Virus record (IMG/VR): IMGVR_UViG_3300042922_000735 | Span: 1-27,989 of that record | Reading direction: 5' to 3' (one strand) | Source of the DNA: a virus | DNA length: 27,989 nt | Part shown: piece after piece, positions 1-27,989 of the stretch | Numbering within the stretch: the stretch's first letter is position 1 | How the letters are laid out: each line of letters begins with the position of its first letter | Notes under the pieces: generated by a model | Told to the model about the DNA's origin: nothing | Seen by the model: the letters and a program-made list of their open reading frames with translations, nothing else | The model's database searches: none | Position numbers and translations under genes: made by a program

Positions 1-188
1 AGGATGTCTCCTACTTGGCAGTTGAAATGCCGGCACAAGGTGTCGAGTGTTGCGTACTCGATCCCCTTACCCTCACCATCGTATATCCGAGTCAGGGACA
101 AGCGTGAAATACCAGTTAACTCGGAGAGCTGCCGAATGCTCTTAATCCGATGCTGGCCCATGAGTATATGTAAGTTTGATTTGATCAT
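1..188 (-). CDS. Small XRE/Cro-type HTH regulator (partial)
   Basis: Reading the complement from the ATG at 186-188 gives 62 codons without a stop before the window edge, so the C-terminus is missing. The protein begins MIKSNLHILMGQ and contains a helix-turn-helix like QLSELTGISRLSLTRIYDG (about residues 20-38), followed by a short segment typical of small YozG/Cro-like regulators (ATLDTLCRHFNCQVGDIL). It is divergent from the early operon, the usual place for a lysogeny repressor or Cro-like control gene, so I infer that it acts on the 189-334 control region. A ribosome site TAGGGACG precedes the start. The fold assignment is good. Whether it is the main repressor or a second regulator cannot be decided because the neighbouring genes lie outside the window. 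Confidence 0.8.
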   Translation of the reverse strand, partial: MIKSNLHILMGQHRIKSIRQLSELTGISRLSLTRIYDGEGKGIEYATLDTLCRHFNCQVGDI

Positions 189-215
189 ATAACGTCCCTA
201 CAAGTTTTTATTTTC

Positions 216-310
216 ACTATAAAGCATACTCAAAAAAGTTGTAACGTATACAGTCAAAATTGCAATTATGTAGTAGCAATATTGTAACCAACATGATACA
301 ATGTAGTTAC
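216..310. promoter_or_regulatory. Divergent early control region with GTAAC operator-like sites
   Basis: The spacer between the leftward regulator and the rightward early genes is AT-rich. It holds TTGTAAC at 239-245 and 282-288, and GTTAC at 306-310. The last two form an inverted pair around an inner ACAT (291-294) and ATGT (301-304), close to a dyad. The rightward extended -10 TGATACAAT (294-302) lies inside this dyad, with a weak -35 TAGCAA (274-279, 17-bp spacer). A leftward -10 TATAGT can be read on the complement of 216-221. The arrangement suggests a repressor operator overlapping the early promoter. The bound protein is unknown. Confidence 0.5.
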
Positions 311-334
311 CAAATTGATACGAGGTGATTACCA

Positions 335-496
335 GTGGAACTCAAAAAAATCAAGACGTTTCCTTTGCGGATGGACCAACACACTCATGAGAAGATCGGT
401 CAGGCGCTTGAACGTTCGATTCTGAAAAGCAAACATGATTTCATCATGAAGGCGATCGCCGAGAAGATTGAGCGTGAAGCCAACAGGGCGGTGTGA
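335..496 (+). CDS. Ribbon-helix-helix-like small DNA-binding protein
   Basis: This 53-residue ORF starts with GTG, placed after GAGGTGATT, and is the first gene of the rightward early operon. The N-terminal part reads KKIKTFPLRMDQHTHEKIGQ, a beta strand followed by a helix, then LKSKHDFIMKAIAEKIE. This is the pattern of Arc/MetJ ribbon-helix-helix proteins, where the strand contacts DNA as a dimer and an N/D-x-F-I motif starts the second helix. It lies directly after the operator-like region, so an early regulatory role is likely but inferred. Its stop is followed immediately by the replisome organiser start. It is too short for certainty, but ribosome site, spacing and composition support a real gene. 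Confidence 0.7.
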   Translation: MELKKIKTFPLRMDQHTHEKIGQALERSILKSKHDFIMKAIAEKIEREANRAV

Positions 497-499
497 TGG

Positions 500-1417
500 A
501 TGGCAGAAGTGCAGTGGTTCAAGGTTCTGACAGACATATTCTCGGACGACAAAATAAAGATCATTCAGTCCATGCCAGAAGGCGACGGGATACTGGTAAT
601 GTGGTTCAAGGTATTGGCTCAAGCCGGGAAGACGAATGACGGCGGATACGTGTACCTGAAGAAACAAATTCCTTACAACGCCGGCATGCTGTCCACCTTG
701 TTCGGAAAGCCGCAACAATTCGTAGAAATGGCCCTGAAAATATTTTCTCAATTCGGAATGATCGACATTGATGAGAATGGATACATCTTTGTGACGAATT
801 GGGAGAAGCATCAGGCCATCGAGAAATTAGATAAGATCCGAGAACAGACAAGGCTTCGCGTTCAAAAACACCGAGAAGAAAAACGTCTAGAATTGATGTC
901 ATGTAACGTTACAGTAACGGATGATGTAACGCAAGATAACGCAACAGATATAGATATAGAAAAAGATATTAATATATATAGTCCGAAATCTGAAACTATC
1001 ATTCCTGACGAAAAGCAAATTTTCGATCATTGGAATGAAATGCGAATAGTCGTTCATCGAGAGTTAACGAGGACGATGGAGTCAAGCATCAGGGCGAGGC
1101 TAGAAAAGAGAACGGTAGACGAAATAAGATCAGCCATAAACAACTATCGCGAAATCTTAAAAGACGATAAATATTTCTTCTCGTACAAATGGGGATTAAA
1201 CGACTTTATGAACCCCAAGAATCTGGACAAGTTCCTAGACGATAACGAGCCGAAAAAAAATTTCCTCGCAGATAAGCATAAATCAAAACGTAATACTGTC
1301 ATAGCTGTACCGATACCACTAGAGCCAGATCCTACGGAGGAGGCGAGGATAAGTAATGCAGACATCGTTCGAAGACAACAAGAGTTACGAACACGAACCG
1401 GAACCACCCCATATTGA
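500..1417 (+). CDS. Phage replisome organiser, DnaD-like replication initiator
   Basis: The 305-residue protein has the N-terminal domain typical of Gram-positive phage replisome organisers: it starts MAEVQWFKVLTDIFSDDKIK and continues to about residue 118 through WEKHQAIEKLDKIREQTR. It then has a variable charged linker (about 130-165) and a C-terminal helical domain (about 170-250) ending in FSYKWGLNDFMNPKNLDKFL. This class binds the phage origin and recruits host or phage helicase. The start at 500 is favoured over the ATG at 497 only by family alignment. Its 3' end overlaps the helicase gene by 62 bp in another frame, which implies tight coupling. The linker DNA carries repeats that look like the replication origin. 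Confidence 0.88.
   Translation: MAEVQWFKVLTDIFSDDKIKIIQSMPEGDGILVMWFKVLAQAGKTNDGGYVYLKKQIPYNAGMLSTLFGKPQQFVEMALKIFSQFGMIDIDENGYIFVTNWEKHQAIEKLDKIREQTRLRVQKHREEKRLELMSCNVTVTDDVTQDNATDIDIEKDINIYSPKSETIIPDEKQIFDHWNEMRIVVHRELTRTMESSIRARLEKRTVDEIRSAINNYREILKDDKYFFSYKWGLNDFMNPKNLDKFLDDNEPKKNFLADKHKSKRNTVIAVPIPLEPDPTEEARISNADIVRRQQELRTRTGTTPY
903..981 (+). other. Candidate replication origin inside the initiator gene
   Basis: TAACG occurs at 904, 915, 927 and 937, which are spacings of 11, 12 and 10 bp, close to one helical turn. The first three copies are GTAACG and the fourth is ATAACG. The first copy is part of the palindrome GTAACGTTAC (903-912). Directly after comes an AT-rich stretch (946-981) rich in ATATAG and TAATATAT, suitable as an unwinding element. 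Iterons within the initiator coding region, followed by an AT tract, are the known layout of lambda-type and several Gram-positive phage origins. Function here is inferred. Confidence 0.55.
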
Positions 1418-2636
1418 AGTACTTGGAATCCTATTAACTCATCCCAATATTTTACGAGAGTACCGGCGCAAGCTTCATCCGCAAATGTTTTACGAATACG
1501 GCCCCTTGTACAAAATGATGTACGAGATCGATGAGGCTGAGGGGTTAACGTTCAAGGGGTTGGCAAAGCGGATGTCAACCCCGGAGAAGATCAAACGGCT
1601 GCACTGGATCAAATCGACATACGTGAGCATTAACCGAATGGACGGACTAATCCTCACGGTCAAAAAGCAATTGATATCCGAACGGCTGCGCTCCATCGGA
1701 TCAAAGATCATGGACACCGCGACCGATCCGGACGAACTGGTCCGATACCTGCAGACCGAACTCGATACGCTATCTACCACGGAAGGCGATAACCTCCTCG
1801 ACATGGAACAGCAAGTCGATAAGTGGATGCGCTGGACCGAGGAAGTCGCAAAAGAGCCGGCGCTCGCTTATGGCATGATGACTAGCATCACTCATCTGGA
1901 CAACATCACGAAGGGTTTCAGACGTCAAGACTTCATCGTACTGGGCGGACGGACCAGCATGGGTAAATCGGCTTTCGAGATCGAGCTAGCGCTGCGCATG
2001 ACGCAAAATGGCTACATCGGCGCGATATTCTCGCTCGAAATGAGCAACATGCAAATTTATAACCGGATGGCCGCGAACATCGGGCAGTACAACCTCGAAT
2101 GGATCATGACCGGGAATATAAACGACTTGGCGCTTCACAACATGAAAAAGAACTCGGAGCTGTTCAAAAGGGTGTATATCGACGATACGCGGGGAGTAAG
2201 CGCGGACTACATAGCCGACACGATGAAGGCGCTGAAACGGACGCAAGGACTGGACTTTGTAATCGTGGACTATCTGCAGGACGTGAAGGAGAACGGCGAG
2301 CAGAATGACAACAGCGGCAGCGCAATGGCGCGGGTATGCCGGAAACTCCGGTCGGCAGCTCAACAATGCGATTGTGCGGTCATCGGACTCTCGCAGATCA
2401 GCCGGGACGTCGAGCGCCGCGACAACAAGCGGCCGTCCAACTCGGACCTGAGCGGATCGACCGGCATCGAAACATCGGCGGACATGATTTGCTTGATGTA
2501 CCGCGACGACTACTACAACCCGGACACGGACAAAAAGGACATACTCGAAATCAACATAACGAAAAATCGGAATGGACGACTCGGGGGAGTTGAGTTGATC
2601 TATGACAAGCACAAACAAAAAATATATTCCCGATGA
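1356..2636 (+). CDS. DnaB-like replicative DNA helicase
   Basis: This 426-residue protein has a DnaB N-terminal helical domain (about 15-110) and a RecA-like ATPase domain. Walker A is GGRTSMGKS at 197-205, FSLEM is at 225-229, and Walker B is in FVIVDYLQD around D305. The conserved GLSQISRDVERR and the SGSTGIETSADMI loop follow. It would unwind phage DNA as a hexamer 5' to 3' at the fork, loaded by the upstream organiser. The start is set by the strong CGGAGGAGG ribosome site at 1335-1343, and the gene begins inside the upstream gene. A separate DnaC-type loader was not seen nearby, so loading may depend on the organiser or the host. The length is close to the family norm. Confidence 0.95.
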   Translation: MQTSFEDNKSYEHEPEPPHIEVLGILLTHPNILREYRRKLHPQMFYEYGPLYKMMYEIDEAEGLTFKGLAKRMSTPEKIKRLHWIKSTYVSINRMDGLILTVKKQLISERLRSIGSKIMDTATDPDELVRYLQTELDTLSTTEGDNLLDMEQQVDKWMRWTEEVAKEPALAYGMMTSITHLDNITKGFRRQDFIVLGGRTSMGKSAFEIELALRMTQNGYIGAIFSLEMSNMQIYNRMAANIGQYNLEWIMTGNINDLALHNMKKNSELFKRVYIDDTRGVSADYIADTMKALKRTQGLDFVIVDYLQDVKENGEQNDNSGSAMARVCRKLRSAAQQCDCAVIGLSQISRDVERRDNKRPSNSDLSGSTGIETSADMICLMYRDDYYNPDTDKKDILEINITKNRNGRLGGVELIYDKHKQKIYSR

Positions 2637-2964
2637 AACGTTGCTAGAGTTTATCAAGGCCGAACAGGAGTTACTCATCAGTTACCTGGACACGGCTTAC
2701 GCGCAAGGAAAGATTACGATGACATACTACACCTTCGCCCTGACAACGACATGTGAGGCCGAGGATTGGGACGGTGTGATCGAGCATTACGAAGACGCCT
2801 TCCGGACCTTTATCGATCAGGGCGAACGATACGACTACTACAGGCTGCTGGAGCGCATCGAAGAAGGCGAGCAATACCTATCATCCATCGACCCTGCGGA
2901 CCCCTCATACGCGAAAGGAGAGGCGCTATATGGACAACTCTGCGAGCAACTACAGCATTATTGA
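2602..2964 (+). CDS. Acidic helical protein of unknown function
   Basis: The gene encodes 120 residues and starts 35 bp inside the helicase gene, with GGGGGAG upstream of the ATG. The product is acidic and looks fully alpha-helical, with many Glu, Tyr and Leu residues (for example EDAFRTFIDQGERYDYYRLL). I see no signal peptide, membrane segment or catalytic motif. Position in the replication operon suggests an accessory role in DNA metabolism or host takeover, but the sequence gives no function. The overlaps with both neighbours and the codon choice support a real gene. Confidence 0.7.
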   Translation: MTSTNKKYIPDETLLEFIKAEQELLISYLDTAYAQGKITMTYYTFALTTTCEAEDWDGVIEHYEDAFRTFIDQGERYDYYRLLERIEEGEQYLSSIDPADPSYAKGEALYGQLCEQLQHY

Positions 2965-3073
2965 GCGAATTGAGAAATTGATAGAAACGGAGACGGACCC
3001 GATCAAGCGAATTTTGTACCGAAAAGAGTGTCGGGCGCTGCTGGAAAAATTAAATCAGAAAAAGATTTCGTGA
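2930..3073 (+). CDS. 47-residue charged helical protein
   Basis: This small ORF begins at an ATG with AAAGGAGAGG eight to nine bases upstream and overlaps the previous gene by 35 bp in another frame. The product starts MDNSASNYSIIERIEKLIET and ends in a Lys/Arg-rich helix (LLEKLNQKKIS). It is probably a single amphipathic helical hairpin. No known family was recognised. The near-ideal ribosome site is the main reason to call it. Confidence 0.6.
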   Translation: MDNSASNYSIIERIEKLIETETDPIKRILYRKECRALLEKLNQKKIS

Positions 3074-3139
3074 AGTGTGCGAACTCGATTAGGAGAACGA
3101 CTATACCAGTGTAAGGAAAAATAGAGAGGAGCTTAACAA

Positions 3140-3391
3140 ATGAAAAAGAGTGAAATCGAAATAGGGAAAACATACTTTAGTGGCAGCGGAGGACGATTTG
3201 AAACAAGGCGAAAGGTTCTTGAAATGGGTGTGCGTGTCACTCATTTGGATGGCAAGAATACTCAATCTGACACAGGAGTTCGGTTTCGTCAAGTTAAAGG
3301 TCCGTATACAGGCACCGAATCGGTCATTCCTCTTGTAAGTTTCGCTACGTGGGCAAAAGGAATATACGAAGGCGCGAACGATGCAAAATAG
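3140..3391 (+). CDS. Small basic phage protein, unknown
   Basis: The 83-residue ORF has the ribosome site GAGAGGAGC and begins MKKSEIEIGKTYFSGSGGRF. The composition suggests a small beta-rich fold, with strands such as RKVLEMGVRVTHLDG and SDTGVRFRQVKG. The opening pattern (a short basic start then 'IGKTY...') resembles small phage proteins with SH3-like barrels, but that is only a resemblance. There is no membrane segment and there are no catalytic residues. It lies in the early operon after a 66-bp gap. Confidence 0.65.
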   Translation: MKKSEIEIGKTYFSGSGGRFETRRKVLEMGVRVTHLDGKNTQSDTGVRFRQVKGPYTGTESVIPLVSFATWAKGIYEGANDAK

Positions 3392-3399
3392 GCCGAAGG

Positions 3400-3416
3400 C
3401 CACCGATCCGACCGAA
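3400..3416 (+). repeat. Intergenic 17-mer, copy 1
   Basis: CCACCGATCCGACCGAA lies nine bases after the stop of the 83-residue gene. It is 15/17 identical to the 17-mer at 6125-6141, which also follows the stop of a small early gene. Here it is flanked by two minihairpins, GGCC-GAA-GGCC (3391-3401) and GGC-GCGA-GCC. No function is known. Confidence 0.4.
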
Positions 3417-3460
3417 TAGGCGCGAGCCGACCCAAAATCCCTGAAAGGATCTGATATCCA

Positions 3461-3595
3461 ATGTTCTACGCAGTCTATTACAAAGGCAAAAAGAAAATGT
3501 CACTAGCAACATGGGATTTAAGCATCGTAAACGCTGATCTTAAAAGGCTATCTAGCATATTTAAACATCTGACGGTAGAGGAAGTGAAGGGATGA
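3461..3595 (+). CDS. 44-residue early protein, unknown
   Basis: The ORF starts MFYAVYYKGKKKMSLATWDL and ends VEEVKG. It is preceded by GAAAGGAT at a workable distance and overlaps the next gene by ATGA, a common sign of translational coupling. It looks like a short beta-beta-alpha protein with a basic N-terminal part. I do not recognise a family. Confidence 0.55.
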   Translation: MFYAVYYKGKKKMSLATWDLSIVNADLKRLSSIFKHLTVEEVKG

Positions 3596-3837
3596 TACCG
3601 GTAGAGGCGATACAACGGGTGATGGAGAATTTAGGAAAAAAAATGGATGATGCCAACTTGATGATGAATGCACGGCCCAATGTAATCCGGATGGAAGGGT
3701 ACGGTCGTAAGTGCGAATTAAGAGACGCCATTATTTTACTGGAGGATGTGATTGCACAGTATGCGCCTGACAATACCGATAGAGCCGATGGGCACGGTGA
3801 GGATGACCACCGGGATGGTCAAGAGGATCCGGTTTAA
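3592..3837 (+). CDS. 81-residue early protein with acidic tail
   Basis: Coupled to the upstream gene by ATGA, this ORF encodes a helical N-terminal half (PVEAIQRVMENLGKKMDDAN), a second helix (KCELRDAIILLEDVIAQY) and a His/Asp/Glu-rich tail. The last 80 or so bases are shared with the start of the RusA-like gene in another frame, so the tail sequence may be constrained by that overlap. No function can be assigned. Confidence 0.6.
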   Translation: MIPVEAIQRVMENLGKKMDDANLMMNARPNVIRMEGYGRKCELRDAIILLEDVIAQYAPDNTDRADGHGEDDHRDGQEDPV

Positions 3838-4192
3838 ACTCTACAATCCCGGAGAGAAGAAAGTCGAGACGGTGATACGGTACCTGGACTACAAGAAAGA
3901 GCTTTCGTTTCACGCTCGAAATCATCACAAAGGCGATCCATTAACGGGGCCGGTCGAGCTGAACCTAACGTTTTACATGCCGATGCCGAAGGATTGGAGC
4001 GAGAAGAAACGCCAACGGATGGAAGGCCAACTGCACACAAAGAGACCGGACCGTGACAACCTCGAAAAAGGCGTATGCGACTCATTCAACAAAATCGTGT
4101 GGAAAGACGACGGACAGGTTTGCACAGGGACCACGATCAAACGGTATAGCCGGGATCCACGGATTGAGGTAGAGGTGAAGGAGGTAAGCTGA
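3752..4192 (+). CDS. rusA: RusA-like Holliday junction resolvase
   Basis: The product begins with the family-typical strand MRLTIPIEPMGTVR, followed about 75 residues later by KRPDRDNLEKGVCDSFN and then IVWKDDGQV. This is the RusA signature in which spaced Asp residues bind metal and cut four-way junctions. It would resolve branched DNA made during phage replication or recombination before packaging. Two starts are possible: TTG at 3752, six bases after GGAGG, or ATG at 3761, fifteen bases after it. The ribosome site favours TTG, while alignment to the family would accept ATG. It overlaps the preceding gene. RusA genes are common in Gram-positive phage early regions. Confidence 0.88.
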   Translation: MHSMRLTIPIEPMGTVRMTTGMVKRIRFKLYNPGEKKVETVIRYLDYKKELSFHARNHHKGDPLTGPVELNLTFYMPMPKDWSEKKRQRMEGQLHTKRPDRDNLEKGVCDSFNKIVWKDDGQVCTGTTIKRYSRDPRIEVEVKEVS

Positions 4193-4193
4193 A

Positions 4194-4319
4194 ATGGCTG
4201 TAAATATAGTCATGTCAATTGCGGCAGGAGCATTATTAGTCGCGATAACCTGCATCGTTTATATGATCATAAGTTTGGTTAGGTATAGACGCGAATGGAG
4301 GCGGATCGACAAGTCATGA
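4194..4319 (+). CDS. 41-residue single-pass membrane peptide
   Basis: A very good ribosome site (AAGGAGG, nine bases from ATG) directs this ORF, one base after the RusA stop. Residues about 4-26 are hydrophobic (VNIVMSIAAGALLVAITCIV), followed by a basic tail RYRRERRR-like segment (actual tail RYRREWRRIDKS), so the N-terminus is probably outside and the tail inside. It may act at the host membrane, but nothing in the sequence states its job. It overlaps the next gene by four bases. Confidence 0.65.
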   Translation: MAVNIVMSIAAGALLVAITCIVYMIISLVRYRREWRRIDKS

Positions 4320-4525
4320 AACCCATAGCAACCGTACACTGGACCCATGACGGGAAAGAGTACTCACAGGACTACTACCGATTCGATTTTTTGGAGAAGC
4401 AGATTCGGAACTTAACTGCGAATAATGATATGTTCACTCTGTGTGTGACGAACACGAACCAACCATTGCCTTCTGTGACGTCCATAAATGGCGATTTAAG
4501 GCGAGATAATACAACGACCATGTGA
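4316..4525 (+). CDS. 69-residue early protein, unknown
   Basis: Starting at the ATGA overlap with the membrane peptide, the product begins MKPIATVHWTHDGKEYSQDY and has a beta-rich N-terminal half, then FDFLEKQIRNLTANND. An alternative in-frame ATG at 4295 would add seven residues but lacks a clear ribosome site, and GGAGG at 4297-4301 fits the later start only loosely. No family was recognised. Confidence 0.55.
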   Translation: MKPIATVHWTHDGKEYSQDYYRFDFLEKQIRNLTANNDMFTLCVTNTNQPLPSVTSINGDLRRDNTTTM

Positions 4526-4570
4526 ATATATGTTTGAACTTTTAAATCTCTTAAATCGGCTTATACGAGC

Positions 4571-4593
4571 TTGATAGACTGAAACTCTATCAA
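4571..4593 (+). promoter_or_regulatory. Perfect hairpin touching a ribosome site
   Basis: TTGATAGA (4571-4578) and TCTATCAA (4586-4593) are perfect inverted arms with a seven-base loop. The right arm runs directly into AAAGGGGGTGA, the ribosome site of the next small gene. It could restrict translation as an mRNA hairpin, or be a protein-binding dyad. There is no T-run, so it is not an intrinsic terminator. Confidence 0.45.
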
Positions 4594-4606
4594 AGGGGGT
4601 GAAACC

Positions 4607-4750
4607 ATGGTCCGAGGTTGGCTAAAACGACTGCTCGGCACTAGCGACCCACCGAAGACGTACAGCATCGACACGACGGTCCCGAAATGCAACAAAAACG
4701 CGCGGGTAAAGGTGACATGGCCGAAGGATAAAAAGACCGGAAACCCTTGA
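4607..4750 (+). CDS. 47-residue basic protein
   Basis: The ORF follows the strong ribosome site AAAGGGGGTGA and starts MVRGWLKRLLGTSDPPKTYS. The product is very basic, with an amphipathic N-terminal helix and a Lys-rich end (VKVTWPKDKKTGNP). It could bind nucleic acid or a membrane surface, but this is speculative. It is separated from the next gene by about 100 bp containing a possible promoter. Confidence 0.6.
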   Translation: MVRGWLKRLLGTSDPPKTYSIDTTVPKCNKNARVKVTWPKDKKTGNP

Positions 4751-4787
4751 TACATAAGGGATTATGCTATCAATTCTGTCGAAAGTA

Positions 4788-4828
4788 TGGTATGATAATA
4801 AGTAATAGTTCGATTGTTCGGCAACAAT
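4788..4828 (+). promoter_or_regulatory. Possible extended -10 promoter and leader hairpin
   Basis: TGGTATGAT (4788-4796) matches an extended -10 element, but the -35 region is poor. Thirteen or more bases downstream, ATTGTT and AACAAT (4813-4828) form a six-base-pair hairpin with loop CGGC, just before the TTTGGAGG ribosome site of the coiled-coil gene. This could be an internal promoter of the early operon. Confidence 0.35.
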
Positions 4829-4847
4829 AAAACTTTGGAGGTTAACC

Positions 4848-5879
4848 ATGACGAAATTGCAGGAAGTACAGGAAAGATTGGCACAGCTCGACCCGAACAA
4901 CCGGGATAATTTGGTGGAAATCGCTCGGCTGAATACGGAAATTGAACAGCTCAAGCAAGCGGAGCAAGAACAAGCAATGCGCGAGCAAAAAACGGAAGAA
5001 TTGTTGGACGAATACAACGATACGCTGGTCGATATATTTTCGACGCTGTTCCCGGAAGATAAATACAAGGTGCTGCTGGGGGTCAATGAATACGAAAATT
5101 TGCGGCAGGACTACAAGCGCGTCCATAAGGCGTTCCACGCTGGTCAGATCGAGAAGATTAATGCGGATCATGTTGCCGAATTGAATCGGGTGGACGAGAA
5201 TTGGCGCGAGAAGTTTGGGCGGCTGACGAAACAGGCGCAAGATACGGAAGATAAACTGGCAGTAGCGAATGAACTGGCGCAACGATGGGCCAAGGAACTA
5301 GATAAAATGAACGACGAGCTGAACGATGCCCATACTGAAATATCCAAATTAAAGTTGGAAAATGAAGAAATCAGCAAATCCTCGTTCAGTTGCAGTGAAG
5401 AACTGAAAAAGGCAAATGAACGAATCGCTGAACTTGAAGCTAAACTCGAGCAAGCGAACAAACCGAAAGAGCCGGCGCAAAACGAATCCCTCAACAACGT
5501 TCTGAACGAAATCAAATCCCGCAAACAAGACGATCCGGACGCCGTGATGCAACGATTCCTGGCACGTCAAGTGAACGGACCAAAAGTTATGTCAATCGAC
5601 CATGGTGCACACCCTGAATTGCCGGTGTTGCAGTTTCGTCCCGAAGTGGCTCCGGCAGTGGTGGAACAAGGTGCCGATCCTCTTCCGATCGTAGACAGTC
5701 AGTTTCAAAGCCCCGAAGGGAATCAACCTATCGGATTACCAGTTTCTGAGGACGGGGCCGGTGGCGGAGTGGAAGAATCGCCAGTTACGAGAGCAGAATT
5801 CGAAGCGCTCGAAAAACGGGTGAAGAAGTTGGAGCAACGTTTCGAACGGCCGGTTTCGGATGTGGGGGTTGTGGCGTAA
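4848..5879 (+). CDS. Coiled-coil early protein, unknown
   Basis: The 343-residue protein is dominated by heptad-rich helices: about 1-55, about 95-205 and a short C-terminal coil about 305-335 (FEALEKRVKKLEQRF). Between the second and third coils is a Pro/Gly/Glu-rich spacer (about 245-300). There is no membrane segment or enzyme motif. The ribosome site is TTTGGAGG. Position before the late regulator and outside the head module argues against a scaffold and for an early role, perhaps as an oligomeric adaptor, but no function is supported. The final codon overlaps the next start (TAATG). Confidence 0.8.
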   Translation: MTKLQEVQERLAQLDPNNRDNLVEIARLNTEIEQLKQAEQEQAMREQKTEELLDEYNDTLVDIFSTLFPEDKYKVLLGVNEYENLRQDYKRVHKAFHAGQIEKINADHVAELNRVDENWREKFGRLTKQAQDTEDKLAVANELAQRWAKELDKMNDELNDAHTEISKLKLENEEISKSSFSCSEELKKANERIAELEAKLEQANKPKEPAQNESLNNVLNEIKSRKQDDPDAVMQRFLARQVNGPKVMSIDHGAHPELPVLQFRPEVAPAVVEQGADPLPIVDSQFQSPEGNQPIGLPVSEDGAGGGVEESPVTRAEFEALEKRVKKLEQRFERPVSDVGVVA

Positions 5880-6109
5880 TGGAGAAGCAAGAACGAAATC
5901 TGATCTACATCGGGGACCGATACTACAAAGAGTCTCATACCATCATGTCTTCGATATATGAGGAATCAACATGGATGAGATTTGATTGGGGCTTCGTAAA
6001 CACAGACTTACGTAATGGAATTTCCGTAAGAATTCGACCAGCGAATGCCGAAGAACTTGGTGTCGCCCATCAAAATCTTAAGGAAATACTTGAGAAGTAT
6101 GGGGATTGA
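5879..6109 (+). CDS. 76-residue early protein, unknown
   Basis: Begins at the TAATG overlap with the coiled-coil gene and is likely translated by coupling. The sequence suggests a small alpha/beta protein, with strands RNLIYIGDRYYKES and GISVRIRPANAEEL and a C-terminal helix ending EILEKYGD. No family was recognised. It ends just before a structured 120-bp intergenic stretch. Confidence 0.6.
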   Translation: MEKQERNLIYIGDRYYKESHTIMSSIYEESTWMRFDWGFVNTDLRNGISVRIRPANAEELGVAHQNLKEILEKYGD

Positions 6110-6124
6110 TCTTGCACGTTAGTG

Positions 6125-6141
6125 CCATCGACCCGACCGAA
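6125..6141 (+). repeat. Intergenic 17-mer, copy 2
   Basis: CCATCGACCCGACCGAA is 15/17 identical to the copy at 3400-3416. Both copies follow stop codons of small early genes and precede ribosome sites of others. It lies just upstream of a stable hairpin here. Confidence 0.4.
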
Positions 6142-6145
6142 AACG

Positions 6146-6187
6146 CTTAGGGACGGAGTCCCGGAGGCCGATTCCGGGGCTCCTAAG
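6146..6187 (+). promoter_or_regulatory. Very stable GC-rich hairpin upstream of late regulator
   Basis: GGAGTCCCGGA (6155-6165) pairs with TCCGGGGCTCC (6173-6183) as eleven base pairs including one G-U, with a seven-base loop. CTTA (6146-6149) and TAAG (6184-6187) can extend it around a five-base bulge. No T-run follows, so it is not a standard terminator. It may protect or pace the transcript, or serve as a protein site controlling the ArpU-like gene 43 bp downstream. Confidence 0.5.
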
Positions 6188-6229
6188 GGGGACAGACAAA
6201 TACTTTGGGGGATAGCGAGGTGAAACCAC

Positions 6230-6679
6230 ATGAACCGGGATAAAGTAACAGAACTTCTGAAGAACTATCGCAGCTACAAATACGCCGTAAGCAACGGAAT
6301 AGCCCCACACGAACCGAGTGATACCTTGGGTATGCCGATGGGACTAGACTACGGTCCGAGGGCTCCTAAAGCGTTCGGAGAGCGTGGAAACACGATACAG
6401 AGCACAATGGACTATCGGCAGTATAAACGGTCCGTGGAGGCTGTTAACGGGGCTGTGGAAGACGTGTTATCCGATGACGAACAGAAGGTCATTCGATATA
6501 AATACCTGGAACGCAACACCCTAACACTGTATCAAATAGCCGATCGGTTCCACATGACGGAGGACCGGGCCAAGTATCTGCACCGGAAGGCGCTGAAATC
6601 GCTGGAGAAGGCGCTAATGTTCGTCGATGTGCCGGAGATCATCAACATGGATAAACACCTTGAAAAAGTGCCAGTTTAA
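6230..6679 (+). CDS. ArpU/sigma-region-4-like late gene regulator
   Basis: The 149-residue protein has a C-terminal domain (about 80-132) like sigma factor region 4: LSDDEQKVIRYKYLERNT, then the helix-turn-helix LYQIADRFHMTEDRAKYLHR. This is the form of the ArpU family, which activates late phage operons in Gram-positive bacteria. The N-terminal half (YRSYKYAVSNGIAP...) is typical of the family too. The ribosome site is GCGAGGTGA. It is the last gene before the promoter and leader at 6722-6826 and the packaging genes, the normal site for a late activator. The direct target is inferred. Confidence 0.85.
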   Translation: MNRDKVTELLKNYRSYKYAVSNGIAPHEPSDTLGMPMGLDYGPRAPKAFGERGNTIQSTMDYRQYKRSVEAVNGAVEDVLSDDEQKVIRYKYLERNTLTLYQIADRFHMTEDRAKYLHRKALKSLEKALMFVDVPEIINMDKHLEKVPV

Positions 6680-6721
6680 GTAGAATTACGCTTTTTTCCT
6701 CCTTTTTTTACCCCTTATCCA

Positions 6722-6730
6722 TGCTAAAAT
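6722..6730 (+). promoter_or_regulatory. Candidate late promoter (extended -10)
   Basis: TGCTAAAAT is a good extended -10 element with no recognisable -35 (the region is a T/C-rich tract). Lack of a -35 fits a promoter needing an activator such as the ArpU-like protein encoded just upstream. It precedes the structured leader and the head module. Confidence 0.45.
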
Positions 6731-6776
6731 GAAATCATGGGGAAGTTGATCGGGGAGCTCCCGGCGTACCCAAGAG

Positions 6777-6826
6777 AGAGCGATACGTAACTACGCTATA
6801 GAGCGTACATCGTATTCGCTCTTTTT
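6777..6826 (+). terminator. Nested leader hairpin with T-run (attenuator-like)
   Basis: AGAGCGATACG (6777-6787) pairs with CGTAT-T-CGCTCT (6811-6822, one bulged base) around an inner hairpin TACGCT-ATAG-AGCGTA (6792-6807). TTTTT follows. Alternatively, the second AGAGCG (6800-6805) can pair with CGCTCT (6817-6822), giving a simple intrinsic terminator. The two folds exclude each other. It lies between the candidate late promoter and the first gene after it. Confidence 0.6.
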
Positions 6827-6855
6827 GATTTACCAAAACGAGGAGGATGAAGAAG

Positions 6856-7317
6856 ATGGATGAGAAGGATTTTGGTATTACAAAAGTTAGGCAAGCGAAA
6901 GACAACATTTCGGATTTGCAAGTATACGGCGACGGAGACACGTTTCGGTTGCTGTGCAAAGCATCGTCTCAATCGCAAGGCTGGATGAAATCAACCAAAG
7001 TTTGCAACGTGGATGGCGGGTGCATTGTGCAGGTTACCACACAGCAACGGAATCCAGATGGCAGTTATGCGGTAGCTGAGGGGCTGACATATGTACCACG
7101 AGTGCATATAGACATCGACGCAGAACCGCGCCAACTGGTCCCAATACAGTACCCAGTTCAATCACTCAATTCATCACTGTCAGGAAATTCGCATGATGAT
7201 GAAAAATATAGATACACCGAATACTTGGGAATCCTGCTCGAACTACATAAAGCCGGTCATGATTGCCATAGCGAAATAAACACAACGCTAAAAAAGGTAC
7301 AACAATTGATGTTCTGA
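6856..7317 (+). CDS. 153-residue phage protein, unknown
   Basis: AGGAGG at 6841-6846 abuts the first in-frame ATG at 6847, so the true start is most likely the ATG at 6856, nine bases downstream. The N-terminal two thirds look beta-rich (LQVYGDGDTFRLLCKASSQ, then CIVQVTTQQRNPDGSYAVAE), with a helical C-terminus. Conserved-looking phrases such as SQGWMKSTKVCNV give the impression of a family seen beside phage terminase genes, but I cannot name it. It is the first gene after the late leader. Confidence 0.7.
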   Translation: MDEKDFGITKVRQAKDNISDLQVYGDGDTFRLLCKASSQSQGWMKSTKVCNVDGGCIVQVTTQQRNPDGSYAVAEGLTYVPRVHIDIDAEPRQLVPIQYPVQSLNSSLSGNSHDDEKYRYTEYLGILLELHKAGHDCHSEINTTLKKVQQLMF

Positions 7318-7319
7318 AC

Positions 7320-7341
7320 GGGGAGATACGGCTCCCTTTTT
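7320..7341 (+). terminator. Short terminator-like hairpin
   Basis: GGGAG (7321-7325) and CTCCC (7332-7336) form a five-pair stem followed by TTTTT (7337-7341), three bases after the stop of the 153-residue gene. It is weak and may only reduce readthrough into the packaging genes. Confidence 0.5.
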
Positions 7342-7355
7342 GATTAGGAGAACCA

Positions 7356-7529
7356 ATGAAAAAGGACACATACAGACGTAGGGCCATGCAAATAGCATTA
7401 GCGAAGCTTCAGAAACGGATTGATCGAGGCGAGGTTGAGAATCCGGAGGAACGAATAGAGCAGATCAAGCGGGCGTTTGGGGAAGTTATAACAAGTGAAC
7501 AGCAGAATAGTTCATCTAAAATGGAATAA
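7356..7529 (+). CDS. 57-residue basic helical protein
   Basis: The ORF has TTAGGAGA six bases before its ATG and encodes MKKDTYRRRAMQIALAKLQK followed by a charged helix (NPEERIEQIKRAFGEVI). It is probably one helical hairpin. Its place just before the terminase small subunit suggests a packaging-region role, but no function is visible. Confidence 0.6.
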   Translation: MKKDTYRRRAMQIALAKLQKRIDRGEVENPEERIEQIKRAFGEVITSEQQNSSSKME

Positions 7530-7586
7530 AAGGCCGCATTATATAGAGTATGTAGCAAGATAGTTCATAAAAGGTGGTGAATGGAT

Positions 7587-7988
7587 ATGGCAGACTTGAG
7601 GCCGCAAATTATGATATTTGTAACCGAATATCTGAAGAATGGCAACAATGCTACTCAAGCTGCTATTGCTGCCGGTTACAGCGAGAAGACAGCATACAGC
7701 CAAGGGTCCAGATTGTTGAAGAGTGTTGAGGTTCAACAATATCTCAACAAAACTGAACAGAACCTTAACAGAGACTTGCGAACAATGTTCACGGAAGACG
7801 CTGTTGAAGCCTATAAAGTGCTGAAAGAGATCATGTTGAAGCCCGATGCACAGGATAAAGATCGTATCACGGCGGCGAGGGACTTGCTCGATAGGGCAGG
7901 GTACAAACCGGTTGATAAACTGGTATCAGATTCAACCTCGGACAGTACGATGAACGTCATTTTCAATATACCGAGGCCACAAAAATGA
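7587..7988 (+). CDS. terS: Terminase small subunit
   Basis: The 133-residue product starts MADLRPQIMIFVTEYLKNGN and carries the helix-turn-helix-like segment ATQAAIAAGYSEKTAYSQGS (about 22-41), the signature of the terminase_2 family. A central coiled region and a C-terminal AARDLLDRAGYKP follow. It would recognise the packaging site on phage DNA and feed it to TerL. The AAGGTGGTGA ribosome site is too close to the ATG at 7581 and well spaced for the ATG at 7587. The gene overlaps terL by four bases. Confidence 0.92.
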   Translation: MADLRPQIMIFVTEYLKNGNNATQAAIAAGYSEKTAYSQGSRLLKSVEVQQYLNKTEQNLNRDLRTMFTEDAVEAYKVLKEIMLKPDAQDKDRITAARDLLDRAGYKPVDKLVSDSTSDSTMNVIFNIPRPQK

Positions 7989-9382
7989 ATATCACTATCC
8001 CTTATACGCCAAACGCAAAACAAACAATGTTCCATGAATGTGATGCCGACGAGGTTGTCTACGGTGGGGCCAAGGGTGGGGGCAAGAGCTGCGCCTTAGT
8101 GATGGAGTGCCTAGCCTATGGCCTAGAGAATGCCGGCGCTGAGATGTATATCTTCCGTGAGACATACGACGACCTGGAAGCAAACATCATTCGCGAGTGG
8201 AAAGAGAAGGTGCCGAAAGAGCTATACAGCTATCACGAATCGAAACACGTTGCTTCACTCATCAACGGTACGACGGTTAAGTTCCGATATATCCGTAACT
8301 TTGCCGACGCAGAAGGATACCAAGGACGCTCCATGGACTGGATCGGCGTGGACGAACTCACAAAGCATGAGAAGCGCAGCATACAAGTGCTGTTATCTTG
8401 CCTCCGGTCACCAAAGGGATTTAAACCAACGTTCCGAGGGACGTGTAACCCTGGGGGCATTGGTCATGTATGGGTGAAAGAGGATTACATTGAGGCGACC
8501 GAGTACGGGGGGCGCCCAACGATTGATCCGGTGACGGACAACAAACGCGTGTTCATCCCGGCGAAGGTTTATGACAACGTAGTACTGATGAAGAATGACC
8601 CGAACTATGTAAAGCGACTCGAAAACCTACCGGAGAAGGAGCGTAAAGCTTTCCTCGACGGTGATTGGGACATATTCGAAGGGCAATACTTCGGGGAGTT
8701 TAAACGTCATATACACGTGATTGAGCCTTTTGTCATCCCCGATCATTGGCAACGATTTAGGTTCCTTGACTATGGATTGGATATGCTGGCGGCTTATTGG
8801 GCGGCAATTGATACCCATGGCAACGCCTTTGTATATAAAGAAGTCTACGAATCCGATTTAATCATTAGCGAAGCAGCCAGGCGAATCAAAGAAGTGACGA
8901 ACGAGAACATCAAATTGACATACGCCCCTCCGGACTTGTGGAACCGAAGACAAGATACCGGAAAGAGTGCAGCGGATCTCTTTCGAGAGAATGGGGTTAT
9001 GCTTGTAAGGGCCAATAACGAGCGTATACAGGGGTGGCTAAACCTGAAAGAGTGGTTGAAGCCATATGAGACGAAAGACGAGCAAACGGGCGATGAGGTC
9101 GTCACAGCGCGTCTAAAACTATTCTCCAACGTATCGAACCTGATCAGAACATTACCGCAATTGCAGAGAGATGAGAAAGACCCGAACGATGTAGCAAACG
9201 AGCCGCACGAACTGACACACGGGCCGGATGCGCTCCGGTACTTCTGCTCCATGCGGACAAAGCCAAGCTTAAAAGACGAGCTGCGCGATCCTGACGTACT
9301 CACGCCACAAGAGAAGCACCAGAAGGCGGTTAAAGCGATGACAGGAGGAAGGCCGAATACAGCAGCATATACAAGGTGGTGA
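7985..9382 (+). CDS. terL: Terminase large subunit (ATPase-nuclease)
   Basis: This 465-residue packaging motor protein has Walker A GGAKGGGKS (27-35), Walker B MDWIGVDE (117-124) and a coupling motif GTCNPGG (152-158). The C-terminal nuclease domain shows the spaced acidic residues expected for RNase H-like fold: FLDYG (D262), PPDLW (D317) and HGPDALRYF (D415). It cuts concatemers and pumps DNA through the portal. Length and motif order match P22-like and other headful-type large subunits, so headful packaging is likely but not proven. It is coupled to terS by ATGA. Confidence 0.97.
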   Translation: MNITIPYTPNAKQTMFHECDADEVVYGGAKGGGKSCALVMECLAYGLENAGAEMYIFRETYDDLEANIIREWKEKVPKELYSYHESKHVASLINGTTVKFRYIRNFADAEGYQGRSMDWIGVDELTKHEKRSIQVLLSCLRSPKGFKPTFRGTCNPGGIGHVWVKEDYIEATEYGGRPTIDPVTDNKRVFIPAKVYDNVVLMKNDPNYVKRLENLPEKERKAFLDGDWDIFEGQYFGEFKRHIHVIEPFVIPDHWQRFRFLDYGLDMLAAYWAAIDTHGNAFVYKEVYESDLIISEAARRIKEVTNENIKLTYAPPDLWNRRQDTGKSAADLFRENGVMLVRANNERIQGWLNLKEWLKPYETKDEQTGDEVVTARLKLFSNVSNLIRTLPQLQRDEKDPNDVANEPHELTHGPDALRYFCSMRTKPSLKDELRDPDVLTPQEKHQKAVKAMTGGRPNTAAYTRW

Positions 9383-9386
9383 GCAT

Positions 9387-9593
9387 ATGGAATACCTAAT
9401 CGGGGCGCTGGCGACAGTGGCCTTTTTTGTTTGCATGTACGGCGCGTATATAGTCGGTCAGCGGTCGCGCAAGACCGTACCAAGGGAAATAGACGAGCAA
9501 GAGGCGCAACGGGCCAAACAGCTCCGTAGGGGCTTCGAGCAGCTTATGAGCTATGACGTATCCAAGGCGGTCAGCGGAAAGAAGGTGACATAA
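9387..9593 (+). CDS. 68-residue single-pass membrane protein
   Basis: Residues about 3-23 (YLIGALATVAFFVCMYGAYI) form a transmembrane helix, followed by a charged cytosolic helical tail with REIDEQEAQRAKQLRRGFEQ. The ribosome site is AAGGTGGTGA. It sits between terL and the portal gene, a place where podovirus genomes often hold a tiny membrane protein. Role unknown. The gene ends directly at the TTG start of the portal gene. Confidence 0.75.
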   Translation: MEYLIGALATVAFFVCMYGAYIVGQRSRKTVPREIDEQEAQRAKQLRRGFEQLMSYDVSKAVSGKKVT

Positions 9594-11333
9594 TTGGAGA
9601 ATACGAAAGATTGGGACTTGTACGAGGCCGGGAAGCAATACAACAACCGGATCGAACCGAACTATTACGACACAGTCAACGCGAACTTGGACTTCTTCGC
9701 GGGCAATCAGTGGCGGAACCTTCCCGATAGCGAAATGCCGAAGCCGGTATTTAACATCATCAAGCGAGTAATCACCTTCTTTGTCGCCTCTCTTACAACG
9801 GGCGTGGCAAAGTTACAGTACTCGCCGTTGATGCTGGCCGACAATACGCCTGTTCAAGAGATCAGTGCAGCAGATGTAGCCAACGGACAAACGGCGATGC
9901 TGTTCGACAAGTTCAAAATGGAGTTTAAAACACGCGATGCGCTGTTCGATGGGGCCACAACCGGTGACTACGGAGCGCATTTCTATTTTGATGTGGATAA
10001 GCGACCGTACAACTATGCACAAGGGGTTCAAGGCGAGATATGCATGGAGCTGATCGACGGAACGAACGTATTCTTCGGCAACGCCAACAATCCCAACGTA
10101 GACGCACAGCCTTATATCATTTTGTCCGGACGAGAGACCGTCGAGAACCTACGGGCCGAGGCCAAGCGATACCATGAGCCAGAAGATGACATCGAAGGCA
10201 TTCAGCCGGACAAGGAATATCAATACCAGGCTGGCGAAGCCGCTCATATAGAGGTCGAAGCTTCTGATATTGAGGCCGGAAAAGCCCTGTACATCATCGT
10301 ATACCGCAAGAAAACGGAACAGGTCGAGGGAATCGATCCGGTTACTATGATGCCCGTATCCGAGACAAAAACGACAATAACAGCCTCTAAGAGCGTGAGA
10401 GGGGCATACATCTACAAGGACATTGATACCGGGCTAAGTCGATACCCGATCGCATGGGGCAATTGGGAGAAGCAGAAGAACCAATACCATGGACGTGCAT
10501 TGGCTACCGGATTGTTGCCGAACCAAATCTTTATCAATCGGATGTTTGCGATGGTCATGTATCACCTGATGATGACCGCGTTTCCGAAGGCCGTGTATAA
10601 CGCCGATGCTATTGAGTTGTGGACAAATGCGATAGGCGAAGCCATTCCGGTTTCTGGCGTGGACCCTCTTACCAATTTAAATAACATCGCCACGTACCTC
10701 CAGCCCGGCAACATGTCCAATCAGATTGTGCAGGTGATAGAACTGGTCATGCAGTACACGAAGGAAATGCTTGGCGCATCTGATGCGGCACTCGGCCAGA
10801 TCGACCCGAAAAATACGTCGGCCATTATCGCGGTTCAAAAGTCCTCTGCAATTCCCTTGGAGAATCCGAAGGCGAATCTGTACGAGTGGGTCGAGGATAT
10901 CGGGCATATCCTGTTTGACATGATGGGGACATACTACGGTATGCGTCCGATCGTGAGGGAAATGGAAGTCGTGGACCCAATGACAGGGCAGCCGGCGCAG
11001 CAGAAGGTTACGGAAATGTTCGATTTCTCTGTCTTTAAGGACATGTGGCTTGATGTTAAGGCCGACGTAGGAGAGTCGTCCTACTGGTCGCAGATCGCCG
11101 CGAATCAGACTTTGGATAACATGCTTGCGCAAGGTCACATAGACATTGTGCAGTACTTGGAACGCGTACCAGACGAGTACATCCCACAAAAGGATGAGCT
11201 TATCTCGCAAGTACAACAACGGATGCTGGAAGCTCAAGCTCAAGCAGCGGAACAGCAAGCACAAGCAGCGGCCAACGCGGATATGGAAATGCAACTGAAA
11301 ATGCAAAAAGGAGCGCAGCCGCGATCGGCATAG
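9594..11333 (+). CDS. P22-type portal protein
   Basis: The 579-residue product has the N-terminal pattern YYDTVNANLDFFAGNQWRNL and FNIIKRVITFFVASLTTG seen in the P22-like portal family, a clip/stem region near residues 285-330 (RALATGLLPNQIFINRMFAM), and a Gln-rich C-terminus (residues about 540-570). It would form the dodecameric ring through which DNA enters and leaves. TTG is the only plausible start: GAAGGTGACA lies upstream and the first ATG is more than 40 codons later. The last codons overlap a strong intrinsic terminator. Confidence 0.92.
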   Translation: MENTKDWDLYEAGKQYNNRIEPNYYDTVNANLDFFAGNQWRNLPDSEMPKPVFNIIKRVITFFVASLTTGVAKLQYSPLMLADNTPVQEISAADVANGQTAMLFDKFKMEFKTRDALFDGATTGDYGAHFYFDVDKRPYNYAQGVQGEICMELIDGTNVFFGNANNPNVDAQPYIILSGRETVENLRAEAKRYHEPEDDIEGIQPDKEYQYQAGEAAHIEVEASDIEAGKALYIIVYRKKTEQVEGIDPVTMMPVSETKTTITASKSVRGAYIYKDIDTGLSRYPIAWGNWEKQKNQYHGRALATGLLPNQIFINRMFAMVMYHLMMTAFPKAVYNADAIELWTNAIGEAIPVSGVDPLTNLNNIATYLQPGNMSNQIVQVIELVMQYTKEMLGASDAALGQIDPKNTSAIIAVQKSSAIPLENPKANLYEWVEDIGHILFDMMGTYYGMRPIVREMEVVDPMTGQPAQQKVTEMFDFSVFKDMWLDVKADVGESSYWSQIAANQTLDNMLAQGHIDIVQYLERVPDEYIPQKDELISQVQQRMLEAQAQAAEQQAQAAANADMEMQLKMQKGAQPRSA

Positions 11334-11345
11334 CGCTTTTTATTT
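11312..11345 (+). terminator. Intrinsic terminator overlapping portal stop codon
   Basis: AGCGC (11312-11316) pairs with GCGCT (11333-11337) and GCCG with CGGC inside it, giving a nine-pair interrupted stem, followed by TTTTTATTTT. The portal TAG (11331-11333) lies within the descending arm. The scaffold and capsid genes follow with no clear promoter. Confidence 0.7.
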
Positions 11346-11402
11346 TGCCCTGTCGCATGGCAATAAACTAGGCCACGCCAACCATAGCGTGAGGAGGTCA
11401 AC

Positions 11403-12203
11403 ATGGAAGACGATATGATTCTACCTGACGATTACCAAGAGGCCACACCAGCCGAGGAACCAACGGTAGATACACAACCGGAGATTGAGGAACCTGTTGA
11501 GCCGAATGCAGAGGATACCACACCGGCAGACGAACCAACAGAGCCGCAAGAACCAACCACACAGCCGCAGAAGGTCAAGATCAAGTTTAACCATGAGGAA
11601 CGCGAAATTGATCTTGAAGAGGCAGCGCAGCTCGCTCAAAAGGGGCTCAATTACGAAAAAGCTGTCGAACGAGCAAGGCAAGAGGCGGCACAGCAAGCAA
11701 AGGATTCCCTTATCGCGGAAATGGGCTATACCTGGAACGGCAAGCCGATTCAAACCGAATCCGAGTACAAACAAGCATTGGCCGAACAAAAACTGATTGA
11801 ACAGTATAAGGACCGCGATCTACCACCGGAAGTAATTCAAGAACTGTTGGAGAGCCGACGGGACCGGGAAGAACGCCAACGGGAAAAGGCGGCGAAGGAA
11901 GAAGAATCAAAGATTCAAACAACGTGGAATGAATTCTTTGCCTACTTCGAGGAAGTTAACGAGCGTGCTTTCGACCCTAAAAAGGACTCTCTTCCCGCAG
12001 AGGTAGAGGAAGCAATCGGAAAGGGACAATCGCCTCTTAGCGCGTATATGAAGCACCACAGCAAGGAATTGCGCAATCAGTTGAAGATTGCCAAACAAAA
12101 TCAAGCGAATCTCAAAAAAGCCCCTGTAGGAAGCGTCACGGCTGGCGGAGGAATCAAGACCGAGGCCGAAGACGAATTCTTAGTGGGCTTTAATTCTATC
12201 TAG
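11403..12203 (+). CDS. Capsid scaffolding protein
   Basis: The 266-residue protein starts with an acidic Pro/Glu/Thr-rich tail (about 1-55), then VKIKFNHEEREIDLEEAAQL, long charged helices (about 75-175) and a basic C-terminal helix-loop region. This composition and the place directly before the major capsid gene are typical of scaffolding proteins, which guide procapsid assembly and then leave the head. The ribosome site is GAGGAGGTC. A CACGC/GCGTG hairpin lies just upstream (11371-11388 region). Identity rests on composition and position rather than on catalytic motifs. Confidence 0.85.
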   Translation: MEDDMILPDDYQEATPAEEPTVDTQPEIEEPVEPNAEDTTPADEPTEPQEPTTQPQKVKIKFNHEEREIDLEEAAQLAQKGLNYEKAVERARQEAAQQAKDSLIAEMGYTWNGKPIQTESEYKQALAEQKLIEQYKDRDLPPEVIQELLESRRDREERQREKAAKEEESKIQTTWNEFFAYFEEVNERAFDPKKDSLPAEVEEAIGKGQSPLSAYMKHHSKELRNQLKIAKQNQANLKKAPVGSVTAGGGIKTEAEDEFLVGFNSI

Positions 12204-12215
12204 GAGTGATAACCA

Positions 12216-13043
12216 ATGGCAGTAAATTTAGCATCCAAATATAGCACAAAAGTTGACGAACGGTTCAAACTGAAATCCCTCACCGAATCCGGCATTAACC
12301 GCGACTATGAATGGGCCGGAGTAAAAACGGTTAACGTATACTCCATTCCCACGGTGGCCTTGAACGATTACACACGGACAGGGCTTGCACGGTACGGAAC
12401 GGCAGCTGAGCTGCAAGACACCGTGCAAGCGTTGACGGTTTCTAAAGACCGTTCCTTTACGTTCACGATTGACCGAGGTAATAAAATCGAGCAGCAGGGA
12501 GTGAAAGAGGCAGGGAAAGCTCTTGCGCGTCAGGTTGACGAAATCATCGTTCCGGAGATCGATACGTATCGACTAACAACCATGGCAACGGCTGCTGTGG
12601 CTGCTGGTGGTACGGCTACGGCGGCTGTAACATCTACCAATGCGTATTCGGTTTTACTGGATGCAGGCGAGTACATGAGTGATAACAAGGTGCCGATTAC
12701 GAGTAGAATCGCATTCGTCACGCCGGCATATTATTCGTTCCTCAAGCTCGATAACTCTTTTATCAAAGCATCCGAAATGGGCCAAAAAATGCTGGTTACA
12801 GGCCAAGTCGGCGAGGTAGACGGAGTAAGAATCATTATGGTGCCGTCCTCGTATTTCCCTGCTAGCACATCCTTCGTTATGTGTCATCCTTCGGCAACGG
12901 TTGCTGCGTCCAAACTCGAGGATTACAAAACCCATGACAATCCGCCTGGAATCAACGGGTGGTTGGTCGAAGGTCGCGTGATTTATGACGCTTTCGTTCT
13001 GAACAACAAAAACAAAGCCGTGTACACGCACAAAATTGCTTAA
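12216..13043 (+). CDS. Major capsid protein (HK97-like fold expected)
   Basis: The 275-residue product begins MAVNLASKYSTKVDERFKLK and has GVKTVNVYSIPTVALNDYTR, ALTVSKDRSFTFTIDRGNKI and a C-terminal WLVEGRVIYDAFVLNNKNKA stretch. These are the features of phage coat proteins of P22-like and related podoviruses, with an N-arm, a spine helix (about 90-118) and a beta A-domain. It follows the scaffold gene by 12 bp with GGAGTGAT upstream. It would build the icosahedral shell. The fold is inferred from family resemblance, since no single residue is diagnostic. Confidence 0.92.
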   Translation: MAVNLASKYSTKVDERFKLKSLTESGINRDYEWAGVKTVNVYSIPTVALNDYTRTGLARYGTAAELQDTVQALTVSKDRSFTFTIDRGNKIEQQGVKEAGKALARQVDEIIVPEIDTYRLTTMATAAVAAGGTATAAVTSTNAYSVLLDAGEYMSDNKVPITSRIAFVTPAYYSFLKLDNSFIKASEMGQKMLVTGQVGEVDGVRIIMVPSSYFPASTSFVMCHPSATVAASKLEDYKTHDNPPGINGWLVEGRVIYDAFVLNNKNKAVYTHKIA

Positions 13044-13056
13044 TTGAGGTGATCCC

Positions 13057-13179
13057 GTGTTCAAGATGAAGGCTCCAAACGGTGAAACGCTTATCGCCCG
13101 TGACGAGCAGCAAAAGCAGATCATGGAGAAAGCCGGATTCGTCGAAGTAAAACCGGGTCGAAAACCCAACAACGAATAG
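13057..13179 (+). CDS. 40-residue head-region protein
   Basis: GAGGTGATC precedes a GTG start (an in-frame ATG lies at 13066). The product MFKMKAPNGETLIARDEQQK plus a short basic end looks like a small beta hairpin and helix. Similar tiny genes follow capsid genes in many Gram-positive phages. It may be a minor head component, but this is position-based. A terminator follows directly. Confidence 0.6.
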   Translation: MFKMKAPNGETLIARDEQQKQIMEKAGFVEVKPGRKPNNE

Positions 13180-13191
13180 TCTACCAACCAT

Positions 13192-13227
13192 AGTAGGCGG
13201 GGCTTTAGGCTTCGCCTACTTTTTTTG
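13192..13227 (+). terminator. Strong intrinsic terminator after capsid genes
   Basis: AGTAGGCG (13192-13199) and CGCCTACT (13213-13220) form an eight-pair perfect stem, followed by a run of seven T. It closes the head gene group, so downstream tail genes need readthrough or another promoter. Confidence 0.85.
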
Positions 13228-13253
13228 TATACACGAAATGGAGGTGTGAGGTG

Positions 13254-13838
13254 ATGACGCTTCAAGAAATCATAAACAGGGTGAGGATGCTTTATCCCCC
13301 ATCAAGTAAATATGGGAATCCCGATATCATATCCATGATTAACGATGCACAAAACCGAATATTTCGCACGATGTATAAGCCGCAAGTAGCGACCGTCTAT
13401 GATTTAGAAGCAGGAAACCCGGCATATCCAGCAGCATTCTCGCCTGAGAACATCATTGATGTTGTCGTGAACGGGAAGGAATACCCTTATCAAAACATAA
13501 AATATGCTGCTCAACCCTACTACTATTATGTCTTGGACGATTACTCTATCGGAATCTATCCTACTCCAACAGAGGACATAACAAGAGGGCTTAAGATATA
13601 CCACGATAAAGAGCCGGTCACATTGAACGGTTTAAACGACGTTCCCGAACTTGATTCTGCATGGCATATGCTCATCGTGTATTATGCGTGCCGGGAATGC
13701 GCGATTATCGAGAATGACGACAAGGTTAGTAAATTTATTGGCGAAATCAATGAGTTGGAGAGACAATTCCGACGTTCGATACAAGCAAGGCCACATAAGA
13801 TTCAGGATGTTTACGGTGTCGGGAGGGGCGCGGTATGA
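13254..13838 (+). CDS. Head-tail adaptor protein 1 (gp4/gp6-like)
   Basis: Start chosen at the ATG 13254, nine bases after GGAGG; a GTG at 13251 is less likely. The 195-residue protein begins TLQEIINRVRMLYP and has DIISMINDAQNRIF, YYVLDDYSIGIYPTPTED and a C-terminal helix with YYACRECAIIENDDKVSKFI. This is the pattern of ring-forming phage adaptors that bind below the portal. It shares layout with the protein at 17391, suggesting a paralogous pair. The ATGA at its end couples it to the tailspike gene. Confidence 0.75.
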   Translation: MTLQEIINRVRMLYPPSSKYGNPDIISMINDAQNRIFRTMYKPQVATVYDLEAGNPAYPAAFSPENIIDVVVNGKEYPYQNIKYAAQPYYYYVLDDYSIGIYPTPTEDITRGLKIYHDKEPVTLNGLNDVPELDSAWHMLIVYYACRECAIIENDDKVSKFIGEINELERQFRRSIQARPHKIQDVYGVGRGAV

Positions 13839-15595
13839 AGCAAGCTGCGGAGCAAATTGCAGGTCAGACGGATGTAAACTATTTCGAATATAAAAGAATC
13901 AAAGAATTCGACGGTGTAGGATACTTTTTGGAAAATTACGTAGTAGAAGGTGGAATTGTTACAAAAAACGTTTTACAAAGCAATTACATCGATGTGACTG
14001 AGGCGCAGATAAACCTTAATGGTCAATTTACCGTTCTTGCCGCCGCCTCTTTACGCTTAAGCGCGAAGAATTCCACATATTTTCTCGATTTCAAAGATGG
14101 CGACTATACACTTGGAACGTCCCACCCACCCGGAACGGCAGGTACGGATTACCTGCAGATCGCGACGATTACAACAGATTCTAACGGGGCGGTCTCTACA
14201 ATCACGGATAATGCCGGTGACCGTGGTGGATTCCGGCTTAGACCGGGATATGACTTCCCAGAGATCGCTGAACTTCAGGAAGAAATCGGGACCGTTCAAG
14301 GATTAAAAACCGTCGAAGTCGATCCTGCATTCGACAATGGAGTCATCATCAATCAAGCAATACAGGCTTTGACAAGAGGGATTGTACGAATTCCAAAAGG
14401 GAAATACAACGTCACGACAAGAATCGATACAAAGCCTGATGTGCAAATAATCGGCGATGGTTACGGCGTGTCTATATTGAAATATACGGGAACCGATTAT
14501 TGCATCCGGTTGGGTGGCGGGGGGACAGAAGTTTTTGTTGATTTTTGGTTTGGACTATCTATTAAAGATTTAGAGATCGAAGGAACGGGATCAGGTGCGG
14601 GCGGAATACTGGTAAAAGGTATAGCCCGATTCGCAATTGAAAATGTATATTGTCACCACTTTAGCAACGGATACGGAATTCACTTCTTGGATTACGCCTA
14701 CATTGGCAAAGTGGAAAGTTGCAACTGTACCCACAATAAATACGGCATATATGCTTCTAAAACCGCCACTGATATTGCTGCACAAGCCTTTAATGCCATT
14801 ACGATATGCGGTCAAGGAGAGTACCAGGTTAACGAGTATGCAATCGTGATCGGCGACCCTGCCGTTACGGCATCATCCCCGATACTTGGAATGGGTAGCG
14901 TCATTACAGGTATAACGGTGGAAGGTAACGATAAAGGCGGTATTTGGGCTACATCTTGCATCGGGCTTACCATTACAAATGTGTATTTTGAACACAACGA
15001 TTTGACCGACGCGAATAACGGTTTTGATATTAAGTTGGGTAGTGAACTTGGAAATACCGATTTACCCGTAAATACGGTTTTAGAAAATAATCTCCACTTG
15101 AATGACGACTTCAATATCGTTCTAACAAGGTCTTATCATACCATTATCGCAAAAAATCTATTCCAGCAAGGTAGCGTAGGCATCAAAATGACCAATATGA
15201 GTGACGTGATTGACACACAACTCGACAGTAATTTCTTTCACGTCAATGTAACCGTACCCGTAGAGGGATATGTTATTAACTGGATTTCTCCCACATTGCT
15301 AAACGGGTGGCAAAATTACGGGGCGCCCTTCGGTGATTGTGAATACTACAAAGATGGTCGAGGAATAGTCTATCTTAGCGGGACAATCAAGTCCGGAGTG
15401 ATCGGATCGCCCATATTTACTTTGCCATATGGCTACCGACCGAAGTATCATGTCAATCTGCCGACCGCGAGTTTAAGCGAGTTCGGATTGATAAATATAA
15501 CCAATGCGGGTGTCGTTACTGCTACAGTCGGGAATAATGGATGGGTATCTCTTGACGGCATATCGTTCATTTCCGAAGAACTAACGAATCAGTAA
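13835..15595 (+). CDS. Beta-helix tailspike, probable polysaccharide-binding or -degrading
   Basis: The 586-residue protein has an N-terminal virion-binding part (about 1-150), then a pectate-lyase-3-like right-handed beta helix (about 155-490). The entry reads FDNGVIINQAIQALTRG and IVRIPKGKYNVTTRIDTKPD, followed by IIGDGYGVSILKY and repeated short strands with Asn and Gly turns. The C-terminal domain (about 500-586, GRGIVYLSGTIKSGV and FTLPYGYRPKYH) resembles phage fibre end domains. Such spikes bind or cleave surface glycans. No catalytic triad can be assigned by eye. It lies between two adaptor genes and beside a polysaccharide polymerase gene. Confidence 0.88.
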   Translation: MKQAAEQIAGQTDVNYFEYKRIKEFDGVGYFLENYVVEGGIVTKNVLQSNYIDVTEAQINLNGQFTVLAAASLRLSAKNSTYFLDFKDGDYTLGTSHPPGTAGTDYLQIATITTDSNGAVSTITDNAGDRGGFRLRPGYDFPEIAELQEEIGTVQGLKTVEVDPAFDNGVIINQAIQALTRGIVRIPKGKYNVTTRIDTKPDVQIIGDGYGVSILKYTGTDYCIRLGGGGTEVFVDFWFGLSIKDLEIEGTGSGAGGILVKGIARFAIENVYCHHFSNGYGIHFLDYAYIGKVESCNCTHNKYGIYASKTATDIAAQAFNAITICGQGEYQVNEYAIVIGDPAVTASSPILGMGSVITGITVEGNDKGGIWATSCIGLTITNVYFEHNDLTDANNGFDIKLGSELGNTDLPVNTVLENNLHLNDDFNIVLTRSYHTIIAKNLFQQGSVGIKMTNMSDVIDTQLDSNFFHVNVTVPVEGYVINWISPTLLNGWQNYGAPFGDCEYYKDGRGIVYLSGTIKSGVIGSPIFTLPYGYRPKYHVNLPTASLSEFGLINITNAGVVTATVGNNGWVSLDGISFISEELTNQ

Positions 15596-15613
15596 AGTAG
15601 GGAGTGGCATAGC

Positions 15614-15862
15614 ATGAAACAGGTATACAGAACCCGCGAAGACGGAACGTTTGATTTCCTGGACACAATCGTTACGAGCGGAGAAATACCTCAAGGATAC
15701 GGCGTACCGAGTAGTAATAAGCATTATAAGGATGATGGTACCGAATTGTCCGCAGAAGAATTGGCGCAAATCAGTACATCAAATAGTCAAACAAGTATTT
15801 ATTATTTACTTGAATTGGATTATAGGTTGTCCAAGATCGAATTAGGATTGGGAGGACTTTAG
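15614..15862 (+). CDS. 82-residue tailspike-associated protein
   Basis: Preceded by AGGGAGTGG, the product starts MKQVYRTREDGTFDFLDTIV and contains SSNKHYKDDGTELSAEELAQ, then a helical end LLELDYRLSKIELGLGGL. Proteins of this kind occur just downstream of tail-fibre genes in Gram-positive phages, so it may be a spike accessory or chaperone. No motif proves this. It is followed one base later by the next small ORF. Confidence 0.65.
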   Translation: MKQVYRTREDGTFDFLDTIVTSGEIPQGYGVPSSNKHYKDDGTELSAEELAQISTSNSQTSIYYLLELDYRLSKIELGLGGL

Positions 15863-15863
15863 G

Positions 15864-16007
15864 ATGACCTACTTGTATTGTAAGCGAGTTATTGAAAATA
15901 AGACTTTTATAAGCAAAGAAGATATGACAAACAAACTGGACGTGTTTCTCCTAAACAGCCGTATTACCCAAACGCAATATTCCGAGCTGATTGTATTACT
16001 TTCATAA
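15864..16007 (+). CDS. 47-residue XkdX-like small tail-region protein
   Basis: The ORF has GGAGG upstream and encodes MTYLYCKRVIENKTFISKED followed by KLDVFLLNSRITQTQYSELI. The 'RIT-x-x-QY-x-EL' ending resembles the XkdX-type tiny proteins found after tail-fibre genes in Bacillus-group phages. Their function is not established. It is the last intact rightward gene before the inserted leftward gene. Confidence 0.65.
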   Translation: MTYLYCKRVIENKTFISKEDMTNKLDVFLLNSRITQTQYSELIVLLS

Positions 16008-16046
16008 GGTTTCCAATCGACCATAGATAGGAAGGTGAGGCGGTAG

Positions 16047-16193
16047 ATGGAACAGACAGGTGATTACGAAGCCTGTCTGTTCTCTACACTGGAGTATCTA
16101 GCCAGAAGAAGAGATAGGAGCATTACAAATCTCGGCTCATATATTCCAACGTTCATTGTAAAAATTAGAAATAATGGAACAAGGAAAAAGTAG
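16047..16193 (+). CDS. Doubtful 48-residue ORF at insertion edge
   Basis: AAGGTGAGG (16032-16040) is ideally placed six bases before this ATG. The ORF, MEQTGDYEACLFSTLEYLAR and on to GTRKK, lies almost wholly antisense to the 3' end of the leftward polymerase gene. Either it is a spurious ORF, or the ribosome site belonged to a rightward gene that was cut off when the leftward gene was acquired. I cannot separate these. Confidence 0.25.
   Translation: MEQTGDYEACLFSTLEYLARRRDRSITNLGSYIPTFIVKIRNNGTRKK
16050..16082. terminator. 11-bp hairpin at 3' end of leftward gene
   Basis: GAACAGACAGG (16050-16060) and CCTGTCTGTTC (16072-16082) form a perfect stem with an eleven-base loop that holds the stop codon of the leftward gene (complement of 16064-16066). 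No good T-run follows on either strand, so it may stabilise the mRNA end rather than terminate efficiently. Confidence 0.5.
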
Positions 16194-17284
16194 GCTGCCC
16201 ATGTTGTGTTTACTCTCTTCCTGAAAAAGATATATATGAAGATTGCATATGCTATAAAACCATAACTATAAATCAAATGGAGGTGTCCGTTATGAGGACT
16301 GAATACAACTCCGTCTATAATGAGAGTTCCGCCCATCCCGTAAAATAAATACTTGAAGATATTTTCTCGAGATAGAAGATCTGTCCATATGTCAAATCGT
16401 GAATCTGCGGAATTTCCTGAAACTCGATCCAACGCCGTTTGTGCCACCTCAGAACCCCAAAATTTGTATATAATTAATAAAAGCAGAGGAGTTGAAAGAA
16501 ATAAAATAGATAAATCAAGTAAAGTTGATCTTTTAAACGTGGCAAACCTTCTAAATTTAAGCGATTTTACAATAAAAAATAGTATGGAAATTCCAAATAC
16601 GACAAATCCGGTACTGCTCATTGTGGCGAATACGATTATTGAGGTTGCTCCTATTAACAATACGTTTTGCATCAAAGAGAATTTATTATTAAGCAATAAA
16701 AATACCATAACAGCTATAAATGCTACAGAAGCATTATTGGGATCGCTAAACGTTCCCGTAAATCGAAAAATTGTAAGCGAATCAGTCACTGCTATAACAT
16801 TTCCACTCATGGTCCAAAGTGACCTTACTTCAAAATAAGTTGATGGATTCGTTAAATATATTGTGCAAAGTGCAAACCCAAAAAGAATATAAAGCACAAG
16901 AAATTTACTGAATTGTACTTTGTTTGCTTCGAAATAATATTTATAGAAAAAATAATACAAAAAGCCATATAGAAGGATACCAGAATTCGTAATATTGGAT
17001 TTTAAAAAAAAGGGGAATGTCGTCACGGATAAAGACACACTCAATACAACTAGAGACAAAAGGACCAGAAAAAGTTTAAATTCGAATGTTTTTTTAATCT
17101 TGTTAAGATTGAAAATGTACCAAATAGGCAACAAAATCATCGACATGCTTGCCGATACTGTTCGTATATACGGTAAAAAAAGAGCGTCAAATATACAGAT
17201 GTAAAATATAAGTTTATCCATCTTGCTAATTATTGGTGCAACTTTAGAATTCAATTGATGGGTTAGTGGAGGATTTACATGCAA
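16064..17284 (-). CDS. Wzy/WaaL-like polysaccharide polymerase or ligase (membrane)
   Basis: This leftward gene encodes a very hydrophobic protein of up to 406 residues with about ten to twelve membrane helices. Family marks are RFTGTFSDPNN (174-184), the extracytoplasmic segment SADSRFDIW (292-300) and SPHNGHLHLIYSYG (329-342). The last nearly fits the H[NSQ]X9GXX[GTY] motif known in O-antigen ligases and Wzy-type polymerases, with Ala in the final place. Such enzymes join lipid-linked glycan units at the outer face of the membrane. The start is uncertain: TTG at 17284 has GGAG ten bases upstream, while ATG at 17221 begins right before the first helix without a ribosome site. The gene is visibly AT-rich and antisense to all its neighbours, so it is probably acquired cargo. 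Confidence 0.82.
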   Translation of the reverse strand: MHVNPPLTHQLNSKVAPIISKMDKLIFYICIFDALFLPYIRTVSASMSMILLPIWYIFNLNKIKKTFEFKLFLVLLSLVVLSVSLSVTTFPFFLKSNITNSGILLYGFLYYFFYKYYFEANKVQFSKFLVLYILFGFALCTIYLTNPSTYFEVRSLWTMSGNVIAVTDSLTIFRFTGTFSDPNNASVAFIAVMVFLLLNNKFSLMQNVLLIGATSIIVFATMSSTGFVVFGISILFFIVKSLKFRRFATFKRSTLLDLSILFLSTPLLLLIIYKFWGSEVAQTALDRVSGNSADSRFDIWTDLLSRENIFKYLFYGMGGTLIIDGVVFSPHNGHLHLIYSYGFIAYAIFIYIFFRKRVNTTWAAYFFLVPLFLIFTMNVGIYEPRFVMLLSLLLARYSSVENRQAS

Positions 17285-17329
17285 TTTTATTCAGCTCCGT
17301 TGTATTTCCAATTTTATGTACCATCAAAC

Positions 17330-17358
17330 ATGATACAAAAATTCAGAATGTTTCACAA
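17330..17358 (-). promoter_or_regulatory. Promoter of the leftward polymerase gene
   Basis: On the complement, TTGTGA (17353-17358) and TATCAT (17330-17335) are separated by 17 bp, a fair housekeeping-type promoter. It is about 45 bp before the TTG start of the polymerase gene and points away from the phage late transcripts. A second overlapping pair (TTGTAT with TAAAAT, 16-bp spacing) is also present. This would allow expression in the lysogen. Confidence 0.55.
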
Positions 17359-17390
17359 TAGGAAAAAACTGTGCAGACAAGGAGTGTACT

Positions 17391-17951
17391 ATGCTTACCA
17401 TACAACAAATCATAGATGAAGCTGACCTTCTGGTTCCGAATTCCTATCAACTGGCTGATAAGGTTAATTGGCTGAATAAAATCAATTCAGAATTCTTCGA
17501 AAACGTAAAGATACCAGTATCAACGATCTTTATGACTACACTTAATCAATCGAGTTATTTGCTGCCAAATGAGGTCAGAGGAAATAACATCGATCACGTC
17601 CAACTTGGATTGCTTACTTATAGCTCAATGAATTACGAAGATGTCCGCTCGTCACAGATTTTTTATATTTTTGATGACAGCACCCATAAAATTACGTTCT
17701 ATCCGGAACCATACGCAGCAGCACAACAGACCGTAGTGAGATACCATCGGATCGCGACGTCTAGCTTCACTACTGGCACTTTAAGCGCGAAACCGGATGC
17801 TCCAGGGGAATATCACTGGATATACGTGAACGGGTTGTGTGAGCGCATAGCGAAGGCTAACGGGGATGTCGAGAAGGCAAACAACTACGGAAACGATTAT
17901 CGAAACGGTTTGGCAACAGCGGCGAAAAACTTCGCGAAACTAGGTGATTGA
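17391..17951 (+). CDS. Head-tail adaptor protein 2
   Basis: The 186-residue product starts MLTIQQIIDEADLLVPNSYQ and contains DKVNWLNKINSEFFENVK, IFYIFDDSTHKITFYPEPYA and a helical end with CERIAKANGDVEKANNYGND. The order of elements matches the adaptor at 13254, although identity is low. It probably forms a second ring between portal and tail hub, or replaces the other one functionally. AAGGAG lies nine bases upstream of the ATG. It comes just before the large tail protein gene, as gp4 comes before gp10 in P22. Confidence 0.72.
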   Translation: MLTIQQIIDEADLLVPNSYQLADKVNWLNKINSEFFENVKIPVSTIFMTTLNQSSYLLPNEVRGNNIDHVQLGLLTYSSMNYEDVRSSQIFYIFDDSTHKITFYPEPYAAAQQTVVRYHRIATSSFTTGTLSAKPDAPGEYHWIYVNGLCERIAKANGDVEKANNYGNDYRNGLATAAKNFAKLGD

Positions 17952-17953
17952 AC

Positions 17954-19393
17954 ATGCGAGAGTCTTCACCGGAAAAATTCGTCCCGTGGACACAGACGAA
18001 GGATAATCGAATCCCAAATACGATCAGGGAGTTCAGGGGCGTCAACAAGCTTGACGCTTTTTCTATTGGTGACATATTTTCCGCGGATATGAAGAATCTA
18101 ACAAGCAGCAAATACCCAGCTTTGACCGTGAGGCCGGGGTATGCACAGATCGGTGCAACCATAGGTAATAAGGTACTCGGTATCGGCGTTTGGAAGGATG
18201 CGGAGCTGCACGCCGTATTTAACGACGGGACATGGCGAAAGTGGGACGGAAGCGCTTGGACGACAATTAAAAGTGGACTATCAACGACGGCTGAAGTATA
18301 TTTCACAAATTTCCAAGGAGCATACACGGGGATTAATCTGATTATGGCGAATGGGGTCGATGCGGTCCAACGCTATGATGGGGCAACGGTCCAAAATGTG
18401 TTGAACGCGCCGTCGAACGCGAAGTATATTACCACGTTTCAAAATCGGCTGTGGGTGAGTATGAACGGGGACAAGGAAATCCGTGCATCTGCCTTGGATA
18501 ATGCGGAGGAATGGACGCCGGGAGTCCTGAACGATTCATTACCTTTCGGCAAGGAAATCGAGTCTCCAGTAGGCGAAACGATCAATGGCCTATTTGGGGA
18601 GTTGGCCAAACTGACCATCAGTTTTCCAAATTCCATACGCAAACTACTCGGAGGCGTACCGTCCGACTTCAATGATCAGTCTGTTTCGCAAACGCTCGGT
18701 ATCGTGAACAATAGGTCGGCGGTAACGCTAGACGGAACGATGTATTTGTTCAATGCTAATGGTTTTTATAGTTACAGCGGTGGAGTTTCGCCGGACAAAT
18801 CGGTATCACAAGTTGTTCAGTATTACGCCGACAATTCGAACACCGCGGCACGGAATCAATCGGCGGTCGGGTCCGATGGAAAGAATCTGTATTTTGCAAT
18901 CCCGATCAGCAGTTCGACAGCACCGGACACGATTATCGAATACGACAAAACGGTACGCGCTTGGAACGTCTGGAAGGACATTCAGGCTCTTCATTTCGTC
19001 CGCATGGGTAATGACTGCTACATCGGGGATGCGCTCGGCAGAGTGCTTAAAATGGGCGGCACAACGGACAATGGAACAGCGATATCGTCAGAACTCATAT
19101 CCAAATGGTTCACGGCTCCTTCGATGTCCCAAGTTATTCGATGGATGCGCATGTGGCTGACCGTGGATTTGCCTTCCGGCAGCTCGTTAACGGTCTATTT
19201 GAACAAATCCGAGGACGAACCATGGGAGGAAGTGGGGTCCATTACCGCATCAAGCGATATCCAACGGAAGCCGATCTACGTAGCATCGAGTAAAGTTACG
19301 AATGCGAAACAGCTTCGTTACCGAATCGTTGGCAGCGGACCCTATACCCTGCATGAAATCGCATGGGATGCCGATTATCAGCCGATGAGATAG
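17954..19393 (+). CDS. Tail hub or DNA-stabilisation protein (P22 gp10-like)
   Basis: Start set at the ATG 17954 because AGGTGAT at 17942-17948 fits it; a TTG at 17948 is less likely. The 479-residue protein is beta-rich, with early NKLDAFSIGDIFSADMKNLT and repeated blade-like segments such as VFNDGTWRKWDGSAWTTI, RYDGATVQNVLNAPSNAK and YDKTVRAWNVWKDIQALHFV. This suggests a beta-propeller-like tail protein of the kind that closes the portal channel in short-tailed phages. The final region (about 385-479) may be a separate beta-sandwich. Function is inferred from position after an adaptor gene. Confidence 0.72.
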   Translation: MRESSPEKFVPWTQTKDNRIPNTIREFRGVNKLDAFSIGDIFSADMKNLTSSKYPALTVRPGYAQIGATIGNKVLGIGVWKDAELHAVFNDGTWRKWDGSAWTTIKSGLSTTAEVYFTNFQGAYTGINLIMANGVDAVQRYDGATVQNVLNAPSNAKYITTFQNRLWVSMNGDKEIRASALDNAEEWTPGVLNDSLPFGKEIESPVGETINGLFGELAKLTISFPNSIRKLLGGVPSDFNDQSVSQTLGIVNNRSAVTLDGTMYLFNANGFYSYSGGVSPDKSVSQVVQYYADNSNTAARNQSAVGSDGKNLYFAIPISSSTAPDTIIEYDKTVRAWNVWKDIQALHFVRMGNDCYIGDALGRVLKMGGTTDNGTAISSELISKWFTAPSMSQVIRWMRMWLTVDLPSGSSLTVYLNKSEDEPWEEVGSITASSDIQRKPIYVASSKVTNAKQLRYRIVGSGPYTLHEIAWDADYQPMR

Positions 19394-19403
19394 GAGGGAT
19401 ACG

Positions 19404-20150
19404 ATGGGGAAAGTCGATATACCACAAATCGAACCGAAGGGTAATAGAACTACTGACGAATACGTAAACTACCTGGCAAATATGTTGGCGATTATTCAAG
19501 AGGAAATGACCAATTTCCTTGAGGGCCGGATAAGTTCCGAAAATATGCGTGAAATCGCTGGATATAACGTCAGTCAAACGGATTTAAAGCATAAAAGCGG
19601 CATAGTTGGAATGTCCGGTGCTGACCCTGCCACAGCCACAGCAGTCCGTTTTTGGGCAGGCAACGCCGACAAAACGGTAGCTCCCTTTCGAGTGCAGCAA
19701 GACGGCACAATGTATGCAACCGATGGTAACTTTGAAGGGGATATCAATGGTAGTGTAATTACAGGTTCGTTAATTCAGACAGCGCCTTCAGGCGTATACC
19801 CGAGAATGGAGTTTTCCGATGTAGGAGAGATTTTACGGGCATATGCAAGTGCAACCAGATATGTTTCAGTGAGCGCTTCAGAATCAGGGGAACCGGCAGT
19901 TGTATTTACGGATGGGACTACAAAGGCTCTTGTTACTTACCTATCCGGTTCAAACTTTCTATTGGGGACTGTATTGGGCGTTCCCATGTCGGTGTCATCT
20001 GGAGGGGCGTTAGATATTTCAGCAAATGGTGAAATTGATTTATCGGGTAGCGCCCTGAAAGTAGATGGAATTACGGGTTACACAGGTTCTTTTTCCACGG
20101 GTACACAAATTGTAACTGTATACAAAGGAATGATCGTAGCTGTCGTATAA
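19404..20150 (+). CDS. Tail fibre or appendage protein
   Basis: The 248-residue product has a short N-terminal helical part (about 1-45), then the phage-fibre phrase VRFWAGNADKTVAPFRVQQD and GTMYATDGNFEGDINGSVIT. This segment is typical of tail-tip and fibre proteins of Gram-positive phages. The rest is a Ser/Gly/Thr-rich beta region, likely trimeric. It may be a secondary receptor-binding or needle-like appendage. The ribosome site is GGAGG ten bases upstream. Its end overlaps promoter-like sequence for the next gene. Confidence 0.78.
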   Translation: MGKVDIPQIEPKGNRTTDEYVNYLANMLAIIQEEMTNFLEGRISSENMREIAGYNVSQTDLKHKSGIVGMSGADPATATAVRFWAGNADKTVAPFRVQQDGTMYATDGNFEGDINGSVITGSLIQTAPSGVYPRMEFSDVGEILRAYASATRYVSVSASESGEPAVVFTDGTTKALVTYLSGSNFLLGTVLGVPMSVSSGGALDISANGEIDLSGSALKVDGITGYTGSFSTGTQIVTVYKGMIVAVV

Positions 20151-20152
20151 TG

Positions 20153-20161
20153 TGGTATAAT
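20153..20161 (+). promoter_or_regulatory. Extended -10 promoter for stalk-domain gene
   Basis: TGGTATAAT is a perfect extended -10 element, and another TATAAT lies ten bases upstream (20146-20151). No clear -35 is present, which extended -10 promoters tolerate. It is about 30 bp before the start of the secreted protein gene and gives that gene its own transcription. Confidence 0.65.
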
Positions 20162-20190
20162 TTGGCTTAAAAACGATGGATGTGATAATT

Positions 20191-20649
20191 ATGAAGAAGT
20201 TTATTATTGGAGTCCTTTTTGGAGTTATTTTATCAACCTCGATGAGCGTATATGGGGAAGAGGTGAAAAGCGTAGTGGGGCAAGCAATTCAAGGGACATT
20301 TCCAGTTAAGGTTAACGGCGATATTCTGAATAATGAGGCCGTTGTGCTTGATGGAACTTCATACCTTCCGGTTCGGGAAATTAGTGAGAAGTTAGGTATG
20401 GAAGTGAAATTCACACCTGATACCGGAATTGAGTTAACCCGACCTGAACCGAAGTTGGATAATACCGGAATGCCGATAGGTTACTGGACAAAAGAACGTC
20501 TGGATATCGCTATAGAATCACAAAAAAAAGTACTCATCTCTCGTGAAAATATGGCGAGAATATCAGGCGTACCTGATCCCGAAGGCATAGCAAAAGCTAA
20601 AGACCGTCTTGCGGAATTGGAAAAGATGAGAGATGAGTTGTTGAAATGA
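20191..20649 (+). CDS. Secreted protein with copper-amine-oxidase-N1 (stalk) domain
   Basis: From the ATG at 20191 the product is 152 residues with a clear signal peptide: MKK, hydrophobic core FIIGVLFGVILSTSMSV and a likely cut near YGEE. Residues about 35-75 (VKVNGDILNNEAVVLDGTSY, then LPVREISEKLGMEV) match the stalk domain found in many Paenibacillaceae surface proteins. A charged coiled-coil tail follows (about 95-152). An in-frame ATG at 20176 would mask the signal peptide and is less likely. Own promoter and terminator suggest lysogenic expression as a 'moron' gene, altering the cell surface. The molecular target is unknown. Confidence 0.82.
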   Translation: MKKFIIGVLFGVILSTSMSVYGEEVKSVVGQAIQGTFPVKVNGDILNNEAVVLDGTSYLPVREISEKLGMEVKFTPDTGIELTRPEPKLDNTGMPIGYWTKERLDIAIESQKKVLISRENMARISGVPDPEGIAKAKDRLAELEKMRDELLK

Positions 20650-20667
20650 TCGAATGGATCCCACAAG

Positions 20668-20692
20668 GTCACTCAGTCGAGTGGCTTTTTTT
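20668..20692 (+). terminator. Intrinsic terminator of stalk-domain unit
   Basis: GTCACTC (20668-20674) and GAGTGGC (20679-20685) form a seven-pair stem with one G-U and loop AGTC, followed by seven T. It isolates the stalk-domain gene from the virion genes downstream. Confidence 0.85.
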
Positions 20693-20718
20693 CATGCACT
20701 CAAACAAGGGGTGATACC

Positions 20719-21915
20719 ATGGCAACAGCCGACAAATACGGATACCGGAAGTATTTGAACGAGAAGGGCGTCAAAGACGAGGACATTACTTATGATAACG
20801 GAACCGTAAAGGTGAAAGGGCAATTCTTCGGAAATGCTACTCCAGAAGCAGACGGATCGACATATAGCACAAAGGGTAACCTCGACGCCTTATATAATAA
20901 TTACCGAACACAGAGTATGCCGACGAATCAGGGGAGGGCAGATACCCTATTAAACACCGTTCAGGAACGGCTAAACCAGCCACGAACGCCGTTCCAATAC
21001 AATCCGCAGTCCGATCCGCAGTATCAGAGCGCTTTACAGTCCGCACAACAAGCAGCAACAACGCAGCAAGGGAATACCTTGGCACGACTTAGGGCGATGG
21101 GACAAGGTAAAAGTTCGTACTCAGAAGGCGTTGCGAATCAGATCGGACAGCAAGCGGTAGCCGATGTAAACGCAAAAGTCTTGCCACAACTCATGGCGCA
21201 GTCGTACCAACGCTACATTGACGAGCAGAACATGGGCCGGCAGAACGTACTCGACTTGCTCGGACTGGGACGCGAATACAATAACCTAAACCAACAAGGG
21301 TTGGATAATACGTTCCGACAAGAACAAGCAGATCGGGATAGCGCTTATCGTGATCAAGCGTTCACGGAGCAGAGACGACAAAACAATCTTGACGCTGCAT
21401 TTCGAGTTGGTCAGCAAATCGGTAGAGTGATCCAGCCAAAAGAGGATTACAGCCTACTGTTTAACCAGGACGACGCACCGCTGAATTTGCAAGGGCAACA
21501 AGTCCAATACCAACAATATCGCGACCAAATCGCTGATGAGCAATACAAGCAAAAATTTGATGAGGATGTACGCCGGTTTGGCCTAGAACAAGCACTACGC
21601 GAAGCAGCTCAAGCAAACCAATTTGCGAACGCCGCGGCGGATAATGCGAGAGCAAACGCACAGTTGGGTCTACAGCGAGAACGGTTTGATTTTGAAAAGG
21701 AACAAACGAATAAACAGAAGGAACAAACACCATCACAGACTCAACAAAATAATGAATTCGTCGGGGAAGTAACTACAAACCTTGACCGGATTCCGGCAGA
21801 TAAACGAGTTCAATTTTTCCGAGATGAGAAGCAAACGCTTATCAATCAATTAGGACTCAACGGATATAATCAATTGTATAATCTATACTTCAATAGCGAC
21901 GGAAGCCCTAAATAA
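20719..21915 (+). CDS. Gln/Ala-rich internal virion (ejection) protein
   Basis: The 398-residue protein is unusually rich in Gln, Ala, Asn and Arg, with few hydrophobic clusters, for example QQAATTQQGNTLARLRAMGQ and RQEQADRDSAYRDQAFTEQR. It is predicted to be mostly helical. Podovirus ejection proteins such as P22 gp7/gp20 have this composition and this place, between the tail module and the largest virion gene. It follows a new ribosome site (GGGGTGATACC). Assignment is by composition and order and remains moderate. Confidence 0.68.
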   Translation: MATADKYGYRKYLNEKGVKDEDITYDNGTVKVKGQFFGNATPEADGSTYSTKGNLDALYNNYRTQSMPTNQGRADTLLNTVQERLNQPRTPFQYNPQSDPQYQSALQSAQQAATTQQGNTLARLRAMGQGKSSYSEGVANQIGQQAVADVNAKVLPQLMAQSYQRYIDEQNMGRQNVLDLLGLGREYNNLNQQGLDNTFRQEQADRDSAYRDQAFTEQRRQNNLDAAFRVGQQIGRVIQPKEDYSLLFNQDDAPLNLQGQQVQYQQYRDQIADEQYKQKFDEDVRRFGLEQALREAAQANQFANAAADNARANAQLGLQRERFDFEKEQTNKQKEQTPSQTQQNNEFVGEVTTNLDRIPADKRVQFFRDEKQTLINQLGLNGYNQLYNLYFNSDGSPK

Positions 21916-21928
21916 GAGGGGTGAAAAC

Positions 21929-24900
21929 ATGGCGATCGATTGGTCCAAATATGGGGTCAAAGAAGAACCGAAAAAAAAATCTTCCGGTATTGATTGGAGT
22001 AAGTACGAATCAACAACAAAAGAATCGTTTCAGAATGAATTACAAGTCAAGCCTCCAACAATAGATGTAAGTCGTTCCGAGGTCGGTCAAAAGGTCGGAG
22101 AGTTTGCTGCAGCACAAGCAGCGAAACCACCGGAGCCTAACTTCTTACAGCGATTTGCTCAAAACACGGTAGGACTATTTAAGGCGGCTCCTCCGAACAA
22201 GGTTGCCCAAGAAGCGATTGACATCGTAGGCAGACCGTCCGAAGTTATCGCGGAGTTTGCTACGCCGACAGCGCCATCTATTCGCCGGTCAGAAAGTGGC
22301 TATGTCGAGAATGTGCCAGGTTCAAGCGCTCGGCAAGATTTTTTACAGCGCACCGGACAAGAACCGGCACAAGGCGCGGAGAAAGCATTGGGTGCCGTGG
22401 CTGCTTCCTTCCTACCCATGGGAGGAGGCGGACCCCTTGGGCCGAATGCCGGAAACCTGTACCGAGCTGCTGGGAATGTAGCTGATCGTTTCCTGACTCG
22501 AGCCGGGACCGGTGTAGGTGGTAGAGTCGCCCGTGAAGCCACTACAGAGGCATTATCGGGTGTTCCCCTTGGCATCGGTCAATCGCTCGGTACGGGCAGC
22601 GGAGACTTGCGAGAAGCAGCCACAGAGGGCGCAATTGGTGGAGCGTTGGGAGTCGGTATTGGCGCTGGCGGACCGGCGCTAGGAGCTGCAGCAAAGCAAG
22701 TGGCGAATAGCGCTATCGAGCGGTATCTTGGACCGATCATTAAGAATGTTGCGGAGAAAGGGAAGACGCCACAGGAGGAAACTGTCGAGGGTTTACTTCG
22801 TTCGGCCAGTATACCGAATCGCCTGACACCGGCCAGTAACGAGGTTGCGCTGAATCGGGTCATGGAGCAGATCAAGCCGATCGTTGAACAGCGCCTAACG
22901 CCTCCGATGGAGAATCCTAACGAGCTGGCGAAGTACGTACAACAGGGTTTGAAACGCCAAGGCGCGGATATCTCGTTGAACGAAGTGCGCAGGGTTCCGT
23001 ATGAGGGATTGCAAGAAATGGCCGAGGAACTACGGAGTACCACAAGCGTCTACGATGAAGCTGTCAAAGCCGCTAAAGAGCGCGGTTTCAACCTCCCGGA
23101 CCTGCTGGAAGGGAAGACGCCGAGCATCAAACAGAGAGTCGCTGAGGACGCCACAAACCGGGCATATGGGGTATATCCAGAGTCCTTGCCGGAAGTACGC
23201 AAGCCACTTACAAATGCGCCAGATGAACCGGCAAAGCAGGATTGGTTTTCTCGCCTCTTCGGGGAACAGAATGTCGGCATCACGCCATTCGGATCGAAGA
23301 AAAGCAATCGAATGGTAAGCACGGAACAGCAGATCGTGAAGAATCCGCTAAAGAACAACGTTGAAGGCATAGTAGAGAAGACCAAACAGGCCGGACGCGC
23401 AACGTATCAGAATGTCGTGGACTTCCTCTCACCACTCAAAACGATCAATCGAGAGACGTATGATACGGCTCAAGACGCGGCAAGGTCGAACAATCTCGCA
23501 AATACGATCGTTCGTGATAAGTTCGTGGACAATCAGGGAAATGTGATTGGATCGAGCTTGAATGATGTCATGAAAGAAGTCCGCGGTCTCGGCAAGAAAT
23601 TCGATGATTATCTCGTGTTGCGCCATGGCATAACCCGCATGAAGCGCGGTGAACGTGTGTATGATGAGGCGCTAAAAATGACGCCGGAGAAGGCCGCTGA
23701 AGCCGTAGCAAAGCTTGAATCGAGATACCCGGGATTGCAGAAGGCCGGACAAATGTGGGACGAATTCAATACGAACTTGCTTGATTCCGGGGTTCGAGAA
23801 GGTCTGATAACGCAAGAAGCACGGGACGCCATGCGAGAAGCCAATCCGAACTATGCAGCAATGCGCCGACAGTTCGACTTAAGCGAGAAGTTGGCGCAGC
23901 CCAAATGGGGAAGTGGTGGTTCGGCATTTTCGGGCCAGCGGGCTCCAATTAAAGAGGTATCGCCAACCGGTTCGACGCGTAAGATTGTAAGCCCGGTGCG
24001 ATCGGCCATTGAACAGGCTTATGCTTGGAAGAACGCCGAGCTTCGCAACAGGACGATGCAAGAAATCGTAAAGGCAATCCAAAAGGATCCGGATGGAATG
24101 CTTGGAATTGTAGAGATCGTCAAGAAACCATCGACCAGTTACCGGAGTTTGGATGACGCCTTGCGTGAAGGTGGTTCGGAAGAATTCTTGGAACAGTTGA
24201 ATAATGATTTTAAATCTCTATTCCAGACAGCGAAAACAGGAGATGAAAACATTGTTCGGGCTATGGTAAACGGTCACCCCGTATACGTCAAAGTCCATAA
24301 CCCGGAAGCCGTAAAAGCCCTATTGGGCATGGGATCGGATCAAGCCGGGATCGTATTCGGAGCGCTTCAGATGCTTTCCAACGCGACGAAACGAGGCGCA
24401 ACCGGTCTTTTGGCTCCGATGTTTGCCGTTAAGAACCTTACGGCAGATACAATACAAGCCGCAATCCAGTCGCCTAATGCCATTAAACATATCGCTGTTG
24501 ATTTACCACATGCCATGATTAGCTCGTTCGCAGACGTTTTACGCATACCTGGACTGAAAAATCTTGCCGAGGAATTCCGCCGATCGGGCGGAGAATATTC
24601 GGCTCTTTTGCGTGGGGATCGTCCAGTTAATAGGGCGGTATTCAATCTCCGAAAAGAAGCGCCGTTATCTCCTGCCGGTATCGCAAAAGGCGCATTGACG
24701 ACGCTCAAGGCTCCGTTTAAGGGGCTTGAGAAGGTAGCCGATATAACGGAGAACGTAAACCGGATGGCGGCTTTCAGGCGAGCTATGGCGGGCAAGGAAC
24801 GCACTCCTGAGAACGTTCGAAAAGCCATCAATGCGGCTAGGGAATCGACGACAAACTTTTCTCGCAAAGGTTCGTTCTATCAACAAACTGAAGCGCTGGT

Positions 24901-25936
24901 GCCTTACTCGAATGCTGCCGTTCAAGGCCTGTATCGGGTATTGAAAGCATTCTATAAAAATCCGGTCAAAACGTTGGCCGGCGTAGGCACGTTAGTTATC
25001 GGTCCGAAACTGTATGAATATGCCCAATTCAATGACGATCCGGATTATCAAAAACTCCCGGCCCGCGAGAGATATCGGAATGTCTTTGTTGGAAAAAATG
25101 CAGACGGTACGTTCATCAAAATGCCCATGCCGCCTGAATACGAGGCGTTTGGGGCGTTTATGACCGATGTACTTAATGATGTGGTTCAAGGTGATCCGCA
25201 AGCCTATAAAGGTACGTTGGATGCCATAACGAATGCCTTTACACCTCCACTCGTATCGGGAGCGCTACAAGGTGCTACGCAAGGCGGGGGACCGGAGCAA
25301 AGCTTGTCGGGTTTATTTAACTCATCGGTTTTGTCTCCGGGTGTAGCATTGGTAGCGAATAAAAGTTTTACTGGGGCACCGATCGTACCGAAGCGACTCG
25401 AAGACGTATCTGCAAGAAATCAGTACGACGAACGGACGAGCGAAATATCCAAGTGGGTTGGTAAAAAAATCGGAATGGCCCCGCTGAAGGTCGATTACCT
25501 CTTGAGAGCATATGGAGGCGACCCGGCTCGACTATTGCTACCGTTGAATTCGCCAGTAGGTGGAGGTACGGCGCGGAATACTTTGCTCAAGAACTTCATA
25601 TCGGACCCGGTATTCACGAATACGCTGTCGGACGACTTCTATACAGCCAAAGAGAAGTACACGAAGGCCAAGAACGACAACAAGGACAACAGCGACCCGT
25701 TGCCGTCCTGGTACAACGAGCAAATGGAACGTGTGATCAACTCACAGGCGAATGGATCGGTAACGAAACGCTTGTCCACCCTGAACGAGCAGAAACGGCA
25801 AATTACCGGAAATCGCGAGTTGAAAGCTCGAGATAAAGCCCAGCAATTGCGGACTATTCAGGCGGAAATTAACGACATCTATGCAGACGTCAACAGCAAG
25901 CTTGTTGAAAGTGGTTTTAAATTCCCGAATCGATAA
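21929..25936 (+). CDS. 1335-residue giant virion protein, presumed ejection or DNA-injection protein
   Basis: This is the largest gene. The N-terminus carries a tandem motif, IDWSKYG at residues 3-9 and IDWSKYE at 21-27. Next comes an Ala/Gly-rich hydrophobic stretch (about 150-265), such as GGALGVGIGAGGPALGAAAK, which could insert in membranes. The remainder is long helices, including a region about 520-620 with NTIVRDKFVDNQGNVIGSSL. I recognise no peptidase or transglycosylase motif with confidence. Large proteins in this place in podoviruses are packed in the head and ejected to form a DNA conduit. Ribosome site GAGGGGTGA. A terminator follows. Confidence 0.68.
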   Translation: MAIDWSKYGVKEEPKKKSSGIDWSKYESTTKESFQNELQVKPPTIDVSRSEVGQKVGEFAAAQAAKPPEPNFLQRFAQNTVGLFKAAPPNKVAQEAIDIVGRPSEVIAEFATPTAPSIRRSESGYVENVPGSSARQDFLQRTGQEPAQGAEKALGAVAASFLPMGGGGPLGPNAGNLYRAAGNVADRFLTRAGTGVGGRVAREATTEALSGVPLGIGQSLGTGSGDLREAATEGAIGGALGVGIGAGGPALGAAAKQVANSAIERYLGPIIKNVAEKGKTPQEETVEGLLRSASIPNRLTPASNEVALNRVMEQIKPIVEQRLTPPMENPNELAKYVQQGLKRQGADISLNEVRRVPYEGLQEMAEELRSTTSVYDEAVKAAKERGFNLPDLLEGKTPSIKQRVAEDATNRAYGVYPESLPEVRKPLTNAPDEPAKQDWFSRLFGEQNVGITPFGSKKSNRMVSTEQQIVKNPLKNNVEGIVEKTKQAGRATYQNVVDFLSPLKTINRETYDTAQDAARSNNLANTIVRDKFVDNQGNVIGSSLNDVMKEVRGLGKKFDDYLVLRHGITRMKRGERVYDEALKMTPEKAAEAVAKLESRYPGLQKAGQMWDEFNTNLLDSGVREGLITQEARDAMREANPNYAAMRRQFDLSEKLAQPKWGSGGSAFSGQRAPIKEVSPTGSTRKIVSPVRSAIEQAYAWKNAELRNRTMQEIVKAIQKDPDGMLGIVEIVKKPSTSYRSLDDALREGGSEEFLEQLNNDFKSLFQTAKTGDENIVRAMVNGHPVYVKVHNPEAVKALLGMGSDQAGIVFGALQMLSNATKRGATGLLAPMFAVKNLTADTIQAAIQSPNAIKHIAVDLPHAMISSFADVLRIPGLKNLAEEFRRSGGEYSALLRGDRPVNRAVFNLRKEAPLSPAGIAKGALTTLKAPFKGLEKVADITENVNRMAAFRRAMAGKERTPENVRKAINAARESTTNFSRKGSFYQQTEALVPYSNAAVQGLYRVLKAFYKNPVKTLAGVGTLVIGPKLYEYAQFNDDPDYQKLPARERYRNVFVGKNADGTFIKMPMPPEYEAFGAFMTDVLNDVVQGDPQAYKGTLDAITNAFTPPLVSGALQGATQGGGPEQSLSGLFNSSVLSPGVALVANKSFTGAPIVPKRLEDVSARNQYDERTSEISKWVGKKIGMAPLKVDYLLRAYGGDPARLLLPLNSPVGGGTARNTLLKNFISDPVFTNTLSDDFYTAKEKYTKAKNDNKDNSDPLPSWYNEQMERVINSQANGSVTKRLSTLNEQKRQITGNRELKARDKAQQLRTIQAEINDIYADVNSKLVESGFKFPNR

Positions 25937-25937
25937 T

Positions 25938-25958
25938 AGACGCCTCCGGGCGTCTTTT
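25938..25958 (+). terminator. Intrinsic terminator after virion genes
   Basis: AGACGCC and GGCGTCT (25938-25944 and 25949-25955) pair perfectly around TCCG, with TTTT following. It separates structural genes from the lysis cassette. Confidence 0.8.
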
Positions 25959-25975
25959 CTATTGGAGGTGAACCT

Positions 25976-26179
25976 ATGATCCATATGATCGTGAAATGGT
26001 GTTGTGTCATGGATAAGCCGGCCGACCAAAGCGAGTTTTACCGGACCATATGCGAATTGTACGACAAGGAAACGGCTGACCGGTATACCTATGAGCAGAT
26101 CATCCCCCCGTTGGAGGACGTATGTACGACTGGATCGTCGAATCGCTCAATGCCGTATGGAGACATGGTTGGAGTTTAA
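25976..26179 (+). CDS. 67-residue lysis-region protein
   Basis: GGAGGTGA lies just upstream of the ATG. The product has a short hydrophobic start (MIHMIVKWCCVM), then a helical acidic region SEFYRTICELYDKETADRYT. Its last 58 bases are read in another frame as the start of the next gene. No known family. Position suggests a part in the lysis module or a small virion protein. Confidence 0.55.
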   Translation: MIHMIVKWCCVMDKPADQSEFYRTICELYDKETADRYTYEQIIPPLEDVCTTGSSNRSMPYGDMVGV

Positions 26180-26769
26180 CGGCGCTCGGAACGGCCATAT
26201 TCGCGCTATTGAAGCAACGAAAGGTAAAGGCGCAGCTACGGAAGCTCATTCCGTGGCTCTTTGCCGATGACTCCGATATCCGGCAGTACGTCCAGAATCA
26301 GCAGCGTATCGAATCCAAGATAGACGCGCTGCTCGAGAAAGAGGGGATCGTATGGCAAAGTGCAAGCTCGAATGGTACAACCGGCAAAGTATCGACAAGA
26401 AGAATTGGTTTTACGTCTTCCTCGGTGGTCAAATCAGTTGTCCGTGGTGTCGTCAGGTACATCATTTACCTTATATTGAAAGGAAGGATGACCATGAAAG
26501 AATATCTGAAAAAGTTGGGCCGCACTAAGTTTCAAGCGTTTCTCGCCTCACTGATCGTGAACATCGCAAGCGCCGTATTGTTCATGAACGGTACGATCGA
26601 TATAGACACCGAAATCAACCGATGGATGCCGGTAATAAACCTTACTATCACCGCGATATCGACATGGGTTTACATTGTTGTTGAAGGCGGAATAGATAAA
26701 GCCAAAGCGCAAGGAGGTAATACCGATGAGTCTACCACAGATAACGGTGACGCCGGACCTGCCGTATAG
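26122..26769 (+). CDS. Composite ORF: membrane protein read through into holin
   Basis: This 215-residue frame starts MYDWIVESLNAVWRHGWSLT, with one membrane helix (about 15-30) and a charged helical part to about residue 75 (QRIESKIDALLEKEG). It then runs without a stop through a Ser/Val-rich stretch (about 76-122) that overlaps a Cys-containing gene in another frame. It continues in frame into a two-helix holin whose own start and ribosome site are at 26494 and 26481-26487. GGAGG is only four bases from the first ATG. Either the two proteins are truly fused, or the upstream gene lost its stop and both long and short products are made. Confidence 0.6.
   Translation: MYDWIVESLNAVWRHGWSLTALGTAIFALLKQRKVKAQLRKLIPWLFADDSDIRQYVQNQQRIESKIDALLEKEGIVWQSASSNGTTGKVSTRRIGFTSSSVVKSVVRGVVRYIIYLILKGRMTMKEYLKKLGRTKFQAFLASLIVNIASAVLFMNGTIDIDTEINRWMPVINLTITAISTWVYIVVEGGIDKAKAQGGNTDESTTDNGDAGPAV
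26352..26528 (+). CDS. 58-residue Cys/Trp-rich mini-protein overprinted on neighbour
   Basis: Read in a different frame from the surrounding composite ORF, this ORF starts MAKCKLEWYNRQSIDKKNWF and has CPWCRQVHH, a CxxC with nearby His residues suggesting a small metal-binding knuckle. AGAGGGGATC is upstream of its ATG. Trp, Tyr and Cys content and codon choice look natural for a real protein. It overlaps the composite ORF over its full length and ends 35 bases inside the holin start region. Function unknown. Confidence 0.5.
   Translation: MAKCKLEWYNRQSIDKKNWFYVFLGGQISCPWCRQVHHLPYIERKDDHERISEKVGPH
26494..26769 (+). CDS. Holin (internal start)
   Basis: AAAGGAAGG at 26479-26487 precedes ATG at 26488 and 26494; the second is better spaced. 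The product of about 91 residues has a basic start (KEYLKKLGRTK), a first membrane helix (FQAFLASLIVNIASAVLF), a short loop with DIDTE, a second helix (INLTITAISTWVYIVV) and an acidic, Asp/Thr-rich tail. Two helices with opposite-charged ends, next to an amidase gene, are typical for phage holins, which open the membrane so the endolysin can act. The amidase gene starts within its last 44 bases. Confidence 0.75.
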   Translation: MKEYLKKLGRTKFQAFLASLIVNIASAVLFMNGTIDIDTEINRWMPVINLTITAISTWVYIVVEGGIDKAKAQGGNTDESTTDNGDAGPAV

Positions 26770-27415
26770 CGTGCCGCCGATCGAATACCCTGACTTGCCT
26801 AAGCATCCTACGAAGTCATGGGATACCATTGAACGTGTCCGAAATCCGGAAGATATCAATACCATTATCGTCCATCATATGGCCTCTGAAGCGCCTCTAG
26901 ACAAACAAGCATTGTACCATGTGAACACGCACCAATGGCCCGGGTTATCGTATCATCTGGTCGTCTCGTCAGGCAGATTGATGCAAATAAACGACCTGTT
27001 GTGGTTTACTTACCATGCATCAGGACACAATCCCTATACCGTATCAATATCGATTCATGGCGATTTGTCCAAACGGGAAATGACTTCTCATGAACGCGAA
27101 CTCCTTTACGCCGGCATTCTATCGTTGAAGGCCGTTCTGCCGATTACAACCATTCTCGGCCACAACGAAGTGAATGCTACGGCTTGCCCGTGTACATCCA
27201 TGAACCAAATACGAGACGATATTGCCCAATTGGAAATGAAAATTAAATCGGCAGTAGACCCAGCAAAAGCGAAGGATGAAATAATTAAATCCTCCAATCA
27301 ACACTTTTACCTATTCAACACGTATCTAAAAGACCCGAGCAATAAATGGTTGGAAGGACAATTACTCGAACTTTACAAAAGGATGGACGAACTGAACTTG
27401 TTCTTCAATAGATAA
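26726..27415 (+). CDS. Endolysin: N-acetylmuramoyl-L-alanine amidase
   Basis: The 229-residue protein has an amidase_2/PGRP domain (about 40-165). Likely zinc ligands are H50 in IIVHHM, H146 in LGHNEV and C154 in ACPC. YHLVVSSGRLMQIND and TYHASGHN are the usual structural motifs. It cuts the bond between muramic acid and the peptide stem of peptidoglycan at the end of infection. The C-terminal part (about 170-229) is a helical extension without a recognised cell-wall-binding repeat. The start is set by AAGGAGG at 26710-26716, within the holin gene. Confidence 0.92.
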   Translation: MSLPQITVTPDLPYSVPPIEYPDLPKHPTKSWDTIERVRNPEDINTIIVHHMASEAPLDKQALYHVNTHQWPGLSYHLVVSSGRLMQINDLLWFTYHASGHNPYTVSISIHGDLSKREMTSHERELLYAGILSLKAVLPITTILGHNEVNATACPCTSMNQIRDDIAQLEMKIKSAVDPAKAKDEIIKSSNQHFYLFNTYLKDPSNKWLEGQLLELYKRMDELNLFFNR

Positions 27416-27421
27416 ACCTTA

Positions 27422-27449
27422 CCCCACTTTAACCGAGTGGGGATTTTTT
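27422..27449 (+). terminator. Intrinsic terminator after endolysin
   Basis: CCCCACT (27422-27428) and AGTGGGG (27436-27442) form a perfect seven-pair stem, followed by ATTTTTT. It ends the late operon just before the SOS-type promoter region. Confidence 0.88.
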
Positions 27450-27450
27450 G

Positions 27451-27474
27451 TGTTATTATAAGAACATACGTTCT
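27451..27474 (+). promoter_or_regulatory. LexA-type SOS box and promoter of yolD-like gene
   Basis: AGAACATACGTTCT (27461-27474) contains GAAC-N4-GTTC, the core of the Gram-positive LexA (DinR) operator, with perfect dyad arms AGAAC and GTTCT. Just upstream is TGTTATTAT (27451-27459), an extended -10. The box thus covers the transcription start, so the gene should be induced when LexA is inactivated by DNA damage. Confidence 0.72.
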
Positions 27475-27489
27475 AATTGGAGGTGTAAT

Positions 27490-27804
27490 ATGGGTAAAAA
27501 ACTTGAAGCAAACGGACTATGGGAATCCTCCCGCATGATGCTGCCGGAACATGTCAAGACGATCGTCCAGCATAAGGAATGGTTTAAGGCGGATCCGCAA
27601 GAACGCCCTGTGCTGGACGAACAGGAGATCGAGGACATGTCGCGCAAACTTTACGAGTCGAAGGAGGAGCAAACGGCGGTAACCGTGGAGAGATGGGAGC
27701 GAGATCCGGCGCGGGGGATCGTACAATTGATCGACACCCGGAAGCGAATCGTCGTGGTCGGTCAGGAAATCGTGAAGATTGATGACATCATCGGAGTGGA
27801 ATGA
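27490..27804 (+). CDS. yolD: YolD-like protein, SOS-linked
   Basis: From the ATG behind GGAGGTG, the product is 104 residues. The C-terminal half (VERWERDPARGIVQLIDTRK, then RIVVVGQEIVKIDDIIGVE) is the YolD-like domain; the family often sits in front of a UvrX/UmuC translesion polymerase gene and is LexA-controlled. No polymerase follows here, since the next gene is a converging integrase. A host-encoded polymerase could be its partner, or the protein may have another role. Family assignment is good. Confidence 0.82.
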   Translation: MGKKLEANGLWESSRMMLPEHVKTIVQHKEWFKADPQERPVLDEQEIEDMSRKLYESKEEQTAVTVERWERDPARGIVQLIDTRKRIVVVGQEIVKIDDIIGVE

Positions 27805-27809
27805 AAAGA

Positions 27810-27831
27810 GTGCCTGCGAAGGCGCTTTTTT
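27810..27831 (+). terminator. Intrinsic terminator of yolD-like gene
   Basis: GTGCCT (27810-27815) and AGGCGC (27820-27825) pair with one G-U around GCGA, then TTTTTT. It is the rightward terminator of the convergent pair. Confidence 0.75.
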
Positions 27832-27845
27832 ATATATAAAAAGTT

Positions 27846-27887
27846 GCAGTTATTCCCGTTTCGATACAGTGAGACGGGGATAACTGC
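27846..27887 (-). terminator. Long terminator hairpin of the integrase gene
   Basis: Arms of 17 bases (27846-27862 and 27871-27887) pair with two G-U wobble positions around an eight-base loop; each arm begins or ends with GCAGTTAT or its complement. On the leftward strand it overlaps the last base of the stop codon and is followed by AACTTTTTATA, a fair T-run. It is therefore the terminator of the leftward gene and may work in both directions. Confidence 0.75.
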
Positions 27888-27989
27888 TACAATTCTTCGT
27901 ACCCAACTATGAACCATTCGCCCTGTACTTTCGCTATAACGATGCGCTTGAACAGGTTTTGAATGACTTCCTTCCGTTCCTCATGATCC
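27887..27989 (-). CDS. C-terminus of a large serine recombinase/integrase (partial)
   Basis: On the complement, an open frame enters from the right window edge and ends at the stop at 27887-27889. Its end reads ERKEVIQNLFKRIVIAKVQG and then EWFIVGYEEL. The 'LF-x-RI-x-(V/I)' segment near the end is typical for the C-terminal part of phage large serine integrases, which recombine attP with attB. Only about 33 residues are visible, so the catalytic domain cannot be checked. Other large DNA-binding proteins could share such an end, but position beside the phage lysis region supports an integrase. Confidence 0.6.
   Translation of the reverse strand, partial: DHEERKEVIQNLFKRIVIAKVQGEWFIVGYEEL

Follow-up and report, generated by a model that had tools for sequence, protein, structure and literature searches.

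The question raised by this locus is why a virus should carry, inside a run of plus-strand virion genes, an antisense gene for a membrane protein resembling polysaccharide polymerases, and why that gene should stand beside the tailspike. The stretch of DNA analysed here, which we call the window, comprises positions 1-27,989 of IMGVR_UViG_3300042922_000735, a 28-kb linear virus record. A sequence-only reading of the window had placed a beta-helix spike, two small spike-associated genes and an antisense, AT-rich gene for a membrane polymerase between two adaptor genes. This order is borne out, with both adaptors of the SU10 type:

13251..13838, plus strand: SU10-type head-tail adaptor 1, the upstream border of the spike slot (PF24175, 1.9e-19, 71.3 bits)
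13835..15595, plus strand: receptor-binding tailspike, 586 aa (Beta_helix PF13229, 34.1 bits; phrog_13022)
15614..15862, plus strand: small spike-associated gene, 82 aa, without a family match
15864..16007, plus strand: small spike-associated gene, 47 aa (phrog_2310, 8e-15)
16050..16082, no strand assigned: perfect inverted repeat, 11 bp with a loop of 11 nt, covering the stop codon of the polymerase-like gene
16064..17284, minus strand: Wzy/WaaL-like polytopic membrane protein, 406 aa, TTG start (PF04932, 3.6e-6)
17330..17358, minus strand: hexamer pair TTGTGA-17-TATCAT, similar to a -35/-10 promoter, located upstream of the polymerase-like reading frame, 9/12 matches
17391..17951, plus strand: SU10-type head-tail adaptor 2, the downstream border of the slot (PF24175, 5.4e-13, 50.3 bits)
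17948..19393, plus strand: nozzle, P22 gp10-like (phrog_3287)

Both flanking genes exceed the Pfam cut-off of 27 bits for SU10_adaptor (PF24175), and in the nearest relative, locus L051, the counterparts of adaptor 1, adaptor 2 and the nozzle are 59%, 61% and 88% identical, respectively; the nozzle also weakly matches records annotated as "phage stabilization protein". The suggestion that the virus is a podovirus finds support in its portal, which is of the P22 type (PF16510), and in relatives of the nozzle in nine named Paenibacillus genomes. No integrase was seen in the 28-kb contig, as compared to which complete-looking relatives mostly measure 36-47 kb. Judged from its relatives the virus would be temperate; among these are prophages within Paenibacillus-type chromosomes that carry a surface-polysaccharide enzyme.

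The tailspike had been described as a glycan-type beta-helix protein, in agreement with a PF13229 score above the cut-off of 25.9 bits, and it probably grips surface sugars of the host. It consists of an N-terminal virion anchor (about residues 1-177), a beta-helix body and a C-terminal domain (about 483-580) common to tail fibres, the C-terminal 16-17% recurring in fibres of various phages, those of Geobacillus and Streptomyces among them; its AlphaFold2 model has a pLDDT of 36. The first 177 residues are 45% identical to the L051 spike, which otherwise differs, and an anchor of about 177-205 residues is common to the spikes of L051, L076, L165 and L309, beyond which the sequence is different or far more diverged.

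With regard to the neighbouring 406-aa protein, the Wzy/WaaL-like assignment stands in part: the protein is polytopic (8 hydropathy segments) and matches Wzy_C, but at 27.3 bits the match falls under the Pfam cut-off of 31.7. R..W and PHN..L motifs lie within the region that aligns to slot relatives; R295 is invariant across a 6-member alignment, and the PHN aligns with HN in L052 and L308 and is not retained in L056 and L309. In the Wzy_C / O-antigen ligase-polymerase family, a conserved Arg and a conserved His of the large outer loop have a functional role. A search of solved structures with the 406-aa protein alone returned nothing, its match to the other slot polymerases is weak (hhalign probability 36%), and no relative was found in phages, plasmids, viral contigs or genome contigs, nor in 396 related genomes beyond one weak broken fragment. 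Such a protein might instead be an unrelated polytopic protein, for instance a transporter, as the sub-threshold profile score, the absence of an NCBIfam match and the structure model (AlphaFold2 pLDDT 39.9) would allow. We regard this as very improbable, given that Wzy_C is its sole Pfam match at E <= 1, with an alignment that covers 138 residues and reaches the profile end, and that its position is shared with clear polymerases in related loci.

The gene is indeed AT-rich, with 33% GC as compared to 48% in the remaining contig, and direct repeats hinting at a recent insertion were not found around it. An antisense gene within a plus-strand operon would need a promoter of its own; the claim that one is present did not hold up, the region containing 11 -35/-10-like sites against 8.4 +/- 3.0 in shuffles, which is chance level. 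At the opposite end the inverted repeat, which on the minus strand folds with a z of -4.7, is a possible convergent terminator, but a T-run is absent.

Whether the arrangement extends beyond the window was surveyed by anchoring on the nozzle, the adaptor and terminase being unhelpful or too widespread as seeds. The sample comprised 102 clusters of related loci, whose named hosts are all Paenibacillus. We define the slot as the interval between the adaptor and the gp10-like nozzle, and counted within 3.5 kb before the nozzle those proteins with at least 5 predicted membrane segments and at least 180 aa. A polytopic membrane protein of this kind occupies the slot in 17 of the 102 clusters. In the 1.93 Mb covered, with a control of about 10 kb either side, a single comparable gene was located elsewhere (L298, Acyl_transf_3), and in whole records three more multi-spanning proteins lie further from the slot (G005, G009, G015). 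The enrichment corresponds to a binomial p of 2e-11 to 3e-12, which is to be read with the size, membrane and 3.5-kb limits having been fixed after the first examples and the clusters not being fully independent, L056 and L166, for instance, both holding a homologous enzyme. One further candidate, an antisense 311-aa ORF with 8 hydrophobic segments in L052/L146, lies opposite the scaffold region without a Pfam match and was judged to be a shadow ORF.

A family match was obtained for 16 of the 17 slot proteins. Nine match Wzy_C, seven of them above the cut-off (L052, 73.2 bits; L056, 65.6; L166, 58.1; L169, 47.5; L309, 41.7; L184, 40.8; L293, 39.4) and two below it (the window, 27.3; L168, 20.1). 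Two match EpsG (L071, L181), one (L183) matches O-ag_pol_Wzy exactly at the cut-off and the oligosaccharide repeat unit polymerase TIGR04370 above it, and four match Acyl_transf_3 (L062, L185, L268, L272), the last group also matching phrog O-acetyltransferase and O-antigen acetylase. The seventeenth, in L165, has a weak Wzy_C match of 23.4 bits. The profile of the slot polymerases matches the solved WaaL 7TPG (7.1e-7) and the oligosaccharyltransferase 9RMK (4.2e-8). Most of the slot enzymes cannot be aligned between loci, and in 15 of 17 the GC content lies at least 5 points under the surroundings. Going beyond the sequence-only reading, various glycan polymerases and O-acyltransferases have entered this interval time and again in related prophages: between adaptor and nozzle these temperate-type podoviruses hold the receptor-binding spike plus, recurrently, a membrane protein from one of these enzyme families. 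At locus L095 of the non-pathogenic lysogen Paenibacillus prosopidis CECT 7506 the slot polymerase is clear. The carrier hosts possess Wzx/Wzy loci of their own, and in 8 of 10 carrier genomes a Wzx-type flippase lies no more than about 5 kb from a Wzy_C gene.

These observations lead us to favour, with reasonable confidence, a lysogenic-conversion cassette as the best explanation of the locus. The 406-aa protein would take undecaprenyl-linked repeat units after their flipping by the host and would join them by a linkage other than that of the host Wzy, or ligate them elsewhere, and in the lysogen the surface polymer would therefore stop fitting the spike specified by the neighbouring gene. 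Given its orientation against the late operon, the gene would be active in the prophage, and in lytic growth late transcription would run counter to it. More broadly, and only tentatively, we propose a conserved conversion slot in the virion gene cluster, in which the spike of Paenibacillus-type podoviruses is repeatedly accompanied by non-homologous polymerases or O-acyltransferases, these enzymes remodelling the polymer that the spike binds, and recognition and change evolving as one exchangeable cassette in phages of Gram-positive hosts.

The strand of the slot enzymes varies: 7 of the 17, including that of the window, are antisense, and 10 are sense, for which lysogen-specific expression is less obvious, a point that counts against conversion, as do the sub-threshold score and orphan status of the 406-aa protein and the many relatives with a spike alone. 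Those ten lie directly after the spike and are co-directional with the late genes, as might be expected if the enzyme were made in the lytic cycle and altered the surface polymer before lysis, allowing the progeny to avoid debris. Such late anti-adsorption seems improbable to us, since the other seven oppose the late operon and polymer that is already displayed would need to be replaced inside one infection cycle.

As for the spike, it had been claimed to form a linked pair with the polymerase, and a comparison across relatives separates two senses of this claim. A strict one-to-one pairing is ruled out by the kind of independent variation that the sequence-only reading had named as its refutation, most relatives having a spike and no enzyme: L051 combines a GDSL-hydrolase spike with no polymerase, and the L307 spike is 47% identical to that of L169, yet L307 lacks the polymerase. 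Recurrent linkage, as seen in the 17 clusters, is untouched by this separate variation, and L056 and L166 retain both partners (spike 85%, polymerase 73%). Alternatively, the slot could simply be a site that tolerates insertions and is swapped along with the spikes, its enzymes being kept for lysogen biofilm, exopolysaccharide or stress traits, or for blocking other phages, and not for the linked spike. Spike and enzyme without obligate pairing would fit such morons, as would enzymes that are AT-rich, foreign and found on either strand, and so would the broad likeness of the spikes, a pectate-lyase-type match being present in 12 of 17 carriers and 38 of 76 non-carriers with no clear difference in spike type. 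A neutral site, however, should gather unrelated morons, and besides spikes and small fibre-associated genes almost only glycan enzymes were seen, together with one DUF6270 gene, recombinase genes at two loci and little else. We therefore consider selection for host fitness unlikely. Under the conversion explanation, linkage would let a spike and the matching coat-changing enzyme move together when the slot is exchanged, and the survey suggests that Paenibacillus-type phages repeatedly acquire genes altering the coat that their own spike recognises.

The proposed cassette can be classed as a Gram-positive variant of the conversion theme of P22, Sf6 and D3. In the Pseudomonas phage D3 a phage-borne polymerase changes the O-antigen, within a cassette that includes an inhibitor and an acetylase. 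By analogy with D3, the phage polymerase would override that of the host; D3 differs in acting on the LPS of a Gram-negative host, and no inhibitor was identified at the slot. Short-tailed phages of the P22-like and Sf6/Sf101 groups have swappable tailspikes with conserved N-terminal anchors and genes modifying the polysaccharide that the spike recognises (PMC2629481; PMC8787464). The slot resembles P22 gtrABC and Sf6/Sf101 in combining an exchangeable spike on a kept anchor with a putative surface-polysaccharide enzyme, down to the O-acetyltransferase matches of its Acyl_transf_3 members. Unlike theirs, it occurs in Gram-positive hosts, holds mostly polymerases and not glucosyltransferases, and lies between adaptor and nozzle in the structural cluster; conversion genes of Shigella phages sit near the int-att region (PMC8787464).

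Two further systems are comparable. The Acinetobacter prophage enzyme WzyPh1, which like the L071 and L181 slot enzymes is of the EpsG family, alters capsule linkage and occurs in several different prophages (PMC9241936); its host is Gram-negative, and the passages drawn on here describe no tailspike-slot link for it. The staphylococcal prophage TarP does modify a Gram-positive surface glycopolymer (PMC9650247), as a wall teichoic acid glycosyltransferase, whereas the slot enzymes are mostly polymerases. One slot protein, that of L169, shows similarity to the teichuronic acid synthesis protein TuaE at 65.9 bits, under the model cut-off of 400. Should the conversion explanation hold, phages would also be altering the linkage of a Gram-positive surface glycan as a recurrent strategy, one familiar chiefly from the O-antigens and capsules of Gram-negative bacteria. 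Genome position would suffice to recognise it: a multi-spanning gene next to the spike would predict a Wzx/Wzy-made polymer as the receptor class, and the slot would yield spikes and polymerases in matched sets. Three polymerase-type slot proteins with a strong Pfam assignment all lack a match to a PHROG family, so such genes may escape phage annotation.

The anatomy given for this locus by the sequence-only reading was borne out by ORF and family matches in the window, a linear viral record of 27,989 bases:

Ahead of adaptor 1: TerS/TerL, a P22-type portal, scaffold and major capsid protein
13251-13838: adaptor 1
13835-15595: spike
Between spike and 406-aa gene: two small genes
16064-17284, antisense: 406-aa Wzy/WaaL-like membrane protein
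17391-17951: adaptor 2
17948-19393: P22 gp10-like nozzle

The capsid protein (12216-13043) is nearest to those of sheathed- or long-tailed phages (Dulem virus 31, 57%; Geobacillus phage phiOH2, 51%) while portal and nozzle are P22-like, which makes the head a mosaic; Dulem virus 31 itself is classified in Microviridae (PP511318), yet has terminase, sheath and tape-measure genes. A 157-aa protein (20176-20649) weakly resembles the N-terminal domain of copper amine oxidase (2e-4, under the cut-off).

With the nozzle as seed for relatives, we found 10 matches across 9 named genomes, all Paenibacillus, a further 48 in 45 of 396 genomes of the Paenibacillus-type family and many in viral contigs; no close nozzle was found in named phage isolates. 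The nearest related locus, L051, shares 94% identity with the window for the large ejected-type protein, 88% for the nozzle and 85% for the portal, as compared to only 59% and 61% for the adaptors. Its spike matches at 45% over the first 177 residues, the remainder being a GDSL-type hydrolase, and it has no polymerase gene. This drop in similarity between the adaptors is what an exchanged cassette would be expected to leave. The 1,335-aa protein at 21929-25936, with an LPD38 domain (8e-35) and 94% identical in L051, is likely an ejected internal protein.

In 139 nozzle loci, reaching only ~10 kb on each side of the nozzle, we surveyed ORFs that encode 180 aa or more and have five or more membrane segments predicted by hydropathy. 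Grouped at 95% nozzle identity, the loci form 102 clusters, of which 96 extend 4.5 kb or farther upstream. An ORF passing both thresholds lay within the last 3.5 kb ahead of the nozzle, the spike slot, in 17 of the 102 clusters; these stretches make up 18% of the 1.93 Mb counted. Outside the slot the surveyed loci held one only in L298, an O-acyltransferase gene (Acyl_transf_3, 18720-19901 (-)) 8.8 kb beyond the nozzle on its downstream side. The enrichment (binomial p 3e-12 by bases, 2e-11 by ORF share) is to be read with thresholds and slot length fixed after the first cases were seen and clusters not wholly independent. A marked ORF in L052/L146 was discounted as a shadow ORF. Among 21 whole or near-whole records, selection by membrane segments gave further, more distant multi-spanning proteins in G005, G009 and G015, and when 34 records and genomes were searched with PF04932, the virus records gave no matches other than the slot genes of G002 (L052) and G005 (L056). 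Two prophages carry adjacent multi-spanning protein pairs near one record end (G005:38445-39627; G015:41301-42496), alike in their starts and AgrB-like by eye.

The slot enzymes are diverse. Wzy_C scored above cut-off in L052, L056, L166, L169, L184, L293 and L309, and below it in the window and L168; EpsG matched in L071 and L181, O-ag_pol_Wzy in L183 (right at cut-off) and Acyl_transf_3 in L062, L185, L268 and L272. The L165 protein gave nothing by hmmscan at ≤ 0.01 and a weak Wzy_C match (23.4 bits) in a separate search, and that of L169 resembles TuaE (teichuronic acid), under that model's cut-off. A profile of nine slot polymerases, the window's excluded, matched the solved WaaL 7TPG at 7.1e-7. 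The L056 and L166 polymerases are 73% identical; in other pairs BLAST aligns a minority, at no more than 33%, so several separate acquisitions are likely. In 15 of 17 cases GC is at least 5 points under the surroundings. A membrane protein overlaps the polymerase 3' end in L056 (8264-8569 (-), 101 aa) and L166 (8745-9146 (-), 133 aa), without a Pfam match; it is possibly a partner or chain-length factor.

For the 406-aa protein, Wzy_C was the sole Pfam match at E ≤ 1 (3.6e-6, 27.3 bits against a cut-off of 31.7), the second weakest of the slot Wzy_C cases; NCBIfam and PHROG gave no match, and no close relatives were found in phages, plasmids, viral contigs, genome contigs or 396 related-family genomes. 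Its putative family membership rests on this sub-threshold profile and on position. The promoter that had been proposed for the gene found support no better than chance. A perfect 11-bp stem, T-run absent, overlays the stop codon and could be a terminator of convergent transcripts; in L293 an antisense polymerase is followed by a stem with a T-run.

The enzyme directly follows the spike in most carriers, the exceptions being L071 (between two spikes) and L185 (ahead of the adaptor). The expectation that spike and polymerase co-vary holds as recurrent linkage and fails as an obligate one: L056 and L166 retain both together (spike 85%, polymerase 73%), the L165 and L309 spikes are related full-length (32%) and each is accompanied by a Wzy-like gene, the two genes being mutually unalignable, and L307, whose spike shares 47% identity with the L169 spike, lacks an enzyme, as does L051. 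Comparison of spike families between carriers and non-carriers gave no clear difference. In L165 a tyrosine recombinase (9472-10464 (-), Phage_integrase 1.4e-37) adjoins the polymerase-like gene within the slot, and might help exchange of the slot; two slot ORFs of L175 (9379-9954 and 8952-9428 (-)) resemble pieces of such a gene. In L065 a DUF6270 gene (8350-9045 (+), 9.1e-52) follows the spike.

As to function, lysogenic conversion is the best-supported mechanism: the slot polymerase or acyltransferase would alter the host polymer and thereby spoil its fit to the linked spike. Conversion genes directed at the polymer that the phage's own tailspike binds are carried by P22-like phages (PMC2629481; PMC8787464), and in Acinetobacter a prophage Wzy was shown to override the chromosomal Wzy (PMC9241936). 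The open-access literature yielded no description of a Gram-positive podovirus with a polymerase linked to its spike, which does not prove absence. Alternatively, the slot enzyme might be a moron serving host fitness, or a late function against debris. Orientation bears on these readings: 7 of the 17 enzymes are antisense and 10 sense. The window gene runs against the late operon, so it could be active in the lysogen, while transcription of the late genes would work against it. Under lysogenic conversion, the phage polymerase may use lipid-linked repeat units from a host Wzx/Wzy locus. Wzy_C and Wzx-type (PF01943) genes were present in all ten carrier genomes examined and stood ~5 kb or less apart in eight (for instance G245 C1:1153441 and 1154201; G061 C208:3573 and 4212), forming chromosomal Wzx/Wzy loci.
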